From Mesorhizobium sp. M9A.F.Ca.ET.002.03.1.2 (GTDB taxonomy: Bacteria > Pseudomonadota > Alphaproteobacteria > Rhizobiales > Rhizobiaceae), in NCBI RefSeq assembly GCF_003952365.1, contig NZ_CP034443.1:3031001-3095000 (forward strand): 64,000 bases of DNA, in the 5' to 3' direction. The translations under genes were made by a program, and so were the position numbers. Below the pieces are notes generated by a model that was given only the letters and a program-made list of their open reading frames with translations, did no database searches and was not told the origin of the DNA. Of the stretch, positions 1-64,000 are shown piece by piece (positions within the stretch are counted from its first letter, which is position 1; each line of letters begins with the position of its first letter).

Positions 1-48
1 ATTGAAGCGCGTCGCACAAATCTCACCAGACGCGACGCGCGTCAGGGT

Positions 49-1239
49 CTATCGTCTGTTTGATTCATGAACCTTTCCGAAACCGGACCCCGCTTTTAGG
101 GACCATGTTCGATACCGCTCGCGCAGGATTTGCGCCGAGTGACGCGCGCCTTCCAGATCGAGACGATGTGCGGATGGCGTCGGTCCCACAAGCGCCTGTT
201 CGATCGCTTGCGCCAAACCTTCAGGCGTTAGGTCCTTTTCCATCAGCACCGTTGCAAGGCCGAGTTCTTCGAGCATCAGGGCGCGAACCGTCTGTTCGGT
301 TTCCCCACCGGCTGCAAATGGAACGAGCAGGGAGCGACAACCCGCCCGCATGACATCGCAGACCGTGTTGTAACCCGCCTGCGAGACTGACAGGCGGGCG
401 CCGGTTAGCAGGCTCGCGAAATCCTCGCGGAACCGGAAGATGGACAGGCCCGGCGTGGCATCGCGTGCGATCGCGTCAAACTCGTCTTTCGGCAGGTTTG
501 GACCGGTGATTAAACACCATTTCCAACCGTTGTTGGCATTCCGCGCCGCTGCGATGGTGGTGCTGACAAGGCTCTTTCCGGCAGCCCCGCCGCCAACCGA
601 CACCAGAACGTCAAAGCGCTCGGAGGCCGCGGGCAATGGCGGCGCGGCAACGAGCCCTGTGTAAGTGACCTCGGCCTTGATCGCCCCAGCCATTGGAAAT
701 GTCTTGTCGATGGTTGCGAAAGCCGGATCGCCGTGGACCATGACAAGATCGAAATACCTGTTGATGAGATCGACGGTTTCCTCGTTTCGGCCCGGCTTGA
801 CGCGCTCCTGAAGGATATCACGGACGGACGTCGCCAGCAGCGGTCTGGGCGACGTCGCGTCGATGGCCTCGATCAGCGGCAAGAGTTCGAAACGCATCTG
901 CCGGCGTCCAAATGGAAACGCTTCGACAATGACAATATCAGGCCTGCAATCCCGGAATGCCTGCAGCAGCATCTCTGAACGCCATTGCTTGAAATCATCA
1001 TCGATGGGATTGCCCTGCAGGTCGACAAGTCCGGAAAATCCTTCATCACCGGAGGTGACAGGTGGCAGGGTTACAGATTTTACACCCGGTCCCGGAAACC
1101 CTGCGATCGGCGCTCCGCCGGTCACGACGGTTACGTCAAACCCGTCATCGACCAGAGCCGCCGCAATGCGGCTGGCGCGCGCGAGATGGCCAATACCGAG
1201 CAGGTGCTGGACATAGAAGAATGCGCGCAGTCGCTTCAT
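49..1239 (-). CDS. GT-B glycosyltransferase, MurG/GT28-like
   Basis: Probable cytoplasmic glycosyltransferase of about 396 residues; acceptor and sugar are unknown. The N-terminal half has the GT-B opening (FYVQHLLGIGHLARASRIA), like UDP-glycosyltransferases that begin with a glycine-rich GHLxR loop. The C-terminal half carries VSVGGGAAG and SQAGYNTVCDVM, the nucleotide-sugar binding region of GT28-like enzymes. The chosen start (MKRLRAFF) gives an ATGA overlap with the stop of the upstream glycosyltransferase; an in-frame ATG five codons earlier lacks this logic. It is the last gene of a three-glycosyltransferase operon. Family is fairly sure, specificity is not. Confidence 0.8.
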   Translation of the reverse strand: MKRLRAFFYVQHLLGIGHLARASRIAAALVDDGFDVTVVTGGAPIAGFPGPGVKSVTLPPVTSGDEGFSGLVDLQGNPIDDDFKQWRSEMLLQAFRDCRPDIVIVEAFPFGRRQMRFELLPLIEAIDATSPRPLLATSVRDILQERVKPGRNEETVDLINRYFDLVMVHGDPAFATIDKTFPMAGAIKAEVTYTGLVAAPPLPAASERFDVLVSVGGGAAGKSLVSTTIAAARNANNGWKWCLITGPNLPKDEFDAIARDATPGLSIFRFREDFASLLTGARLSVSQAGYNTVCDVMRAGCRSLLVPFAAGGETEQTVRALMLEELGLATVLMEKDLTPEGLAQAIEQALVGPTPSAHRLDLEGARHSAQILRERYRTWSLKAGSGFGKVHESNRR

Positions 1240-2480
1240 TCGGCAGCCTGCCACCCCTGCTGGAACAGTTCCTTGAGCTGTCCAATGCTTGCCATATGAT
1301 CGAAATTGCTTCGCACGCGCCGCTCGGCGGCCTCGCCGAGGCGGACGCGCAGCACGGGATCACGGATCAGGCGCTCCAGCGCCTGTGCGAGGGCAATTGG
1401 GCTTTCCGTCGGAACCAGCAGCCCGGTTTCATCTAGCGATAAAAGCTCCGGCACCCCGGAAATATCGGTCGACACGCAGGCAAGCCGCTGGCTAGCCGCC
1501 TCCACCAGAACATTCGGCAGACCGTCCCGGTCGCCATTTGCAGTGATCCTGCAGGCCAGGGCGAAGATGTCGGCGCGGCGGTAGTGTTCCAGCACCTCCT
1601 CCTGCGCAAGCGCGCCTTTCCAAGAGACTCGACCATCCAGTCCTAGCTTTTGCGCCAGCGCCTTGAACCGTTCCAGTTCCTCGCCGCCGCCGATATGCTC
1701 GAAACGCCACGCCAAATCACCAGGCAAGAGGGCAAGGGCCTCCAGTAACGTATCGTAACCTTTCTTTTCAACGGCGCGCCCGACACTCAGAACGACAACC
1801 GGTTCGTCCGGCGCCGAGCCGTCATGCTGTTTTCGCGCCTCGCCGAAACTGCCGAAGCGATCAAGGTCGAGCCCATGATAGCTCAGATGCACAGATGAGT
1901 TGCCGTTAGCGAGTTTTTTCAGACGGTCGAAGCCGGTTTTCGTGCAAGTGACCGTCCAGCGCGCCGAGGAAAGCTTGCCAGCCAGATCCCAGTCCGCCGA
2001 AGTCCAGATGTCCTTGGCATGGGCCGAGCAGCTCCAGGGCAGGCCACGAAGCTGGCTGGCATAGCGCGTCACCGATGCCGGCGTGTGCGCGAAATGTGCA
2101 TGCAGCCAGCCCGCGTCTTCCGGCAATTCGGCCGCCAGCACGAGCGCTTGCCCGAAACGGCGCGCGCGATTGCGCGTAAAGTCGCGGGAGATATCGGTAG
2201 CCAGCGATCCGAGCGCGCGCCAGAAGCCCGGCCGCAGCACATAAGCAAACAGCGAGCGAACCACGCGCAGCGGCTCTTCATGCAGATATTCCGGCAGATA
2301 ATGGACGGGCGCTTTGATCTCGTCATGCACGGGGTGGCGTTTTGAGTCGGTCGGCCGTCTGAGCGCGACGAGTATCAGTTCAAACCCCGCACGCTCCAGA
2401 CCGAGCAGTTCCTGCGCGATGAAGGTTTCCGACAGCCGCGGATAGCCCTTCAGAACCACGACGATCTTGCGATGTTGCAA
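1236..2480 (-). CDS. Glycosyltransferase family 4 (group 1)
   Basis: GT4-type glycosyltransferase, 414 residues, likely transferring a nucleotide-activated sugar in the cytoplasm. Visible are the N-terminal KGYPRLSETFIAQEL typical of this family, VLSVGRAVEKKGYDTLLEAL opening the donor domain near residue 240, and EAASQRLACVSTDISGVPELL, whose E-x7-E-like donor-binding region lies near residue 335. The start is TTG, one base after the stop of the upstream gene: an in-frame TGA lies just before it and the family N-terminus begins here, with GAAGG about 11 bases upstream. Translational coupling with both neighbours is likely. Confidence 0.85.
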   Translation of the reverse strand: MQHRKIVVVLKGYPRLSETFIAQELLGLERAGFELILVALRRPTDSKRHPVHDEIKAPVHYLPEYLHEEPLRVVRSLFAYVLRPGFWRALGSLATDISRDFTRNRARRFGQALVLAAELPEDAGWLHAHFAHTPASVTRYASQLRGLPWSCSAHAKDIWTSADWDLAGKLSSARWTVTCTKTGFDRLKKLANGNSSVHLSYHGLDLDRFGSFGEARKQHDGSAPDEPVVVLSVGRAVEKKGYDTLLEALALLPGDLAWRFEHIGGGEELERFKALAQKLGLDGRVSWKGALAQEEVLEHYRRADIFALACRITANGDRDGLPNVLVEAASQRLACVSTDISGVPELLSLDETGLLVPTESPIALAQALERLIRDPVLRVRLGEAAERRVRSNFDHMASIGQLKELFQQGWQAAE

Positions 2481-2481
2481 C

Positions 2482-3696
2482 TCAGTTCATGCCTTCAATG
2501 ACCGAAAGGTGACGGCCGGCCCGCCGGTCGAGCAGGTCCGCGACGATTTCGGAAATATGAGGCAGCCCTTCCAGCGTCAGATGCGGATTGCTTTGCGATG
2601 GGCGGGGCCGGTCCGGCAGCACCTTCAGTGCATTGGCAAACCGCTGGGAATCCTCGGCTTCTTCCGGCAAAAGCATCTCGATGAGGCCGAGTTCGGCTGC
2701 GCGCCGTGCGCGGATCAGTTGTTCCTCGCGGGGCTTGACGCGCGGCACGATCAGCGCCGGCTTGTCGAAAGATAGTATCTCGCAATAGGTGTTGTAACCG
2801 CCCATCGCCACTACCGCCTTGGCGCCGGCAATCAGGTCTTCCATGCGGTTGTCGAACTCGATCATCTTGATGCAGGGGATCTTGGACCCCTTCTTGAGCA
2901 GCTTGTTGCGCTTGCGCGCCGGCATGTAAGGCCCAAGCACGATCAGCGCCCTATGCTGCAATTGCGGATCCTGCTGATAGGCATCGATGACGTCGTGGAT
3001 CAGTTCGGCGCCGTCACCGCCGCCACCGGTGGTAACGAGGATATAGTCACCCTCGGGCCGGTGGCCGGGCAACTCGTTCCGCTGCAGGCTCCGTTGCAGG
3101 AAACCGACGAACCTCATCTTTGCCCTGATAGCCGGCGGCACATCCAAGCCAGTCAACGGATCGTAGAAATCCGGCGGACCATAGGCCCAGACCTTGTCGT
3201 AGAACAGGCCTATCTTGCGCATCACATCCCTGTGTGCCCACTCCGCTTCGAGCAGACGCGGCGCGTCCATCACCTCGCGCAGGCCAAGCACGAGCGTGGT
3301 GCCCCGCGTCTTGAGGTAGGACAGCGTGTCCTCGATCTCACCGCGCAGGCCGAGCGGTTCCTTGTCGACGATGAAGATATTCGGCCGGAAGGTCTCGGCT
3401 GTGTGGCGGATGATCGACTGGCGCATCCTTAGCGTCTCATGCAGATCGATATCCTTTTCCAGCGAGGTGTATTCGCCGTTGCGCAACTTGATGACGCTGG
3501 GGATCTTCACGAAGTCGACACGGGCGCGGTAGTCGAAGGCGCCAGCGATAGTCGCACCTGAAATGATAAGCACCTGAAGTCCGCGGAAATCCTCGACCAG
3601 CGAATGCGCGATCGTCCGGCAGCGCTGCAAGTGGCCGAGCCCGAACGTGTCGTGGCTGTACATGAGAATTCGAGCGTTTTCTGCGTGCTGGGTCAT
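2482..3696 (-). CDS. Predicted glycosyltransferase, COG4671-like
   Basis: Predicted GT-B glycosyltransferase of about 404 residues. The N-terminus (ILMYSHDTFGLGHLQRCRTIA) has the GHLxR loop; LVTTGGGGDG near residue 220 and VAMGGYNTYCEILSF near residue 300 are the GT28-type donor-site signatures. The start MTQHAENAR is preferred over an upstream ATG because homologues begin shortly before the ILMYSHD strand. It is the promoter-proximal gene of the operon and resembles the third gene (49-1239) in architecture, so the two may be ancient duplicates acting on related acceptors with the GT4 enzyme between them. Substrate cannot be read from sequence. Confidence 0.8.
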   Translation of the reverse strand: MTQHAENARILMYSHDTFGLGHLQRCRTIAHSLVEDFRGLQVLIISGATIAGAFDYRARVDFVKIPSVIKLRNGEYTSLEKDIDLHETLRMRQSIIRHTAETFRPNIFIVDKEPLGLRGEIEDTLSYLKTRGTTLVLGLREVMDAPRLLEAEWAHRDVMRKIGLFYDKVWAYGPPDFYDPLTGLDVPPAIRAKMRFVGFLQRSLQRNELPGHRPEGDYILVTTGGGGDGAELIHDVIDAYQQDPQLQHRALIVLGPYMPARKRNKLLKKGSKIPCIKMIEFDNRMEDLIAGAKAVVAMGGYNTYCEILSFDKPALIVPRVKPREEQLIRARRAAELGLIEMLLPEEAEDSQRFANALKVLPDRPRPSQSNPHLTLEGLPHISEIVADLLDRRAGRHLSVIEGMN

Positions 3697-3958
3697 TGTT
3701 GAACGTCTTTTCGAATTCTCGCCTTGAGGACCGTGACAAACCCGCAGGCTTCGAAACCATCCTGGTTTTGAAACATGAGGCCGCAATTTTCAATTTGTAT
3801 TACTTCTGTGGAATACCTGTCAGATAGGCTTTCTGATTGCCAGAGTCCGAAACTAGATGGATTGGCGAATATCGCCTCGGCGGGAGCGGGCCGAGACTCC
3901 CTCTTGTTGTTTTGGGATGGATCGAGGGGGAAAGCGGTGTCCAAAAGATCAGCAGAAG

Positions 3959-4216
3959 TCATCCCTCTTGATTCCAATAAGCTCCGGTCTCTCCGAACGC
4001 CATTGGTTCCGGAGCGGTGAAGGCGAATTCCGCTATCCTGCCCATATAGCCAATTGCTTGATCGGCATACGAAAGGACAAGGTCGCCGGGCGCCGCACGG
4101 CGCATATTGTTGTAGAACTCATTTCGTACGCCATTGCTCTCGGTCTTGGGGGACCAAAGATGCTGCCCATCAATCTCTTGACGGGCGGTCTGATTATGAT
4201 TCACCCACCAGAACTA
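3959..4216 (-). pseudogene. N-terminal remnant of an HNH/EVE-like nuclease
   Basis: About 84 residues reading FWWVNHNQT...LWSPKTESNGVRNEFYNNM...PGDLVLSYAD...AIGYMGRI match the conserved N-terminal (EVE/PUA-like) domain that precedes HNH nuclease domains in many bacterial predicted restriction-type proteins. A TAG lies directly upstream of the conserved FWW segment and a TGA ends the frame after AYWNQEG, where a full-length protein would continue for about 200 more residues. No HNH motif follows in any frame down to 3697. I read this as a decayed gene. Family recognition is from memory of the motif, so it is moderately certain. Confidence 0.55.
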
Positions 4217-4637
4217 AGCCATCTATCGCCCAGGCTAGCCGGAAATTCGGGAGGAATCGAGTGGAAGCCAGCGCTCACAACATACCGCCTGCAGTAGGGT
4301 GTGTGCAACACCGGTTGCTTGTCGATTGCGATGGCTTCTGGCTAATGCCTTAGCTGGGGCGGTGACGGTACTTTTCGAGACGGCTTGGGCGCAGCGTCGA
4401 ACGCCGCAAGGTCCAAAAAAATCGGCCGATTGGTCCCGATAGTTGGTGAAACCTCAAAAAAATATCTTTTTGTGGCGATTTTCCCTTTAAAATCAAAAGC
4501 GTAAATTTTTGACGGTTCTGGTGTCGGACTTTGCAAGGTGATGATAGATAAAGTCACCACACTTATGCGCGGCCGCGCGACGATGTTAGGACAGCCGGCA
4601 GCGTGAGTTTTCGCTATCAACTTTGTGTTCCGCAGTT
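4217..4637. other. Gene-free stretch, partly AT-rich
   Basis: No gene can be supported here. A 92-codon minus-strand frame (4342-4620) has no recognisable domain and no convincing ribosome binding site. Bases about 4430-4560 are clearly more AT-rich than the surroundings (runs of A and T at 4457-4510), which fits decayed or foreign DNA between two gene remnants. Confidence 0.5.
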
Positions 4638-4872
4638 TCAGGACTGAAAACGAATGAGCCGATCATCTCCCTTATTTGCCAGCAGCCGGACGTCCAAACC
4701 TGGGCGGGTGGCAACGATCCTTCGTACCTTTTGCGGTTCAAGCAGGCTGAAAGCGGTTGAAAGCGCGTCGGCGCTGGTCGCGTCGGGTGCAATGACCGAA
4801 ACGCTCCGATAGAACCCGGCTCCATGGCCGCTGCGCGGATCGAGCAAATGGCTGAAGCGGCCCGATTTGCCC
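4638..4872 (-). pseudogene. C-terminal fragment of ApbE-like FAD:protein FMN transferase
   Basis: The frame carries GRFSHLLDPRSGHG, SVSVIAPDATSADALSTAF and a C-terminal domain that are hallmarks of ApbE/NosX-type flavin transferases, which covalently attach FMN to periplasmic proteins. Only about the last 78 residues remain; the N-terminal FAD-binding part is missing. Upstream the sequence passes directly into a membrane-protein gene in another frame (junction near 4873-4885), which points to a deletion that joined two gene ends. ApbE-like genes often accompany denitrification loci. Confidence 0.7.
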
Positions 4873-5187
4873 ATCAAGCCAGAGAAATCCTGAAAGCAGC
4901 GCAACAAGACCACCAAGCAAGCACAGAAGTGCCGGCATGGTCAGGACATTGTTGAACAGCGGAGGGTGGATAAGAACCGGCACGACCTGGAACAGCGCCC
5001 CGCACATCAGCAGGCTTAACCAGCCGATCGTCACGATATGCACGACGATAAGGGTCCGCGGAGACTCGACTGACGCGGACGGGTAGCCGTACCCGGCCGC
5101 CATCAGCCCCTCTGCCAGGAGGAGCGCGACAAGCGCTGCGGCGAAGTAGGACATGGTCCAGCGGGAAAGGGAGACGCCGGTCACCAT
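4873..5187 (-). pseudogene. Truncated membrane protein, denitrification-type
   Basis: The 5' end is intact: ATG at 5187 with GAGGAG six bases upstream. About 105 residues hold three hydrophobic helices (YFAAALVALLLAEGLMAAG, LIVVHIVTIGWLSLLMCGAL, MPALLCLLGGLVALLSGFLWL) with a GALFQVVPVL motif, like the N-terminus of NnrS/haem-copper-like membrane proteins found beside denitrification genes. After LWLDG the reading frame runs on through ApbE-derived DNA as an unrelated tail to 4738. A perfect NnrR-type palindrome lies about 93 bases upstream, so the remnant probably still sits behind its old promoter. Confidence 0.55.
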
Positions 5188-5279
5188 AGTTCTCCTCTGT
5201 CAGGATCGCGCTGGATTTATGGGAAGACGCGTTCCACCAAACTGTTGGCGCAAGCTTATCGCTTCAACCGGAACGTTCT

Positions 5280-5293
5280 TTGCGCTGACGCAA
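5280..5293. promoter_or_regulatory. NnrR/FNR-family binding site TTGCG-N4-CGCAA
   Basis: TTGCGCTGACGCAA is a perfect inverted repeat with the five-four-five spacing used by Crp/Fnr family proteins. The TTGCG half-site is the form reported for alphaproteobacterial NnrR (nitric-oxide responsive) regulators, rather than TTGAT of FNR/FixK. It lies between the divergent membrane-protein remnant and the DUF1858 gene, and an NnrR-like regulator is encoded at 5786-6490. Confidence 0.65.
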
Positions 5294-5567
5294 GCAAATC
5301 CGTTTCCAAAAGCATTGGGATCGGTGGAGCCGGTTCGCTAATGGGCAATTGCGGTGTCGAGTTCGCTTATGACCCGTCCAAGCATGCTTGATCGCCAGAC
5401 GCCGGCCGACATCGCGCTCTCGCCGCAAGACGTTACGCAAGTACCGACGCCGTGGCGGAAGGCTGGCGATTCCTTTTTCGCCGAACAGTCTGGTTTCTGT
5501 TTGCTGATCCGCAATGACGGGGGCGCTCCGGTGCCGGATGATGGTGTTCCAGGAGCGGATCGCAGCC

Positions 5568-5771
5568 ATGAGACCGAAGTTTCACGATGACATGACGATG
5601 GACGCAATCATGCGCGAGTGGCCGGACACCATTCGCGTCGTTCTTGATCATGGATTGCTTTGTGTAGGCTGTCCCATCGCATCCTTTCACACGCCGGCGG
5701 ACGCGGCCAAAGAGCATCAGGTGGACGAAACACGGCTCATCCACGATTTGGTCGATGCTATGAAGGGATAA
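5568..5771 (+). CDS. DUF1858 domain protein
   Basis: Small protein of 67 residues, essentially a single DUF1858 domain (KFHDDMTMDAIMREWPDTIRVVLDHG) ending in the CVGCP motif (CxxC-like) typical of this fold. Such proteins are found next to hybrid-cluster, hemN, nitric-oxide and denitrification genes; a redox or metal-related role is suspected but not established. The start is the ATG after AGGAGCGGATCGCAGCC; an in-frame ATG 12-13 codons upstream is possible. It converges with the regulator at 5786-6490, only 14 bases apart, and lies downstream of the NnrR-type site at 5280. Confidence 0.8.
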   Translation: MRPKFHDDMTMDAIMREWPDTIRVVLDHGLLCVGCPIASFHTPADAAKEHQVDETRLIHDLVDAMKG

Positions 5772-5785
5772 GCAAGCAGGTCGCT

Positions 5786-6490
5786 TCAGCTCTTCTCCGC
5801 GCGTCCCTGCGCAAGCAGGAACAGGCGATGCGGTTCGACGATAGTCACTTTCTGGCGGCCGCTCTTGACCAGCCCCTTGTCTTCCCAGGAAGTGAGCAGA
5901 CGGCTGACCGTATGAAGCGTCGTGCCGGTCATCTCCGCGATGTCCTGGCGTGAGATCGGAAAGTCGATGAGAATGCCTTCATCCGTGGTCTTTCCGGTCT
6001 GCTTGACGAGACGTAGCAACGCATGGGCAACGCGCTGTTCCACCTGCTCGGTAGCCATCTCGACGACCCGGCTGTGCGTGTCGTTAAGCCTGGTCCCCAC
6101 CGTCTTGTAGGTGTTGGCGCCAAAATTTGGGAAAGCGGTTGCGAATTCCGACCAGAGGTTGCCCGGCCAGGCCAGCACCACGCAATCGACCGCTGCGATC
6201 GCGCTCGCCGGATAGGTGGATCGGCCCAATGCCTGGGCGATGCCCATCAATTCCCCCGGACTGATGTAGCGCACTATGACCTGCTGACCGTCCGGTGTCG
6301 TCTTCACCACGCGGACATGCCCTGCGATCAAGAGGAAGAAGGACTGGGCTTCGCCCTCTTGCTCGAAAACCGCCTCGTCCTTCGTTATCCGCAACGAACG
6401 GGCCCTCTGAAGGATGCGATCGAGATCCGCCGGAGCCACGCCCTGGAATGGAGACAGCCCAGCAATCAGCGAGCGGTCGAGGCGGCTCAC
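5786..6490 (-). CDS. Crp/Fnr family regulator, NnrR/DNR-like
   Basis: Transcription factor of 234 residues. An N-terminal cyclic-nucleotide-type beta-roll (about 20-120: FEQEGEAQSFFLLIAGHVRVV) is followed by a dimerisation helix and a C-terminal helix-turn-helix (PISRQDIAEMTGTTLHTVSRLLTSWEDKG, about 170-200). The N-terminal cysteine cluster of FNR is absent, which favours a DNR/NnrR nitric-oxide sensor or other non-FeS member. The GTG start at 6490 is chosen because a textbook AAGGAGG lies seven bases before it; upstream ATGs lack such a site. Context (hemN remnant, DUF1858, ApbE remnant, TTGCG-N4-CGCAA site) supports NnrR. Confidence 0.8.
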   Translation of the reverse strand: MSRLDRSLIAGLSPFQGVAPADLDRILQRARSLRITKDEAVFEQEGEAQSFFLLIAGHVRVVKTTPDGQQVIVRYISPGELMGIAQALGRSTYPASAIAAVDCVVLAWPGNLWSEFATAFPNFGANTYKTVGTRLNDTHSRVVEMATEQVEQRVAHALLRLVKQTGKTTDEGILIDFPISRQDIAEMTGTTLHTVSRLLTSWEDKGLVKSGRQKVTIVEPHRLFLLAQGRAEKS

Positions 6491-6576
6491 GATGACTCCT
6501 CCTTCCATCGGGTGGAACTCAAAAGACTCGATGCGCGAATGCATCGCCACAATGTCACATGCGACCGAACGGCGAC

Positions 6577-6600
6577 AAGCCGCCACCAGTGCGGCTTTTT
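6577..6600 (+). terminator. Possible intrinsic terminator hairpin
   Basis: AAGCCGC and GCGGCTT pair perfectly around a seven-base loop and are followed by a T run on the plus strand. No intact plus-strand gene ends just upstream, so it may be a leftover of a lost gene or a hairpin in the leader of the Crp/Fnr gene read on the minus strand. Confidence 0.3.
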
Positions 6601-6696
6601 CACGCCCTTCGGTTGTGCGAGTACGATCGGACGCGTGCCCCATGCCGGCATCGCGCGAGCTAAGCCGGTCCGGATCGACATGCATAAAACAAGAAC

Positions 6697-7360
6697 TTAA
6701 AACGCGTTGTCCGGCAGCGCAAAGTGGTCGAGGCCGATTTGCCGGTAACCGGCTGCAACCAGCGTTTCGGCGATGGCCGATGCCTGCTCGCTGCGCTGTC
6801 TGACAAGGCGGCTTCGTCGATCATCCGCTGATGCTTCTTGAACGTCGGGACGGGCATAGCCGAAGACAGCGAGCCGATCCGGTTTCATTGCAACCGCTGC
6901 TGTCGCGGTATCCACACAGGACTGCGCGGTCTGGTGCGGGAGGCCGTAGATCAGATCGAAATTGATGCGGGCGACCCCATGGTGCCGCAGATTGTCGACG
7001 GCTTCGGCTGCCTGCCCCTCGCTTTGGATGCGGTTGACGGCCTTCTGCACCACCGGATCGAAGCTCTGCACGCCAAGACTTGCCCTGCCGACGCCGGCGG
7101 CGCCCAAGGCCTCGGCCATATCGGCCGTGAGCGTGCGGGGATCGATCTCGATGGCGATCGAAGCCGCTGCGGTGAACTCGAAGCGCTGGCGCAGGAGTTC
7201 CATCAGCGAGGCGAACTCCGCCGGCTCGATGATCGTTGGCGTGCCTCCGCCAAAATGGACCTCGCGGACCTGCAATCCTTTCGGTGCGCGGTCCGCGACG
7301 ATGCGGATTTCCTCTCGCAGCGCGTCTAGATAATCGAGGATCGGCTGGTCCTTCCTCGGA
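6697..7360 (-). pseudogene. hemN-like coproporphyrinogen dehydrogenase, broken
   Basis: The middle of a radical-SAM HemN protein is recognisable: REVHFGGGTPTII, IEIDPRTLTADM, RASLGVQSFDPVVQKAVNRIQS, NFDLIYGLPHQTAQS and IGLDHFALP. The N-terminus with the CxxxCxxC iron-sulfur motif is missing upstream of about 7360, and the C-terminus stops right after FALPDNAF. Near 6850 the frame shifts (after FGYA the family sequence FKKHQRMIDEAALSDS is in another frame) and shifts back near 6800. Two frameshifts plus both ends lost make it non-functional. Oxygen-independent haem synthesis genes of this kind are often NnrR/FnrN targets. Confidence 0.8.
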
Positions 7361-7895
7361 TGCCGGCGCCAACGACGCTGGGCGTACGAGGCCGGAACGC
7401 CCCAGGGCGTTGTGTCGATCGTTCGAGGAAGGGGGTGCGCGCGTGCGCCTTGATTTGCTGCCCGAGGGGCCCAAGCGCTCAGGGAACGACGGAATGCATA
7501 GCTGCACTCAGCGCAATCTTCGGGAAGCAGCGACTGGGAACGATACTTTCGTTCCTTCGGGGTGGCGCCCCGTTTACTGGACTTGATGACGACGCCGACG
7601 CATGTTTGGCCGCCCAAATGCGGATAGCCGGCCGGGTAAAAATTGTAACGAAATTTGCCGAAGCGACCCGAAATCCAAGAGCTACGAGGCGCTCGCGTGG
7701 ATGCGCATACATTCGGGTACATTTCGATCGTACTCGGGCAAATCCCTGCGACAGGCGTGGCGTAAGTTTCAATCGTGAGCATGAAGCCTCGTCAAGGTGG
7801 CGAGACAGAAAGCCGACAGCGGTTTCGCAAGCGGGAGTCAATACCGCCCGAGGCGCCGGTTGGCGGGTCTGCTCATTCCAAGAAAGGAAAATACG
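7361..7895. other. Gene-free stretch of about 530 bases
   Basis: Both strands contain open frames, but none shows a known motif, codon pattern or ribosome binding site that would support a gene. The 5' part should have held the lost N-terminus of hemN, so a rearrangement breakpoint lies at about 7360. Confidence 0.45.
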
Positions 7896-8135
7896 ATGAA
7901 GAAACTTGTAACGGCTTTCGCCCTTCTTGCCTTGTCGACAGGGGTCTCTATCGCTGCCAATCAAAATCCGGACCGCGACCCGACCCGCGGATTCGCTCCT
8001 GATGTCGACAGCAGCGAAATGACCTTGGATACCAGTCATACGGCTTCCTTGCCTCTGCCCGTGGTGGCCTCGCAAGAAGGGCAACCACAACCCGGCAAGG
8101 TCCATAAGGGTCGTGCACCATGGGCGGGCCGTTAA
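7896..8135 (+). CDS. Small secreted protein, unknown function
   Basis: A 79-residue protein that begins MKKLVTAFALLALSTGVSIA, a clear Sec signal peptide with a cleavage site near residue 20. The mature part is about 58 residues, polar and proline-rich, with no cysteine and no known domain. AAAGGA lies eight bases before the ATG, supporting expression. Similar short exported proteins of unknown function are frequent in rhizobia. It is followed by a hairpin at 8163-8200 and converges with the cytochrome c gene. Confidence 0.6.
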   Translation: MKKLVTAFALLALSTGVSIAANQNPDRDPTRGFAPDVDSSEMTLDTSHTASLPLPVVASQEGQPQPGKVHKGRAPWAGR

Positions 8136-8162
8136 TATACTGAACTTGCCCGATGCAAAAAA

Positions 8163-8200
8163 TGTCCAGTCACCCTCCATGCAACGAGGGTGGTTGGACA
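8163..8200. terminator. Long stem-loop between convergent genes
   Basis: TGTCCA-GT-CACCCTC and GAGGGTG-GT-TGGACA form a 13-pair stem with one internal mismatch pair and an eight-base loop. There is no T run, so it may be a bidirectional or Rho-assisted end, or an RNA stabiliser, rather than a classical terminator. Confidence 0.5.
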
Positions 8201-8266
8201 TGCGGCGCAAGAAAATCGTGCCGCCATCGATGAATCTCGCAGGTCGTTGAGTGTGCCGGCCGGACG

Positions 8267-8722
8267 CTACCGCGTGATGGCACCTTCCAGATAGACGATA
8301 ATCGCTGCGCGCTGGGCGGCATTGGGAACGCCCACTGTCATCGACGTGCCCGGCACTGCCTGTCGCGGTGCCGTGAGAAAGGCATCAAGGGTGCCGCTCT
8401 CCCAGACTATGCCCGACTCCCGCAACGCCGCCGAATAGCGGCCACCCTCCACGCTGGCGGCCGTGCGGCCGATGACGCCCGACAGATGCGGGCCGACCCT
8501 GTTCTGGCCGGGCTCCAGGCTGTGGCAGGTGCCGCAGCGCTGCCGGAACAGCCGTTCCCCGTTTACCTGCTGCGCGGAAGCGGCGGCGGGCAACAGCAGG
8601 CAGGCGGCGGCCAAAAGCCTAGCCAGGAACACACGCGCTCGCGTGACAGACGTCGCCAGGGGTGCGGCCGCAACTCCGGCGGAAATGATGTGGCTGCCTG
8701 TCGTGGCTTGCGAACGGTTCAT
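8267..8722 (-). CDS. Class I cytochrome c, exported
   Basis: Periplasmic mono-haem cytochrome c of 151 residues. A hydrophobic signal segment (ARLLAAACLLLPAAASAQ) is followed by GERLFRQRCGTCHSLEPGQNRVGPHLSGVIGR: the CGTCH haem site plus the cytochrome c2-type GPxLxG segment; the axial methionine is probably in PGTSMTVGV. It should accept or deliver electrons in the periplasm. It lies just downstream of the histidine kinase gene on the same strand (about 200 bases gap) and opposite the Mo-hydroxylase/Sox operon, so it may be the soluble electron carrier of that system. The start at MNRSQA is uncertain. Confidence 0.85.
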   Translation of the reverse strand: MNRSQATTGSHIISAGVAAAPLATSVTRARVFLARLLAAACLLLPAAASAQQVNGERLFRQRCGTCHSLEPGQNRVGPHLSGVIGRTAASVEGGRYSAALRESGIVWESGTLDAFLTAPRQAVPGTSMTVGVPNAAQRAAIIVYLEGAITR

Positions 8723-8922
8723 CGGATGATCTCTGCGGAAGGTTGGGGGGAGGGCTTTGCTGGTGGCCGGAAGCTCCGGGCAAGACCAGCCGCTCACCAG
8801 CGAGAGCGGCTGCCGGGCTAAGGAAGGTGCTGGGAGGATGCGGGTGGCGACTTGTCCTTCGTTGCCACGGCGATGATCGAACGGTGGCGTGGCAGCGCGT
8901 GAGCTCCGATCGCGGGTTTCGG

Positions 8923-10404
8923 TCAAACCGGCAAGGATCGCAGTCCGGTCGGAGGGTTCGTCTCAGGCACAGGCGCCGGGGCAACCTGCTTGGCCATGTC
9001 GATCAGCGGCAGCTTGATGACCGCGCGAAGGCCCTTGCTCCGGTTCTCGAGCACGATGTCGCCGCCGTGGTGGCGGGCGATGGCGCGGGCAATTGACAGG
9101 CCGAGCCCGACGCCGCCGGTCTCCCGGTTGCGCGACTGCTCCAGGCGGAAGAAGGGGGCGAACACCTGTTCCATATCGCCTGCCGGAATGCCGGATCCGG
9201 CGTCCTCGATCACGATGTCCAAGCTGTCGGCGCTCCTGACCAGGCTTACCTTGGCCTGCTCGCCGTAGCGGACGGCATTTTCGACGAGGTTGCGTATCGC
9301 CCGGCGCAGCGAGTCCGGGCGGCAGCGGTACAGCACCTTGGGCCCGTCGCTGACGGTGACGTTTTGGCCCAGCTCCGCGAGATCGTCGCAGAGGCTGCCG
9401 ATCAGCGCCGAAAGATCGACGGTCCGCGTTTCTTCCACCGCGGCGTCCTCGCGCGCGAAGGCGAGCGCCGCTTCCGTCATCGTCTGGATTTCCTCTATGG
9501 TCTTCAGCATCTTTTCCTGGAGATCGTGATCCTGGACGAACTCCGCGCGCAGCCGCAGCGAGGTCAGCGGCGTGCGCAGGTCGTGGCTGATCGCCGCCAG
9601 CATGCGCGTGCGGTCCTCGACGAAGCGCTGCAGGCGCTCCTGCATGCGGTTGAATGCTTCGGCGGTCTGACGGATGTCGTCCGGCCCTGATTCCGGCAGC
9701 CGCGGCACGGCCTCGCCGCGGCCGAACAGTTCAGCGGCATTGGCGAGGCGTCGCAGCGGACGCGCGATGGCCCGCGCCCCGAAAATCGCTATGGCAGACA
9801 GGATAAGTGCGGTGAGCGCCAAGGATATCGCCGATTGCGTCGTCCAGAAGGCGTTCGGCATCGCCTTGGCGTAGGCGGCGTTCAGCCAGGTGCTATCGTC
9901 GAGGCGGACGGAAAGGCCCATGCCGTTTGGAGCGCCGTCCATGTAAAGAAACTTGGCCGGCCGTGAGAAGGGCCTGCCGTTGCCGGACAAATCCAGCATG
10001 CGCGGCGGCACGGAAGGGTCGGCGGCATCGACTGCGCTCGAAGCCTGTCCGTTCATATAGGCGGCATACTTGCCGGCAATCCCGGGCAGCGGCTTGGCGA
10101 GCTGGGTCAGGGCTTCCTGTTGCCAGGCGAGGGGATTGCTCGGTCCGTCGTCGGAGGTCCAGAAGCGCGTATAGGCCGTGCCGCTGACATTGAGGATGTC
10201 GGGCCGAAGCGAGGGCGGCGTCGTGTCCAGCAGAAGGGCAAGGGAGGACGTGCGGCTGACGAACTCGCCCTTGGCCGCCGCGTGCAGGGCCTGTCCGCGC
10301 TCGTCCCATGAGATCAGGAAGGTGATCGCCTGCGACAGGGCGAGCGCAAGCAGCACCAGCATGAGGAAGCGGGCCGCCAGGCTGCGTCTCCACAACAGCA
10401 TCAT
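8923..10404 (-). CDS. Sensor histidine kinase, EnvZ/RstB-like
   Basis: Membrane sensor kinase of 493 residues: transmembrane helices at about 10-30 and 190-210 with a 160-residue periplasmic sensor part, HAMP linker, HisKA domain with the phospho-acceptor His274 (SHDLRTPLTSL) and HATPase with N-box Asn376 (NLVENAVRYG), DAGSGIP and GLGLSI boxes. The start codon overlaps the stop of the response regulator (ATGA), so the pair is coupled. It is divergent from the iorAB-fcc-sox operon and most likely controls it. The sensed ligand is unknown; a reduced sulfur or aromatic/aldehyde compound would fit the neighbourhood. Confidence 0.9.
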   Translation of the reverse strand: MMLLWRRSLAARFLMLVLLALALSQAITFLISWDERGQALHAAAKGEFVSRTSSLALLLDTTPPSLRPDILNVSGTAYTRFWTSDDGPSNPLAWQQEALTQLAKPLPGIAGKYAAYMNGQASSAVDAADPSVPPRMLDLSGNGRPFSRPAKFLYMDGAPNGMGLSVRLDDSTWLNAAYAKAMPNAFWTTQSAISLALTALILSAIAIFGARAIARPLRRLANAAELFGRGEAVPRLPESGPDDIRQTAEAFNRMQERLQRFVEDRTRMLAAISHDLRTPLTSLRLRAEFVQDHDLQEKMLKTIEEIQTMTEAALAFAREDAAVEETRTVDLSALIGSLCDDLAELGQNVTVSDGPKVLYRCRPDSLRRAIRNLVENAVRYGEQAKVSLVRSADSLDIVIEDAGSGIPAGDMEQVFAPFFRLEQSRNRETGGVGLGLSIARAIARHHGGDIVLENRSKGLRAVIKLPLIDMAKQVAPAPVPETNPPTGLRSLPV

Positions 10405-11120
10405 GCCGGGGCCACCTCGGCGGTGAAGCAGTAGCCGCCGCCCCAGTGCGTCTTGATCAGCATCGGACTTTTCGGGTCCGCCTCGATCTTCTTGCGCAGC
10501 CGGCTCACCTGGTTGTCGACGGCCCGGTCGAAAGCGTCGGCGGTGCGCCCGACCGTGAGGTCGAGCAGTTGATCCCGGCTGAGCACGATCCCGACATGCT
10601 CGATGAAGGCGGTGAGAAGGCGGAATTCAGCCGTGCTGAGCGCGACCGCCACGCCGTCGAGCCCGACCAGCTCGCGGCGGCCGACATTCAGCGTCCAGCG
10701 GTCGAACCGCAGCGCGTTCGACTTGAGACGACCGCGCTGCGGCGGCAGGTTGTGGACGCGCCTGAGCACGGCCTTGATCCGCGCCAGCAATTCCCGCGGA
10801 TTGAACGGCTTGGTCAGGTAATCATCGGCCCCGATCTCGAGGCCTACGATCCGGTCGATCTCCTCGGCCATGGCGGTAAGGAAGATGATCGGAATGTCGA
10901 CCGTCCCGCGCACGTGCCGGCAGGCGGCAATGCCGTCCTCGCCAGGCATCATGATGTCGAGGACGATGAGATCGGGCAGGCTGCGGTCGAGCAGCCGCTT
11001 GAGCGCGGCCGTGCTGTCGGCAACGCTGACGCGATAACCCTGCTGGGTGAGATATTTCCCCACGAGATCGCGGATGTCCCTGTGGTCGTCCACGACCGCG
11101 ATGTGCTGCGCCGCTTCCAT
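10401..11120 (-). CDS. OmpR-family response regulator
   Basis: Two-domain DNA-binding response regulator of about 239 residues. Receiver domain with the acidic pair in VVDDH, phospho-acceptor Asp in LIVLDIMMPGEDG (about residue 55), conserved Thr (FLTA) and Lys (YLTKPFNPREL); then an OmpR/PhoB winged helix ending VSRLRKKIEADPKSPMLIKTHWGGGY. It is cotranscribed with the kinase at 8923-10404 and faces the sulfur/Mo-hydroxylase operon across a 320-base region with a 10-bp tandem repeat (11242-11261), the kind of target OmpR-type regulators use. An ATG four codons upstream (11132) is also possible. Confidence 0.9.
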   Translation of the reverse strand: MEAAQHIAVVDDHRDIRDLVGKYLTQQGYRVSVADSTAALKRLLDRSLPDLIVLDIMMPGEDGIAACRHVRGTVDIPIIFLTAMAEEIDRIVGLEIGADDYLTKPFNPRELLARIKAVLRRVHNLPPQRGRLKSNALRFDRWTLNVGRRELVGLDGVAVALSTAEFRLLTAFIEHVGIVLSRDQLLDLTVGRTADAFDRAVDNQVSRLRKKIEADPKSPMLIKTHWGGGYCFTAEVAPA

Positions 11121-11241
11121 GCAATGCTCCAAAGCCGCCGCCAGATAGTCGGCCAGTATCGACGATATCTAGTTTGCGTCTACACGGATGATCACCTTCC
11201 GCACCATGGCGGCAATCTCGCGCGGGATCAACAAAGCGTGA

Positions 11242-11261
11242 GAAGTGTAACGAAGTGTATC
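11242..11261. promoter_or_regulatory. Tandem 10-bp repeat, candidate response-regulator site
   Basis: GAAGTGTAAC is immediately repeated as GAAGTGTATC. Head-to-tail repeats of 10-11 bases in an intergenic region between a divergent OmpR-type regulator and its suspected target operon are the classic layout for binding of two regulator protomers. Confidence 0.45.
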
Positions 11262-11440
11262 AGAGCGCTGTGCCTGCGACAGCTTGCGATGAACTACCGA
11301 CCATCGGGACAAGGTTCTGCGACAGCTCCCGGCTAGCTTGGCCTCGTCGCTAACCGGGACTTCCGGTCTTTACCGCCAGGCCATGCCGCGCGGCATCCGG
11401 ACGGCGGTCCTCGCCAGCCTTGTTCGAAAGGATTTGCACA

Positions 11441-11911
11441 ATGGCCAGACTAACCATCAACGGCGCGCCACGTGATATCGAGGTCGATCCGGACACGCCG
11501 CTGCTGTGGGTGATCCGCGAGCAGATCGGGCTTACCGGGACGAAGTACGGCTGCGGGGTTGCTGCCTGCGGCGCCTGTACCGTCCATATAGACGGCGTCG
11601 CCACGCGCTCCTGCGTGCTTCCGGTGAGCGCGGTCGAGCCGAACCAGCAAATCACCACGATCGAGGGGCTTTCGCCGGACAGTTCGCATCCGGTCCAGCA
11701 GGCGTGGCTGGCGCTCGATGTGCCGCAATGCGGCTACTGCCAGGCCGGCATGATCATGGCTGCGGCGGGTCTGCTCATGCAGAACCCGAACCCCACGGAC
11801 GAGGACATCAACGCCGAGATCACCAATATCTGCCGCTGCGGCACATATAACCGGGTGCGCGCCGCGATCAAGCTGGCCGCCAATAACGGCGAAGCCACGC
11901 AGCCCGGTTGA
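11441..11911 (+). CDS. (2Fe-2S) subunit of a Mo hydroxylase, IorA-like
   Basis: Small subunit of a xanthine-oxidase-family hydroxylase, 156 residues. It has the plant-type ferredoxin cluster in the N-terminal half ([17 protein letters not shown]...RSC) and the second cluster in the C-terminal half (CGYCQAGM...ICRCGTY). The fused two-domain layout is that of isoquinoline 1-oxidoreductase alpha (IorA) and related aldehyde dehydrogenases. GAAAGGA lies nine bases before the ATG. It is the first gene of a plus-strand operon with its catalytic subunit, a flavocytochrome pair and SoxXYZA. It passes electrons from the molybdenum site to a cytochrome. Substrate is unknown. Confidence 0.88.
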
Positions 11912-11922
11912 GGAGAACAATC

Positions 11923-14097
11923 ATGAACGCCATAATTTCCATCTCCCGCCGCAGCTTCATCGTCGGCGTGGCCTCCACGGCCGGCGGCCTGTCGCTAGGC
12001 TTCAACCTGCCGTTCATCAAGGCGGCACTTGCCGAGGGCGCCGAGACGGCGCCCGAAATCAATGCCTGGGTGGTGATCAGGCCCGACGACACGGTGGTCA
12101 TCCGCATCGCCCGCTCCGAGATGGGGCAGGGGACGCTGACCGGCCTGGCGCAACTCGTCGCCGAGGAGTTGAATTGCGATTGGTCCAAGGTCACGACCGA
12201 ATATCCGTCGCCGACCCAGAACCTCGCGCGCGATCGCGTGTGGGGCAACTTCTCGACGGGGGGCAGCCGCGGCATCCGCGAGTCGCACGAATATGTGCGC
12301 ATTGGTGGCGCCGTCGCGCGCGAGATGCTGATCGCCGCCGCGGCCGCCGAATGGGGTGTGCCGGCCGGCGAATGCACCGCTAGGATGGGCATGGTCACCC
12401 ATGCAGCATCGGATCGCGCCACCTTTTATGGACAGTTGGCCGCTGCTGCCGCGCGGATGACGCCGCCCGCCAAAGTTACGCTGAAGGACCCGAAGGACTG
12501 GACCATAGCCGGCAAGCCGCTGCCGCGGCTCGACACCGCCGACAAGCTCAACGGCAGCCAGGTTTATGGCGTCGACCTCAAGCTGCCGAACATGCTCAAC
12601 GCGGCCATCCGGGCCTGCCCGTATTTCGGCGGCAAGGTGGAGAGCTTCGACGCCGCGGCGGTGGCCGACATGCCCGGCGTGCGCACCGTCGTTCAGGTCG
12701 ACGAGACCGCCGTTGCGGTTGTCGCCGATACGTGGTGGCGGGCGAAGACCGCTCTCGATGCCTTGCCGGTCGTCTGGGACGAAGGTCCCAACAGGCAGGT
12801 CACCAGCGCCTCGATCGCGGCGATGCTCGACGAGGGCCTCGGTGCAAATGACGCCTTCATCGGCGCCGAGCAGGGCGATGCCGCTTCTGCCCTGTCAGCC
12901 GCCGGCCGGACGATCACGGCGACCTACGCCTTCCCCTATCAGAACCACGCGACCATGGAGCCGATGAACGCGACGGCGCTCTACACGCCGGAGCGCTGCG
13001 AGGTGTGGGTGCCGACCCAGAATGGCGAAGCGAGCCTTGCGGCGGCGGCCGAGGCCGCCGGCCTGCCGGTGCAGCAATGCGAGGTGCACAAGATCCATCT
13101 CGGCGGCGGCTTCGGCCGGCGCGGCAACTTCCAGGACTATGTGCGTCAGGCGGTCAGCATTGCCAAGCAGGTGCCGGGAGCGCCCGTAAAGCTCATCTGG
13201 TCGCGCGAGGAGGACATGCTGCACGGCGCCTACCACCCGACCACGCGATGCCGGCTGACGGGCGCGCTCGACGCGGACGGCAACCTGACCGCTCTGCATA
13301 TGCGCATTTCCGGCCAGTCGATCCTTGCGGCGGTACGGCCGGAAGGCATGCAGAACGGCATGGACCCGGTCGTCTTCCAGGGCCTCGTCCTCAGCGGCGC
13401 GGAAGGCACGCTGGGCTATACGGTGGACAATCTGCTTGTCGACCATGCCATGCGCAACCCGCCGATCCCACCAGGGTTCTGGCGTGGCGTGAACCTCAAC
13501 CAGAACGCGCTCTACGTCGAGTGTTTCATGGACGAACTCGCCCATGCGGCCGGCGTCGACCCGCTCGCCTTCCGACGCAAGCTGATGGCCAACCATCCCA
13601 AGCACCTCGCCGTGCTGGAGGCGGTTGCCGAACGGATCGGCTGGGATACCCCGCCCGCGGCCGACGTTCACCGCGGCCTGGCGCAGATCATGGGCTTCGG
13701 CAGTTATGTGGCGGCGGCAGCGGAGGTATCGGTCACCGACGGGCAGCTCAGGATCCACCGCATCGTGGCGGCCACCGATCCGGGTCATGTCGTCAACCCC
13801 GCGCAAGTGGAGCGGCAGGTCGAAGGCTCTTTCGTCTACGGCCTTTCCGCCTGCATCTACGGCGAATGCACCGTCGATGGCGGCCGCATGGAGCAGGAGA
13901 ATTTCGACAGCTACGAGGTCGTGCGCATGGCCGACATGCCGGAGGTGGAGACGATCATATTGCCGTCCGGCGGCTTCTGGGGCGGCGTCGGCGAGCCGAC
14001 CATCGCGGTTGCAGCACCCGCCGTACTCAATGCGATCTTCGCCGCCACCGGAAAGCGCATCCGCATGCTGCCGCTGAAGAACCATGACCTCGCCTGA
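11923..14097 (+). CDS. Molybdopterin subunit of Mo hydroxylase, IorB-like
   Basis: Catalytic subunit of 724 residues, xanthine-oxidase family, IorB type with an N-terminal Tat signal (SRRSFIVGVAS), so the enzyme is probably exported folded, carrying the small subunit along. Molybdopterin-binding motifs include EMGQGTLTGL, GGGFGRRG, FWRGVNLNQN and, near the C-terminus, GGVGEPTIAVAAPA, which holds the catalytic Glu. GAGGAG precedes the ATG. Unlike cytoplasmic three-subunit hydroxylases there is no FAD subunit; electrons likely go to c-type cytochromes, several of which are encoded next to it. The substrate could be an aldehyde or N-heterocycle; the link with sulfur genes is unusual. Confidence 0.85.
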   Translation: MNAIISISRRSFIVGVASTAGGLSLGFNLPFIKAALAEGAETAPEINAWVVIRPDDTVVIRIARSEMGQGTLTGLAQLVAEELNCDWSKVTTEYPSPTQNLARDRVWGNFSTGGSRGIRESHEYVRIGGAVAREMLIAAAAAEWGVPAGECTARMGMVTHAASDRATFYGQLAAAAARMTPPAKVTLKDPKDWTIAGKPLPRLDTADKLNGSQVYGVDLKLPNMLNAAIRACPYFGGKVESFDAAAVADMPGVRTVVQVDETAVAVVADTWWRAKTALDALPVVWDEGPNRQVTSASIAAMLDEGLGANDAFIGAEQGDAASALSAAGRTITATYAFPYQNHATMEPMNATALYTPERCEVWVPTQNGEASLAAAAEAAGLPVQQCEVHKIHLGGGFGRRGNFQDYVRQAVSIAKQVPGAPVKLIWSREEDMLHGAYHPTTRCRLTGALDADGNLTALHMRISGQSILAAVRPEGMQNGMDPVVFQGLVLSGAEGTLGYTVDNLLVDHAMRNPPIPPGFWRGVNLNQNALYVECFMDELAHAAGVDPLAFRRKLMANHPKHLAVLEAVAERIGWDTPPAADVHRGLAQIMGFGSYVAAAAEVSVTDGQLRIHRIVAATDPGHVVNPAQVERQVEGSFVYGLSACIYGECTVDGGRMEQENFDSYEVVRMADMPEVETIILPSGGFWGGVGEPTIAVAAPAVLNAIFAATGKRIRMLPLKNHDLA

Positions 14098-14446
14098 CAT
14101 GAGACGCTCGAAGGACGGGCGCGGCGGACGATCGCTCGCGCCCGTCCTGCTTGCGGCGCCTGTCCTGCTTGCGGCGCTCGTGGCCAGCGCGCCGGCATGG
14201 GCCGACGCGGCGCCCGGTGCCACGGCGTGCACCGGCTGTCACGGGCCGGCGGCGCTCGGCTCAGCCATCCCCTCGCTCGACGGCCACGCGGCGGCCGACA
14301 TCGTCGCCCAGATGCAAGCCTTCCGTTCCGGCGAGCGCGAGGCGACGGTCATGGACCGCATCGCCAGGGGATTTACCGAGGAGGAGACGCGCGCCATCGC
14401 CGAATGGCTCGCCAAGCCGGAGGCGGCACGCCATGCCCAGCCGTAG
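14084..14446 (+). CDS. Mono-haem cytochrome c, FccA/SoxE-like
   Basis: Exported cytochrome c of about 120 residues: signal peptide (LAPVLLAAPVLLAALVASAPAWA), haem site CTGCH, IPSLDGHAAADIVAQMQAFRSGER and a distal methionine region (TVMDRIARGFTEEE). This is the single-domain cytochrome found with flavocytochrome c sulfide dehydrogenase; classical FccA is often di-haem, so this is the short form. It overlaps the end of the Mo-hydroxylase gene and its own end overlaps fccB by 14 bases, indicating tight coupling. An alternative start is the ATG at 14099. It should take electrons from the flavoprotein. Confidence 0.8.
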   Translation: MTSPDMRRSKDGRGGRSLAPVLLAAPVLLAALVASAPAWADAAPGATACTGCHGPAALGSAIPSLDGHAAADIVAQMQAFRSGEREATVMDRIARGFTEEETRAIAEWLAKPEAARHAQP

Positions 14447-15698
14447 AACCTTGATCGGCGGCGCGGCGGCCAGCGTCGCCGCAGCCGTCCTTGCCGCGCC
14501 GCAGGTGCGCGCGCAGGCGCAGCCCCGCGTGGTCGTGGTCGGCGGCGGCTTTGCCGGGGCAAGCTGCGCCCGCGCACTGAAGCAGCTGGATCGTGGCCTT
14601 GCCGTGACGCTGATCGAGCCGGAGACAGCCTATCTGGCCTGCCCGTTCAGCAATGCCGTGCTTGCAGGGCTGCGCGGCATCGAGGCGCAGACCTTCGGCT
14701 ATGGCCGGTTCGGCGACATCGGGCTCATCCGCAGGCGCGCTGCCGCCGTCGATGCCGAGCGCCGGCGCGTCCGGCTGGAGGATGGTACCGAGATCGGCTA
14801 CACCCGGCTGGTGCTGGCGCCCGGCGTCGACCTGCGCTTCGATGCGCTGCCGGGCTACGACCAAGCGGCGGCGGAGATCATGCCGCATGCCTGGAAGGCG
14901 GGGCCGCAGACGCTGCTGCTGCGCGACCAGCTCGCCGCGATGCCGGACGGTGGGGTCGTCATCCTCGCCGCGCCAGCCAATCCGTTCCGCTGCCCGCCCG
15001 GTCCATACGAGCGGGCAAGCCTGATCGCGCATTACCTCAAGACCAGCAAGCCGCGCTCGAAGCTGATCATCCTCGACGCCAAGGACGCCTTTTCGAAGCA
15101 GCGGCTGTTCGAAGCCGCCTGGCGAGAGCTCTATCCCGGCCTGATCGAATGGGTGCCGCTGTCCTCGGGCGGCAGGGTGACGGAAGTCGACCCGGCGACA
15201 ACGACGCTGGTGACCGAGTTCGGCAGCCACAAGGCCGATGTCGCCAACGTGATCCCGCCGCAGCGCGCGGGCAGGATCGCGCAGGCGGCCGGCGTCGCCG
15301 ATCAGACGGGCTGGTGCCCGATCGACCCGGTCACCTTCGAGTCCCGTCTGCAGCCGGCCATCCACGTCGTCGGCGACGCGGCGATCGGCGGAGCGATGCC
15401 GAAATCCGCCTTCAGTGCCAACGCCCAGGCAAAAGCCTGCGCCGCAGCGGTCGCCGCGCTGGTCAGGGGGCGGCAGCCAGCGCCGCCGAAGCTCATCAAC
15501 ACCTGTTACAGTCTGGTCGCGCCCGGCTACGGCATCTCGATCGCAGGCGTCTACCAGCCGCGCGACGGCCTGCTTGCCGAGGTGGAGGGTGCAGGCGGCA
15601 CCAGCCCGCTTGAAGCGCCGCCCTCCGTCCGCGAACTGGAAGCCGCCTATGCGCAGGACTGGTTCCGGACGATCACCAGTGAGGTGTTCGGAGTATGA
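14433..15698 (+). CDS. fccB: Flavocytochrome c sulfide dehydrogenase, flavoprotein subunit
   Basis: Periplasmic FAD protein of 421 residues (FccB; called SoxF in sox clusters). Twin-arginine-like leader (MPSRRTLIGGAAASVAAA), Rossmann motif VVVVGGGFAGASCAR, and the family cysteines: AYLACPFSNAVLAG (FAD-linked Cys region), PFRCPPGPYERAS and NTCYSLVAPGYG, the latter two corresponding to the redox-active disulfide of the Chromatium enzyme. It oxidises sulfide or a SoxYZ-bound sulfur species and feeds electrons to the preceding cytochrome. SoxF has been linked to reactivation of SoxYZ, which fits the downstream soxXYZA genes. Confidence 0.87.
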   Translation: MPSRRTLIGGAAASVAAAVLAAPQVRAQAQPRVVVVGGGFAGASCARALKQLDRGLAVTLIEPETAYLACPFSNAVLAGLRGIEAQTFGYGRFGDIGLIRRRAAAVDAERRRVRLEDGTEIGYTRLVLAPGVDLRFDALPGYDQAAAEIMPHAWKAGPQTLLLRDQLAAMPDGGVVILAAPANPFRCPPGPYERASLIAHYLKTSKPRSKLIILDAKDAFSKQRLFEAAWRELYPGLIEWVPLSSGGRVTEVDPATTTLVTEFGSHKADVANVIPPQRAGRIAQAAGVADQTGWCPIDPVTFESRLQPAIHVVGDAAIGGAMPKSAFSANAQAKACAAAVAALVRGRQPAPPKLINTCYSLVAPGYGISIAGVYQPRDGLLAEVEGAGGTSPLEAPPSVRELEAAYAQDWFRTITSEVFGV

Positions 15699-16144
15699 GG
15701 ATGGCCTGCCCCGCTCTTGCGGGATTGCTGCTTGCGGTCTCGCCCGGCGTTGGCGAGGAGGCGGGTTCCTATGCCGTGACCGGCGACGCGATCATGGAGC
15801 CTCTGGCCGCCGGCAAGGGTGATCCGGAGCGCGGCGCCGCGCTGATCTCGGACCGGCAGCGCAGTCTCTGCACGCTCTGCCATAGCGGACCGTTTCCCGA
15901 TGCGCATCTGCATGGCACGCTGGCGCCCGACCTGACCGGCGTCGGGGCAAGGCTTTCGGAAGGCCAGATCCGGCTGCGCGTGGTCGACATGAAGCGGCTC
16001 GTATCGAATACGATCATGCCTTCCTACTACCGGGTCGCGGATGAGGACGGCCGGCGCGTCGCCGCCGTCTGGCGCGGCAAGCCGATCCTGACCGGCGCCG
16101 ATATCGAGGACATCGTCGCCTATCTCACGACGCTGAAGGGGTGA
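15695..16144 (+). CDS. soxX: SoxX cytochrome c
   Basis: Mono-haem cytochrome subunit of the SoxXA complex, 149 residues including signal peptide. Features: DPERGAALISDRQRSLCTLCHSGPFPDAHLHGTLAPDLTGVG with the CTLCH haem site, and the axial methionine region SNTIMPSYYRV. SoxXA forms the thiol-sulfur bond between thiosulfate and SoxY. The start overlaps the fccB stop (ATGA) and its stop lies two bases before the soxY ATG, so the operon is translationally coupled. Confidence 0.88.
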   Translation: MRMACPALAGLLLAVSPGVGEEAGSYAVTGDAIMEPLAAGKGDPERGAALISDRQRSLCTLCHSGPFPDAHLHGTLAPDLTGVGARLSEGQIRLRVVDMKRLVSNTIMPSYYRVADEDGRRVAAVWRGKPILTGADIEDIVAYLTTLKG

Positions 16145-16146
16145 TT

Positions 16147-16623
16147 ATGCGCGAAGACCCGCTTCACGAAGGCTTGGTTGGACGGCGGCAGTTTCTTCGG
16201 GCCGGCATGACCGGCCTGCTGGTGATCAGCCTGCCACGCTGGGCTCTTGCCCGTCCGAGCCTCGAGGAGGCGATCCGGACCTTCACCGGAGGAGTCGAAA
16301 TTCTCGACGGCCGCGTCCGGCTCGACCTGCCGCCTCTGGTCGAGAACGGCAATGCGGTCGGGATCACGGTCGCCGCCGAGAGCCCGATGACCGCGGACGA
16401 TCATGTCCGGCGCATCGCGGTCTTCAACGAGAAGAACCCGGAGGCGAATGTCGCGGTTTTCCATCTCGGGCCGCGTTCGGGCCGCGCCACCGTCTCGACG
16501 CGGATCCGGCTCGCCACCTCGCAGGTGGTGGTCGCCGTCGCGGAGATGTCAGACGGCAGCTTCTGGTCGAGCAGGGCGAGCGCGATCGTCACGCTTGCCG
16601 CCTGCATAGAGGACCTGTCATGA
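16147..16623 (+). CDS. soxY: SoxY sulfur carrier with atypical C-terminus
   Basis: Carrier subunit of SoxYZ, 158 residues, with Tat-type leader (GRRQFLRAGMTGLLV) and SoxY core (GITVAAESPMTADDHVRRIAVFNEKNP, VSTRIRLATSQVVVAVAEMSDG). The usual SoxY ends in GGCGG, whose Cys carries the sulfur intermediate on a swinging arm. Here the end reads VTLAACIEDLS: the cysteine is kept six residues from the end but its glycines are replaced. This would alter arm flexibility or partner choice. The ATG at 16147 is preferred over GTG at 16141 because of AAGGGG upstream. It overlaps soxZ by ATGA. Confidence 0.88.
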   Translation: MREDPLHEGLVGRRQFLRAGMTGLLVISLPRWALARPSLEEAIRTFTGGVEILDGRVRLDLPPLVENGNAVGITVAAESPMTADDHVRRIAVFNEKNPEANVAVFHLGPRSGRATVSTRIRLATSQVVVAVAEMSDGSFWSSRASAIVTLAACIEDLS

Positions 16624-16943
16624 CGACGCGTGCGCTGATCAATGTGCCGAAAGCGGTCAAGCGGGGCGAGGTCGTCGAGATCAAGGCGATGATCGGGCAT
16701 CCGATGGAAACCGGCTATCGTGTCGGCCCGAACGGCTCCAACATCCCTCGCGACATCATCCGCCGTTTCGCCTGCACCTATGACGGCGAGGAGGTGTTTT
16801 GGGCCGATCTTTTTCCGGCAGTGTCGGCCAATCCCTTCTTCGCCTTCACGCTCGTCGCCACGACGAGTGGCACGATCGAGTTCGCCTGGACGGACGGCGC
16901 CGGAAAGACGCAAACCGCGTCGGCCGAAATCACGGTGAGCTGA
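16620..16943 (+). CDS. soxZ: SoxZ carrier partner
   Basis: SoxZ, 107 residues, an immunoglobulin-like beta-sandwich protein that pairs with SoxY. Motifs: RALINVPKAVKRGEVVEIKAMIGHPMETGYR, PRDIIRRFACTYDGEEVFWADLFPAVSANPFFAF, and TDGAGKTQTASAEITVS at the end, all at full family length. No signal peptide is visible, as expected since SoxZ is co-exported with SoxY. Start overlaps soxY stop; stop overlaps the soxA ATG (TGATG). Confidence 0.93.
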   Translation: MTTRALINVPKAVKRGEVVEIKAMIGHPMETGYRVGPNGSNIPRDIIRRFACTYDGEEVFWADLFPAVSANPFFAFTLVATTSGTIEFAWTDGAGKTQTASAEITVS

Positions 16944-17722
16944 TGCGCGCCCTCTGGGGCCTGGCAGGGATCATCGCGGCATTTGTCTGCGGCATGGCCA
17001 TCGCTGCCGGCATCGAAGACGGCGAGAAGCGCTCGGGCTTCGACTTCATGACACCGCAGACGCAGGCGCTGCAGGCCGACGACATGAGCAATCCCGGCAT
17101 GCTGTGGGTGCTGCAGGGCGAGCAGCTCTGGCAACAGGCGCAAGGCAGGGCGGATCTCGCCTGCTCCGGCTGCCATGACGATGCCTCCCGGACGATGCGC
17201 GGCGTTGCCACGCGCTACCCGGCCTTTGACGAGATGACGGGACGGCCGATCGACCTTGCCGGGCGCATCAACTCTTGCCGCGCGGAGCGGCAGCAGGCTG
17301 AGCCGCTGGCGCCGGAGTCCGATGCGTTGCTCGCCCTGACGGCCTATGTGACGCATCAGTCGCGCGGCATGCCGATCACACCGGCGACCGACGCCCGGCT
17401 CGCGCCGTTCCGTGACAACGGCCGGCGTCTGTTCCAGAGCCGCATCGGCCAGCTCGACCTCTCCTGTGCCTCCTGCCACGACAACAATTGGGGCAAGCGG
17501 CTCGGCGGCAGCGTCATCCCGCAGGCGCATCCGACCGGCTATCCGCTCTACCGGCTGGAGTGGCAGACGGTCGGCTCGCTGCAGCGGCGCCTGCGCAACT
17601 GCATGATCGGGGTGAGAGCCGAGCCCTTCGCCTTCGGTGCGCCCGAACTCGTCGAGCTGGAACTCTACCTCATGGAACAGGCCAAGGGCCTGCCGATCGA
17701 GACGCCGGCCGTGCGGCCGTGA
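16943..17722 (+). CDS. soxA: SoxA di-haem cytochrome c
   Basis: SoxA, 259 residues, periplasmic, partner of SoxX. Signal peptide (LWGLAGIIAAFVCGMAIAAG), first haem site CSGCH (74-78), second haem site CASCH (175-179), and RLRNCMIG with Cys220, the cysteine that carries a persulfide and ligates the active-site haem. Both haem sites are intact, so this is the di-haem form. It is the last gene of the operon. Neither soxB (thiol hydrolase) nor soxCD follows; the next genes are on the other strand and unrelated. Confidence 0.9.
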   Translation: MRALWGLAGIIAAFVCGMAIAAGIEDGEKRSGFDFMTPQTQALQADDMSNPGMLWVLQGEQLWQQAQGRADLACSGCHDDASRTMRGVATRYPAFDEMTGRPIDLAGRINSCRAERQQAEPLAPESDALLALTAYVTHQSRGMPITPATDARLAPFRDNGRRLFQSRIGQLDLSCASCHDNNWGKRLGGSVIPQAHPTGYPLYRLEWQTVGSLQRRLRNCMIGVRAEPFAFGAPELVELELYLMEQAKGLPIETPAVRP

Positions 17723-17789
17723 GCCGGCATGGGCCGACGCGGCGCTCCTTCCCTCAAGCCTGAGGTAAAGGCTGAACTCGCTTATTTTT

Positions 17790-18677
17790 TCAAATGGAAG
17801 GGGAGGCCGCTTCGCAAGCTTCAAAGTGGTCGACGATCTGCTGGCCGGTCGCGATCCAAACATCGGATTTACTCTGCACGTGCCGCAGAAAGTCGCGTAG
17901 GCAGTGCCAGCGCATTGGGCGCCCGGAGACCTGCGGATGCAGCACCAGCGTGGTCACGCCGCCCCAGGCGTGGGTCGCTTCGAATTCGTCGATCCAAAGC
18001 GGCAGAACGGCTTCGCGGCCAAACAACGGTCGCGGGCTGGTGCGGCTTGACATGCCGAAGTTCCAGTCATCGAAGGCGAAATTGACCGGAATTTCAACCA
18101 GTCCCGCAAGGCCGTCGTGGGATGCATGCCGATAAGGCAGGATGTCGTCGCGGAAGGAACTGGAATAGCGGATGCCGGACTTTGCGAGATAGGCCAGAAG
18201 TTCCGGAAAATTCTCGCCCGAAGGCGCCCGATAGCCGACCGGTCTTACGCCGAGAGCTTTTTGCAGCGCCTCGAAACCGCGGTCGATTTCCTCAAACGCC
18301 TCCTCCAGCCTCTCGCGCTCCGGTAGCCTGTGCAAATAGCCATGATGGCCGATTTCGTGGCCCGCTTTCACGATGCCCTCGCATGCGGCAGGGTGGGCGA
18401 GCGCCGTCCAGCCTGGTGTGAAGAACGTTCCTTTGAGGGAAAGTTCGTCCATCAGTTCGAGAATCTTGCCGATCCCGACCCGGGCGTCGTAACCACCATG
18501 CGACGTCGTTACCATGCGATCGACATTCGATGGATTGTTGCCGATCCAGGCCGTCTCGGCGTCGACGTCGAAACCGATGAACAATGCGCTCTTCGCACCA
18601 TTCGGCCAGGTCATTGGTGGTGTTTTCGGAGCCGGATTGAGCGGGCGTGGGCTGAGATCGTAGGTCAAAACGCGCAC
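17790..18677 (-). CDS. Polysaccharide deacetylase family (CE4) protein, PuuE-like
   Basis: CE4-fold metal-dependent amidohydrolase/deacetylase of 295 residues. Motifs: ALFIGFDVDAET (metal-binding Asp pair), GTFFTPGW, AGHEIGHHGYLH (metal His pair), VGYRAPSGE and VLHPQVSGRP at the end. This pattern is closer to the allantoinase/PuuE and PgdA-type soluble enzymes than to secreted chitin deacetylases, and no signal peptide is seen. The GTG start at 18677 lies one base after the stop of the MmgE/PrpD gene, indicating coupling. As last gene of an ABC-lyase operon it probably hydrolyses an amide or acetamide in the imported compound; the substrate is unknown. Confidence 0.8.
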   Translation of the reverse strand: MRVLTYDLSPRPLNPAPKTPPMTWPNGAKSALFIGFDVDAETAWIGNNPSNVDRMVTTSHGGYDARVGIGKILELMDELSLKGTFFTPGWTALAHPAACEGIVKAGHEIGHHGYLHRLPERERLEEAFEEIDRGFEALQKALGVRPVGYRAPSGENFPELLAYLAKSGIRYSSSFRDDILPYRHASHDGLAGLVEIPVNFAFDDWNFGMSSRTSPRPLFGREAVLPLWIDEFEATHAWGGVTTLVLHPQVSGRPMRWHCLRDFLRHVQSKSDVWIATGQQIVDHFEACEAASPSI

Positions 18678-18678
18678 C

Positions 18679-20070
18679 TCATTGGAACAGCGGGCGGGTG
18701 CCGGCATCGCCTTCAAGCATAGAATCCAGCGTGCGGCAGTCTTCGAGACTTTCAAGATCGGCAAGGGCGGACCACAGTTTTGCCACCTGCTCGGCCGGCA
18801 GGCTCATGGTCGCCAATTCGTGGAATTTTGCCTCGATCACGGTCGGTTGCATGGGTCTTTCCGCTGATCCAGTGGCGCGCGGGACCATACGCGAAACGCT
18901 TAGACCATCCTCGAAGACGAGAGTCACGACCGGCTCGTCAAGCGGTAACATGGCCTCATCGATGCCGAGATGCATCTTTTGCATCAGGGCATGCACGCGC
19001 CTGTCGGCGCGGCGCTTGGCGCAATAGGCCTGCAGGCCGGCTGTGCCGAATACGCAGCGGGCGGCGAGCGCGTAGGGAAGGCTCATCTGGGCCGGCGCCA
19101 TTGCGTCGTTTTGCTTGGCGCCGCACATCCCCATCAGCATGGCGCTCATGCGCAGTTCGATCGCATCGATTTGCGCCGGATCGCGCCCTGTTTCGCCAAG
19201 CAGATCCTCGAGTGCGTCAACCGCGGAATGAGCGCCCCGGCAGGACGCATAGGGTTTCAGCACGGCCCGTTTGATCTTCCAGATATCGCCAAGATCCTCG
19301 CAGAGCTTCTGCGGCTGGCAGGCGTCCTTGTTGAAGGTGCGAAAGAAGCCGCCCCAGACATCGTCGAAGACCATCGAGGGACCGGCAAAATCCTGCGACG
19401 CCAAAAGGGCTGCGAGCAGGCCGCCTTCGGCCGCGCGGCCGGCATGGATCTTCTTGGCTTGCGAACCGTCGTGAATGAAGGCCCAAAGGCCGGACGAGAA
19501 ACTGGTGGCAAGTGTGATGGCGTGTCGCGTGGCGAGCGCATCAAGGCCGCGCAGATTGGCAACGGCCGCGGCGGCGGCGAGCGTGCCGCATGTGCCTGTC
19601 GAGTGCCAGCCGAGATTGTTGTGGCTGTCGTAGCCGCCGGCCGCCTCGAGGACGCGCCGCCCGACGTCGTATCCGGCAACGACTGCCGCGATCAGTTCCT
19701 TGCCGGATATTGCGCGCGGCGATTGCGCCAGGGCGGCGAGTACGGCAGGCATCACGACGGCGCCCGAGTGGTCGCAGCCGCCGGAATCGTCCAGTTCGAA
19801 GGCGTGGGCGGCAACGCCGTTGACCAGCGCGGCATCGCGCGCGCTGGCGTGCTCGGCGGTGCCCCAGATACGGGCCTCGCCCCCCGACCGGATCACCTGT
19901 CGCGCTATTCGGAATTCGTTTGAACGGGCGCCGGCCGCAGCGGCGCCAAGCGTGTCGGCAATGTGTATTTTCGTCTTCTCGATGACATCGGCCGGAAGCA
20001 ATTCGAAGCGAAGGGTCGAAACGAAAGATGCCAGCCTGTCGACAGGGGCGTCTTCGAGAACGCGGGACAT
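18679..20070 (-). CDS. MmgE/PrpD family protein
   Basis: Member of the MmgE/PrpD family, 463 residues, cytoplasmic. Recognised by VIEKTKIHIADTLGAAAAG, DAALVNGVAAHAFELDDSG, AVVAGYDVGRRVLEAAG, HSTGTCGTLAAAAAVANLRG, KKIHAGRAAEGGLLAALLA and KPYASCRGAHSAVDA. The family contains 2-methylcitrate dehydratase, cis-aconitate decarboxylase and iminodisuccinate epimerase. The gene order here (amino acid importer, C-N lyase) makes an epimerase or dehydratase for a polycarboxylate plausible; methylcitrate dehydratase is unlikely because no prpBC genes are near. Start MSRVLEDAP is preceded by a GGGGAAAG site. Confidence 0.85.
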   Translation of the reverse strand: MSRVLEDAPVDRLASFVSTLRFELLPADVIEKTKIHIADTLGAAAAGARSNEFRIARQVIRSGGEARIWGTAEHASARDAALVNGVAAHAFELDDSGGCDHSGAVVMPAVLAALAQSPRAISGKELIAAVVAGYDVGRRVLEAAGGYDSHNNLGWHSTGTCGTLAAAAAVANLRGLDALATRHAITLATSFSSGLWAFIHDGSQAKKIHAGRAAEGGLLAALLASQDFAGPSMVFDDVWGGFFRTFNKDACQPQKLCEDLGDIWKIKRAVLKPYASCRGAHSAVDALEDLLGETGRDPAQIDAIELRMSAMLMGMCGAKQNDAMAPAQMSLPYALAARCVFGTAGLQAYCAKRRADRRVHALMQKMHLGIDEAMLPLDEPVVTLVFEDGLSVSRMVPRATGSAERPMQPTVIEAKFHELATMSLPAEQVAKLWSALADLESLEDCRTLDSMLEGDAGTRPLFQ

Positions 20071-20158
20071 GGGTGCTTTCCCCGAGGTATCAGGAATTGG
20101 CCGGTAACGCGGGCTTTGTCCGCAGCGTCGGCCGCGCCGCCGATGGTCATGGATGGGT

Positions 20159-20183
20159 GGCCCCGGCCGCAAGGGACGGGGCC
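20159..20183. other. Stem-loop after the binding-protein gene
   Basis: GGCCCCG pairs perfectly with CGGGGCC over an 11-base loop, 14 bases past the stop of the solute-binding protein gene and before the MmgE/PrpD gene. There is no T run. It is likely an mRNA-stabilising or partial-termination hairpin that raises binding-protein output relative to downstream genes. Confidence 0.5.
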
Positions 20184-20197
20184 TGAATGAGGTCGCG

Positions 20198-21028
20198 TTA
20201 CTTGACGGCTTCGCCGTTGATGTAGATGCCGTCGAGCAGGGTGCCTTCAAGGCCGTTCTTGGCGAAGATCGCCTTGTATTCTCCACTGTCCATCAACGCC
20301 TTGAGCGCGGCTGCATAGGCGTCGCGCAGTTCGGTGTCCTTCTTGGCGAAGCCGATGCCCTGGTAGACGGCGGTGAAGGGCTCGCCGACGACGGCATAGG
20401 TGTCCTTTTCGAGGTTCGAAAGGTAAGGAAGCGTTTCGGAGCCTTGCACCGCTGCGTCGACGCGGCCCTGCTTCAACTGCGCGCGGGCATCGGCCGAACC
20501 TTCCGTGCCGACGACCTTGATGGCCGGCAGACCGGCAGCTTCGCAGTTCGCGGCGCTCCACTTCGCCGTTTCATCCGGGAAGGAGGTGCGGCGGCTCATG
20601 CCGACGGTCTTGCCGCAGAAGTCGGTCAGGGTCTTGAACTCGTCCTTGCGGGCAAAGGTCGTGTAGAACTGGGCGCCGGACTTCATGTAGTCGACGAAGT
20701 CGAGCGCATCACGGCGCTTCGGCAGATCGCTCATGCCGCTATGGATGAGGTCGACGCGGCCCGTCGTCAGCGAGGAGATCATCTGCTCGAAGCCGATGTC
20801 GGACCACTCGACGGTGGTGCCGAGCTGCTTTGCCAGAGCAAGGCCGAGATCGATGTCGACGCCCATCAGTTCGTTGGTCGCCGGATCCTTGTATTCCATC
20901 GGAGGGTAGTTTGGCTGGTTGGCGACGATCACCTTGCCGGCTGACTTGATTCGTTCCGGCAGTCCTTCGGCATTGACCGAGGTGGCGGCAAGGCATGCAA
21001 CAGCGACCATTGCGAGATACTTGTTCAT
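20198..21028 (-). CDS. Amino acid ABC transporter, substrate-binding protein
   Basis: Periplasmic binding protein of family 3 (polar amino acids), 276 residues. Signal peptide MNKYLAMVAVACLAATSVNA; GKVIVANQPNYPPMEYKD starts lobe 1; GVDIDLGLALAKQLG and MISSLTTGRVDLIHSGMSDLPKRRDALDFVDYM are SBP_bac_3 hallmarks. Two cysteines (FCGKT, NCEAAG) may form a disulfide. It is fed by the permease (21870-22742) and ATPase (21092-21862) upstream in the same minus-strand operon. Specificity cannot be read, but the neighbouring ArgH-type lyase and MmgE/PrpD protein suggest an aminodicarboxylate. Confidence 0.9.
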   Translation of the reverse strand: MNKYLAMVAVACLAATSVNAEGLPERIKSAGKVIVANQPNYPPMEYKDPATNELMGVDIDLGLALAKQLGTTVEWSDIGFEQMISSLTTGRVDLIHSGMSDLPKRRDALDFVDYMKSGAQFYTTFARKDEFKTLTDFCGKTVGMSRRTSFPDETAKWSAANCEAAGLPAIKVVGTEGSADARAQLKQGRVDAAVQGSETLPYLSNLEKDTYAVVGEPFTAVYQGIGFAKKDTELRDAYAAALKALMDSGEYKAIFAKNGLEGTLLDGIYINGEAVK

Positions 21029-21091
21029 TGGTTCCCCATTTCTGATCCTGGTTTGATGCTGGAAGATCTTTCGGATCCACCGGTTTTTCTC

Positions 21092-21862
21092 TCAGCTGTG
21101 AACGGCCTTGATGAATTCTTCCGTTCTGGCACTTTTCGGGGCACTGAGAACCTCCGATGCCAAGCCTGTTTCGACCACTTTGCCTGTCTCCATGAAGGTG
21201 ACGGTGTTGGCCACATTGCGTGCGAAACCCAATTCGTGAGTGACAACAATCATGGTCATTCCGGACGCTGCCAGATCTTTCATGACGTCTAGGACTTCCG
21301 CGACGAGTTCCGGATCGAGCGCCGATGTGGGCTCGTCGAAGAGGATGACATCCGGCTGCATGCCCATGGCGCGGGCGATGGCGACGCGCTGCTGCTGGCC
21401 GCCCGAAAGTTCAGACGGGTAATGATTTGCCTTTTCCGTGAGACCGACGCGTTCAAGCAAGGCCAGCGCCCGCTCGCGGGCTTGGCCGATCGGTTCGTTC
21501 AGCACATGCACCGGGCCTTCGATAATATTCTCGATCGCGGTTTTATGCGGGAAAAGGTTGAACCGCTGGAAGACCATGCCGATGCGCCGACGCTGACGGG
21601 ATATTTCCGCGTCGCTGATCTCGTGCAGATTGTTGCCATCCCGCCGGTAGCCCATCAGTTCGTTGTCTACCCAGACGGCGCCTCCGTCCATGCGCTCAAG
21701 CAAGTTGATGCAGCGCAGGAGCGTGCTCTTTCCGGAGCCGGACGGGCCGATGACGCAGCTCACTTCGCCGCGGGCAACGTCCATGCTGACCTTATCGAGG
21801 GCGCGGAAGTCTCCGTAGTTCTTCACAACGTCGACGGCTCTTATGAGGATGTCTTTACTCAT
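21092..21862 (-). CDS. Amino acid ABC transporter, ATPase
   Basis: Cytoplasmic ATPase of a GlnQ/HisP-type importer, 256 residues. Walker A GPSGSGKST, Q-loop VFQRFNLFPH, signature LSGGQQQRVAIARA, Walker B VILFDEPTSALDPE and H-loop VTHE are all intact. The start MSKDILIRA follows the permease stop by seven bases. GGNNLHE-type insertions (YRRDGNNLHEISDAEI) are shared with the ehuA-like ATPase at 43686-44465, typical of this subfamily. Confidence 0.93.
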   Translation of the reverse strand: MSKDILIRAVDVVKNYGDFRALDKVSMDVARGEVSCVIGPSGSGKSTLLRCINLLERMDGGAVWVDNELMGYRRDGNNLHEISDAEISRQRRRIGMVFQRFNLFPHKTAIENIIEGPVHVLNEPIGQARERALALLERVGLTEKANHYPSELSGGQQQRVAIARAMGMQPDVILFDEPTSALDPELVAEVLDVMKDLAASGMTMIVVTHELGFARNVANTVTFMETGKVVETGLASEVLSAPKSARTEEFIKAVHS

Positions 21863-21869
21863 GGCGACC

Positions 21870-22742
21870 TCACATGGATGCGCGGATGGATTTCGAACCG
21901 CGTCCGAAATAGCGCTCGATGTAGTGCTGGCCGACCGACAGGACGGAAACCACCGCGAGGTACCAGAAGCTTGCCACCAGCAGCAGTTCAAGAACGCGGG
22001 TGTTGGCGAAGTAGATTATCTGGGCGTTGTGCAGGATTTCGGAATATTGGATGACGCTTGCCAACGATGTCAGCTTTACCATGCCGATCACCTCGTTCCC
22101 GATCGGGGGAACCATGACGCGCATGGCCTGTGGCAGGACGATGCGGCGCAGCATCTTCATCTGCGTCATGCCGATGGTTCGCGCTGCCTCGTATTGACCG
22201 CTGTCTACCGAGAGAAGTCCGCTTCGCACGACTTCCGAGGTGTAGGCTCCCTGTGAGATGCCGAGGCCGAGCATGGCGGCAACGAAAGGCGTCATGATAT
22301 CCACTGTCCTGAACTCGAAGAGGCCAGGGATTCCCATGGTCGGAAATATCAGCGCCAGATTGAACCATAGCATCAGTTGCAGCAGAGCCGGTGCGCCGCG
22401 GAACACCCAGACATAGCCGACGGCAATCGAAGACAGCACGGGATTGCCGGAAATGCGCATCATGGCGATGACGACGCCGAGCACAATGCCGAGGCTCATG
22501 GCCGCCACGGTCATCAGAAGCGTGTTCACGAGGCCGTCGAGAATGGCCGGCGCGAACAGAAAGTCGCGCACGTAGCTCCATTCGATCTGCCCGACGCTGA
22601 AAGCACGGACCAGGCCGGCCAGCAGGAGGAGGACGATGGCTGCGGCGACCATTCGGCCGATGCGGCGCTTCTGCACCAGTTTCAGATGGGCGATCTCGTA
22701 TTTGTCGTCGGCGCGGGTGGGGCTGATGGTTGCGGCAGTCAT
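21870..22742 (-). CDS. Amino acid ABC transporter, permease
   Basis: Inner-membrane permease of the HisMQ type, 290 residues, with one long N-terminal cytoplasmic extension, a first helix (MVAAAIVLLLLAGLVRAF), a periplasmic segment and about five further helices. The cytoplasmic EAA-like loop reads GQYEAARTIGMTQMKMLRRIVLPQAMRVMVPP. Only one permease gene is present, so the channel is probably a homodimer. Its ATG overlaps the argH-like stop (ATGA). Confidence 0.9.
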   Translation of the reverse strand: MTAATISPTRADDKYEIAHLKLVQKRRIGRMVAAAIVLLLLAGLVRAFSVGQIEWSYVRDFLFAPAILDGLVNTLLMTVAAMSLGIVLGVVIAMMRISGNPVLSSIAVGYVWVFRGAPALLQLMLWFNLALIFPTMGIPGLFEFRTVDIMTPFVAAMLGLGISQGAYTSEVVRSGLLSVDSGQYEAARTIGMTQMKMLRRIVLPQAMRVMVPPIGNEVIGMVKLTSLASVIQYSEILHNAQIIYFANTRVLELLLVASFWYLAVVSVLSVGQHYIERYFGRGSKSIRASM

Positions 22743-24199
22743 CGGCTTCGCAACTCCTGAGCGTCGTTTCTCTCCGCGATGTGTGCGTTCACGGGCGCCT
22801 CGGCGAAGGCGCGGCGGGCCCCGATCGCCGTCTCGAAACGCGCGATCTGTTCGCGCACACGCAACGGCGCGGTGGCGCCGTAACCGGTCCTGCTGGCAAG
22901 AGCCTTGTCGAGCGCGATGGCGGCAAGCATGCCCGCGTTCAGGCGCGGGTCGATCTTCGGCAGATCATCCTCCGTCAGGCCGTCGAGATCATGGCCGCGC
23001 TCCTCGCAGTAGCGGACAACCGCGCCGGTTATCTCATGCGCCTGCGCGAAGGGCACGTTCTGCCCGACCAGCCAGTCGGCGACCTCGGTTGCCAGCGTGA
23101 AGCCCTTTGGAGCCTCCTCGCGCAGTTTCTCGATGTCGAACTCAAGCGTGGCAACCATGCCGGAAAAGGCCGGAAGAACCAGCTCGAGGATGTCGATCGC
23201 CTCGAACAGGCTGCGCTTGTCTTCGGCCAGGTCGCGATTGTAGGCAAGCGGCATGGCCTTCATCGTGGCGAGGAACCCTGCAACATTGCCGATCAACGTC
23301 CCGGACATGCCCCGCGTCAGCTCGGCGACATCCGGGTTCTTCTTCTGCGGCATGATGGACGAGCCGGTGGAGTATGAATCGTGCAGCCGAATCCAGCTGA
23401 ATTGCTTGGAGCTCCAGATGCAGATCTCTTCCGCCAACCGCGACAGGTCCACCGCGACGAGCGAGCAGATGAACAGAAATTCGGCCACGTGGTCGCGGGC
23501 CGAGACGGCATCTATGGAGTTTTCGCAGGCAGCGGAATAGCCGAGCTCGATGGCGGATTGGTCCGGCCGGCAGGCAATGCCGGAACCGGCGAGCGCGGCG
23601 GCGCCGAGCGGCGAGCGGTCGAAACGACGATCCCAATCCTGAAGCCGCTGCAGGTCGCGCAACAGCGACTGGGCATGCGCCATCAGATGGTGGCCAAGCA
23701 CGACCGGTTGTGCCGGCTGGAGGTGGGTAAAACCTGGCATGACGGTTTCGGTGTGACGCGAGGCTTGGCTCATCAGGGCTTCCTCGACGGAAATAATGGC
23801 CCGCGAGAGTTCGCGGGCCATCCGGCGAAGATAGAGGCGTGTGTTGTTTGCGGTTTGGTCGTTACGGGAACGCCCCGCCCGCAGCTTCCCGCCAAGGGCG
23901 CCCAGGCGCGCCGTCAGCAGACGCTCCAGGAAGGTATGAACGTCCTCGTCGCCGGCGATAGGCTCCTCATGGCCGCTGCCGACATCCGCCTCGATGGCGT
24001 CGAGAGCAGCACGAATGGCGGAGAACTCGCCTTCATCCAGCACGCCGGCACGCTTCAACTCGGAGGCATGGGCGCGGGAGCCGGCAATATCCTCCCGGTA
24101 CAGACGGAAGTAGGACGCCGGCGCGCGTGAGAGATTGGCCAAGGCTTCCGACGGTCCGGACTTGAAGCGTCCACCCCAGAGCTGAGTGGGTTCAGGCAT
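22739..24199 (-). CDS. Argininosuccinate lyase family C-N lyase
   Basis: Aspartase/fumarase superfamily lyase of 486 residues, ArgH branch. Motifs: LWGGRFKSGPSEAL at the start, AGDEDVHTFLERLL, AGRSRNDQTANNTRLYLRR, GFTHLQPAQPVVLGHHL and the signature GSSIMPQKKNPD (catalytic Ser loop). It releases fumarate from an N-(1,2-dicarboxyethyl) compound. It starts a transport operon with tight ATGA coupling to the permease and is controlled by a divergent LysR gene, so it is more likely a catabolic lyase than the housekeeping arginine enzyme. EDDS lyase and iminodisuccinate-type lyases belong to the same superfamily. Gene symbol withheld for that reason. Confidence 0.85.
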   Translation of the reverse strand: MPEPTQLWGGRFKSGPSEALANLSRAPASYFRLYREDIAGSRAHASELKRAGVLDEGEFSAIRAALDAIEADVGSGHEEPIAGDEDVHTFLERLLTARLGALGGKLRAGRSRNDQTANNTRLYLRRMARELSRAIISVEEALMSQASRHTETVMPGFTHLQPAQPVVLGHHLMAHAQSLLRDLQRLQDWDRRFDRSPLGAAALAGSGIACRPDQSAIELGYSAACENSIDAVSARDHVAEFLFICSLVAVDLSRLAEEICIWSSKQFSWIRLHDSYSTGSSIMPQKKNPDVAELTRGMSGTLIGNVAGFLATMKAMPLAYNRDLAEDKRSLFEAIDILELVLPAFSGMVATLEFDIEKLREEAPKGFTLATEVADWLVGQNVPFAQAHEITGAVVRYCEERGHDLDGLTEDDLPKIDPRLNAGMLAAIALDKALASRTGYGATAPLRVREQIARFETAIGARRAFAEAPVNAHIAERNDAQELRSR

Positions 24200-24262
24200 T
24201 CGTATTCCCTTGTTTGTTTATACTTTCGGCAAGGTTCCCATGTGCCCCTTTGCTCGGCAAAT

Positions 24263-24278
24263 GAAGTTATTTCACTTC
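24263..24278. promoter_or_regulatory. Inverted repeat, candidate LysR operator
   Basis: GAAGT-TATTTC-ACTTC is a perfect five-base inverted repeat with an AT-rich six-base centre, in the 160-base gap between the divergent lyase operon and the LysR gene, where a LysR-type regulator would bind both promoters. Confidence 0.5.
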
Positions 24279-24362
24279 GCTATGACAAGAACGACTAGCT
24301 CAAATATCCCGCTGGGTTTATTGGCATTCATGCGAAAAACCCAGCCATGGCGAATGCGTGAC

Positions 24363-25295
24363 ATGGCCATTGCGAACAAGGCGGAGAATTGCGTGGCGTC
24401 CGGTCGGCAGCGCTTGCCTTCGATAACCGCCCTAAGGGTGCTGCTGGCAGTGGCCGAGAGAGGATCGACCAGCGCCGCTGCGGGCAGCACCTCCCTGTCG
24501 CAGAGCGCCGTCAGCAAGCAATTGCTGGCATTGGAGGAACTGATCGGCAGTCCGGCCTTCATCCGCACGCCGCGCGGCATGATACCGACCGAGGTCGGCT
24601 CGATCTACATCGAACAGGCGCGGACGGCGTTGAAGGCGATGGAGGACGCGACGCTGCGCGTCGCGCGCCTGAAACCTGGGCCCCGCGTGCTGCGTCTTCA
24701 GGTGCCGCCCATCTTCGGCGATCGCTGGCTGCTGCCGCGCTTCGTGCGGTTCACCGAGAAGCATCCCGAGATCGAGGTGCAGTTCACCACGTTCGTGTCG
24801 CCGACCCAGTCGGAGGTTCCGGACGGCATATTCCGGTTCCTTTCGGAGCCCCAGCAGGGGGAGGAGACGCGTTATCTTTTCGGGCGCGAGGTCCTCCTGG
24901 TGAGCGCGCCATCCTACTGGGAAAAGGCCGGCCAGCCCGAAACGATCGCGGATATGGCCAACGGCGTGATGCTGGAGCATCCCCAGACCCCGCTGCATTG
25001 GCGACACTTTGCCGAGAGCCGCGGCGAAGCCGGGCTGGAAGCGCGGCATACCACGCGCTTCGGCTACTACACCATGGTCATTCGCGCCGCGCTCGCCGGA
25101 CAGGGCATGGCGTTGATCCCGCGCGGCTTGATGCTCGACGATCTGGAGGCCGGGCGGCTCGCCAACCCGGGCAGGCTCGGCTACCGCAGCGACTACGGCT
25201 ACTGGTTCGCGAGGCCGCAAGACATCGCGCCGAGCGCATCGATGCAGACTTTCGAAAAGTGGCTGATGGCGGAAACCGAGGGAATGCGGGACTGA
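24363..25295 (+). CDS. LysR-type regulator, GcvA-like
   Basis: Transcription regulator of about 310 residues. Winged helix at the N-terminus (SITALRVLLAVAERGSTSAAAGSTSLSQSAVSKQLLALEELIG) and effector domain (PRVLRLQVPPIFGDRWLLPRFVRF..., CxxSxQ-free). The IFGDRWLLPRF and LEHPQTPLHWRHF segments resemble GcvA/AmpR-type regulators. Start is uncertain: ATG at 24363 gives the usual family length; ATGs at 24330 and 24354 are alternatives. It is divergent from the lyase/ABC operon and probably activates it when the substrate is present. Confidence 0.85.
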   Translation: MAIANKAENCVASGRQRLPSITALRVLLAVAERGSTSAAAGSTSLSQSAVSKQLLALEELIGSPAFIRTPRGMIPTEVGSIYIEQARTALKAMEDATLRVARLKPGPRVLRLQVPPIFGDRWLLPRFVRFTEKHPEIEVQFTTFVSPTQSEVPDGIFRFLSEPQQGEETRYLFGREVLLVSAPSYWEKAGQPETIADMANGVMLEHPQTPLHWRHFAESRGEAGLEARHTTRFGYYTMVIRAALAGQGMALIPRGLMLDDLEAGRLANPGRLGYRSDYGYWFARPQDIAPSASMQTFEKWLMAETEGMRD

Positions 25296-25326
25296 ACGTT
25301 GCGCCGCGCGAAGCGGCAGCAGATCA

Positions 25327-26007
25327 CTATTTCAGCAGATCGACCAGCACTTTGAAGGCCGCATCGATGTCGGCGCGGACCGCGGCGCGGACCGCCTCCG
25401 CATCCCGGTCGCGCAAGGCCGCGAACATCTCCTGATGGTGTTCGTTGGCGGTCGAGTAGTTCCCGGAATCGTGCAGCATGTTGAAATAGGGGCTGATCTG
25501 CAGCCACAGGTTCTCGATGATGTTGAGAATGTTCTCGGAGCCCGCCGCCCGGTAGATCGAGAAATGAAAGGCGTAGTTGGCGCGCAGGTAGGATTTGACG
25601 TCGCCGGCGGCATTGGCCCGTTCGAGCGCATCCAGATGCTGGCGCAACTGCACCATGCTTTTGTCGTCCATACGTTCCGCGGCCCATGCCGCCGCGATCG
25701 CCTCGATCTCGAACCTGACATTCCTAAGATCGATGAGGCGCGCGCGGCTGAGCGCCGGGATGCCGATCGAGCGGCCCGAAACCACCATCAGCGCATTGGC
25801 GGCCGTCAGGCGTCGCAGCGCCTCCCTGACCGGCATCGGGCTGACGCCGAAAGCGTCGGCAAGGCTCTGCACGGTCACCATCTCGCCCGGCACGATGCTG
25901 CCGTCGAGGATCAGTTCGGTAACATGGCGATAGACCCTCTCCTGCAGGGTATCCCTGGACAGTGGAGTGATCTCGACACCCGGCCTCCTGAATGCTGCCC
26001 CAGCCAT
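25327..26007 (-). CDS. GntR regulator, FCD subfamily
   Basis: Repressor-type regulator of 226 residues. Winged helix at about 10-75 (LQERVYRHVTELILDGSIVPGEMVTVQSLADAFGVSPMPVREALRRLTAANAL) and FCD ligand domain (RFEIEAIAAAWAAERM, NYAFHFSIYRAAGSENILNIIENLW, ANEHHQEMFAALRDRD), where His and Asp residues usually bind a metal and an organic acid. AGGAAGG lies nine bases before the ATG at 26007; an ATG two codons upstream is too close to it. Divergent from the sugar-type ABC/BKACE operon, with a palindrome at 26134-26149 between them. Confidence 0.88.
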   Translation of the reverse strand: MAGAAFRRPGVEITPLSRDTLQERVYRHVTELILDGSIVPGEMVTVQSLADAFGVSPMPVREALRRLTAANALMVVSGRSIGIPALSRARLIDLRNVRFEIEAIAAAWAAERMDDKSMVQLRQHLDALERANAAGDVKSYLRANYAFHFSIYRAAGSENILNIIENLWLQISPYFNMLHDSGNYSTANEHHQEMFAALRDRDAEAVRAAVRADIDAAFKVLVDLLK

Positions 26008-26133
26008 ATGCATTAACCTTCCTGCGCAAGGGCGACGCTGTCGCTGCATCCGGCGCCTGTGCCCGGAATGCAAGGTTCGGATTGCCACGTCAAGCACCGG
26101 CGCACTCTGTTTTGATATTAAGCCATTCTATCA

Positions 26134-26149
26134 TTGATCTTTGATCAAA
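26134..26149. promoter_or_regulatory. Palindromic operator candidate for the GntR regulator
   Basis: TTGATCTTTGATCAA is a perfect six-base inverted repeat around TTT, and contains the overlapping palindrome TTTGATCAAA. It lies in the gap between the divergent GntR gene and the binding-protein gene, about 95 bases before the latter's ATG. Confidence 0.55.
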
Positions 26150-26241
26150 TCATGATACGGTCGGCCGCATCGAATGACAAGGGGCTGCGTTTGGCCGCCC
26201 CTGGGAGGCATTCGGTCGTCTGAATTTGGGAGGAGTTTCGA

Positions 26242-27369
26242 ATGGGTATCGGATCGAAAGCCCGGCGGCTCGCGCTGCTGGCTGGGATGGCTGTTTGCGC
26301 TTGTGGGGTGGCCGCCGCCGAGGCGGCGGAAAAGCACAAGATCTTTCTAAGCATGAGCTTCATCGGCAACGACTGGCAGGCTGAGGCCGCAAACATGGTC
26401 AAGGCCATGGCCTCGCACAAAAGCATGGCCGACAAGGTCGATCTTCAGGTTCAGGTGGCGGGGCCGAATGCGCAGCGCCAGATCCAGCAGATCAACGCCA
26501 TGGTGCAGGCCGGCGCCGAAGCCATCGTAATCTTTCCGATCTCGCCGACCGCGCTCAACCAGGTGGTCAAGAATGCCTGCGACAAGGGCGTCAAGGTTTT
26601 TGCCTACGACGCGGAGATCACCGAGCCTTGCGCTTACAACGTCCATATCGACCAGGAAGAGGCGGGACGGGTGACGGCCGAATGGCTGGTCAAGAAACTT
26701 GACGGCAAGGGCAACATCATCGCGGTGACCGGTGTCCCCGGTACCTCGGTCGACGATCTGCGCACCAAGGCGGCGAAGGAGGTCTTGGCCAAGCACCCCG
26801 ACATCAAGATTGTCGGCGAAGCGGTCGGCATGTGGAGCCAGGCGGTGGCTCGCACCGAACTTTCGAAGATCCTGGCGACGCGCAGCTGGGACGATATCGA
26901 TGGGCTATGGATGCAGGTCGGCTGCTTCACCGCCAATTCCATGCAGCTGGAAGCCGGCAAGAAGACCAGCGAACTCCTGCCCTGTGCCGGCGAGGGCGCC
27001 AATGGCGGCCGCATCCAGATGCTGCCGGAGGGCACCGAGGTCGAGGGGGCGGCGTCTCCCTATGCGCCGCTCGGCGCGCCGCGCATTTCCTATGCGTCGC
27101 CGCCTTATTCCGGCGCACTCGCCCTCAAGCTTGCCGTCGAGGCTCTTGAAGGCAAGGATGTGCCTAAGAAGACGATCCTGCCGCTGCCTGTCGTCACCAA
27201 CGAGACGATCAAGCTCTGCGACGAGGGTACCTGGGCGGAGATGAAGGCCGGCTGCAACGCCTTCAAGCCGTCGCTGGTCTCCAATCCCGGCTGGTTCGCG
27301 TCGATCTTCTCCGACCAGACGCCGGAAATCGGTCTTGCCGCAGCGCTTGTCGGCCAGCCCGAGGAGTGA
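26242..27369 (+). CDS. Sugar-type ABC transporter, substrate-binding protein
   Basis: Periplasmic binding protein of the ribose/xylose (Peripla_BP_4) family, 375 residues. Signal peptide (ARRLALLAGMAVCACGVAAAEAA), then FLSMSFIGNDWQAEAANMVKAM, QQINAMVQAGAEAIVIFPISPTALNQVV, GVKVFAYDAEIT and HIDQEEAGRVTAEWLVKKLDGKGNIIAVTGVPGTS, the standard order for this fold. Seven mature cysteines are unusual for this family. AGGAGTTTCGA precedes the ATG. It is the first gene of the GntR-controlled operon and delivers ligand to the fused permease at 28988-31060. Confidence 0.9.
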   Translation: MGIGSKARRLALLAGMAVCACGVAAAEAAEKHKIFLSMSFIGNDWQAEAANMVKAMASHKSMADKVDLQVQVAGPNAQRQIQQINAMVQAGAEAIVIFPISPTALNQVVKNACDKGVKVFAYDAEITEPCAYNVHIDQEEAGRVTAEWLVKKLDGKGNIIAVTGVPGTSVDDLRTKAAKEVLAKHPDIKIVGEAVGMWSQAVARTELSKILATRSWDDIDGLWMQVGCFTANSMQLEAGKKTSELLPCAGEGANGGRIQMLPEGTEVEGAASPYAPLGAPRISYASPPYSGALALKLAVEALEGKDVPKKTILPLPVVTNETIKLCDEGTWAEMKAGCNAFKPSLVSNPGWFASIFSDQTPEIGLAAALVGQPEE

Positions 27370-27379
27370 GCTCTCGGAA

Positions 27380-27417
27380 GCGGCGCGTGGGGGCATTTCA
27401 ATCGCTTCATGCGCCGC
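27380..27417. other. Stem-loop after the binding-protein gene
   Basis: GCGGCGC and GCGCCGC, flanked by partly matching bases, can form a stem around a 24-base loop, starting 11 bases past the stop of the binding-protein gene and ending before the ATPase gene. It probably protects the 5' mRNA part, as is common for transporter operons. Confidence 0.4.
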
Positions 27418-27449
27418 CTTCATGAAAGGGCGGTTGGGGATCGGGAATT

Positions 27450-28991
27450 ATGAACGCAACAGCACATTCGACGGCTGTCGGTATTGAGGGCGTCCGCAAG
27501 GCCTTTGGCGCCACGATCGCCCTCGACGGCGTCTCCTTCGAAATCGCATCGGGCAGCGTGCATGCCCTGCTCGGCGAGAACGGCGCCGGCAAGTCCACGC
27601 TGGTCAAGCTGCTCTCGGGACTGGTGCGGCCCGACGAGGGGCAAATCACCATCCTTGGCGAACCGGCGCCGCTCGGCTCGCCGCGCGCAGCACACGCCAG
27701 GGGTGTGCAGACAGCCTTCCAGGAAATGACCCTGGTCCGCGATCTCAGCGTTCTCGACAACATGCTGATGCCCTACGCGCCTGTCGGCCCGATCGGCCTG
27801 ATCAGACAGTCGGCCGCGCGCAAGGCGGTCCGCAGGCACATCTCCGACCTCGGATTTTCGGTCGATCTCGACGCCGAGGTGGCGACGCTCGATCTTGCCG
27901 TCCGCCAGAAGATCGAGATCGCGCGCGCCGTCTACCGCAAGCCGCGCATCCTCCTGCTCGACGAACCGACTTCGACCTTGTCGGGCGGCGATGTCGAATG
28001 GCTGGGCGGCATCATCGCGCGGCTGAAGGCGGCCGGCACGACGGTCGTGTTCATTACCCATCGCATGCGCGAGGTGCGGGCCTTCTGCGATACGCTGACC
28101 ATCCTCAGAAACGGCCGCCATATCGTCACCGCGCCGGTCGCCGATGTCTCGGATGGAGAGGTGATCGAAAAGATCATCGGCCGCAGCATCGCCCAAACCT
28201 TTCCGCCGAAACCTGAAAGCGAGGCCGTCTTCGGCCCGCCGGTGCTCGGCGTGCGCGACCTTAAAGCCGGGAGAAGGCTCGACGGCGTCAGTTTCGACCT
28301 GCGCAAGGGCGAGATCCTCGGCATTGCCGGGCTTCAAGGCATGGGACAGCTTGACCTGTTCTTCGCTTGCTTCGGCATGGCCGAGATTGAACGCGGTCAT
28401 GTCGTGGTCGACGGCCGCAAGGTGTGGCTCGGCTCGCCGGCCGATGCGCTCAAGCCCAACATGGCGATCGGGCTGGTGCCGGAGGACCGCAAGACCGAGG
28501 GCCTGTTCCTGAAGCTGCCTGGCCGGCAGAACGCATCGCTGCCGGTCGTCTCGCGCTTCACGCGGCTTGGCCTGATCCGGGAGGATGATGAAGCACGCGC
28601 TGTGCAATCCGCCTTCTCGACAGTCGAGGTCGACGGGCGCGCCATGTGGACGAGGGCAGGGGCGTTTTCGGGCGGCAACCAGCAGAAGATCGCCATCGCG
28701 AAATGGCTGGTCGCCGAAAGCCGCATCCTGCTGCTCTTCGACCCTACCCGCGGCATCGACGTCGGCACCAAGCACGAGCTCTATGTGATGATGCGCGACT
28801 ATGTGGCGGCCGGCGGCTCGATCCTTCTGCATTCGACCGAAATTCCCGAACTCGGCCACCAATGCGACCGGGTGCTCGTCCTCTACGACGGCCGGCTGGT
28901 GGCGGAGCTCGCTGGAGACGACATTTCCGAAAGCGCTATCATGAGGCCGGCGTTGGGCCATGGCGATGCGGTTCGAGAGGCGGCCGAATGA
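27450..28991 (+). CDS. Sugar-type ABC transporter, double ATPase
   Basis: RbsA/XylG-type ATPase with two nucleotide-binding domains, 513 residues. Domain 1 has Walker A GENGAGKST, a Q-loop (FQEM), and Walker B ILLLDEPTSTLSGGD with the family's variant signature (ATLDLAVRQKIEIARA). Domain 2 (from about 255) has the usual degenerate Walker A (GIAGLQGMGQ), signature FSGGNQQKIAIAKWL and LLFDPTRGIDVGTK. This asymmetry is normal in carbohydrate importers. Its stop overlaps the permease ATG (ATGA). Confidence 0.92.
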   Translation: MNATAHSTAVGIEGVRKAFGATIALDGVSFEIASGSVHALLGENGAGKSTLVKLLSGLVRPDEGQITILGEPAPLGSPRAAHARGVQTAFQEMTLVRDLSVLDNMLMPYAPVGPIGLIRQSAARKAVRRHISDLGFSVDLDAEVATLDLAVRQKIEIARAVYRKPRILLLDEPTSTLSGGDVEWLGGIIARLKAAGTTVVFITHRMREVRAFCDTLTILRNGRHIVTAPVADVSDGEVIEKIIGRSIAQTFPPKPESEAVFGPPVLGVRDLKAGRRLDGVSFDLRKGEILGIAGLQGMGQLDLFFACFGMAEIERGHVVVDGRKVWLGSPADALKPNMAIGLVPEDRKTEGLFLKLPGRQNASLPVVSRFTRLGLIREDDEARAVQSAFSTVEVDGRAMWTRAGAFSGGNQQKIAIAKWLVAESRILLLFDPTRGIDVGTKHELYVMMRDYVAAGGSILLHSTEIPELGHQCDRVLVLYDGRLVAELAGDDISESAIMRPALGHGDAVREAAE

Positions 28992-31060
28992 GCGCGATCA
29001 GTTCCCCCGCCGCCGCGCCGGCCGGAACCGTGTCGCGGCTCCTGTCGCGGCACAGCGGCGCGATCATCGCCGCGGTCGTCTTCGCAGTGCTTCTGCTCGT
29101 CGTCGACCTGGTCAGCGCCGGCCGGCTCACCTATTTCGACATTTCGTTCCTTTCGAGCGGCGGCGCCACCTCGGCGCTGGCGGCGATCGGCCAGACCCTG
29201 GTCATCCTGTCCGGCGGCTTCGACCTGTCCGCCGGCGCGGTGATCTCGCTGGTCAACGTCGTTCTGGCGACGGGCATGGACCCGATGGCGACCGGTTCGA
29301 GCGTTGCCCTGTGGACGCTGGCGGGCATCGGCGTCGGCATGTCGGTCGGCGCCTTCAACGGCTTTTTCATCGCTGTCCTGCGCATGCAGCCCATCGTCGT
29401 CACGCTGTCGACCATGTTCATCCTGCAAGGCATCACGCTGCTGGTCATGGACAAGCCGGGCGGCTTCGTCTCGCCCGATCTTGGCGCCTTCTATCTCGGC
29501 GATGCGGTCGAGGGCTGGCTGCCGATGCCGCTGGTGGTGATCGGCGTCGTCCTGCTCGCCTGGTTCTGGCTGAAGGGGACGCGCTTTGGGACGGCTCTCT
29601 ATGCGGTCGGCAGCGACCCGGATGCGGCTGCCTCCGTCGGGGTGCGCGTCGTTCTGGTCCGCTTCCTCGTCTACGTCATTGCCGGTGGGTGCTACGGGCT
29701 TGCCGGCGTCTTCATCAGCGCCCAGACCGGCAGCGGCGATCCGCTCGTCGGCAATCCGCTGCTGTTGTCGATGTTTGCGGCGGTCGTCGTCGGCGGCACG
29801 AGGCTGGGCGGCGGGCAGGGCGGGCCGGTCGGCACGGTGTTCGGCGCCTACATCCTTATGATGGTCGTCAACATCCTGCTCGTGCTTAACGTCTCGGCCT
29901 ATTATTCGACCATCGCCGAGGGCACGATCCTGATCCTTGCGGTGCTTGCCGGCTCGCTGTCGCACGGCTCCGTCCTGGCGCGCCAGTTCCGCGCCGCGCG
30001 GGCGCGGCTGGCCGCGTGGCGTGCCGGAATGCTGCCGTCGCAGGTCGATCGCATCGATCGGCGGCTGAGGATCGCGCGGGACAGCGCCGGCGACCAGCAT
30101 GTGCCGCGACCGCCCTTCCATGTCCGCAACGCCGAGACGCTGCGCTATGCGGCGCCGGCCTATGTCTGCCTGGCCGTTGTCGTGATCGTCACCCAGATCT
30201 GGCTCGGACGCGCCGTCTTCAACGTCACCTACTGGAATTCGCTGTTCGTGCTGTCGAGCTTCCTCGCCATCCTCGCGCTGGGGCAAGGCAGCGTCATCCT
30301 CACCGGTGGGCTCGACCTGTCGGTGCCGTGGACGATCGGCCTTTCGGGCATCCTCCTTGCCGGCATGGTCAACGGATCGGACGCGGCACTTGCCTATGCG
30401 CTGCCGACGGTCCTGGTCATCGCCTGCCTCATCGGGCTGGCGAACGGCATTGGCATCGTCTTCCTCGGCATCTCGCCGATCGTGATGACGCTGGCCATCA
30501 ACGGCATTCTGCAGGGGTTTGCCCTTCTCTATTCGCAGGGCACGCCAGCCGGCTTCTCCTCGCCGATGCTGCGCTGGTTCATGACCGGCAAGATATTCGC
30601 CATGACGCCGGTGGTGCTGTTCATGATCGCGTTTGTCGTCTTTGCCGTGCTGCTGCTCGGCCGCACCGCTTTCGGCCGCCGCGTCTACGGCATCGGCAAC
30701 AGCCTGCGCGCGGCCCAGCTGTCCGGCATCGCGGTCGGGCGCACGCTGATCCTGGTCTACATGCTTTCGGCCGTCTGCGCGGCGATCGTCGGCATCATGC
30801 TCACCGGCTTCTCGGGTCAGGCGAGCCTGGGCATGGGCGACGACTATCTTTTGCCGTCGATCGCCGTTGTCGTCGTCGGCGGCGCGCTGATCACCGGCGG
30901 GCGCGGTCATTATCTCGGCATGCTCGGCGGCGTGCTGTTGCTGACGGCGCTGCAGATGCTGCTGGCGGGCACCACGCTTCCCTATGCCACAAGGGCAATT
31001 CTGTACGGACTGGTCGTCCTCGGCGCTGTCATGGCGCTGCGCGAACGGCGGCTGCAATGA
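28988..31060 (+). CDS. Fused double permease of a sugar-type ABC transporter
   Basis: Inner-membrane protein of 690 residues containing two complete RbsC-type permease units in one chain. Unit 1 (about 1-320) and unit 2 (about 380-690) each have the family core: LVILSGGFDLSAGAVISLVNVV versus SVILTGGLDLSVPWTIGLSG, and each ends with the VVVGGxxxxGG segment (AAVVVGGTRLGGGQGG versus AVVVVGGALITGGRGH). A basic cytoplasmic linker (about 325-375) joins them. Most such importers have one or two separate permease genes; a natural fusion fixes a heterodimer. It is coupled to the ATPase gene by ATGA. Confidence 0.92.
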   Translation: MSAISSPAAAPAGTVSRLLSRHSGAIIAAVVFAVLLLVVDLVSAGRLTYFDISFLSSGGATSALAAIGQTLVILSGGFDLSAGAVISLVNVVLATGMDPMATGSSVALWTLAGIGVGMSVGAFNGFFIAVLRMQPIVVTLSTMFILQGITLLVMDKPGGFVSPDLGAFYLGDAVEGWLPMPLVVIGVVLLAWFWLKGTRFGTALYAVGSDPDAAASVGVRVVLVRFLVYVIAGGCYGLAGVFISAQTGSGDPLVGNPLLLSMFAAVVVGGTRLGGGQGGPVGTVFGAYILMMVVNILLVLNVSAYYSTIAEGTILILAVLAGSLSHGSVLARQFRAARARLAAWRAGMLPSQVDRIDRRLRIARDSAGDQHVPRPPFHVRNAETLRYAAPAYVCLAVVVIVTQIWLGRAVFNVTYWNSLFVLSSFLAILALGQGSVILTGGLDLSVPWTIGLSGILLAGMVNGSDAALAYALPTVLVIACLIGLANGIGIVFLGISPIVMTLAINGILQGFALLYSQGTPAGFSSPMLRWFMTGKIFAMTPVVLFMIAFVVFAVLLLGRTAFGRRVYGIGNSLRAAQLSGIAVGRTLILVYMLSAVCAAIVGIMLTGFSGQASLGMGDDYLLPSIAVVVVGGALITGGRGHYLGMLGGVLLLTALQMLLAGTTLPYATRAILYGLVVLGAVMALRERRLQ

Positions 31061-31074
31061 GAAAGGACAGGGCG

Positions 31075-31881
31075 ATGAGTAAAGCGGCACCGTCATCGGC
31101 GGACGATTTTCTGACCGGGCTGAAGGGGCAGCGCGTGCTGGTGACGGCGGGTGCCGGCGGCATCGGCTTGGCCATTGCCGATACGCTGTCGCGGCTCGGC
31201 GCGCGCATCGTCGTGTGCGACGTTTCCGACGAGGCGCTGGCCGCCGCTCCCGACAAGATCGCCCTCGCCGCCGCGGTTAAGGCCGATGTCTCGCGCGAGG
31301 ACGACGTCGACCGGCTGTTCGAGACCGTGCAGGAAAAGCTCGGCGGGATCGATGCGCTGGTCAACAATGCCGGCATCGCCGGGCCGACCGGAGGCGTCGA
31401 CGAAATCGATCCGGCGGACTGGCGGCGCTGCATCGACGTCTGCCTGACCGGCCAGTTCCTCTGTGCCCGGCGCGCCGTGCCGCTGATCAAGGCGGCGGGC
31501 GGCGGTTCGATCGTCTCGATGTCGTCCGCCGCCGGTCGCCACGGCTACGCTTTCCGCACCCCCTATTCGGCGGCCAAGTTCGGCGTCATCGGTCTCACGC
31601 AAAGCCTCGCCAAGGAACTCGGGCCGCACGGGATCAGGGTCAACGCCATCCTGCCCGGCATCATCGAGGGGCCACGCATCGAAGGCGTCATCTCGGCACG
31701 TGCCAAGCAGATCGGCATCAGCCACGAGGAGATGACGGAGCGCTATCTCCAGAATATCTCGCTGCGCCGCATGACCAGCCCCTATGACGTCGCCTCGATG
31801 GTCGCCTTCCTGCTGTCCGATGCGGGCATCAACATTTCCGGCCAGTCGCTCGGCGTCGACGGCAATGTCGAAACACTTTGA
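31075..31881 (+). CDS. SDR-family oxidoreductase
   Basis: Short-chain dehydrogenase of 268 residues, classical type. NAD(P)-binding TAGAGGIGLAIAD, NNAGIAG, catalytic Ser (SIVSMSSAAG), YxxxK as YSAAK and the PGIIEGPR segment. The Asp in VVCDVSD after beta-2 favours NAD. The C-terminal SGQSLGVDGNVETL is family-typical. GAAAGGA lies eight bases before the ATG. It follows the permease by 14 bases and probably oxidises the imported polyol, sugar or hydroxyacid first. Confidence 0.9.
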   Translation: MSKAAPSSADDFLTGLKGQRVLVTAGAGGIGLAIADTLSRLGARIVVCDVSDEALAAAPDKIALAAAVKADVSREDDVDRLFETVQEKLGGIDALVNNAGIAGPTGGVDEIDPADWRRCIDVCLTGQFLCARRAVPLIKAAGGGSIVSMSSAAGRHGYAFRTPYSAAKFGVIGLTQSLAKELGPHGIRVNAILPGIIEGPRIEGVISARAKQIGISHEEMTERYLQNISLRRMTSPYDVASMVAFLLSDAGINISGQSLGVDGNVETL

Positions 31882-31891
31882 GGAGCGGACC

Positions 31892-32839
31892 ATGGCGAAG
31901 GTAGCAATTGTCGGCAGCGGCTTCATCGGACGGGCCTGGGCGATCAGCTTCGCCCGCGCCGGCCACGATGTGCGAATGTGGGACCAGTCGCCGGCCGCGA
32001 CGGGCGGTGCGCACGATTACATCGCCGGCGTGCTGGGCGACCTCGCCGCGAATGATCTCATGCGGGGACAGGCAATCGATGCCGTGCTTGATCGCATCGC
32101 CGTCATTGCGGAGCTGGAAGAAGCGTTGGCAGATGCGGTCCATATCCAGGAGAACACGCCCGAAAATCTCGACGTGAAGCGCGAGGTGTTCTCCCTGATC
32201 GATGGACTGGCTGGTCCGCAAGCGGTGATCGCCAGCTCCACCTCGGCGCTGCTGCCGTCGAAATTCACCGACCATCTCAAAGGGCGGCACCGCTGCCTGG
32301 TCGTGCATCCGATCAATCCGCCCTATCTCATCCCAGCGGCGGAAGTCGTGCCGGCGCCATGGACCTCTCCCGAGACGGTCGAAAGGACACGCGCCTTCCT
32401 CGTCGCCGCGGGTCACGCACCGCTGGTGATGAAGCACGAGCTTGACGGCTTCATCATGAACCGCCTGCAGGGCGCGCTGCTGGAGGAGGCTTTCCGGCTC
32501 GTCGCCGACGGCTATGCCAGCGTCGAGGATGTCGATATCGGCATTCGCGACGGGCTGGCGCTGCGTTGGTCATTCATGGGTCCGTTCGAGACGATCGACC
32601 TCAATGCGCCGGGCGGCGTGCGCGACTATGTCGAGCGCTATCAGGCGATCTATTCCAACATCTTTCCGCAGATGCAGCGCCGCGTCGACTGGGCGGGCGA
32701 GGTCATGGCAACCGTCGAAGCCGACCGCCGCGAGCGCTTGCCGCGGGAAAGCCTCGGCGAACGGCAGGTCTGGCGCGACCGCCGGCTGATGGCGCTGGCG
32801 GCGCACAAGAGAAAATCGGATCAGGAGTTCGGACGATGA
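31892..32839 (+). CDS. 3-hydroxyacyl-CoA / L-gulonate / carnitine dehydrogenase-like enzyme
   Basis: NAD-dependent 3-hydroxy acid dehydrogenase of 315 residues. Rossmann motif VAIVGSGFIGRAWAISFARAGHDV, IQENTPENLDVKREVF, ASSTSALLPS, and the catalytic His in VVHPINPPYLIPAAEVVP; helical C-terminal domain (LDGFIMNRLQGALLEEAFRLVADGYAS). This layout is shared by 3-hydroxybutyryl-CoA, L-gulonate 3- and carnitine 3-dehydrogenases. Directly followed by a BKACE gene (ATGA overlap), so the product is probably a beta-keto acid that BKACE cleaves. AGGAGCG precedes the ATG. Confidence 0.85.
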   Translation: MAKVAIVGSGFIGRAWAISFARAGHDVRMWDQSPAATGGAHDYIAGVLGDLAANDLMRGQAIDAVLDRIAVIAELEEALADAVHIQENTPENLDVKREVFSLIDGLAGPQAVIASSTSALLPSKFTDHLKGRHRCLVVHPINPPYLIPAAEVVPAPWTSPETVERTRAFLVAAGHAPLVMKHELDGFIMNRLQGALLEEAFRLVADGYASVEDVDIGIRDGLALRWSFMGPFETIDLNAPGGVRDYVERYQAIYSNIFPQMQRRVDWAGEVMATVEADRRERLPRESLGERQVWRDRRLMALAAHKRKSDQEFGR

Positions 32840-33798
32840 CGGAAACGAACCGCAAGCCCGGCGTCATGGGGGCCAAGGGCAAGGTGATCATCACTTGTGC
32901 GGTGACGGGGGCGATCCACACGCCGACCATGTCGCCCTATCTGCCGATCACGCCGGACCAGATCGCCTCCGAGGCGATCGCGGCGGCGGAGGCAGGCGCG
33001 GCGATCCTGCATCTGCATGCCCGCGATCCGGAGACCGGCAAGCCCGACCAGACGCCTCAGGCCTTCGCCCGCTTCCTGCCGCGCATCAAGCAGGCCACCA
33101 ATGCCGCCATCAACATCACCACCGGCGGCAGCCCCTACATGAAGGTCGAGGAGCGCGTGCGCCCGGCCGCCCAGTTCAAGCCCGAGGTCGCCTCGCTCAA
33201 CATGGGCTCGATCAATTTCGGGCTCTATCACCTCGTCGACAAATACGAGACCTTCAAGTTCGACTGGGAAAAGCCGCATCTGGAGGCAACGCGCGACCTC
33301 GTCTTCCGCAATTCGTTCAGGGATATCGAGTACATTCTGGCGACCTGCTATGACAACGGCACGCGCTTCGAGTTCGAGTGCTACGACATCGCGCATCTCT
33401 ACAATCTCTCGCACTTCGCCGATCGCGGGCTGGTGAAGCCGCCGTTCTTCGTGCAGTCGGTATTCGGGCTGCTTGGCGGCATCGGCACGCATCCCGAAGA
33501 TGTCGCCCATATGAAACGCACCGCCGACCGGCTGTTCGGCGACCAGTTCCGCTGGTCGGTGCTCGGTGCCGGCGCCAGCCAGCTTCGCATTGCCGCGCAG
33601 TCGGCCGCCCTTGGCGGCAACATCAGGGTTGGCCTGGAGGACAGTCTGTGGGCCGGCAAGGGAAAGCTCGCCAAATCGAATGCCGAACAGGTGATGCTTG
33701 CCCGCAAGATCATCGAGGGGCTCGGCATGGAGGTGGCGACGCCCGACGAGGCGCGCGAGATTCTTCAACTGAAGGGTGGAGACCAGGTGGCTTTCTGA
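32836..33798 (+). CDS. Beta-keto acid cleavage enzyme (BKACE, DUF849)
   Basis: BKACE-family enzyme of 320 residues, (beta/alpha)8 barrel with zinc. Visible: VIITCAVTGAIHTPTMSPYLPITPDQIA at the N-terminus, metal-ligand HLHARDPETGKPDQ, TTGGSP, ASLNMGSINFG, FECYDIAHLYNL and VGLEDSLWAGKGKLAKSNAEQV near the C-terminus. Family chemistry: a beta-keto acid reacts with acetyl-CoA to give acetoacetate-type product and a new acyl-CoA. With the preceding dehydrogenase this matches the carnitine route, but the sugar-type importer, SDR and lactonase suggest a polyhydroxy substrate instead. Confidence 0.9.
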   Translation: MTETNRKPGVMGAKGKVIITCAVTGAIHTPTMSPYLPITPDQIASEAIAAAEAGAAILHLHARDPETGKPDQTPQAFARFLPRIKQATNAAINITTGGSPYMKVEERVRPAAQFKPEVASLNMGSINFGLYHLVDKYETFKFDWEKPHLEATRDLVFRNSFRDIEYILATCYDNGTRFEFECYDIAHLYNLSHFADRGLVKPPFFVQSVFGLLGGIGTHPEDVAHMKRTADRLFGDQFRWSVLGAGASQLRIAAQSAALGGNIRVGLEDSLWAGKGKLAKSNAEQVMLARKIIEGLGMEVATPDEAREILQLKGGDQVAF

Positions 33799-33847
33799 GC
33801 CGTTGGTCGGGCGGCAGGGACAAGCGCCAAACAGAGCGGAGGACGGC

Positions 33848-34726
33848 ATGAAGATCGAAGTCGTGGTGGACGTGAAGACCACATTGGGCGAAGGACCGTT
33901 GTGGGACGTCGAACAGGAGCGTCTCTACTGGATCGACAGTTTCGACGGGCGCGTGTTTCGGGCGACCGCCGACGGTCGCGAGATCCGTTGCTGGGATGTG
34001 CCGATGAAGATCGGCTCGATGGCGCTGCGCAAGGACGGCAGCGGCGCGGTGGTCTCGCTCCAGCGCGGCTTCCATTTGCTCGATTTCGCCACCGGCGAGG
34101 TGACGCTGATCCACGATCCGGAACCGGACAAGCCGATGAACCGGCTCAATGACGGCAAGGTCGACCGGCGCGGCCGTTTCTTCGCCGGCTCCATGGACAC
34201 GATGGAAGAGGGCCCGTCCGGCGGTCTCTACCGGCTCGATCCGGATTTTTCCGTCACCAGGATCGACTCCGGCATCATCTGTTCCAACGGCCCCTGCTGG
34301 AGCCCCGACGATCGCACCTTCTATTTCGCCGACACCTGGACCGGCGAGATCTGGGCCTACGACTATGACATCGCGACGGGTTCTGCCACCAACCGGCGCA
34401 CCTTCGTCCGTGTCGACACCAGCCGAGGCGGTGCTGCCGATGGGTCGACCGTCGATGCCGAAGGTTTTCTCTGGAATGCCCTCGTCTACGACGGCCGGCT
34501 GGTGCGTTATGCTCCCGACGGCAGCGTCGATCGCATCATCGACATGCCCGTCAAGAAGATCACCAGCGTCATGTTCGGCGGACCGAAGCTCGACACCCTC
34601 TACGTGACCTCGATGGCAAAACCGCCGCTGCCGCGATTTCCCGGCGATGGCGTTCTGCGCGGCAGCCTGTTCGCGATAACCGGCCTTGGAGTGAAAGGCG
34701 TTGCCGAACCACGCTTCGCCGGATGA
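33848..34726 (+). CDS. SMP-30/gluconolactonase family protein
   Basis: Six-bladed beta-propeller lactonase of 292 residues. Conserved metal-site segments: TLGEGPLWDVEQERLYWIDSF (Glu), NRLNDGKVDRRGRFFAGSMD (Asn/Asp), SNGPCWSPDDRTFYFADTWTGEIW (Asn) and GGAADGSTVDAEGFLWNAL (Asp). It probably opens a sugar lactone produced by the SDR. GAGGACGGC precedes the ATG. It is the last operon gene before the inserted element at 34820-37359. Confidence 0.9.
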   Translation: MKIEVVVDVKTTLGEGPLWDVEQERLYWIDSFDGRVFRATADGREIRCWDVPMKIGSMALRKDGSGAVVSLQRGFHLLDFATGEVTLIHDPEPDKPMNRLNDGKVDRRGRFFAGSMDTMEEGPSGGLYRLDPDFSVTRIDSGIICSNGPCWSPDDRTFYFADTWTGEIWAYDYDIATGSATNRRTFVRVDTSRGGAADGSTVDAEGFLWNALVYDGRLVRYAPDGSVDRIIDMPVKKITSVMFGGPKLDTLYVTSMAKPPLPRFPGDGVLRGSLFAITGLGVKGVAEPRFAG

Positions 34727-34819
34727 CGGCGGCTGCAAAAGGGGATGGAGGCCAATAGAGGAAACGAGCGCTCGCTCGATTTTCTTGACGATGACCCGAT
34801 ACTTTTCGGCGATCTCGTT

Positions 34820-34867
34820 CATTATGCCGTAAGTCGGATTATGCCGCATGGCCGAGCTTTGTGGCGA
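34820..34867 (+). repeat. Left inverted repeat of the element
   Basis: Begins CATTATGCCGTAAG and ends TTGTGGCGA. It matches the reverse complement of 37312-37359 at 46 of 48 bases. Just inside, GCCGCATGGCC (34843-34853) and GGCCATGCGGC (34882-34892) form a perfect 11-base inverted pair, and GATTATGCCG (34837) pairs with CGGCATAATC (34897). Confidence 0.85.
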
Positions 34868-35135
34868 GCAAACCTGTTCCGGGCCATGCGGCAGTTCGGC
34901 ATAATCGAGCCATCGGGAAACGACGAGGTTTGGTGGGAAGCGGACTGGCGGCTTCAGGAATTTGTCTTCGATTGCAGGCATCGGCGTGCGCTCGCATCGC
35001 TGCGATGAACTTCTCAGCGGACTCGGCAACGGAAGCCGCCTGCTCCAAGAACCCGGCGCGTTTGGGCGGAAAAAACTTAGCGACTTGACGAAGTTTTCGC
35101 TTGCGCCACCGGCAAATTGCGCGATAGTTAGCGAG
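34868..35135. other. Gene-free segment inside the element
   Basis: No gene can be supported. It carries the inner half of the left-end palindromes and the presumed promoter of the ArsR gene. Confidence 0.4.
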
Positions 35136-35477
35136 ATGGCTAAGCATGATCCCAATCTCTCGCTGCTCTTCCACGCTTTGGCCGACCCAACCCGCCGGTC
35201 GATCCTGACCCGGCTCGCCGAAACACCTGCGCGGGTAACGGATCTGGCTGGGCCCACGGGACTACGGCTGCCCACGGTGATGCGGCACCTTTCCGTGCTG
35301 GAGGAGGCAGGGTTGATCACCACGTCCAAGGACGGGCGGATACGCACCTGCGCCATCGTACCCGAGGCTCTGGATCCGGTGCGGACATGGCTCGATGAGC
35401 AGCGGGCCATCTGGAAGGCTCGGCTCGACCGGTTGGACGCATTTGTGATGCATGTGATGAAGGAAAGCGAAGAATGA
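35136..35477 (+). CDS. ArsR-family regulator (SRPBCC-linked type)
   Basis: Winged-helix regulator of 113 residues: LFHALADPTRRSILTRLAETPARVTDLAGPTGLRLPTVMRHLSVLEEAGLITTSKDGRIRTCAI, which is the non-metal ArsR subgroup typically paired with AHSA1/SRPBCC genes. No CxC metal site is seen. The C-terminal EALDPVRTWLDEQRAIWKARLDRLDAFV is characteristic of the subgroup. Coupled by ATGA to the SRPBCC gene. It probably represses its own cassette. Confidence 0.88.
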   Translation: MAKHDPNLSLLFHALADPTRRSILTRLAETPARVTDLAGPTGLRLPTVMRHLSVLEEAGLITTSKDGRIRTCAIVPEALDPVRTWLDEQRAIWKARLDRLDAFVMHVMKESEE

Positions 35478-36400
35478 CACAGAACCTCGCTACAAACAGT
35501 GCGACCCGTGCGGTGCCCGATGATAGGAAGGGCCGCTTTGCGACGCTCACCTTCCAGCGGGACGTGGCCGCGCCGGCGTCGGTGCTGTGGGAGGCATGGA
35601 CGGCCCCGGCCGCGCGGGCGATCTGGGCCGCGCCATCGCCCTCGGTCACCGTGGAGTTCCTGGAGGCCGACACCACGGTGGGTGGACGCGAGGTCTCGCT
35701 CTGCAAGGCAGAGGGCCATCCGGACATCCGCTGCGAGTGCGGCTGGCTGGCGTTGCAGCCGGGGCTGTGCAGCGTGAACTACGAGGTGATCTCATCCGAA
35801 GGCGTGACGCAATCGGTCGCGCTGGTGACGGCGGATATATCGGGAACGCACGAGCGCAGCCGGCTGGTCGTGACGGTGCAGCTTTCCTCGCTGGCGGAGG
35901 ACATGGAGGCAGGTTATCGGGAAGGCTTCGGCGCCGGTCTGGACAACCTCGCGGGCGCGGCTGAACGAACCATGGTGCTGCAGCGGGTGATTCAGGCGCC
36001 GCGATCCATCGTGTGGGGCGCCTGGATGAACCCTGATACGCTGCCGCAATGGTGGGGGCCGGAAGGCTTCTCCTGCCGCACGAAAAGGATCGATCTGCGC
36101 ACGGGCGGCGAATGGGTGTTCGACATGATCGCGCCTGACGGCACAGTCTTCCCGAACCACCATCTCTATATCGAGGTCCGGCCCGAGGAGAAGATCGGCT
36201 ATTCGCTGCTTTGGGGCGAGAACGGGCCGAAACATGCCGACGCCTGGGCCTCGTTCGAGGATCAGGACGGGGCAACGAAGGTAACGCTGGGCATGGTATT
36301 CAGCACGGCTGCCGAGTTCCAGGAGGCGAAGGGCTTCGGTGCCGTGGAACTCGGACTGCAAACTCTGGGCAAACTGGAACGCTTCGTCGCATCCCGCTGA
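35474..36400 (+). CDS. Tandem SRPBCC (AHSA1-like) protein
   Basis: Protein of 308 residues with two SRPBCC/AHSA1 domains in tandem (about 22-155 and 162-305). Domain 1 starts TLTFQRDVAAPASVLWEAWTAP, domain 2 starts VLQRVIQAPRSIVWGAWMNPDTLPQWWGPEGFSC; the second has the standard WWGPxGF and GGEWVFDMIAPDG motifs, the first is divergent. These helix-grip folds bind hydrophobic ligands; no enzyme activity can be assigned. Single-domain versions are usual beside this ArsR type, so the two-domain form likely arose by fusion. Confidence 0.85.
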   Translation: MTQNLATNSATRAVPDDRKGRFATLTFQRDVAAPASVLWEAWTAPAARAIWAAPSPSVTVEFLEADTTVGGREVSLCKAEGHPDIRCECGWLALQPGLCSVNYEVISSEGVTQSVALVTADISGTHERSRLVVTVQLSSLAEDMEAGYREGFGAGLDNLAGAAERTMVLQRVIQAPRSIVWGAWMNPDTLPQWWGPEGFSCRTKRIDLRTGGEWVFDMIAPDGTVFPNHHLYIEVRPEEKIGYSLLWGENGPKHADAWASFEDQDGATKVTLGMVFSTAAEFQEAKGFGAVELGLQTLGKLERFVASR

Positions 36401-36421
36401 AATGCTGCGACTTCCCGTCGG

Positions 36422-36589
36422 CTCGAATTAGGGCTTGTGGACGAGGTCCTCATCCATGTCGCGCCCGTCCTCATCAGCGACGGCATCCGCCTCTTCAGTC
36501 AGAAGGGCATGGAGCCGGTCGGGCTGGAGAAGACCGAGGTCTCGGAAGCGGGGCAGACCACCAACATGCGCTTCCGCTTCGCGGGATAG
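36422..36589 (+). pseudogene. C-terminal fragment of a RibD/DHFR-like protein
   Basis: The frame reads LGLVDEVLIHVAPVLISDGIRLFSQKG...VSEAGQTTNMRFRFAG and then stops. This is the C-terminal end of the RibD_C/dihydrofolate-reductase-like family. The N-terminal two thirds and any start codon are absent. A complete, different member of the same family follows at 36631, so the fragment is a deleted paralogue. Confidence 0.75.
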
Positions 36590-36630
36590 GGCCGAGAATT
36601 CACAAAGGGATACACGGAAGAGGAGGTTCT

Positions 36631-37179
36631 ATGAGAAAACTGATCATATGGAACATGGTGACCGTCGACGGCTTCTTCGAAGGTCCAGACAGGGACATCA
36701 GCTGGTTCGTCTTCGAAGAAGAACTCGAGAACTACATTCGTGAGACCCAGGAAAAGGCCGACACGCTGATCTTCGGCCGCCTGACCTACGAGCTCATGGC
36801 AGCCTATTGGCCGTCCGAGCAAGGCTGGATCGCGGACTTCATGAACAAGATCGAGAAGGTGGTCTTCTCGCGCACGCTGAAAAGCGCCGACTGGAACAAC
36901 ACGAAGCTCTTCAACGCCAATGTCGCGAAAGAAGTCTCCAAGCTGAAGACCAGGGACGGCGGAGACATCTTCGTGTTCGGCAGCGCCGACCTCACGGCGA
37001 CCCTGATGGAGCACGGCCTGATCGACGAGTATCACCTCGGGATCAACCCCGTCATTCTCGGGAGAGGCACGCCGCTCTTCAAGGGCGGCCCGAACCGGAT
37101 ACCCCTGAAGCATCTGGAGACGAGGGCGCTCAAGTCAGGTGTTGTCATCCTCCATTACGCGCCGGAGAGCAGACAATGA
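36631..37179 (+). CDS. Dihydrofolate reductase / RibD C-terminal-like protein
   Basis: Protein of 182 residues of the RibD_C family: MRKLIIWNMVTVDGFFEGP at the start, ADTLIFGRLTYELMAAYWP, KVVFSRTLKSADWNNTKLF, GGDIFVFGSADLTATLMEHGLIDEYHLGINPVILGRGTPLF near the end. An excellent AGGAGG lies six bases before the ATG. Members reduce pterin- or pyrimidine-like rings, but most, like this one, have no proven substrate; the family often travels with ArsR/SRPBCC pairs. Full length, likely functional cargo. Confidence 0.85.
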   Translation: MRKLIIWNMVTVDGFFEGPDRDISWFVFEEELENYIRETQEKADTLIFGRLTYELMAAYWPSEQGWIADFMNKIEKVVFSRTLKSADWNNTKLFNANVAKEVSKLKTRDGGDIFVFGSADLTATLMEHGLIDEYHLGINPVILGRGTPLFKGGPNRIPLKHLETRALKSGVVILHYAPESRQ

Positions 37180-37340
37180 CGATCGATCCGCTCTTTCCCG
37201 TCACAACCCGGATCTATATCCACGCCGACATCCGGTTGAAGGAAAAGGCGCTCTCTCAGGTCGCCGGCCCCGAAACGCATCCTGGACGGTATCGCCCCAG
37301 CGACGAACTGCTCGCCGCAAAGCTCGGCCATGCGGCATAA
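37176..37340 (+). pseudogene. C-terminal remnant of a tyrosine recombinase
   Basis: Translation includes PVTTRIYIHADIRLKEKALSQ and ETHPGRYRPSDELLA, which is the C-terminal tail of the integrase family whose members read ETTQIYLHAD..KEKAL..GRYRP.D.LL. The Tyr of RIYIHAD would be the catalytic tyrosine. The N-terminal domain and the catalytic Arg/His residues are missing, and the last residues (AKLGHAA) are encoded by the right inverted repeat. This is the only trace of the machinery that may once have moved the element. Confidence 0.7.
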
Positions 37341-37359
37341 TCCGAATTACGGCATAATG
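37312..37359 (-). repeat. Right inverted repeat of the element
   Basis: Begins TCGCCGCAAAGCTCGG and ends CGGCATAATG. Inverted copy of 34820-34867 with two mismatches. Confidence 0.85.
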
Positions 37360-37363
37360 ACCG

Positions 37364-37383
37364 TTATGCCGATATCGGCATAA
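37364..37383. repeat. Perfect 20-base palindrome outside the right end
   Basis: TTATGCCGATATCGGCATAA is self-complementary over its full length. Together with CGGCATAATG at 37350 it forms an array of recombinase-type half-sites. It lies 51 bases before the acyl-CoA dehydrogenase ATG and could be a core site for integration or excision. Confidence 0.75.
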
Positions 37384-37433
37384 TGCGCATGGGTCGATGG
37401 CGGCCACCTCGTTTCATCGCTGTGAGGTTTTCC

Positions 37434-38645
37434 ATGAATTTCGACATTCCCGCCCGCACCGAAGATTACCGTGTCCGCATTGCCGACTTCGTCGAGCGTG
37501 AGATCCTGCCGCTCGAGGCCGACAAGGCATCCTATGACGCGCATGGAAATATCGCCTTGCCGCTGCTGGAGGGGCTCCGCGCCAAGGCGCGGATGGCGGG
37601 CCTGTGGTGCCTGCAACTCAAGTCCGAAACCGGCGGCGCCGGTCTCGGCAAGATCGACATGGCGGTCTGCTACGAGGAGATGAACCGGTCGATCTTCGGA
37701 CCCGTGGTGTTCAATTCGGCAGCGCCCGACGATGGCAACATGATGGTTCTGGAGGCGCTCGGCACGCCGGCGCAAAAGGAAAAATGGCTGAAGCCGATCG
37801 TCGAGGGCAAGGTGCGCTCGGCCTTTGCCATGACCGAACCGCACCCCGGCGGCGGCTCGGACCCTTCGATGATCATGACGCGTGCGAAGCGGCGCGGCGA
37901 CAAATATGTCGTGACCGGCCGCAAATGGTTCATCACCGGCGCGGAGGAGGCCAGCCATTTCATTCTGATCGCGCGAACCTCGGACGATCCGCGCCATGGC
38001 CTGTCGGCCCTGATGTTCCACAAGGACCAGCCGGGCTGGCGCATCGTGCGCCGCATCGAGATCATGGGTCCGGAGGAGCATGGCGGGCATTGCGAGCTGG
38101 AATTCGATGGGCTCGAAATCCCTGTCGAAGACATGCTGGCCGGCGAGGGCAGGGGCATGAAGGTGACGCAGGTGCGGCTCGGTCCGGCGCGGCTTACCCA
38201 CTGCATGCGCTGGCTCGGATTGTCCAAGCGCTGCGTCGAGATCGCGCGCGCCTACGCGGCCGAGCGCTACGGTTTCGGTCAGCGCCTCGCCGACCGCGAA
38301 AGCGTCCAGCTGAAGCTCGGCGACCTCGCCATGCGCATCGAGATCGGCCGCATCCTGGTGATGAAGGCTGCGTGGGAACTGGACCGCGGCGGCTTTGCCC
38401 GCAAGGAAGTGTCGATGGCCAAGGTCCAGGTCGCCAATGTGCTGCATGACGCGGCCGATGTGGCGATCCAGATCAATGGCGCGCGTGGCTATTCCAAGGA
38501 TACGGTGCTCGAATGGATTTATCGCTATGCGCGCCAGGCGCGGCTCGTCGACGGTGCCGATGAGGTCCACAAGATGGTGCTGAACCGTTTCCTCGACGAG
38601 GAAGAGGGCGGCTTCTGGCGCTGGACTGTCGAAGGCGAGGCATAA
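37434..38645 (+). CDS. Acyl-CoA dehydrogenase, ACAD11-like
   Basis: FAD-dependent acyl-CoA dehydrogenase of 403 residues: FAMTEPHPGGGSDPSMI (FAD/substrate loop), YVVTGRKWFITGAEEA, RYGFGQRLADRESVQLKLGDLAMRIE, QINGARGYSKDTVLEWIYRYARQARLVDGADEVHKMVLNR at the end. The catalytic-base region and the R-x-DGADEVH segment are of the ACAD10/11 type. The paired phosphotransferase 23 bases downstream matches the two halves of ACAD11 and bacterial 4-hydroxyacyl-CoA pathways. It probably belonged to the operon upstream before the insertion at 34820-37359. Confidence 0.9.
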   Translation: MNFDIPARTEDYRVRIADFVEREILPLEADKASYDAHGNIALPLLEGLRAKARMAGLWCLQLKSETGGAGLGKIDMAVCYEEMNRSIFGPVVFNSAAPDDGNMMVLEALGTPAQKEKWLKPIVEGKVRSAFAMTEPHPGGGSDPSMIMTRAKRRGDKYVVTGRKWFITGAEEASHFILIARTSDDPRHGLSALMFHKDQPGWRIVRRIEIMGPEEHGGHCELEFDGLEIPVEDMLAGEGRGMKVTQVRLGPARLTHCMRWLGLSKRCVEIARAYAAERYGFGQRLADRESVQLKLGDLAMRIEIGRILVMKAAWELDRGGFARKEVSMAKVQVANVLHDAADVAIQINGARGYSKDTVLEWIYRYARQARLVDGADEVHKMVLNRFLDEEEGGFWRWTVEGEA

Positions 38646-38668
38646 GCGCGCGCATCCGGGAGGAAAAG

Positions 38669-39715
38669 ATGGCGCAGCCGTTGAATGCGGATTTCGACCC
38701 TGCGGCATTGAAGGGCTTTCTCGCGAGCCGCTTCGGCGATGCCGCAATGACGCTCGAGCGGATCGGCGGCGGACAGTCCAACCCCACCTACTTCGTCGAC
38801 TATGGCGCGCATCGCATGGTGCTGCGCAAGAAGCCGGCCGGGCCGATCCTGCGCGGGGCGCATGCCGTCGACCGCGAGTTCCGCGTGCTTGAAGCGCTCG
38901 CGCCGACCAATGTCCCGGTGCCCGGGCCGGTGCTCTATCACGACGGTGCCGAGCCGCTCGGCACGCCCTTCTACCTGATGGAGCGGCTGGATGGTCGCGT
39001 CTTCCACGACTGCTCGCTGCCCGGTCTTTCGCCCCAGGAGCGACGCGCCATCTATTTCGGCATGGCCGAAGCGATGGCCAAATTGCATGCCGTCCGTCCC
39101 GACGAGGTTGGCCTCGGCGACTATGGGCGGCCCGGCAACTATTTCGAGCGCCAGATCGGCCGCTGGACCAGGCAGCTCAGGGAATCGCCGAGCGACAGAA
39201 TTCCGGCGCTCGAAGCGATCGCCGACTGGCTGCCGCGGCATGTGCCCCCGGATGATGGACGCGTGTCGATCGCCCATGGCGACTTCCGCCTCGGAAATCT
39301 GCTGTTCCATCCCGGGAAGCCGGAGGTGATCGGCATTCTCGACTGGGAACTGTCGACGGTCGGCCATCCGCTCGCCGATCTCGGCTTTTGCTCGATGACC
39401 TGGCATTCGGCCCCGGACGAGTATGGCGGCATCCTCGGCCTCGATCATGCCGCACTCGGCATCCCCAGCCAGCGCGAATTCCTCGACCATTATTTCGCGC
39501 ATGCCGTGCCCACTGCGCCGCTGGAGCGCTTCCACCTGGTTTTTTCGCTGTTCCGTTTCGCGGTGATCTTCGTCGGCATCGCCGACCGGGCGCGGGCAGG
39601 CAGCGCAGCGTCGGCCGATGCCGCCAGCAAGTCGCCTCTCGCCGGCCGCTTTGCTGTACGCGCTCAAGAGATCATCGACGGGGCAAGGCCGTGGAAAATC
39701 GAAAAGGCCGAGTAG
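38669..39715 (+). CDS. Phosphotransferase (APH family), ACAD10/11-associated type
   Basis: Kinase-fold protein of 348 residues. ERIGGGQSNPTYFVDYGAHRMVLRKKP is the nucleotide-binding part with the Lys, VSIAHGDFRLGNLLFHPGKPEVIGILDWELSTVGHPLADLGF has the catalytic HGDxxxxN and the IxDWE metal site. This subgroup pairs with acyl-CoA dehydrogenases: in LvaA-type and ACAD10/11 systems the kinase phosphorylates a 4-hydroxyacyl-CoA so that the hydroxyl can be eliminated. Antibiotic phosphorylation is unlikely given the partner gene. GGGAGGAAAAG precedes the ATG. Confidence 0.88.
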   Translation: MAQPLNADFDPAALKGFLASRFGDAAMTLERIGGGQSNPTYFVDYGAHRMVLRKKPAGPILRGAHAVDREFRVLEALAPTNVPVPGPVLYHDGAEPLGTPFYLMERLDGRVFHDCSLPGLSPQERRAIYFGMAEAMAKLHAVRPDEVGLGDYGRPGNYFERQIGRWTRQLRESPSDRIPALEAIADWLPRHVPPDDGRVSIAHGDFRLGNLLFHPGKPEVIGILDWELSTVGHPLADLGFCSMTWHSAPDEYGGILGLDHAALGIPSQREFLDHYFAHAVPTAPLERFHLVFSLFRFAVIFVGIADRARAGSAASADAASKSPLAGRFAVRAQEIIDGARPWKIEKAE

Positions 39716-39732
39716 CGCGCCGTGCTGCGGGC

Positions 39733-40881
39733 CTATCGAACGATCGGGCCGGCCGGCGTGCGGGTGAGCACCTCGGCGCCGGCATCGGTCAGAAGTACGG
39801 TGTTGGAGACGAAGTCGTCGCCGCGACCGGTGCCCATCAGCCACGACAGGATGTGAAAGCTCATCCCGGTCTCGATCTCGAGGTCGGAATCGTGCCTCAA
39901 GCCCGTCACCGAATTGCCGCCGGTCCAAGATGGCGGCTGGCCGGCGCCGACCAGGTAGCCGCAGTGATGGCGGCGATAGTGAGAAAGACCGGCCTCGTCG
40001 GCGACGGCCTGCCAGGCGGCGTAGACGTCGCGCGCCTTGACGCCGGGCCGCAGCGCCTCGACGACCGCGTTGAACGCCTTGGCGGTCACTTCCGCCATCG
40101 CGGCATCGTCGTCGCTGATAAAGCCGATGCGAACGAGCCGGCCAAGCGGCGCGTGGTAACGCGAGATGCAGCCTGACAATTCGACGAAGACCGGCTCGCC
40201 CTTGCGGTAGATGCCGTCGCCCCACGTCGTGTGCTCTTCGCCCAGGCGCGCGGCCGGGCGGATGAACGGGCCGAAGCCCGGAGCATGACCGCCGGCGCGG
40301 ATCATCGCCGCAACACATTGGGCGGCGACCTCCTGCTCGGCGGCGCCGTCGGCGATCGCCGCGATCGCGGCGCCGGCGGCGGCGTCGGTCACTTGTGCCG
40401 CCCGACGCATCAGCGCCTGTTCCTCGGCGCTCTTCACCAGCCGCATCTTGTCGACCAGGCCGGAAACATCGCTCCATCTGGCGTCGGCCTGCGTCTGGAG
40501 TGCGCCGGCAAGCCCATGGCTGAGCCCGGCCGTCCAGTATTCGAGGCCTATCCGCTTGCCGGACAGGCTGAGTTCCGCAAACACCCGCGCGGCAAGGTCG
40601 GCCGCCGTTTCGCTGTCGGAATGGCCGCGGAACTCCGCTGCGGTCACCTGTTTCTCGATCGTCACCTTTTCCATCGAACGGGTGACCAGAACAGGTTTTC
40701 CTTCGAGCGGGACGATCAGCAGGTGAGGGGCAAAATATCCCCAGTGATCGAGCCCGGTGAGGTAGAAGACGTTCTCCGGCGAAGCAAAGACCGCCGCGTC
40801 GAGCGCGCGCTCGGCCAGCGCCGCGCGAACCCTGACAAGGCGGCCGGCGATTTCGGCTTCGGAAAACGGATTACGGTCCAT
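39733..40881 (-). CDS. M24 family (creatinase-like) hydrolase
   Basis: Pita-bread fold protein of 382 residues: N-terminal creatinase domain (RLVRVRAALAERALDAAVFASPENVFYLTGLDHWGYFAPHLL) and C-terminal catalytic domain. The usual metal-binding Asp pair is replaced: the first ligand segment reads VFVELSGCISRYHAPLGRLV (Glu and His instead of Asp and Asp); HHCGYLVG keeps the His, IETGMSFHI keeps a Glu, and TGRGDDFVSNTVLLTDAG has Asp for the last Glu. This points to a creatinase- or ectoine-hydrolase-like C-N hydrolase rather than Xaa-Pro peptidase. It converges with the phosphotransferase and lies near an ectoine-type importer. Confidence 0.8.
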   Translation of the reverse strand: MDRNPFSEAEIAGRLVRVRAALAERALDAAVFASPENVFYLTGLDHWGYFAPHLLIVPLEGKPVLVTRSMEKVTIEKQVTAAEFRGHSDSETAADLAARVFAELSLSGKRIGLEYWTAGLSHGLAGALQTQADARWSDVSGLVDKMRLVKSAEEQALMRRAAQVTDAAAGAAIAAIADGAAEQEVAAQCVAAMIRAGGHAPGFGPFIRPAARLGEEHTTWGDGIYRKGEPVFVELSGCISRYHAPLGRLVRIGFISDDDAAMAEVTAKAFNAVVEALRPGVKARDVYAAWQAVADEAGLSHYRRHHCGYLVGAGQPPSWTGGNSVTGLRHDSDLEIETGMSFHILSWLMGTGRGDDFVSNTVLLTDAGAEVLTRTPAGPIVR

Positions 40882-40975
40882 CAGGCGTCCTCGTGCTGGT
40901 CGCCGGCTTCGTCGCCGGCACGATCTTTCGTCAGTTCCGGCTTCCCATCCGTCGCGGCTTCTCGTCAGTCATGGG

Positions 40976-41125
40976 TCAGCCGATGACGATGAGTTCGTGC
41001 GCCACGTCGCAGAGGTGTTCGCCGCCGCGATCCGTGACGATGAAGGATTCCGAGATGGTGCCGAAGTCGTCGAGCCGGACGCCGGCCAGGCGCCGCGCAT
41101 ACTCCGCTTGCGTGAATGACCCGAA
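40976..41125 (-). pseudogene. C-terminal remnant of a second M24 protein
   Basis: About 48 residues (SFTQAEYARRLAGVRLDDFGTISESFIVTDRGGEHLCDVAHELIVIG) match the C-terminal end of M24 peptidases, where the last metal ligand (Glu in SES) and the I-V-T-x-x-G strand occur. The rest of the protein is missing upstream, where the ehuB promoter region begins. Likely the relic of a deleted paralogue of the gene at 39733-40881. Confidence 0.55.
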
Positions 41126-41200
41126 ACCGTTCGCCCTCGCCACCGAAATCCTGCCTTGCGGATGCGCTGTTCGACCTTCGCAGCGGGCAAGTTGCCTATA

Positions 41201-41210
41201 TTGTGCACAA
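41201..41210. promoter_or_regulatory. Palindrome before the ectoine-type importer operon
   Basis: TTGTGCACAA is a perfect 10-base palindrome; a related half-site (GTTGTATAC) occurs at 41295-41303. Both resemble the TTGTATACAA-type operators of FCD GntR regulators, and such a regulator is the last gene of this operon (44462-45193). Confidence 0.45.
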
Positions 41211-41381
41211 CTGGACAATAGTTTGTCGTGCAACTGCGAAGTATCGCCGAATTTCCATAGTATTTATATCTTCTCTTGCACAGAGTCTAGAGCAGTTGTA
41301 TACGTCTTAGCAAGCGGGTGCCGATCTCGAAGAAGGCCGCATCCTGGGAACCATTCATCAGTTGTTCAATGGGAGAAAAGC

Positions 41382-42251
41382 ATGCTCAAATCATCGATAT
41401 CGCGCCGGATGGTTGTAAAGGCCGCCGCCAGCCTCGCGCTCGCCGCCACGTCGTTGGCTTCGTTGCCCGCTCATGCGCAAACCACCTTCGAACAGGCCAA
41501 GAAGGACGGTTACATCCGCGTCGGCTTCGCCAACGAGGCGCCGTTCGGCTTCGCCACGCCTGACGGCAAGCTGACCGGCGAGGCGCCGGAAGTCGCCAAG
41601 GCGGTGCTCGCCAAGATGGGTATCGCGCAGGTTGACGGCGTGCTGACCGAATTCGGTTCGCTTATTCCGGGTCTCAAGGCCGGCCGCTTCGACATCATCG
41701 CCGCCGGCATGTTCATCAATCCGAAGCGCTGTGCCGAGATCAATTTCTCCGAGCCGTCCTACGGCATCGGTCAGGCCATGCTGGTGGCAAAGGGCAATCC
41801 GAAGGGCGTGAAGGACTATTCCAGCATCAAGGACAATCCGGATCTCAAGCTCGCCGTGATGGCCGGCGCCGTCGAGGGCGGCTATGCCAAGGACGCGGGC
41901 GTCGCCCAAGGGCAGATTGTCGCTTTGCCCGACCAGTCCAGCCTTGTCGCCGCCGTTCAGGCTGGCCGCGCCGATGCTGCCGCGCTGACCGCCCTTTCGA
42001 TCGCCGACATGGCCAAGAAGGCCGACGGCGTCGAATCGACCACGCCCTTCGGCGAGGTTGCCGGCAAGTCGGTGAAAGGCCATGGCGGCTTCGGCTTCCG
42101 CAAGGAAGATACCGATCTGCAGGAAGCGTTCAACGCCGAGCTGAAGACGTTCCTCGGCTCGCCGGAGCACATCGCGCTGGTCGAGCCGCTTGGGTTCGGC
42201 AAGGACTATCTCCCCAACAAGACCACCGCGCAGCTTTGCGCGGGCGAGTAG
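41382..42251 (+). CDS. ehuB: Ectoine-type ABC transporter, substrate-binding protein
   Basis: Family 3 periplasmic binding protein, 289 residues, with a Tat/Sec-like leader (SRRMVVKAAASLALAATSLASLPAHA). The mature part GYIRVGFANEAPFGFATPDGKLTGEAPEVAKAVLAKMG, VLTEFGSLIPGLKAGRFDIIAAGMFINPKRC and the C-terminal LGFGKDYLPNKTTAQLC resemble EhuB, the ectoine/hydroxyectoine binding protein of Sinorhizobium. The order ehuB-C-D-A with a regulator is consistent. No ectoine degradation genes (eutABCDE) follow, though an M24 hydrolase lies just upstream on the other strand. Ligand assignment is by similarity from memory. Confidence 0.75.
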   Translation: MLKSSISRRMVVKAAASLALAATSLASLPAHAQTTFEQAKKDGYIRVGFANEAPFGFATPDGKLTGEAPEVAKAVLAKMGIAQVDGVLTEFGSLIPGLKAGRFDIIAAGMFINPKRCAEINFSEPSYGIGQAMLVAKGNPKGVKDYSSIKDNPDLKLAVMAGAVEGGYAKDAGVAQGQIVALPDQSSLVAAVQAGRADAAALTALSIADMAKKADGVESTTPFGEVAGKSVKGHGGFGFRKEDTDLQEAFNAELKTFLGSPEHIALVEPLGFGKDYLPNKTTAQLCAGE

Positions 42252-42264
42252 GTTCCCAACTGCT

Positions 42265-42291
42265 GGCGGCGCGAAAGCGCCGCCCTTTTTT
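42265..42291 (+). terminator. GC-rich hairpin with T run between ehuB and ehuC
   Basis: GGCGGCGC-GAAA-GCGCCGCC is a perfect eight-pair stem with a stable GAAA tetraloop, followed by CTTTTTT. It is a textbook intrinsic terminator, placed inside the operon, so it probably acts as a partial terminator that makes binding-protein mRNA more abundant than mRNA for the membrane parts. Confidence 0.8.
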
Positions 42292-42304
42292 CTAGGGGAA
42301 TCGC

Positions 42305-43033
42305 ATGGGAATCCGTACGCTTGTCACCATGCTGGTCGTCGCGCTTGGCGTGATCGCCGCCTTGGCGACGCAGGAAGCCTATAGCCTGTTTCTGCCGGGG
42401 CTGCTGCAAGGCGCGGTCCTGACCATCGAGATCGCCATCCTCGGCAGCCTGCTGGCGATTGTCATGGGTGTGCTGGCAGCACTTGCAAGAATGTACGGCT
42501 CGGCGCCGCTCAGATGGCTGGCCACGGTCTATGTCGAGATCTTCCGCGGCACGTCGGCGCTGGTGCAATTGTTCTGGCTGTTTTTCGTGCTGCCGCAATT
42601 CGGTGTCTCGCTCGACGCGTTTGTGGTTGCCGTTCTGGCGCTCGGCCTGAACGTTGGCGCATACGGATCGGAAGTCGTGCGCGGCGCGATCCAGTCCGTC
42701 GCCCGCGGACAGTGGGAGGCGTGCACCGCATTGAACATGAGCCGCGTCCAGATGTTGCGCCGGATCATCCTGCCGCAGGCATTCGTCGCCATGATCCCGC
42801 CCTGGGGCAATCTGTTCATCGAGCTTTTGAAGTCGACAGCGCTGGTCTCGCTGATCACGCTTTCGGACCTCGCCTTCAAGGCGCAGCAGATGAACCAGAA
42901 CACGTTCAAGACCATCCCGATTTTCACCCTCGTCCTGCTGATGTACCTGGCAATGTCGCTGGTTCTCACCATCGGCATGCGGCTTCTCGAAAGGCGGGCT
43001 TCGCTCGGGCTGGCGCGGGGGAGGGCAGAATGA
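42305..43033 (+). CDS. ehuC: Ectoine-type ABC transporter, permease 1
   Basis: HisM/GlnP-type permease of 242 residues with about five helices. QGAVLTIEIAILGSLLAIVMGVLAAL begins the transport domain, and the coupling loop reads GQWEACTALNMSRVQMLRRIILPQAFVAMIPPWGN. EIFRGTSALVQLFWLFFVLPQFG is typical of EhuC. Starts 14 bases after the hairpin and overlaps ehuD by ATGA. Confidence 0.82.
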   Translation: MGIRTLVTMLVVALGVIAALATQEAYSLFLPGLLQGAVLTIEIAILGSLLAIVMGVLAALARMYGSAPLRWLATVYVEIFRGTSALVQLFWLFFVLPQFGVSLDAFVVAVLALGLNVGAYGSEVVRGAIQSVARGQWEACTALNMSRVQMLRRIILPQAFVAMIPPWGNLFIELLKSTALVSLITLSDLAFKAQQMNQNTFKTIPIFTLVLLMYLAMSLVLTIGMRLLERRASLGLARGRAE

Positions 43034-43685
43034 TCTGGGATTGGGCCTTCGCCTTGGAAATCCTGCCGGTGCTCGCCAGCGCCGCCATCGTCTCCATCGA
43101 GGCGACGCTGATCGGCTTTGCGCTTGCCGCCTCGCTTGGCTTGGTGCTGGCTGTCGTGCGCATAGCCGTGCCGTGGACCGGCTGGACGATTTCGGTGCTG
43201 GTGGAACTGATCCGTTCGACCCCGCTGCTGATCCAGATATTCTTCCTCTATTTCGTCTTCCCGAAGTTCGGCCTCGTGCTCGACGCCTTCACCGCCGGGG
43301 TGCTTGCCATCGGCATCCACTATGCCGCCTATTGTTCCGAGGTCTATCGCGCCGGTTTCGACAACATCCATCGCGGCCAGTGGGAAGCCTCGATCGCGCT
43401 CAATTTGTCGTCCTGGACGACGTTTCGCGACATCATCATCCCGCAGGCGATTCCGCCGATCGTTCCAGCGCTCGGCAACTATCTGGTCGCCTTGTTCAAG
43501 GAGACGCCATTGCTTTCCGCGATCGCCGTGATGGAACTGATGCAGACCGCCAAGATCATCGGCTCCGATACCTTCCGCTACACCGAACCGATGACGCTGG
43601 TCGGCCTGTTCTTCCTTGCCATGAGCCTGGTTTCGGCCGCGCTCATCCGCACGCTCGAACGCGTGCTCAACCGGAGGACCATGCG

Positions 43686-43689
<4 letters not shown>
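43030..43689 (+). CDS. ehuD: Ectoine-type ABC transporter, permease 2
   Basis: Second permease of 219 residues, paralogous to ehuC: AAIVSIEATLIGFALAASLGLVLAVVRI, LIRSTPLLIQIFFLYFVFPKFGLVLDAF and coupling loop GQWEASIALNLSSWTTFRDIIIPQAIPPIVPALGN. Two distinct permeases give a heterodimeric channel, as in the Ehu system. ATGA overlaps on both sides. Confidence 0.82.
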
Positions 43690-44461
<772 letters not shown>

Positions 44462-44465
<4 letters not shown>

Positions 44466-45193
44466 CGCTTGAGACAGATGCCACGCCCATGGCTGTGACC
44501 GCCGCGCCGCCGCGCCCGCTCTCGGCGCGGGAGCGGTTCGAGCGTATCTACCGGATACTGCGCGACCGCATCTGCCTGCTCGACTACGCGCCGGGCAGCC
44601 ATCTCTCCGAGGAAGAACTTGCCCAGGAATTCCAGATCAGCCGCACGCCGGTTCGGCGTGTCCTGGCGCGCCTCGAATCCGAGGGTCTGGTTCAATCCGT
44701 TCATGGTGTCGGCACGATCGTCACCGACGTCGACATCGAGGAATTGCAGCAGGTCTATCACTTGCGCCTGGAACTGGCGCTCCTCGTCGGCAAGCTTTCG
44801 CCGATCCCGCGCACGGTGGACGACCTCGACCGGATCAGGGCGCTCATCGCGCGCTGCGATTCCGATATGCGCAATCCCGATCAGCGCGCTTTCCTGCGCC
44901 TCAACATGGATTTTTTCTACGAGCTCACGGCAATGACCGGCAACCAGCCGCTGCGCGAGATCAGCGAGCGCCTGTATGTTCAAGTCGCGCGCGTCGTCCT
45001 GAAGATGATGCCGCAGTTGGGCCTTGTCGAGGAGTACACTGCGTTCCGCCGCGAAATGGAAGATGTGCTTGCCGCCGCCGAGATCGGCGACTGGGAGTCC
45101 ATCGGGCACATAAGGCGAGCTCATATCTCGATGAGCTTCCGCCGCATGATGCGCCATGCAGGCGAGGCCGGCACGTCCGATGGAACTCGGTAG
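44462..45193 (+). CDS. GntR regulator, FCD subfamily
   Basis: Regulator of 243 residues: winged helix (RFERIYRILRDRICLLDYAPGSHLSEEELAQEFQISRTPVRRVLARLESEGLVQSVHGVGTIV) and FCD domain (EELQQVYHLRLELALLVGKL, FLRLNMDFFYELTAMTGNQPLREISERL). Being the last gene of the operon (ATGA with ehuA), it should autoregulate the importer, probably through the palindrome at 41201. The N-terminus has a 20-residue extension before the helix-turn-helix. In canonical ectoine loci the regulator is the MocR-type EnuR, so this FCD type differs. Confidence 0.85.
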
Positions 45194-45336
45194 TTTGCGT
45201 TCTAAAATCCCTCTTTCGCCTAGACGTTCCTCGACACAGTGATTTTGACAGGCCGGGGCCGATCGGCAGCGACCGTCGACAATTCCTGTCAGTGGCAAAT
45301 CGCAAACCTCTAGGATTGGCCGAAACACCACTCCCT

Positions 45337-45586
45337 CGTCATCCTGGGGCGGAGCAAGGAGCGAAGCGACGCGGCGCAGACCCCAGGATCCATGCCGTTA
45401 CCTGGCGGCAGTGCTCCAGCGGCTAGGGACCGAACGCTAGCCTCGCGGTCCCGGTTGAGTTGAAGGGTGACGAGCACCGTTGCGGATGCAAGCATCGTTC
45501 TGAACCGCTGCATTCTTCGGCTGATGTAACGGCATGGATCCCGGGGTCTGCGCTCCGCTCCGCGTTCGCTTCGCCCCAGGATGACG
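45337..45586. repeat. Inverted-repeat intergenic element
   Basis: The arms 45337-45400 (starting CGTCATCCTGGGGCG) and 45527-45586 (ending CGCCCCAGGATGACG) are imperfect inverted copies, each about 60 bases, around a 126-base centre. Both arms carry the ATCCATGCCGTTA / TAACGGCATGGAT boundary. Such CGTCATCCTGGGG elements are common intergenic repeats in Mesorhizobium-like genomes; the whole region is gene-free. It lies after the ehu operon and could fold into a very long RNA hairpin. Confidence 0.75.
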
Positions 45587-45631
45587 AAGGCGTGGTGACC
45601 TATGGCTAATCGCCAGCATTTGAACACCGGA

Positions 45632-45946
45632 TCACGGCCGGCGGAAAACACCTCGCCGGCCGGCGATCAGCTTCAGCCAAGGCGCCAGATGGAAGGCGCT
45701 CATCAGCAAGTACATCACGACCATTCCGCTCAGCGGTGACATATCTTGCGCCGCCGAGCAGATCACGTCCGGCGCTCCGCTAAGAAGCGTCAGCAGCGCC
45801 ATGATTGCAAAGGTCGGCGCGGCCGCCAGGGACAACCAGTCGGTGGTGCCGAGCGTGGCCGCGTTGCCGCTTCCGGCACAGGCAGCCGCAGTTTCGTGCC
45901 GAGCAGCAATCATCGTGCCGGACCTCCCGGGGAAATCGCCTGTCAT
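45632..45946 (-). CDS. Small membrane protein, unknown function
   Basis: Predicted inner-membrane protein of 104 residues with a polar N-terminal 35 residues and two helices (SLAAAPTFAIMALLTLLSG and MSPLSGMVVMYLLMSAFHLAPWL). The segment MSAFHLAPWLKLI is seen in small uncharacterised proteobacterial membrane proteins. GGGAG lies before the ATG with good spacing. No function can be given. Confidence 0.6.
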   Translation of the reverse strand: MTGDFPGRSGTMIAARHETAAACAGSGNAATLGTTDWLSLAAAPTFAIMALLTLLSGAPDVICSAAQDMSPLSGMVVMYLLMSAFHLAPWLKLIAGRRGVFRRP

Positions 45947-46085
45947 CGCTCTTCTCCCTTCTTGTCCCGTGTCGTTCGCACCGTTTCGAAACGTGTCGTT
46001 TCGATACGGTGCGCTGGCTGTTAACCCTGAGATAGACTAGGACCGGATATCGAATGGTGAGAGTGACAAGTGTGACGGGATTCCG

Positions 46086-47306
46086 ATGGACTCGCTGATC
46101 ACCGCTGCTGCGCGCGCACTCGCGGCAGGTGATCCCCTCGGCGCTTTGAAGCGGGTCGCCCTGCGTGACGATGCGCCTGCGCTCGCGCTGCGGGGCATCG
46201 CGATGGCGCAGCTCGGCGATCTCGTTCGAGCAAAGGCTCTCCTCAAGAGTGCGGCGCGCGCATTCGGCCCGAAAGAGGCCGTGGCCCGTGCGAGGTGTAT
46301 CGTGGCCGAAGCCGAAATTGCACTGGTCTCGCGTGACCTAACCTGGCCGGCGAAGACACTCGATGCTGCGCGGGCGACGCTTGAGAAGCACGGCGACCGC
46401 ATAAATGCCGCGCATGCGCGCAATCTCGAGGTCCGGCGCCTGCTCCTGATCGGCCGCCTCGACGAGGCCGAGCGCATGCTCGCCGGATTCGACCCAACAC
46501 CACTCCCGCCCGCGTCGAGGGCCGCCCACGAACTGGCGGTCGCGAGCGTAGCGATGCGCCGTCTCCAGACGAAAGCGGCGCGCGCTGCGCTCGCTCGGGC
46601 CGAGCACGCCGCGCGTGACGCCCATATCCCCGCGCTGACAGCCGAGGTTGAAAGCGCATCCCTCGTGATGAACACGCCCGCGGCGCGCCTGATCGCGCGC
46701 GGCGAGGAGCGCCCACTTCTGCTCGAGGAGGTAGAAGCACTGCTGGCCTCAGGGGCGCTCGTCGTGGATGCGTGCCGCAATGTCGTGCGGGTCGCGGGCA
46801 CGGTCGTCTCGCTCGCGACGCGCCCGGTCTTGTTCGCGCTTGCCCGCGCGCTGGGCGAAGCCTGGCCCGCGGACGTGCCGAGGAGCACGCTCGTCGCCCG
46901 CGCCTTCGGCGGCAAGCACGCCGATGAATCGCATCGCGCCCGGTTGCGGGTCGAAGCCGGGCGGCTTCGCGTGGAGCTGCGGTCGCTGGTTGGGGTGAGC
47001 GCGACGAAGCGAGGCTTTGCGCTTAAGCCGCGCCGCGCACGCGAGGTCGTCGTGCTGGCACCGCCCGTCGACGAGCGGCATGCGGCGGTGCTCGCCTTCC
47101 TTGCCGACGGCGAGTCGTGGTCGAGCTCGGCGCTCGCGATTGCGCTCGGCACCAGCCCGCGCACCGTGCAGCGGGCGCTTGAGCAGCTTGCCGCAGCAGG
47201 CAAGGTGCAGTTTTATGGTCGCGGGCGAGCGCGTCGTTGGATGACCCCGCCGGTGCCGGGATTCCCGACAATCTTGTTACTCCCAGGTCCGCTGCCGGGT
47301 TACTAG
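46086..47306 (+). CDS. HTH regulator with TPR-like helical repeats
   Basis: Protein of 406 residues, almost entirely helical. The N-terminal 180 residues are alanine-rich helix pairs (ALKRVALRDDAPALALRGIAMAQLGDLVRAKALLKSAARAF, INAAHARNLEVRRLLLIGRLDEAERML) resembling TPR units. A central region (about 230-325) resembles a winged-helix/transcription regulator C domain, and a second winged helix near the end (WSSSALAIALGTSPRTVQRALEQLAAAGKVQFYGRGRARRWM) should bind DNA. It is followed after nine bases by a beta-propeller gene. No ligand domain is obvious. Confidence 0.65.
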   Translation: MDSLITAAARALAAGDPLGALKRVALRDDAPALALRGIAMAQLGDLVRAKALLKSAARAFGPKEAVARARCIVAEAEIALVSRDLTWPAKTLDAARATLEKHGDRINAAHARNLEVRRLLLIGRLDEAERMLAGFDPTPLPPASRAAHELAVASVAMRRLQTKAARAALARAEHAARDAHIPALTAEVESASLVMNTPAARLIARGEERPLLLEEVEALLASGALVVDACRNVVRVAGTVVSLATRPVLFALARALGEAWPADVPRSTLVARAFGGKHADESHRARLRVEAGRLRVELRSLVGVSATKRGFALKPRRAREVVVLAPPVDERHAAVLAFLADGESWSSSALAIALGTSPRTVQRALEQLAAAGKVQFYGRGRARRWMTPPVPGFPTILLLPGPLPGY

Positions 47307-47315
47307 GATAGAAAC

Positions 47316-47963
47316 ATGAAACGATCTGCAGCCGAAGTCCTCCGCGAATATGGCCCCTTTCCGGGTGCTGACCAGGTGAATGGGGTTACGTTCGACGGCG
47401 AGCACGTGTGGTTCGCGTCCGGAGACAGAGTGAATGCCTTAGATCCTGCGAGCGGGAACGTGGTGCGCTCGATCGATGTCGCCGCCCACGCAGGAACGGC
47501 CTTCGACGGTCAGCACCTTTATCAGATCGCCGAAGATCGCATCCAGAAGATCGATCCGAAGACCGGCCAAGTGCTGGCCACGATCCCGGCGCCTGGCGGC
47601 GGCGGCGACTCCGGGCTCGCATGGGCCGAAGGGACGCTCTGGGTGGGGCAGCATCGCGGCCGCAAGATCCATCAAATCGATCCCCAGACCGGGGCAGTTC
47701 TTCGCACCATTGAGAGCAACCGCGTCGTCACCGGCGTCACCTGGATCGATGGCGAGCTCTGGCACGGTACCTGGGAAGGTGACGAGAGCGACGTCAGGCG
47801 AATAGATCCTGAAACGGGAAAGGTCCTGGAGAAGCTCGAGATGCCGCCTGGAACAGGCGTGTCAGGGCTCGAGTCCGACGGCGGCGATCAGTTCTTCTGC
47901 GGCGGTGGAAACAGCGGCAAGGTGAGAGCCGTCCGCCGGCCCAGGCGAGCCACGAGCAAGTAA
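47316..47963 (+). CDS. YncE/Vgb-type beta-propeller protein
   Basis: Repeat protein of 215 residues: FDGEHVWFASGDRVNALDPASGNVVRSIDV, FDGQHLYQIAEDRIQKIDPKTGQVLATIPAP, WAEGTLWVGQHRGRKIHQIDPQTGAVLRTI, WIDGELWHGTWEGDESDVRRIDPETGKVLEKLEM are four similar blades of about 42 residues. The fold is that of PQQ-like or glutaminyl-cyclase-like propellers; no signal peptide is present, so it is cytoplasmic. No catalytic residues can be identified. The tight link to the preceding regulator suggests a shared role, possibly as a sensor. Confidence 0.7.
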   Translation: MKRSAAEVLREYGPFPGADQVNGVTFDGEHVWFASGDRVNALDPASGNVVRSIDVAAHAGTAFDGQHLYQIAEDRIQKIDPKTGQVLATIPAPGGGGDSGLAWAEGTLWVGQHRGRKIHQIDPQTGAVLRTIESNRVVTGVTWIDGELWHGTWEGDESDVRRIDPETGKVLEKLEMPPGTGVSGLESDGGDQFFCGGGNSGKVRAVRRPRRATSK

Positions 47964-47975
47964 CCGAAGCGGCCC

Positions 47976-48185
47976 TCACGGGCGCGCTTCCCACCTTGAC
48001 GAGCCGGTCCTCCTGGGTCGCCGGCGGATCAAGCGCCCATCGACGTGGTGGAGTTCGTCGAAGAGGTCGCCGAACCACGCCTCGAACACTGCCACCTCGG
48101 CTTCCGTAACAGGAACATGTTCGTCGGTGACGATCCAGATCGAAAGGTCGTGCTTGGGCGGTCGGCCGGGAAAACGGCCGGGTAA
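47976..48185 (-). pseudogene. Fragment of an unknown protein
   Basis: A 69-codon stretch reads GRFPGRPPKHDLSIWIVTDE, then VPVTEAEVAVFEAWFGDLFDELHHVDG, then a basic tail ending WEARP. It has protein-like composition with a DLSIWIVTD strand and an amphipathic helix, but an in-frame stop lies just upstream and no start codon fits. I do not recognise the family. It is probably the end of a decayed gene; from 48186 to 48379 I see nothing. Confidence 0.35.
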
Positions 48186-48379
48186 CCCAGCAGCCCTTCA
48201 AGCTGCGCGGATGTTATAAGTGGACGCGGGTGATTTGGACGGGACATTGTCCCGGAATCGCCCGCAAGGCTTCGGAGCGAACAGCCTTTCTCTACGCCAG
48301 AACCCGCTTCGCACTGCAGCGCGCAAAGACAGGCGCACGGCCGCGGGAGGCAGGCGGAGCGTGATCTGGCATGACCTGT

Positions 48380-48886
48380 TCATGTTGACAACAGGCTCAA
48401 CGCTGTCGCCACCGGCAGATAGAGCGTGCGCGGCCTTTCGACCAAGGGCACGAAACCAAAGGCCGCGTAGAACGATGCGGCCTTGTCGTCGATGGCGTCG
48501 GCAAAGATGGCGTGCGCCCCAATGGGCGAGGTTTCTATGGTCTTGATGGCGTCGAACAGCAAGGCTTCGCCGAGCCCCTGGCCGGCATGGTCACTATGCC
48601 GGCCAAGCCAGCCGATCAGGACGGCCGAAACGGAAGGGTAGCGCGGCAGCTTCTTCGCCAGCGGCTCGGGAACCTCGTTCAGAGGCACGTTGCTGGAGGA
48701 CAGGGTGTAAAAGCCGGCTACCCGGTCGGTCGCGATTTCCCTGGCAACGAAGCAGGTCGCGTATTTGCGCTTCACGTCCTGCGACACAACCTCGCGGAAA
48801 TAGCTGTCGATCCGGTCGTTGCCGCAGGAGAAGTCCGTTCGCCTGTGTTTCTTCTCCAGCGGCTCGATGATGAAGCGGGCACTCAC
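48380..48886 (-). CDS. GNAT acetyltransferase toxin (TacT-like)
   Basis: GNAT-fold acetyltransferase of 168 residues of the toxin type. N-terminal PLEKKHRRTDFSCGNDRIDSYFREVVSQDVKRKYATCFVA is the TacT/AtaT hallmark, then VSAVLIGWLGRHSDHAGQGLGEALLFDAI (acetyl-CoA loop, R/HxxxGxG variant) and DDKAASFYAAFGFVPL with the catalytic Tyr region. Toxins of this family acetylate aminoacyl-tRNA. The ATG overlaps the stop of the DUF1778 antitoxin gene (ATGA), as usual in such modules. Confidence 0.88.
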   Translation of the reverse strand: MSARFIIEPLEKKHRRTDFSCGNDRIDSYFREVVSQDVKRKYATCFVAREIATDRVAGFYTLSSSNVPLNEVPEPLAKKLPRYPSVSAVLIGWLGRHSDHAGQGLGEALLFDAIKTIETSPIGAHAIFADAIDDKAASFYAAFGFVPLVERPRTLYLPVATALSLLST

Positions 48887-49173
48887 CGACGCTCGATCAG
48901 TTCGGCGTGCCGCTTTGCGGCGCGGGCCAGCCGCGCATTCGGTCTGGGCGGCTCGATCAGCGCCTCGGCGAAGCGGATTTGATCCGCGCGCGCGAGGCGC
49001 ATGATCTCGGCATCCTCGACAACGCGCCGTGCGTCTTCGCCTGCGGTGGCGATGAGATAACCGGTCAGGGTCATGCCGCGCAGGCGGGCGGCGCGCTGCA
49101 TCTGGTCATAGACCTGAACCGGGATGCGCGCTTCGAGCCGGGCGGTCTCGGTTTCGGCAAGGGGCTTAGGCAT
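48883..49173 (-). CDS. DUF1778 antitoxin
   Basis: Ribbon-helix-helix antitoxin of 96 residues: ETETARLEARIPVQVYDQMQRAARLRGMTLTGYLIATAGEDARRVVEDAE is the DNA-binding half, followed by a disordered toxin-wrapping tail (FAEALIEPPRPNARLARAAKRHAELIERR). AAAGGAG lies eight bases before the ATG. It neutralises the GNAT toxin and represses the pair through the operator at 49188-49202. Confidence 0.9.
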   Translation of the reverse strand: MPKPLAETETARLEARIPVQVYDQMQRAARLRGMTLTGYLIATAGEDARRVVEDAEIMRLARADQIRFAEALIEPPRPNARLARAAKRHAELIERR

Positions 49174-49187
49174 TGGTTTACTCCTTT

Positions 49188-49202
49188 CCGTATCATATAC
49201 GG
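49188..49202. promoter_or_regulatory. Operator of the toxin-antitoxin pair
   Basis: CCGTAT-CAT-ATACGG is a perfect inverted repeat directly before the antitoxin gene and its ribosome binding site; the half CCGTATCAT recurs at 49210-49218. Ribbon-helix-helix antitoxins bind such paired short palindromes. Confidence 0.65.
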
Positions 49203-49218
49203 CAAGATGCCGTATCAT

Positions 49219-49525
49219 TCAAGGGTGCGATCCTAACTCGTCGGGCAAACACAGGCTCGCGGCGGCTAGCCGCGGTGGGATCAACGGTCGACTTCTGCCC
49301 CATCCTCCTCTCCGGTCGTGGCTTGCCGCCGTCCGGCTCGCGAATTCAAACAGTATACATTATAGACTTAAAATATCTTGCCAGACGATCCAGCCTATGC
49401 TCCATTTGTGCCGGGAACATAGTCGACAGGTCGAATTCCATCGACATGGGGCTGCATTTCAAACGGGACAACCGCAAGAACACAGCCGCAATCATATACG
49501 AAATCTTCGCATGGGAAGGGCGTGG
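49219..49525. other. Intergenic region of about 300 bases
   Basis: No gene is supported. It separates the divergent toxin-antitoxin pair and the GntR operon. An AT-richer part around 49345-49385 with the palindrome GTATAC (49353-49358) is the likely promoter and operator zone of the GntR operon. Confidence 0.4.
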
Positions 49526-50242
49526 ATGACGGAACCGATCGAGTTCAAACGGGTTGGCGAGGGCAACCTGCGTGCCCAGGTCTATCAGCAGATCCGCCTG
49601 ACGATACAGCGCGGCGAACTGGCGCCTGGCCGGAAGCTCGTCGATGTCGATATTGCCGCCCAGCTCGGCATTTCCAGAATGCCTGTCCGCGATGCGTTGA
49701 TGCAACTGGTGCATGAAGGCTATCTCGTCGGCACGACACGCGGCTTCACACTGCCCACGCTGACCGCGACGGATGTCGCCGACATTTTCGAGGTGCGCCG
49801 CCTGCTCGAGCCGCGGGCCGCCGCGCACGCCGCACGCACGCTTGACGCCACCGGCCTCAAGACGCTGGCGGCCGCGCTTCAGGAGGCGGAGAGAGCGGCC
49901 GCCGCCGGCGATGCCGACCGCTTTTTCCAGGCCAATTCGGCATTCAGGAATTGCTGGCTCGGCGCCGTCGAGAACGATCGCCTTTCACAGACAATTGCCC
50001 GGTTCGCCGACCACGTGCTCGTCGTCCGGTTAAGGACGCTGTCGCACCAGCCGACGCAGGCCGTCATCGTGGCCGGCATGCGCGCAATCTACGAGGCGTT
50101 CGTCAAGCGCGACGCTGTCGCGGCCTACGATCGCATGACGCACTTCATCCAGAACGCCGAGGAGCGGTTCATGAAGCTGAGCCCACCGTTTCAACATTCC
50201 AACGATGAGGGTGAGAGCATCCCGCTGCAGGGAAAATCATGA
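49526..50242 (+). CDS. GntR regulator, FCD subfamily
   Basis: Regulator of 238 residues: winged helix (LRAQVYQQIRLTIQRGELAPGRKLVDVDIAAQLGISRMPVRDALMQLVHEGYLVGTTRGFTLP) and FCD domain (VADIFEVRRLLEPRAAAHAARTL, FFQANSAFRNCWLGAVENDRLSQTI). GAAGGG precedes the ATG at 49526; an ATG five codons upstream is possible. Coupled by ATGA to the monooxygenase gene, it heads the operon and should repress it until the imported acid or a product is present. Confidence 0.86.
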   Translation: MTEPIEFKRVGEGNLRAQVYQQIRLTIQRGELAPGRKLVDVDIAAQLGISRMPVRDALMQLVHEGYLVGTTRGFTLPTLTATDVADIFEVRRLLEPRAAAHAARTLDATGLKTLAAALQEAERAAAAGDADRFFQANSAFRNCWLGAVENDRLSQTIARFADHVLVVRLRTLSHQPTQAVIVAGMRAIYEAFVKRDAVAAYDRMTHFIQNAEERFMKLSPPFQHSNDEGESIPLQGKS

Positions 50243-51336
50243 TCAGAAAGCAGCATCCGCTGAAGGGGCCGAACAGGTTCAAGCTCGGCGTCTTCTCGAT
50301 GAACGCCGATGGCGGCCTGGCGATGACCACCGTTCCCGAGCGTTGGCGCGCCCGCTGGGAAGACAACCTCAATTCCGCCGGCATCGCCGATCGCGCCGGC
50401 CTGGAGTTTCTGCTGCCGATCGCGCGCTGGCGCGGCTTTGGCGGTTTGACGCATGTGCGCGAATGGTCGTTCGAGACTTTCACCTGGGCGGCGGGTCTTG
50501 CCGTCGCCACGGAGAACATCGGTCTGTTCATGACGGTGCATGTGCCGCTGGTTCATCCGCTGCAGGCTGCAAAGGCGCTGGCAACGGTCGACCACATCTC
50601 CAACGGGCGTGCCGGTTTGAACATCGTCTGCGGCTGGAACCCAGACGAGTTCGCCATGTTCGGGCAGACGGTCGGCGAGCGGACCTACGATCAGGCCGAG
50701 GAATGGATCAACATTATCGAGCGTGCCTACCAATCCAGGGAGCCGTTCGATTTCGCCGGCGAGTTCTATGATCTGAAGGCGGTCGTCAGCCGTCCGCCAA
50801 GCCTGCAGGCGCCACGCCCGGTGACCATGAACGCCGCCTTCGGCGCACCGGGGCGCAATTATGCGGCGCGCCACTGCGACTATTTGTTTTCGACTTTTTC
50901 CGAAATTGCCGATGGCCGCGCGCATGTGGTCGACATCACCAACCGCGCCGCTGAGGTCGGACGCGAAGTCGGCGTCTACACCGTATGCCACGTCGTCTGC
51001 CGGGAGACCCAGCAGGAAGCCGAGGACTATTACCGGCACTACGCGCTGGAATGCGCGGACGAGGGCGCCGTCGACGAGCATATGCGCAAGAAGAAGGAAT
51101 TCGCCAACTCGCATGACGCAAAGGCCTTCACCGAATATCGGCAAAGGTTCGCCGGCGGTGCTGGGACGTTCCCGCTCATCGGCACGCCGGAAAAGATCGT
51201 CGACGATCTCACCAAGATCATGGATCAGGGTTATTCCGGCGCCGCTCTCACATTCGTCAACTACACCTACGAATTGCCCTTCTTCTGTGATCGCGTGCTG
51301 CCGCTGATGCGCCAAGCCGGACTTCGAGTAAATTGA
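50239..51336 (+). CDS. LLM-class FMNH2-dependent monooxygenase
   Basis: Luciferase-like monooxygenase of 365 residues: NRFKLGVFSMNADGG at the start, ADRAGLEFLLPIARWRGFGG, NIGLFMTVHVPLVHPLQAAKALATVDHISNGRAGLNIVCGWNPDEFAMFG, YDQAEEWINIIERAY and FPLIGTPEKIVDDLTKIMDQGYSGAAL. These are close to RutA/DszA/alkanesulfonate-type enzymes that use reduced FMN from a partner reductase, which is encoded next (TGATG overlap). It would hydroxylate or cleave C-S, C-N or C-C bonds in the imported substrate; which one is unknown. Confidence 0.88.
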   Translation: MIRKQHPLKGPNRFKLGVFSMNADGGLAMTTVPERWRARWEDNLNSAGIADRAGLEFLLPIARWRGFGGLTHVREWSFETFTWAAGLAVATENIGLFMTVHVPLVHPLQAAKALATVDHISNGRAGLNIVCGWNPDEFAMFGQTVGERTYDQAEEWINIIERAYQSREPFDFAGEFYDLKAVVSRPPSLQAPRPVTMNAAFGAPGRNYAARHCDYLFSTFSEIADGRAHVVDITNRAAEVGREVGVYTVCHVVCRETQQEAEDYYRHYALECADEGAVDEHMRKKKEFANSHDAKAFTEYRQRFAGGAGTFPLIGTPEKIVDDLTKIMDQGYSGAALTFVNYTYELPFFCDRVLPLMRQAGLRVN

Positions 51337-51881
51337 TGCCGGCGGCTGCCAGTCCGACGACTTGGGTGCATGGGCACGACGCCATCGATCCGCGTGCCTT
51401 CAAGCAGGCGATGCGGGCCGTGGCGGGGTCGGTCGCCATCCTCGCGTCGGAGCACGGCGAGATCGGCTTTTGCGGAATCACGGCGACGGCGGTCTGCTCA
51501 TTCAGCGCCGAGCCGCCTTCGCTGCTGGCCTGCGTCAACCGAAGCAGCACCTTCGGCTTGGCCATTCGCGAAGGCTTGCCCTTTTCCGTCAATCTTCCTG
51601 CCGGCGACCAGGAGAATGTTGCGCGTGCCTTCGGCGGCATGACCAAAGCCAAGGGCGTCGCGCGGTTCTCGTCCGGGTCATGGGTGCGCGGCGAAACCGG
51701 CGCGCCCTTGCTTGTCGGCGCGCGGGCGACGTTCGAGTGCCGGGTGGCCGAAATCATCGCGCGGGCATCGCACATGATCGTGATCGGCATCGTCTCGGGG
51801 GTCGCGCTGGACCGCGCTGACCGATCGCCGGTCTTCTACGCGCATGGGCGGTTCCTGACAGTAGGAGATGATGCCAACTAA
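51336..51881 (+). CDS. Flavin reductase
   Basis: Flavin reductase (HpaC/RutF-like) of 181 residues: FKQAMRAVAGSVAILASEHGEIGFCGITATAVCSFSAEPPSLLACVNRSSTFGLAIREG is the family signature, followed by FSVNLPAGDQENVARAFGG and ASHMIVIGIVSGV. It reduces free FMN with NADH and hands it to the adjacent LLM monooxygenase. Start overlaps the previous stop. Confidence 0.9.
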   Translation: MPAAASPTTWVHGHDAIDPRAFKQAMRAVAGSVAILASEHGEIGFCGITATAVCSFSAEPPSLLACVNRSSTFGLAIREGLPFSVNLPAGDQENVARAFGGMTKAKGVARFSSGSWVRGETGAPLLVGARATFECRVAEIIARASHMIVIGIVSGVALDRADRSPVFYAHGRFLTVGDDAN

Positions 51882-51978
51882 AACTGCCGTTCACATGGCG
51901 GCGCAGCGACGCAATTCAGATCGGCCCGATCATAGGCCCAAATCATGGGCGAACTGATCTATCAGAGGGAGTACGGCA

Positions 51979-52956
51979 ATGCGCATTTGGAAATCCCTTG
52001 TTCTGGCTGCACTCATGTCGGGTGTAGCGGGTATCGCCACGGCCGAGGAGGTTGTCCTCAACGCCGTGCATTTTACGCCGACGCAGAACGGCTACGCACA
52101 GAGTTTCCTGAAGTTCGTTCAGAAGGTGAACGAAAAAGGCAAGGGCGTTGTTCAGATCAATGTGCGCGGCGGGCCGGAGGTCATTCCGCCGATTCAGCAG
52201 GGCGCGGCGCTCAAGAGCGGCCTGATCGACCTGATCGACACACCGGCAGGTCAGTTCCTGGAACTCGTTCCGGAAGGCGAGGTTTTCTCCGCCTCGACGA
52301 AGACGCCTTGGGAGGTTCGCGAGAACGGCGGCTGGGATTTCATTAGCGGAATTTTCGAGAAGAAGGCCAATGTCCACCTGCTGGCGCATGTCGACGCGGG
52401 CTCGGGCTTCAACATCTTCACCATCGACGAACCCAAGCTCGATGATGAGGGCAGCATCGACTGGAGCAGCCTGAAGATCCGCTCGTCGCCGCTCTATCGC
52501 GATTTCCTCGAAGCCTTGGGCGCAACCGTCATCGTGCAAGCGCCGGGAGACGTCTACACCTCGCTCGAGCGCGGCGTCGTCAATGCCAACGCCTACACGG
52601 TGTTCGGCTATGCGTCCTTCGGCTGGGACAAGTTCACCAAATACCGCGTCGATCCGCAATTCTTCAAAACCGATGTGCTGGTCTCGATCAACAAGGCGAA
52701 ATGGGACGCGTTGTCGCCCGAGGCACAGAAGCTGCTTGCCGATACGGCCGTCGAATACGAGCGCGCGAGCTACGATGCCAACCTTGCCGAGTCTGAAAAG
52801 CAGGCACAGGCGATGATCGACGGCGGGCAGAAGGTGATCAGCTTGACCGGCGCCGGCCGCGACAAATTCCTGGCGGCTGCCGCGCAGGCGAGCTGGGCGA
52901 GAATGACCAAACGCGATCCCACCAACATCGAACAGCTGAAGAAGTTCTTTCAATAG
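51979..52956 (+). CDS. TRAP transporter, DctP-type binding protein
   Basis: Extracytoplasmic binding protein of 325 residues with signal peptide (MRIWKSLVLAALMSGVAGIATA). Family 7 features: AVHFTPTQNGYAQSFLKFVQKVNEKGKG, QINVRGGPEVIPPIQQGAALKSGLIDLIDTPAG, LKIRSSPLYRDFLEALGATVIVQAPGDVYTSLERGVVNANAY, where the Arg near residue 170 binds a carboxylate. It therefore takes up an organic acid for the linked pathway. GAGGGAG precedes the ATG. Confidence 0.9.
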   Translation: MRIWKSLVLAALMSGVAGIATAEEVVLNAVHFTPTQNGYAQSFLKFVQKVNEKGKGVVQINVRGGPEVIPPIQQGAALKSGLIDLIDTPAGQFLELVPEGEVFSASTKTPWEVRENGGWDFISGIFEKKANVHLLAHVDAGSGFNIFTIDEPKLDDEGSIDWSSLKIRSSPLYRDFLEALGATVIVQAPGDVYTSLERGVVNANAYTVFGYASFGWDKFTKYRVDPQFFKTDVLVSINKAKWDALSPEAQKLLADTAVEYERASYDANLAESEKQAQAMIDGGQKVISLTGAGRDKFLAAAAQASWARMTKRDPTNIEQLKKFFQ

Positions 52957-52962
52957 CCCGAC

Positions 52963-52989
52963 GGGAGGGCGCCTTGCGCGCCCTCTCCC
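52963..52989. other. Stem-loop after the TRAP binding-protein gene
   Basis: GAGGGCGC and GCGCCCTC form a perfect eight-pair stem with a five-base loop, extended by partial GGG/CCC pairing, starting nine bases past the stop of the binding-protein gene. No T run follows. Likely an mRNA-protecting or partial-termination hairpin. Confidence 0.55.
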
Positions 52990-53009
52990 AGGTGGCACGA
53001 GGGGCCGTC

Positions 53010-53522
53010 ATGGAGAAGTTGTTTGCAGCGATCGGGAAGCTGAGCCTTGCGCTGGCAGCGGCGGCGAAGGTGGTGCTTGGCCTCATCATTGTAGCGGTGG
53101 TCGCTGATGTGTGCGTCCGCAACCTGGGCCTGAGACCGCTTGCCTGGGCGGTGTCAGCGACGGAATACGGTCTGCTCTACGCGGCATTTCTGCCGATGCC
53201 CTGGCTGGTCCACAGCAAGGGCCATGTCTTCGTCGAGTTCCTGCGCAAGGCGCTGCCGGTGCGGGCTCGGGCGGTCCTTGAAAAGCTGGTCTATCTCGCC
53301 TGCACTGGCGTCTGCCTCTACCTTGGCAGCGTCGCACTCGCTTCCCTGATAGGCGCCGTGTCGGGCGGCGACTACGAGACGCGCAGCTTCGACATGCCGA
53401 AATGGCTGGTCTTTCTGCCCATCGCGCTCGCCTTCTACCTCTCGGCGCTGGAATGGCTCAGATACCTGCTCGGCCATGACACGCTGTACACGCTCGATCC
53501 CTTGGAAATGGAAGGGCTCTGA
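53010..53522 (+). CDS. TRAP transporter small permease (DctQ)
   Basis: Membrane protein of 170 residues with four helices (LALAAAAKVVLGLIIVAVVADV, ATEYGLLYAAFLPMPWLV, LVYLACTGVCLYLGSVALASLIG, LVFLPIALAFYLSALEWL). The HSKGHVFVEFLRK loop between helices 2 and 3 is the DctQ hallmark. Start at MEKLF with GAGGGG upstream; an ATG 12 codons earlier exists. Confidence 0.88.
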   Translation: MEKLFAAIGKLSLALAAAAKVVLGLIIVAVVADVCVRNLGLRPLAWAVSATEYGLLYAAFLPMPWLVHSKGHVFVEFLRKALPVRARAVLEKLVYLACTGVCLYLGSVALASLIGAVSGGDYETRSFDMPKWLVFLPIALAFYLSALEWLRYLLGHDTLYTLDPLEMEGL

Positions 53523-53525
53523 CCG

Positions 53526-54836
53526 GTGGCCTGGCTGTTTCCATTCGCCGTGCTTGTCGGCGCCATCCTTGTGTTGATGGGCCTTGGGCTGCCGGTCGCC
53601 TTCGCGTTCTTCGTCACCAATGTGATCGGGCTGTACCTGTTCTTCGGCGGTTCGATCGGCGTGACGCAGATGGTCGCCAACTTCTCCGACGCTGTCTCGA
53701 CCTATGCGCTGGCCCCTCTGCCGATGTTTCTCGTCATGGGCAGCCTGTTCTTCCGCTCGGGCCTCGGCGAGAAAGTCATCTACGCGCTCGACCTGTGCAT
53801 CGGCAATCTGCGGGGACGTCTCGCCTATGTCGTCCTCGCCGCCGGCACGATCTTTTCCGCCCTGTCAGGTTCGAGCCTCGCCAATACCGGCATGATGGGC
53901 TCGCTGATGGTGCCCGAGATGCTGAAGCGGGGCTACAAGCCGCACATGGCCTACGGGCCGGTGCTTGGCGCCGGAAGCCTTGCCGTCATCATCCCGCCAT
54001 CCTCGCTGGCGGTCCTGCTCGGCTCGCTGGCCCAGATCGACGTTGGCGCGCTGCTCATCGCCGGTGCTCTGCCTGGACTGCTTCTCGTTGTCATGTATGC
54101 GACCCTGATCTTCGCACAGACGAAGATCGACCCGGACGCTGCTCCGCACTATCCGGTGCCAGCCGTTCGTGCGGCCGAGAAGGTGAGGGCAGTTGCGGTC
54201 AACATCATTCCGATGAGCGTCATCGTGTTCATGGTGGTGGGCACGATCATCCTTGGCATAGCGACACCGACGGAGTCGGCGGGGCTCGGATGTGCCGCCG
54301 TCGTCGCGTTGCTGCTCGCCTACCGGAGGTTCAGCTGGTCGGTCGTCTGGAAGTCGCTGGACGACGCGATGAAGGTCACGGGTATGACCTTCCTCATCAT
54401 CTCGGCTTCGACAACGTTCTCGCAGATATTCGCCTTCTCCGGCGCGTCGAGCGGCTTCATCCAGTTCATCGTGGGCTACGATTTTGGACCGTACTCCATG
54501 CTGCTCCTGATGGTGCTCGTCGTCCTGCTGCTCGGCATGTTCATGGATCAGGTCTCGATGATGCTGATCACGCTGCCGATCTTCCTGCCGATAGCCCAGC
54601 AATTCGGCTACGATCCCGTGTGGTTCGGGCTGATCCTGCTGCTCGCCTACGAGGTCGGCTTCACCACGCCGCCGTTTGGTCTGCTGCTGTTCATCATGCT
54701 CGGCGTTGCGCCGAAAGGCACGTCGCTCAAGACGGTTGCACTGTCGGCGGCGCCCTATATCGGCCTGACCCTCCTGCTGATCCTGCTGATTGTCCTGTTT
54801 CCGCAAATCGCCCTCTTTCTTCCGAACTTGATCTAG
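53526..54836 (+). CDS. TRAP transporter large permease (DctM)
   Basis: Membrane protein of 436 residues with about 12 helices, DctM family: FAVLVGAILVLMGLGLPVAFAFFVTNVIGLYLFF, LAPLPMFLVMGSLFFRSGL, AGTIFSALSGSSLANTGMMGSLMVPEMLKRGYKP, IIPPSSLAVLLGSLAQIDVGALLIAGALPG and GMFMDQVSMMLITLPIFLPIAQQFGYDP. The start is GTG, four bases after the DctQ stop. With DctP and DctQ it makes a complete sodium- or proton-driven importer. Confidence 0.92.
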   Translation: MAWLFPFAVLVGAILVLMGLGLPVAFAFFVTNVIGLYLFFGGSIGVTQMVANFSDAVSTYALAPLPMFLVMGSLFFRSGLGEKVIYALDLCIGNLRGRLAYVVLAAGTIFSALSGSSLANTGMMGSLMVPEMLKRGYKPHMAYGPVLGAGSLAVIIPPSSLAVLLGSLAQIDVGALLIAGALPGLLLVVMYATLIFAQTKIDPDAAPHYPVPAVRAAEKVRAVAVNIIPMSVIVFMVVGTIILGIATPTESAGLGCAAVVALLLAYRRFSWSVVWKSLDDAMKVTGMTFLIISASTTFSQIFAFSGASSGFIQFIVGYDFGPYSMLLLMVLVVLLLGMFMDQVSMMLITLPIFLPIAQQFGYDPVWFGLILLLAYEVGFTTPPFGLLLFIMLGVAPKGTSLKTVALSAAPYIGLTLLLILLIVLFPQIALFLPNLI

Positions 54837-54862
54837 CCGAACCCGATCCTGCAGGTGTTCAC

Positions 54863-55582
54863 ATGCGCTTTGCCTATCTCGCTTTCTTCCACGACGACCG
54901 CCAGGCAAACCTGGCCATCGCCCGTGAAGACGTTGACGCTGTGAGGCGCGTGCTCGCGGCAACGCCGGGCCTTGCGCTTGCAAACATCTATCTGCCCGAA
55001 GTGGCGACGGACATGTTCAACAAGGACGGCCCACCGCCGGTCTTTGGCTTCCAGCTCTATTTCGACGAGCTGACGGACATGGAGGCGGCGCTCGCACCGT
55101 CCGGCCATTTGCAGGCACTTGCCGCACCGGGCGTACTGTCGAGCATCGCCGGGTCGAGGCCGACGCAGCAGGCAATGTGCGTGCGTCCGTTTCCCGTCGA
55201 CGATGCCGGCGTCAAGACGTCTGGGCTCCCCTGCAGTTACCTTGTCCACTACCCCGGGCCGGCCGAAGACATGAATGGCTGGCTCTACCACTACGTGACG
55301 CATCATCCGCAATTGATGCGGGGTTTCCCCGGCATTCGCCACATCGAGGTTCTGTCGCGGCTGGATTGGTGCGGCTCGCTGCCTTGGCCGCGGGTCGACC
55401 ATATGCAGCGCAACCGGGTCATGTTCGACGGTCCCGCGGCGCTGACGCACGCGCTGCAATCGCCGGCGCGGCTGGAGATGCGCGCCGACTACCAGACCTT
55501 CCCGCCCTTTTCAGGCGGCAGCCGGCATTTCCCGATGTCGACGGAAGCCGTGCATCCTTTGCCGAGGGCCGCCGCCAAGTAG
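54863..55582 (+). CDS. EthD-like (dimeric alpha-beta barrel) protein
   Basis: Protein of 239 residues that looks like two ferredoxin-fold EthD-type halves: residues 1-110 (FAYLAFFHDDRQANLAIAREDVDAVRRVLAATPG, VFGFQLYFDELTDMEAAL) and 120-215 (SYLVHYPGPAEDMNGWLYHYVTHHPQLMRGFPGIRHIEVLSRLDW, RNRVMFDGPAALTHALQSP). The HYxxHHPQLMRGFPG segment and DYQTFPPFSGG near the end are conserved in related proteins of degradation loci, but the reaction is unknown. The ATG lies 26 bases after the DctM stop. It could isomerise or lactonise the monooxygenase product, or shield it. Confidence 0.65.
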   Translation: MRFAYLAFFHDDRQANLAIAREDVDAVRRVLAATPGLALANIYLPEVATDMFNKDGPPPVFGFQLYFDELTDMEAALAPSGHLQALAAPGVLSSIAGSRPTQQAMCVRPFPVDDAGVKTSGLPCSYLVHYPGPAEDMNGWLYHYVTHHPQLMRGFPGIRHIEVLSRLDWCGSLPWPRVDHMQRNRVMFDGPAALTHALQSPARLEMRADYQTFPPFSGGSRHFPMSTEAVHPLPRAAAK

Positions 55583-55625
55583 CGCGAACAGTTTTCGCCG
55601 ACACCGAAAAACCTTTGGAGATTTC

Positions 55626-56381
55626 ATGTACGACTTTCGAAGAAAATGTACCTCTCTCGACCGCCTTATCGGCACCTTCTGCGCCATCCCGCATCCGGTG
55701 GCGGTCGAGGTGACGGCCGCCAGCGGCGTCGATTTCCTGTGCATCGACTGGGAGCATTCGCAGATTGGCCGCGAACGGATCGAGGATCTGGTCCGCGCCG
55801 CCGATGTCCACAGGGTTCCTGCGATGGTGCGCGTGCCGGGCCACACGCCGGAGTGGATCGCGGCCGCGCTCGACGCTGGCGCGTCAGGCGTCCTGGTGCC
55901 GCGCATCTCGACGGCCGAGCAGGCGCGCATGGTGGTCATGGCCAGCCGTTACCCGCCTGCCGGCGCACGCGGCGTCGGTCCGGGCCGCGCCGCCGGCTAT
56001 GGCTACAGGATTCCGGATTACCTCAAATCCGCCAACGAGACCCTGACGATTGCGATCCAGGTCGAGACGGCCGAGGGCCTCGCCAACATCGACGACATTG
56101 TGAGGGTTGACGGCGTCGACGTGATCTTCATTGGCCCCGGCGACCTGTCCGTGTCGATCGACGCCATGGGGCCGGCCGGCCAGGACAAGCTCAATGCTGC
56201 GATCGTCAGGATCGCGGCCGCGGCGCGCGCGGCCGGCAAGGCCGTCGGCATCTTTCGCCCTTCGGCGGACGATGTCGGCAAATGGTCGAAGCACGGCATC
56301 AGCTTCTACATGCTGGCCAGCGATACGATGTTCCTCGGCGCCGGCCTTGCCGCCGGGGCCGCCTCCGCGCGCAGCGCCTGA
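55626..56381 (+). CDS. HpcH/HpaI family aldolase
   Basis: Class II pyruvate-type aldolase of 251 residues: LIGTFCAIPHPVAVEVTAASGVDFLCIDWEHSQIGRERIEDLVRAAD, ALDAGASGVLVPRISTAEQARMVV, YPPAGARGVGPGRAAGYG, IQVETAEGLANIDDIVRVDGVDVIFIGPGDLSVSIDAMG. His (WEHS), Glu (QVETAEG) and Asp (GPGDLS) of the metal site are intact. It cleaves a 4-hydroxy-2-oxo acid into pyruvate (or oxaloacetate) and an aldehyde, so it probably makes the final carbon-carbon split. Confidence 0.9.
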   Translation: MYDFRRKCTSLDRLIGTFCAIPHPVAVEVTAASGVDFLCIDWEHSQIGRERIEDLVRAADVHRVPAMVRVPGHTPEWIAAALDAGASGVLVPRISTAEQARMVVMASRYPPAGARGVGPGRAAGYGYRIPDYLKSANETLTIAIQVETAEGLANIDDIVRVDGVDVIFIGPGDLSVSIDAMGPAGQDKLNAAIVRIAAAARAAGKAVGIFRPSADDVGKWSKHGISFYMLASDTMFLGAGLAAGAASARSA

Positions 56382-56397
56382 TAGCCAAGAGTTCGAC

Positions 56398-57354
56398 ATG
56401 AAGATAATCAAGACCGACGGCGTGTTGTCAGTCGAGGCAGAGCAGTTGCGCTACCTCGACGGCCTGAACGCCGAGTTCGTCGAAAAGACGCTCCTCACGG
56501 AGGACGCCCTGATCGAACAGTGCCGCGACGCCGATGCGCTGATGATCTTGCGGGAGCCGATCACGGCCCGCGTTCTGGCCGAGTTGAAGAAGCTCAAGGT
56601 TATCGGGCGGTTCGGCGTAGGCCTCGACTCGATCGACGTCGAGGCCGCCAGCCGTGCCGGTGTTCAGATAACCTACGTGCCGGACGCCAATCTGGTGGAG
56701 GTCAGCACGCATGCCATGGCGCTAATCCTGGCCCTGACGCGCAGGCTGAAACAGTTCGACAGCGCAGTTCGTGCCGGCCGCTGGGCTGCAATGGCTGACG
56801 GCGCCGGCATTACGCGGCCCGACAGGCAGGTCTTCGGGCTGATCGGCTTCGGCCAGATCGGACGCCTGACTGCCGAGCGGGCGCGGGTCTTCGGCTTTCA
56901 TATCATCGCCTACGACCCGCATATGCCGGCGGAGCGCATTGCGGCGGGCGGCGCGGAACCGGTCGGTTTCGACGAGCTGCTTGCCAGGGCAGACATCGTC
57001 TCACTGCACGTTCCCGCGACGCCGGAGACCAGAAACATCATGTCGGCCAAAACCCTGTCGCGCATGAAGGAAGGGGCAATCCTTATCAACGTGTCGCGTG
57101 GCGGCCTTGTCGACGAGGTCGCGTTGGCGGATTTGATCCGGCGTCGCCATCTGGCGGGCGCCGGCATCGACACGTTCGAGCAGGAGCCGCCTTCGCCCGA
57201 CAATCCGCTGCTGGCGCTGGACAGCGTCCTGGTCAGTCCACACGCGGCGCACTACTCGACCCAGTCCTACGCCGAGGTTCGCAACAAGGTGTTTGCCGAT
57301 GTCGCATCGGTCCTGCGCGGCGGCAAGCCGGTCTATCCGGTCAACCGGGTGTGA
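56398..57354 (+). CDS. D-isomer-specific 2-hydroxyacid dehydrogenase
   Basis: NAD-dependent D-2-hydroxyacid dehydrogenase of 318 residues, phosphoglycerate/glyoxylate reductase-like. FGLIGFGQIGRLTAERARVFGFHIIAYDP binds NAD; catalytic Arg (NVSRGGLVDEVAL), Glu (AGIDTFEQEPPSPDNPLL) and His (SPHAAHYST) are present. Asp in YDP favours NAD over NADP. It follows the aldolase by 16 bases and ends the operon; it may interconvert the 2-oxo and 2-hydroxy forms of the pathway acid or product. Confidence 0.88.
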   Translation: MKIIKTDGVLSVEAEQLRYLDGLNAEFVEKTLLTEDALIEQCRDADALMILREPITARVLAELKKLKVIGRFGVGLDSIDVEAASRAGVQITYVPDANLVEVSTHAMALILALTRRLKQFDSAVRAGRWAAMADGAGITRPDRQVFGLIGFGQIGRLTAERARVFGFHIIAYDPHMPAERIAAGGAEPVGFDELLARADIVSLHVPATPETRNIMSAKTLSRMKEGAILINVSRGGLVDEVALADLIRRRHLAGAGIDTFEQEPPSPDNPLLALDSVLVSPHAAHYSTQSYAEVRNKVFADVASVLRGGKPVYPVNRV

Positions 57355-57402
57355 CCAATTCTCGAAGGCGGCGCCGCCCCTCATCCGCCTGCCTCCGCAG
57401 AA

Positions 57403-57625
57403 CTTGGGTTCCTCGCCCCACGAAGTGGGGAGAGGTGGCCCGGCGAAGCCGGGACGGAGAGGGGGCCTTCGCGGCGGCTGGGAATGTTCAAGGCTCCCGA
57501 TGGACTTCCTTATCATGCTCGCGCCCCGTTCCTCACGGGTTCTGGCTTCGCGAATGTCGTCCCCCTCTCCGTCCCGGCTTCGCCGGGCCACCTCTCCCCC
57601 GCTCCACGGGGGCGAGGAACCCAAG
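57403..57625. repeat. Inverted-repeat intergenic element
   Basis: The arms 57403-57465 (CTTGGGTTCCTCGCCCC...) and 57561-57625 (...GGGGCGAGGAACCCAAG) are imperfect inverted copies with internal palindromes (GGCCCGGCGAAGCCGGG), separated by about 95 bases. This is a repeat of the dispersed rhizobial intergenic type, distinct in sequence from the one at 45337-45586. No gene is supported between 57355 and 57700. Confidence 0.75.
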
Positions 57626-57702
57626 TCCTGCAAACCGGCGCTTGCAGGGCAAAGGGCAGCGCAAACCTGGAGTGATTGCCTCGCAACCACGGGTGGTTTC
57701 AA

Positions 57703-57731
57703 CTTGACAGGTGACGGCAGTTATGCTAGGA
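57703..57731 (+). promoter_or_regulatory. Candidate sigma-70 promoter
   Basis: CTTGAC followed after 17 bases by CTAGGA matches the rhizobial housekeeping consensus CTTGAC-N17-CTATAT perfectly in the -35 and in the first three bases of the -10 element. It points at the hairpin at 57763. Confidence 0.5.
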
Positions 57732-57738
57732 ATTTATT

Positions 57739-57787
57739 CACAGTGCTGATTTGCGCCAACGACCTGCCGCCGAGGCGGGTTTTGTTT
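57739..57787 (+). ncRNA. Candidate short noncoding RNA
   Basis: Between the promoter-like element and a terminator hairpin there is room for a transcript of about 50 bases with no start codon or ribosome binding site. It ends in the intrinsic terminator at 57763-57787 and runs towards the 3' end of the MocR gene on the other strand. I do not recognise an RNA family; the call rests only on promoter plus terminator spacing. Confidence 0.35.
57763..57787 (+). terminator. Intrinsic terminator
   Basis: CCTGCC-GCCGA-GGCGGG forms a six-pair stem (one G-T pair) followed by TTTTGTTT. Confidence 0.6.
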
Positions 57788-57810
57788 CAGGGGGCTCGGC
57801 GCGCCATCCC

Positions 57811-59259
57811 TCACAGGCACTGCGGTCCACTGTCGAAACAGGCACGGACCAAATGCAGCCCTTCTTCGATGTGGGCCGTGGGGATGGCACCATACCCCAG
57901 CATAATCCCGGCTCGTGGGATCGCGCTCACGGCGAATCGTGACAGGACCTGGATGGCGACGCCGCGGTCGGCAGCACGGCGGGCGATCTCGGCGATCCGG
58001 TCCGCCGACATTCTCCGGGCCAGAGCGGTGAGATGGAGCCCCGATGTCGACGGGATGAGCTCGAGATGCTCGGCAAAATCACGGGTGATGGCGTCCGCGA
58101 GGATCTTGTGCCGTTCCCGGTAGACTGCGCTCACCCGGCGGACGTGACGTGCAAAAGCGCCCTCATCCAGGAAACGCGCGAGTGCCGCTTGCGTAAGGGT
58201 CGATGAATGCCAGTCGCTGACGAATTTCGCTTTGTGCAGGGCCGCTCGCAGCGATGGCGGCGTCACCAGGAAGCCCAGCCGAAGCGTCGGCAGCATCGTC
58301 TTTGAGAAGGAGCCGACGTAGACGACCCGGCCCTTTGCGTCGAGCGTCTGCAACGGCTCGAGGGGACGGCCACCGAACCGGAACTCGCTGTCGTAGTCGT
58401 CTTCGATGATGGCGGCGTTGTTTTGCTCGGCCCATGCCAGAAGCGCCTGCCGGCGCGGCAGCGTCATCGTTACGGAAAGCGGATATTGATGAGAGGGCGT
58501 GACATACACGGCTCGGATTCCGCGCGGCAGCGCATCAACGACCAGCCCCTGGCGATCCACCGGTACGCCGACCACGCGAAGGCCCAACGCCTTGAACAAC
58601 TGCCTCGGAGGGCCGTATCCCGGATCTTCGACGGCAATTCCGTCGCCCGATGCCAGCAGGACGCGTGCCAGGATATCGAGAGCCTGCTGCGTACCGTTCG
58701 TAATAATGATGTCGTCCGCTGAAGCCCTGACCCCTCGAGAGATGCCTATATGCCGGGCGATTGCCACCCTGAGATCGTGGCGCCCGGCGGGGTGCTCATA
58801 AGTGCCGGCAGCCGTTTCGTCCGAACGCAGCGCCCAGGTCACCGACCGCCGCCATGACCTGTGCGGAAACAGCGAAGCATCGCAAAGCCCAGAGCGAAAG
58901 TCGAACTGCGGCGGCTTGTCGAACACGATCGGGGGAAGCACTATCGATTGCCAGATCTGGCGCGGCTGGAGCGCGCCAGTGGATCGGTGTCTTGGCTTTT
59001 CGCGCCTGGCCGGTGCGTCCAATTCGCTGACGAATGTCCCGGATCCCTGCCGGGACCTCACGAACCCTTCCGCGGCGAGCCGCTCATAAGCAACCGTCAC
59101 GGTGGCACGCGACACCGCCAGAGCCCTCGCCAGTTCGCGGCCGGGCGGCAGCGGGTCGCCTGGCCGCAGCCGCCGATCCAGAACGGCGCGCCGGATCTGA
59201 CGATAAATCTCGCCGGTCAGGTCCTTGCGCCCGACCAGGCTTATGTGAAAGTCCGTCAT
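57811..59259 (-). CDS. MocR-type (GntR/aminotransferase) regulator
   Basis: MocR/PdxR-subfamily regulator of 482 residues. N-terminal winged helix (LTGEIYRQIRRAVLDRRLRPGDPLPPGRELARALAVSRATVTVAYERLAAEGFVRSRQGSGTFV), a linker rich in Arg and Pro, then a fold-type I aminotransferase domain: TYEHPAGRHDLRVAIARHI, IITNGTQQALDILARVLL, VEDPGYGPP, IEDDYDSEFR, YVGSFSKTMLPTLRLGFLV with the PLP lysine in SFSKT. It senses PLP or an amino compound bound to PLP. Divergent from the DUF1127 gene, with AATTGG direct repeats in between. Confidence 0.9.
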   Translation of the reverse strand: MTDFHISLVGRKDLTGEIYRQIRRAVLDRRLRPGDPLPPGRELARALAVSRATVTVAYERLAAEGFVRSRQGSGTFVSELDAPARREKPRHRSTGALQPRQIWQSIVLPPIVFDKPPQFDFRSGLCDASLFPHRSWRRSVTWALRSDETAAGTYEHPAGRHDLRVAIARHIGISRGVRASADDIIITNGTQQALDILARVLLASGDGIAVEDPGYGPPRQLFKALGLRVVGVPVDRQGLVVDALPRGIRAVYVTPSHQYPLSVTMTLPRRQALLAWAEQNNAAIIEDDYDSEFRFGGRPLEPLQTLDAKGRVVYVGSFSKTMLPTLRLGFLVTPPSLRAALHKAKFVSDWHSSTLTQAALARFLDEGAFARHVRRVSAVYRERHKILADAITRDFAEHLELIPSTSGLHLTALARRMSADRIAEIARRAADRGVAIQVLSRFAVSAIPRAGIMLGYGAIPTAHIEEGLHLVRACFDSGPQCL

Positions 59260-59272
59260 GGTTCAGTAGTTA

Positions 59273-59397
59273 GAATTGGTCTGACAGAAACACAAGAGTT
59301 TGGCACTTTGACCGGTCCTCCTGCCTGTTGCGCTGCCTGGGCCTGGCAGGGTTCCCGATACCAACAGAATTGGACTGGCCAAGAATGCATGAATTGG
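59273..59397. promoter_or_regulatory. GAATTGG direct repeats, candidate MocR operator
   Basis: GAATTGG occurs three times in the same orientation: 59273-59279 (GAATTGGTCTGAC), 59367-59373 (GAATTGGACTGGC) and 59391-59397. MocR regulators bind widely spaced direct repeats of this size, and the gap lies between the MocR gene and the divergent DUF1127 gene. Confidence 0.5.
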
Positions 59398-59482
59398 CAC
59401 TTCTATCAGTCCTGTAGTCTCCTTACAATCCAATGCCTCGGCGGCAAGGGCAGGAGCGGATGGCTGGAAGAAGGAGGCTGAA

Positions 59483-59716
59483 ATGCCTCGCACGAAAACT
59501 CACATCGATCACTCGTCGAAAGTGCGACTACTTCTTGGATTTGGGTTGAAGACCACAATCGACGCCCTCAAGACTTGGCAACAGACCGTCTCAAGACGTC
59601 GGGCAATCGCGGATTTGCCCCCCGAGCAATTGAGGGACATCGGTCTTACCGAGGCCCCCGCGCCGGTGCTTGAAGTCAAGGCAGGTTTAATCACGAACTT
59701 GATATCGATGAGGTAA
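59483..59716 (+). CDS. DUF1127 domain protein
   Basis: Small basic protein of 77 residues with the DUF1127 domain in the middle (ALKTWQQTVSRRRAIADLPPEQLRDIGLTEA). The 25-residue N-terminal extension and C-terminal tail (LEVKAGLITNLISM) add to the short core. DUF1127 proteins in alphaproteobacteria are Arg-rich and several affect RNA metabolism and stress growth. AAGGAGG lies before the ATG. Divergent from the MocR regulator, so possibly its target. Confidence 0.8.
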   Translation: MPRTKTHIDHSSKVRLLLGFGLKTTIDALKTWQQTVSRRRAIADLPPEQLRDIGLTEAPAPVLEVKAGLITNLISMR

Positions 59717-59840
59717 GCCGACCGCCGGTCCGTTTCAGCTGTAACCGATTGTCCGAATCCCGAAATCACCCCGTAACCTGGCCTGCTGAGATTCAGCGGG
59801 CTTGGAACCCGCGCGGTCCGTCCGTCATGAGAGGAGTGAA

Positions 59841-60866
59841 ATGATGCGCACCCAGGAGCTTCCTTCCGCCGTCCCGCTGATGGCGCTTTCGACCGGTTTC
59901 TGGGCCTTCAAGACTCTGGCCGCGGCGCACGAGTTGGACCTCTTCAGCCGCCTTGCGGGCGGCGCCGGCACGACGGCTGCCGGGCTGGCGGAAGCGCTCG
60001 GTCTGCATCCACGCCCGTCCGAGATGCTGTTGACCGGCTGCGCTGCACTCGGGCTTCTGGAGAAAACGGATGGCCGTTATCGCAATACGCCGTTAAGCGA
60101 AGCCTATCTCGTGAAGGGCAAGCCGTATTACTTCGGTGGCTTCGTGCAGATGGCCGACAAGCGGCTCTATGCGGGCTGGGGCAAACTTGCCGAAGCGCTG
60201 CGCACGAACCGGCCAACCACGTGGGACCCGGCAGTGCAATCCTCGATATTCGACGGCGAGGATCCGACGATGCTGGCACTCTTCTGGGAGGCGATGCATT
60301 CGCTCTCCACGATGACCGCGCGCAAGCTCGGCGAAGCCGTGGACCTCAGCCATTTCCGCCGCCTCCTGGACATCGGCGGCGGATCGGGCGCGTACGACAT
60401 CGAGCTTTGCAAACAGTATGGCGAGTTGCGCGCGACCGTGTTTGATCTGCCGCATGTGGCCGCGATCGCCGCGGGAAAAGTCAACGAGGCCGGCTTGGCC
60501 GACCGCATCGAGACCGCCGGCGGCAGCTTCTTCGAGCAGCTTCCGAAAGATCACGACGTGCATCTCCTGTCGATGATCCTGCACGATTGGGACGAGGCGA
60601 AGAACCGCGCCCTGCTCAGCCGGTCCTTCGAGGCTTTGCCGAGCGGCGGCGCAGTCGTCATCAGCGAGCTTCTCGTCAATGACGAAAAGACCGGGCCGGC
60701 GCCGGCCGCGCTGATGAGCCTCAACATGCTGATCGAGACGGAAGGGCGAAACTACACGCCGGCCGAATATTCGGCGTGGCTCGAGGGAGCCGGATTCCGG
60801 CGCATCGAGACGGTCTGGTTCGACGCACCCGCCGCGAACGGCGCCGTGATCGGCCGCAAGCCCTAA
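59841..60866 (+). CDS. O-methyltransferase, family 2
   Basis: SAM-dependent O-methyltransferase of 341 residues (acetylserotonin/caffeate-type). N-terminal dimerisation helices (MALSTGFWAFKTLAAAHELDLFSRLAGGAGTTAAGLAEALG), glycine-rich SAM loop LLDIGGGSGAYDIELCKQYG, VFDLPHVAAIA, DRIETAGGSFFEQLPKDHDVHLLSMILHDWDEAKNRALL (with catalytic-type His-Asp in ILHDWD) and YSAWLEGAGFRRIETV. It may methylate a phenolic or polyketide-like hydroxyl; no biosynthetic cluster is visible nearby. GAGGAG lies before the ATG pair. Confidence 0.88.
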   Translation: MMRTQELPSAVPLMALSTGFWAFKTLAAAHELDLFSRLAGGAGTTAAGLAEALGLHPRPSEMLLTGCAALGLLEKTDGRYRNTPLSEAYLVKGKPYYFGGFVQMADKRLYAGWGKLAEALRTNRPTTWDPAVQSSIFDGEDPTMLALFWEAMHSLSTMTARKLGEAVDLSHFRRLLDIGGGSGAYDIELCKQYGELRATVFDLPHVAAIAAGKVNEAGLADRIETAGGSFFEQLPKDHDVHLLSMILHDWDEAKNRALLSRSFEALPSGGAVVISELLVNDEKTGPAPAALMSLNMLIETEGRNYTPAEYSAWLEGAGFRRIETVWFDAPAANGAVIGRKP

Positions 60867-60911
60867 GCAGGTTCCGCAAAAGTGTCCCACGGTTTTGCGA
60901 TCAGAACCTGC
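60867..60911. repeat. Short palindromic intergenic repeat
   Basis: GCAGGTTC-C-GCAAAA and TTTTGC-GATCA-GAACCTGC form an interrupted hairpin around an 11-base centre. This sequence (with AAGTG in the loop) is a familiar dispersed Mesorhizobium repeat. It follows the methyltransferase stop directly and may end its transcript. Confidence 0.6.
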
Positions 60912-60929
60912 GATAAACAAGGGAATCTA

Positions 60930-60965
60930 AGCAGACATTGGTGGGACAGCCCACGAGTGTCTGCT
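60930..60965. other. Nested stem-loop
   Basis: AGCAGACA pairs with TGTCTGCT, and inside it TGGG pairs with CCCA, giving a two-step hairpin followed by TTT. It lies 22 bases before the cytochrome c gene, so it could be an upstream terminator or a leader structure. Confidence 0.5.
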
Positions 60966-60987
60966 TTAGAGCCAAGGGGAGGAAAGC

Positions 60988-61542
60988 ATGAGCATTCACG
61001 ACTTCGGATCTGCCGCAGCGCGCGTGGCGTCGCAGGCGGCCGGGCGGGTGTTGCCGGCGGCATTCACGGCGTTGGCGGTGATCGGATCGCCGCCTGCCGG
61101 CGCGGCCGACCGCGAGCTGGTCGAACGGGGGAAATACCTGGCGACCATCGCGAGCTGCACCGATTGCCACACGCCGGGACATTTCCTCGGCAAGCCGGAC
61201 ATGACGCGTCACCTCGGCGGCTCCGACGTCGGCTTCGAGGTCCCGGGGCTCGGGGTCTTCTACGGCCCCAACCTCACGCCCGACGAAGCGACGGGTCTCG
61301 GGCGCTGGAGCGAGCTTGATATCGTCACGGCGATCCGGACAGGCAAGCGCCCCGACGGACGCACGCTTGCTCCGAGCATGCCGTGGGCCGCATTCGCGAA
61401 ACTCACCGACGCTGACGCCGCGGCGATCGGGGCCTACCTCAAGAGCCTGCCGCCGGTGAGCAACAAGGTCCCTGGGCCGTTCGAACCGGGCGAGGCCCCG
61501 ACGTCGTTCGTGATGAAGATCGTGCCGCCGGCGAAGCAATAG
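60988..61542 (+). CDS. Mono-haem cytochrome c
   Basis: Exported cytochrome c of 184 residues: a long leader with hydrophobic segment (VLPAAFTALAVIGSPPAGAA), then ADRELVERGKYLATIASCTDCHTPGHFLGKPDMTRHLGGSDVGFEVPGLG with haem site CTDCH, FYGPNLTPDEATGLGRWSELDIVTAIRTGKRPDGRTLAPSMPWAAFAKLTDADAAAIGAYLKSLPPV. The GPNLTPD and MPWxAFAKLTD segments are those of the cytochromes c that serve membrane alcohol/aldehyde dehydrogenases; here no dehydrogenase gene is adjacent. GGGAGGAAAG precedes the ATG. Confidence 0.85.
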   Translation: MSIHDFGSAAARVASQAAGRVLPAAFTALAVIGSPPAGAADRELVERGKYLATIASCTDCHTPGHFLGKPDMTRHLGGSDVGFEVPGLGVFYGPNLTPDEATGLGRWSELDIVTAIRTGKRPDGRTLAPSMPWAAFAKLTDADAAAIGAYLKSLPPVSNKVPGPFEPGEAPTSFVMKIVPPAKQ

Positions 61543-61618
61543 GGCCGGCGCATTGCAGGGCGGCGCCATCAATTTGCCGGCTAAAGACTTGCGCGGAGTC
61601 GTTCAAACCAGATCGGTT

Positions 61619-62077
61619 TTAGCCAGCCGAATGCTTGCCGCGGCGCTCGACGATGTAGATGTGGTCGGCCACCAGCACCACATCGCCATGCTGGTTGATC
61701 ACCTCGCAGCGCTCGATGACGCGGCCGCAATCCGGCCGCTTCGGGTCGTCTTGCTTGGCCGAGATGGTCGTGCGGGTCTTGATCGTATCGCCGATGAACA
61801 CCGGCTTGATGAAGCGCAGCCGATCATAGCCATAGGAGAAGGCGACCGGATTGACGATGCTTGCCGTCAGCCCGACGCCGACCGAGAACACCAGAGTGCC
61901 ATGGGCGATGCGCTGGCCGAACGGCGTCGCCTTCATGAATTCGGCGTCCATGTGGTGAGGGAAGAAATCGCCCGTATGGCCGGCATGCACGACGAAGTCG
62001 GTCTCGGTGATGGTGCGCCCGCTGGTCGTCCGCGTCGAGCCGATCCGGTAATCCTCGAAATAGATCGTCTGCTCCAT
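61619..62077 (-). CDS. MaoC-like hydratase/dehydratase
   Basis: Hot-dog fold MaoC protein of 152 residues: [65 protein letters not shown], with the catalytic Asp/His pair in GDFFPHHMD (family usually D-x4-H), then [17 protein letters not shown]. It usually hydrates enoyl-CoA or a similar double bond. It is one base from the Gfo/Idh gene and ends a sugar-acid operon, an uncommon partner for MaoC. Confidence 0.87.
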
Positions 62078-62078
62078 G

Positions 62079-63155
62079 TCAGGGCCTCGCCGCGATCGGT
62101 GTTGCCGGCGCCGCGCTGGATTGGTAGGCGGCCTCGACCAGCGCCATCGTGTTCCAGGCGTCCTCGACGGAACTGACAAGCTCGGCGTCCTCGCCTGACG
62201 CGTAGCGCTGGACATTGGCCATGCGGCCGACGAAGGCGTCCGGAAACCATGCGCCGACCAGCGGCACCGCAACCCAGTCGGAGCCGCCCCTGGGGTAGAT
62301 TTCAAGGATGTCAGGCTCGCCGCGCGGATAATCGAGATTGAGCCCCAGTTTGAGATAAGCGGCGCCCTCGGTGCCGCAGATGCGGAACTCGCAGGCCTGA
62401 TGTTTTCGGCCGAATTTATGATCGTGGTTGATCGACAGCGCGCAGCGCACGCTATCGCCATAGTCGAGGATCGCGCTGGTGCGCGTTTGCGCGACCTTGT
62501 GGCCGGGATGGCCGAGCGTCTTGGCGTGAACCCCTCTGGGATCGCCGAGCAACTGCCGGATCAGGTCGAGATAATGGATCGAATGCATGGCGATCTCGAC
62601 ACGCGGCGCCTTCAGCAGGAACTCCCAGAGCTGCCACGGTGTCGCCAGCGCCAGCCAGGCGTCGAAATCGACCACGTTGCCAAGCCAGCCACTGGCGATG
62701 GCGTCCTTCAGCGCCAGCATCATCGGTGCGAAACGGAGCTGGAAATTCACTGCCGCCTTCAGGTTTTTGGCGCGGCAGATTGCGAGGATCTCGGTCGCTT
62801 CGGTAAGGTCGCTGCCCATCGGCTTCTGGATCAGCGCCACGGCATTGTCGGGCAACGCCCTGAGCACGCCGGCATGACGGGCCGGCGGCGTCGCCAGATC
62901 GAAGACGACGTCCCTGTTTGCCGCGGCTTCCTCGACCGACCGGTAAGCGGTGACGCCCCATTTCTGCGCCAGTCTTTCCGCCTTGGCATGGTCGGGATCG
63001 AAAAGCCCGGCGACCGGGAAACCGGCTTTCCCATAGGCCGGGAAATGCGCATCGCCGACGATCGACCCGGCGCCGAAAATCACGATCGGCCTGGGCTTTG
63101 ATGGCTTCGCCCAGCCTTGAGAGAGCGAGGCGGGATCGAAAACGCCATCAGTCAT
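62079..63155 (-). CDS. Gfo/Idh/MocA family oxidoreductase
   Basis: NAD(P)-dependent sugar-type oxidoreductase of 358 residues. Rossmann start [47 protein letters not shown]-like motif replaced by [16 protein letters not shown] (Gln for Glu before Lys-Pro), and C-terminal substrate domain with [20 protein letters not shown], where His of the HxxxD motif is catalytic. It overlaps the mutarotase stop by eight bases. It probably oxidises a sugar or sugar acid. Confidence 0.88.
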
Positions 63156-63477
63156 GATGGAAGACTTCGTCCATCGTCGCCCACCACTCGCCCTCCTTGC
63201 GGGTCGGCAGCGGCTCCTGGCAAGGCATGCAGAGCGCCCACCATTCCTGCGTCTTGGGGTCCGCGGCCATCTTCGCCATGTCGGCGGCATAGTCGGTGCC
63301 GTGGTACTCGAAAGTGCTGAACAAAAGGTGCTCTGGCTCCCTGTGATAGATCGAATGGTTCTTGATGTTGCAGGCGGAAATCATGGCAAGCACGTCAGGC
63401 CAGACGGCGGCGTGAAGCCGCACATACTCGGCGACCTTTTCCGGCTTGAGGCCGAGCACCATTCCCATCCGCTGCAT
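63148..63477 (-). CDS. L-rhamnose mutarotase family protein
   Basis: RhaM-type mutarotase of 109 residues, complete: RMGMVLGLKPEKVAEYVRLHAAVWPDVLAMISACNIKNHSIYHREPEHLLFSTFEYHGTDYAADMAKMAADPKTQEWWALCMPCQEPL. Catalytic His (RLHAAVWP) and the paired Trp residues (EWW) are present. It interconverts anomers of a 6-deoxy sugar such as L-rhamnose or L-fucose. Stop overlaps the next gene by eight bases; preceded by 10 bases after the dehydratase stop. Confidence 0.9.
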   Translation of the reverse strand: MQRMGMVLGLKPEKVAEYVRLHAAVWPDVLAMISACNIKNHSIYHREPEHLLFSTFEYHGTDYAADMAKMAADPKTQEWWALCMPCQEPLPTRKEGEWWATMDEVFHHD

Positions 63478-63487
63478 GTCCGGCTCC

Positions 63488-64000
63488 CTATTTCGTGATA
63501 TCGGTCGTGAATTCCGCGATGCTCTTCGCCTTGACGGCATCCCAGTCCCAGTCGATGCCGATGCCGGGCTCGTCCGGCGCCAATGCGTGCCCGTCCTCGA
63601 TGCGCATTTTCTTGCCGGTCAGATCGTCAAGCTGGGGAATATACTCGACATATCGGCCGTTCTGAATGGCGCAGGTCAGGCTGACATGCAGTTCCATCAG
63701 GAAATGCGGGCAGACCGGGATGTCGAACGCCTCGGCCGCATGTGCCACCTTCAGCCAGGGCGTGATGCCGCCGATGCGGCCGACATCGACCTGCACGATC
63801 GAGCAGCCGCCTTTTTGCATATATTCGCGGAAATGCCGGATTGAATAGAGCGACTCGCCGATGGCGATCGGCGTCGACGTCGCGTTGGACAGCCGCACAT
63901 GGCCGTCTATGTCGTCGGCCGGCAGCGGTTCCTCGATCCAGGCGAGGTCGAGGTCGCGCAAGCGCTCCGCGCGGCGGATCGCCTCGTCGACCGAAAAGCC
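63488..64000 (-). CDS. Enolase-superfamily sugar acid dehydratase (partial)
   Basis: C-terminal 170 residues of a mandelate racemase/muconate-lactonising enzyme superfamily member; the N-terminus lies beyond the window edge. Visible: metal-ligand LAWIEEPLPADDIDG, IGESLYSIRHFREYMQKGGCSIVQVDVGRIGGITPWLKVAHAAEAFDIPVCPHFLMELH with the catalytic His (CPHF) and a metal-site Glu (GES). With rhamnose mutarotase and an oxidoreductase in the same operon it is probably an L-fuconate-, L-rhamnonate- or related aldonate dehydratase. Confidence 0.88.
   Translation of the reverse strand, partial: GFSVDEAIRRAERLRDLDLAWIEEPLPADDIDGHVRLSNATSTPIAIGESLYSIRHFREYMQKGGCSIVQVDVGRIGGITPWLKVAHAAEAFDIPVCPHFLMELHVSLTCAIQNGRYVEYIPQLDDLTGKKMRIEDGHALAPDEPGIGIDWDWDAVKAKSIAEFTTDITK

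Follow-up and report, generated by a model that had tools for sequence, protein, structure and literature searches.

The window examined here, the whole stretch of 64,000 nucleotides from Mesorhizobium sp. M9A.F.Ca.ET.002.03.1.2, carries eight genes at 11441-17722, namely iorA, iorB, a cytochrome c gene, fccB/soxF, soxX, soxY, soxZ and soxA, with gaps of no more than 11 bp. The features of the locus were as follows.

8267..8926, minus strand: cytC2, c-type cytochrome, possible electron acceptor (PF00034)
8923..10404, minus strand: EnvZ-like sensor histidine kinase with HAMP, HisKA and HATPase (domain/profile matches)
10401..11132, minus strand: response regulator of OmpR type, oriented divergently to the operon, start ATG near 11120 (domain/profile matches)
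11243..11259, plus strand: candidate operator, direct repeat AAGTGTA-N3-AAGTGTA with 10-bp period (repeat search)
11441..11911, plus strand: iorA-type [2Fe-2S] subunit (Fer2, Fer2_2; eight cysteines conserved)
11923..14097, plus strand: large subunit of an iorB-type molybdenum hydroxylase of the xanthine oxidase family (domains, structural relative 8gy3_C, Glu691)
14084..14446, plus strand: c-type cytochrome, SoxE/FccA-like, one CxxCH (domain match, alignment)
14433..15698, plus strand: fccB/soxF, flavocytochrome c sulfide dehydrogenase (FCSD) flavoprotein (FCSD domains; C70, C187, C358)
15695..16144, plus strand: soxX, monohaem cytochrome c (TIGR04485, 65 bits, cut-off 61; 1h31_B)
16147..16623, plus strand: soxY, AACIE-arm type (TIGR04487, 213.5 bits, cut-off 172)
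16620..16943, plus strand: soxZ (TIGR04490, 92 bits, cut-off 76)
16943..17722, plus strand: soxA, two CxxCH motifs and active-site Cys220 (TIGR04484, 227.7 bits, cut-off 110; 1h31 alignment)

The iorA gene ends at 11911 and iorB starts with the ATG at 11923, with TTG at 11908 as a possible alternative start. Overlaps of 14 bp were found for both iorB/cytC and cytC/fccB, of 4 bp for fccB/soxX and soxY/soxZ, and of 1 bp for soxZ/soxA. There is a 2-bp gap between soxX and soxY when the latter starts at the ATG at 16147; the alternative GTG at 16141 overlaps soxX. These results confirmed the place and strand of the tight operon that a preliminary description had proposed for an IorAB-type hydroxylase, a cytochrome c, FccB and soxXYZA, and the divergent two-component system said to face it was present at 10401-11132 and 8923-10404.

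The same description had pointed to the absence of SoxB and SoxCD from the operon, and the whole 6.415-Mb genome was searched for SoxB and SoxC. No SoxB over the cut-off was found in the genome (best 111 bits, cut-off 550) and no SoxC either (best 147 bits, cut-off 420); comparably weak matches occurred in 10 of 14 control genomes for SoxB and in 7 of 14 for SoxC. A thiosulfate Sox operon truncated by an assembly gap at soxB was ruled out, as the genome is one contig with a completeness score of 100%, and the absence of SoxB from 22 of the 25 carrier genomes that are at least 90% complete also argues against such a gap. A single FccB (PF21706) was found in the genome, inside the operon. The other SoxY match in the genome, a 324-aa frame at C1:6159610, may belong to the quinoprotein-associated SoxYZ-like carrier kind. 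The operon genes showed dN/dS of 0.06-0.43 (32 comparisons, each of the 8 genes with those of 4 relatives), indicating purifying selection, and the lowest values were those of IorB (0.06-0.13; the Sox and cytochrome genes gave 0.13-0.43).

With a Fer2/Fer2_2 small subunit and a MoCoBD_1/2 large subunit carrying the Glu, IorAB is a two-subunit molybdenum hydroxylase of the xanthine oxidase family kind, and neither IorA nor IorB reached any cut-off in the NCBIfam search. The eight cysteines of IorA were conserved in 99-100% of 71 rows. The best solved relative of IorB was 8gy3_C, an aldehyde dehydrogenase large subunit, and Glu691 was present, which by the pattern of the family would be the catalytic Glu. 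IorB also has a Tat-like motif, SRRSF, spotted by eye, and IorAB is predicted to be exported and located in the periplasm. FccB scored 168 bits with PF21706, 90.6 bits with PF09242 and 497 bits with 5n1t, and its C70, C187 and C358 aligned opposite cysteines of 5n1t; these are presumably the flavin and redox cysteines. The active-site cysteine and haem motifs of SoxXA were present in the 1h31 alignment. All checked catalytic residues of SoxA, SoxX, FccB, IorA and IorB were kept in the alignments. With TIGR04557, SoxY and SoxZ separately scored 56 and 43 bits, below the cut-off of 140 for fused SoxYZ.

The arm of SoxY reads VTLAACIEDLS, with the Cys codon at 16603-16605. SoxY passed the cut-off of TIGR04487, the 'SoxY-related AACIE arm protein' (213.5 vs 172 bits), and stayed below that of the true-SoxY model TIGR04488 (98.7 vs 125 bits), and the GGCGG arm was absent. 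The arm census covered 87 SoxY from the retrieved loci, and further, mostly weaker, SoxY matches lie outside it. The arm ended in GGCGG in 37 of 37 SoxY beside SoxB and carried [AGPS]AC in 31 of 31 beside IorB, with E or D two residues further in 28 and no acidic residue in the other 3; the IorB neighbour of one of the 31 (L242) has just 30% identity. In the loci examined, the arm composition follows the partner, SoxB or IorB, and this rule provides a sequence test separating two kinds of SoxY. Four SoxY with neither partner nearby had a GACS arm, so that Ala-Cys alone is not diagnostic, and its use as a sole mark was dropped, GACGG arms existing elsewhere as well. Compared with SoxB-partnered proteins, SoxY has 8 positions fixed differently, 4 of them within the arm, and SoxA has 7, among which Y200, E206 and G223 lie on either side of the active Cys220 in the sequence. 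The altered arm, unmentioned in the preliminary description, strengthens the idea that this SoxY does a different job.

Among the 80 named loci, which are the best 80 of 265, IorB stood before soxX with the core genes all on one strand in 73, and 60 contained the full set of eight genes in unchanged order; FccB was absent from 11 of the 73. The remaining 7 loci were cut by contig ends (6) or split (L094, whose genome has both halves, IorAB-cytC-FccB and SoxXYZA, at separate places). Both halves were likewise present in G091, with IorAB and FccB-SoxXYZA on different contigs. Because these loci were picked by SoxY similarity, they alone cannot prove that SoxY always stands beside IorB, and less biased checks were provided by a 385-genome class survey, the genome-wide matches and the arm census. 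In the class sample, SoxB was absent from 26 of 31 carrier genomes and present in 5, never adjoining IorB; in these five it lay beside a GGCGG SoxY, at a distance of 3 Mb in G361 and, in the four draft genomes, on a different contig. The survey scored two IorB candidates per genome, its counts being lower bounds, and it missed one genome (G011) with an IorB at 52%. A close IorB was found in 8 of 99 genomes of the source's genus.

The IorB tree, built by a quick method from the class-survey IorB and their neighbours and containing several long branches, placed 29 Sox-linked rows in one clade with 35 members (SH-aLRT 99). Of the 36 rows outside this clade, 2 were Sox-linked, both from one locus (L141); the tree did not include the distant IorB (30-33%) that stand next to SoxXYZ in L242 and L245-L247. 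IorAB of the Sox-linked clade had no adjoining Sox gene in three genomes (G127, G292 and G370). G066 kept IorAB-soxX-soxA with no match to the SoxY model, so the carrier is possibly dispensable, or the G066 copy is decaying. The conserved module was spread over many families, and the linkage of iorAB to soxXYZA was also seen in Luteimonas, Steroidobacter and Polaromonas. The arrangement is not due to chance, given that the same order of genes was found again in many genera and that selection on these genes is purifying. The preliminary description had called for such a gene-order comparison, and its interpretation was supported in part, as to a Sox variant that lacks SoxB and SoxC, faces its own two-component system and has IorAB as fixed partner. 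A soxB-CD set elsewhere in the genome and an unconserved linkage had both been named there as counting against the idea; no soxB or soxC over the cut-off was found, and the linkage was conserved.

Flanking ORFs of the 80 loci were clustered (40 largest clusters; ORF calls were naive and included antisense frames), and the wide partners were just the two-component system and a cytochrome. In these best 80 of 265 loci, the sensor kinase was matched in 42, the response regulator in 43, in several orientations, and a cytC2-like cytochrome in 28; as cytC2-type cytochromes are common, the linkage of the last to the operon is weak. A conserved transporter or catabolic gene as a pointer to the substrate was dropped, none being widespread among the flanking clusters. 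A neighbourhood of ABC transporter, amidase and TSUP permease was confined to Roseomonas-like loci and was too narrow to name a substrate. The AAGTGTA repeat was the sole match in the window at up to 2 mismatches. Among Mesorhizobium-type sequences (the window, L045-L059 and L095), 17 of 17 had it 187-201 bp upstream of the iorA match; at up to 3 mismatches it was found in 20 of 72 examined sequences overall, and 4 of 400 random pieces had it. The repeat may be the operator, a candidate on sequence grounds, and the facing two-component system would control the operon by acting through it.

The module probably carries out an unassigned periplasmic oxidation, distinct from ordinary thiosulfate oxidation, in many bacteria. 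Our tentative main reading, with a probability of about 40%, is a periplasmic Sox module that works without SoxB and is dedicated to a molybdenum hydroxylase. SoxXA would couple a reduced sulfur species oxidatively to the arm cysteine of SoxYZ, most likely a thiol or other organosulfur compound and otherwise sulfide, and the arm would have been rebuilt from GGCGG to xAC-x-E/D. IorAB would then oxidise the SoxYZ-bound adduct, or an organic fragment released from it, FccAB, absent in some lineages, would clear sulfane sulfur remaining on SoxY, and the electrons would pass to c-type cytochromes. We infer this order of steps, the substrate class and a direct contact between SoxYZ and IorAB. Against the proposal, we know of no xanthine-oxidase-family enzyme that acts on protein-bound sulfur adducts. 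In the published expression data of Starkeya novella, a comparable second sox cluster was expressed at very low levels on glucose, on methanol and on thiosulfate, which fits another substrate (PMC3797975). A bolder form, for which the odds are rather low, would be a third use of Sox, in which a reshaped SoxYZ presents a sulfur-linked substrate to the molybdenum hydroxylase in place of SoxB/SoxCD, with C-H hydroxylation of protein-tethered organosulfur compounds in the periplasm. If IorAB does act on SoxYZ-bound compounds, molybdenum hydroxylases would oxidise protein-tethered substrates, which to our knowledge would be new for them.

The conserved catalytic residues would also suit an inorganic route, in which sulfide or sulfane sulfur is loaded by SoxXA and SoxYZ, IorAB acts as molybdenum sulfur dehydrogenase in place of SoxCD, FccAB feeds or drains sulfane, and the electrons come from sulfide or polysulfide. 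The FCSD cysteines are kept in the genome's sole FccB, the active-site residues of SoxXA are intact, and one molybdenum enzyme (IorAB) is present where another (SoxC) is absent. We consider this route unlikely. IorB is a member of the xanthine oxidase family, which is not known for oxidising sulfur atoms, its best solved relative is an aldehyde dehydrogenase, and FccB is absent from 11 loci with IorB before soxX (best 80 of 265). The very weak expression of the S. novella cluster, thiosulfate included, also speaks against it in the data given there, which make no mention of sulfide (PMC3797975).

The strongest constraint in the operon falls on IorB (dN/dS 0.06-0.13 vs 0.13-0.43), as would be expected if SoxYZ, with SoxXA and FccAB, served the molybdenum enzyme, for example by restoring a terminal Mo=S in the periplasm or removing sulfur adducts, while IorAB oxidised an ordinary carbon substrate. 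Maturation or protection roles are proposed for fused SoxYZ beside PQQ dehydrogenases in parts of two reports (PMC12997753, PMC11237559). Such a maintenance role is a serious rival to the main reading, with a low probability; against it, homologous IorB outside the clade have no Sox neighbours save the two rows of L141, and IorAB persists in G066 with no SoxY match. It is still less probable that an aldehyde is captured on the SoxY thiol, as a hemithioacetal, for oxidation by IorAB, with no sulfur oxidised: this agrees with the aldehyde dehydrogenase as best solved relative of IorB and with the SoxYZ-like carriers described as recurring beside alcohol dehydrogenases in passages of PMC11237559 and PMC12997753, but leaves the conserved SoxXA active site and FccAB unexplained. 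Least probable is a rarely used, functionless remnant, an option raised by the S. novella authors for that species, where transcripts were very low and SoxAX and SoxYZ undetected by proteomics, but low amounts of one SoxF-like subunit were detected except on glucose (by the part of PMC3797975 on this cluster); the close IorB in only 8 of 99 genomes of the genus would agree with it, but purifying selection, intact catalytic residues and conservation of the module across many families argue against it.

Sox genes are commonly taken as markers of thiosulfate oxidation, and the operon would count as a 'partial Sox', mostly in genomes with no SoxB. As described in its filtering step, a SoxY survey regarded sequences lacking the GGC motif as being of poor quality and discarded them, and this filter would exclude the AACIE-arm SoxY family (PMC11237559).

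Like the canonical (Paracoccus-type) Sox system, the operon encodes SoxX, SoxA and SoxZ over curated cut-offs; unlike it, the genome lacks SoxB and SoxC, and SoxY falls below TIGR04488 with no GGCGG arm. We take the cytochrome and FccB of the operon to resemble soxEF of the canonical system. As in IorAB-, AldFGH- and nicotinate-dehydrogenase-type hydroxylases, which we use as type names for this enzyme kind, a two-subunit molybdenum hydroxylase is accompanied by a cytochrome c in an operon with no FAD subunit. The molecule names of IorB's solved relatives mention no Sox partner, and the text of PMC3570799 has no match for sox or xanthine. In the library used here, the NCBIfam entry TIGR04487, of which this SoxY is a member, gives a name alone, with no partner or function. 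Like the TIGR04557 carriers (SoxYZ-S2/S4 in the relevant part of PMC11237559), SoxYZ here is tied to a carbon dehydrogenase; unlike them, SoxY and SoxZ are separate and accompanied by SoxXA, whereas those described in PMC12997753 are fused and stand beside SoxH and a rhodanese. The module is already in print, as the second sox cluster of S. novella (2013) and in Telmatospirillum (2018), and the SoxY family has been named by NCBIfam. In S. novella, soxX2Y2Z2A2F2 (Snov_1982-1977) is accompanied by the xanthine-oxidase-family Snov_1975/1976; the passages on this cluster mention neither the SoxY arm nor the wide conservation, and the authors suggested no functional significance for it there and allowed a role under other conditions (PMC3797975). 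By its description that cluster is alike, but S. novella carries a complete sox cluster including soxB as well, whereas neither SoxB nor SoxC reached its cut-off in the Mesorhizobium genome. For Telmatospirillum siberiense, the genome account reports a partial soxEFXYZA in a draft with no other sox genes, calls it partial thiosulfate machinery and, in its sox passage, does not name the molybdenum enzyme (PMC5786683). The T. siberiense locus carries IorA-IorB-cytC-FccB-SoxXYZA (L114), the same as here.

The Sox genes of the window were found in a single operon of eight genes:

11441-17722, all genes in one direction: iorA and iorB (molybdenum hydroxylase), a small cytochrome c gene, fccB/soxF, soxX, soxY, soxZ and soxA

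At every junction the genes overlap or are separated by gaps of at most 11 bp. The genes upstream, divergent from the operon, encode a two-component system (OmpR-type response regulator and EnvZ-like kinase) and another cytochrome c. SoxX, SoxZ and SoxA passed their curated models. SoxY scored below the cut-off of the true-SoxY model and above that of the paralogue model TIGR04487, 'SoxY-related AACIE arm protein', a family already named in NCBIfam. IorB was identified as a large subunit of the xanthine-oxidase family. Elsewhere in the window, a Crp/Fnr-type regulator (5786-6685) adjoins a frame at 6697-7782 whose product resembles, by eye, radical SAM proteins of the HemN type; its N-terminus is odd and possibly out of frame.

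The genome is a single contig of 6,415,165 bases with a completeness score of 100%, and it contains neither SoxB nor SoxC above cut-off (best scores 111 bits against 550 and 147 against 420, respectively). Two SoxY-domain matches were detected, one of them the operon soxY. The second, at 6159610-6159936 of the same contig (within locus L144), lies inside a 324-aa frame, which may encode a fused SoxYZ carrier of PQQ dehydrogenases. Among 99 genomes of the genus, a close IorB (94-100% identity) was present in eight and SoxB in one, which was not among the eight. This result indicated that the operon is an accessory trait of the genus, where it occurs without SoxB.

A search with the SoxY alignment found 265 relatives in genome contigs, and the best 80 of these were kept as named loci. 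They include Mesorhizobium, Phyllobacterium, Chelatococcus, Ancylobacter, Xanthobacter, Bosea, Azospirillum, Inquilinus, Methylobacterium, Roseomonas and Geminicoccus, as well as Luteimonas, Steroidobacter and Polaromonas. IorB preceded soxX, with the core genes all on the same strand, in 73 of the 80; 60 of these had the full eight genes in the window's order, two had no detected small cytochrome and 11 were without FccB. Six of the remaining seven were cut by contig ends (L066, L072, L093, L099, L105 and L115). In the seventh, L094 of Methylobacterium sp. WSM2598, the operon is in two parts: SoxXYZA is by itself, and IorA-IorB-cytochrome c-FccB (L263) lies elsewhere on this 7.5-Mb contig, where the 9.7 kb beyond FccB contain no Sox genes. 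Locus L084, entitled Mycobacterium sp. KBS0706, also carries the operon, with an IorB 80% identical to that of the window, as do Inquilinus loci, and its organism name may be wrong. In most of six Roseomonas-like loci (L101-L103, L112, L113 and L120), the genes upstream of iorAB were named by eye as a GntR regulator, an amidase and an ABC transporter of the nitrate/sulfonate type, and in five of the six a permease named by eye as TSUP-type lies downstream. This neighbourhood possibly hints at an imported or exported S,N-compound.

A similar response regulator was present in 43 of the 80 loci and a similar kinase in 42, in varying orientations. A 17-bp direct repeat with a 10-bp period at 11243-11259, which has no other match in the window when up to two mismatches are allowed, was matched 187-201 bp before the iorA match in all 17 Mesorhizobium-type sequences, the window counted. 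Three more sequences matched with up to three mismatches, giving 20 of 72, and 52 had none; random pieces matched in 4 of 400. Judged from sequence, the repeat is a good candidate for a response-regulator site in the Mesorhizobium-type lineage.

The residues around the arm cysteine were used to sort 87 SoxY from the fetched class-sample loci. SoxY neighbouring SoxB had GGCGG in 37/37, SoxY beside a same-strand IorB homologue had [AGPS]AC in 31/31, and SoxY beside an opposite-strand, distant IorB had GACGG in 3/3. Among the 31, an E or D followed two residues past the cysteine in 28, the exceptions being GACIV, AACVI and GACAY. The 16 SoxY beside neither partner comprised nine of GGC type (including one GGCGG whose genome has SoxB farther off), four GACS, and three xAC-x-E/D from genomes with IorB on another contig. 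The xAC type was also found in all 80 named loci, which had been picked by SoxY similarity. When about 100 Ala-Cys-type rows were compared with 24-38 SoxB-partnered rows, consistent differences appeared at eight SoxY positions, of which L150, A151, A152 and E155 belong to the arm, at seven SoxA positions, of which Y200, E206 and G223 flank active C220 in sequence, and at two positions in SoxX and one in SoxZ. These alignments suggested that the arm and its loading enzyme may have changed together.

Other arrangements were also observed. In L245-L247, a SoxY with the intermediate GACGG arm adjoins SoxX and SoxZ, and a distant IorAB (32-33%) is divergent. GACS-arm SoxY occurs in L248-L251, with SoxX and SoxA in L249-L251 and FccB also in L250-L251; neither SoxB nor IorB was found near these loci, whose genomes are outside the 38 SoxB-positive genomes of the class survey, and they may represent one more Sox variant that works without SoxB. 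In L141 (2357-13431) and L240 (1080-9086), another, distant IorAB (37-39% identity) lies beside an Ala-Cys-arm SoxY with a C-terminal extension, accompanied by SoxZ, FccAB, SoxX and SoxA, and L240 has an extra protein that by eye resembles the formylglycine-generating-enzyme family.

The survey of 385 Alphaproteobacteria genomes is less biased than the 80 named loci. TIGR04487 was above cut-off in 21 genomes, IorB at 60% identity or more in at least 31, and SoxB in 38. SoxB was found in 5/31 IorB carriers (16%) versus 33/354 others, and in 3/25 carriers with completeness of at least 90. In all five it adjoins a GGCGG SoxY; it is 3 Mb off in G361, and in the draft genomes G044, G122, G127 and G292 it occupies a different contig. 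Sox genes lay within 6 kb of IorB on the same strand in 24 carriers, and on another contig in three whose IorB is at a contig edge (G071, G093 and G147). The other four (G091, G127, G292 and G370) were unlinked, each with an Ala-Cys-arm SoxY elsewhere. In an IorB tree of 71 rows, a clade of 35 (SH-aLRT 99) contained 29 of the 31 rows with linked Sox genes, and the two outside were the tandem pair of L141. The six unlinked clade rows were at contig ends (L136 and L140), in a small subclade (L128, L130 and L132) or split (L126 of G091). This tree takes in the class-survey IorB and their neighbours only, so that the distant IorB beside SoxXYZ of L242 and L245-L247 are outside it.

Residue conservation was counted over 60-79 rows per gene. 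SoxA kept its CxxCH motifs, C220 and R225, SoxX its CxxCH and M108, FccB C187 and C358 (C70 in 98%), and IorB E691; the IorA cysteines were kept in 99-100%. With dN/dS of 0.06-0.43 against four relatives, lowest for IorB, these look like working genes.

Since the SoxXA loading site is intact, the arm thiol is kept on a carrier missing the GGCGG end, the molybdenum hydroxylase is constant and FccAB is optional, the simplest account is that SoxYZ serves IorAB in place of SoxB and SoxCD. A strict carrier model is contradicted most clearly by the one-contig genome G066 (L125, 7849-12200), where IorAB, soxX and soxA are linked, soxYZ is absent from the locus and the genome has no SoxY-model match. 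The preliminary description had proposed a carrier for sulfur from an organosulfur compound or sulfide; a thiol or other organosulfur substrate best explains a hydroxylase together with sulfur proteins. FccB aligned almost end to end with 5n1t, the flavoprotein of a flavocytochrome c sulfide dehydrogenase (497 bits), and the genome has one FCSD copy, inside the operon; sulfide oxidation with IorAB standing in for SoxCD is an unlikely alternative, though the best placed one. Upkeep of the molybdenum enzyme by SoxYZ is more doubtful still. The best solved relative of IorB is 8gy3_C, an aldehyde dehydrogenase large subunit (258 bits), and a role of SoxYZ as aldehyde carrier is improbable.

No statement of the arm-partner rule or of the operon's function was found in searches of an open-access library. 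A 2024 SoxY survey removed sequences without GGC and, for other divergent SoxY, discussed roles linked to organosulfur compounds and to carbon (PMC11237559). T. siberiense is reported to have soxEFXYZA, syntenic with Starkeya novella, and no further sox genes (PMC5786683). The S. novella cluster is the second sox cluster of that species, soxX2Y2Z2A2F2 with a xanthine-oxidase-family enzyme and without SoxB or SoxCD; on glucose, methanol and thiosulfate its transcript levels were very low, its SoxAX and SoxYZ were undetected, and one SoxF-like subunit was present at low level except on glucose (PMC3797975). Its authors suggested that the cluster is without functional significance in that species or has a role under other conditions (PMC3797975). 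Such weak expression on thiosulfate fits an organosulfur substrate.
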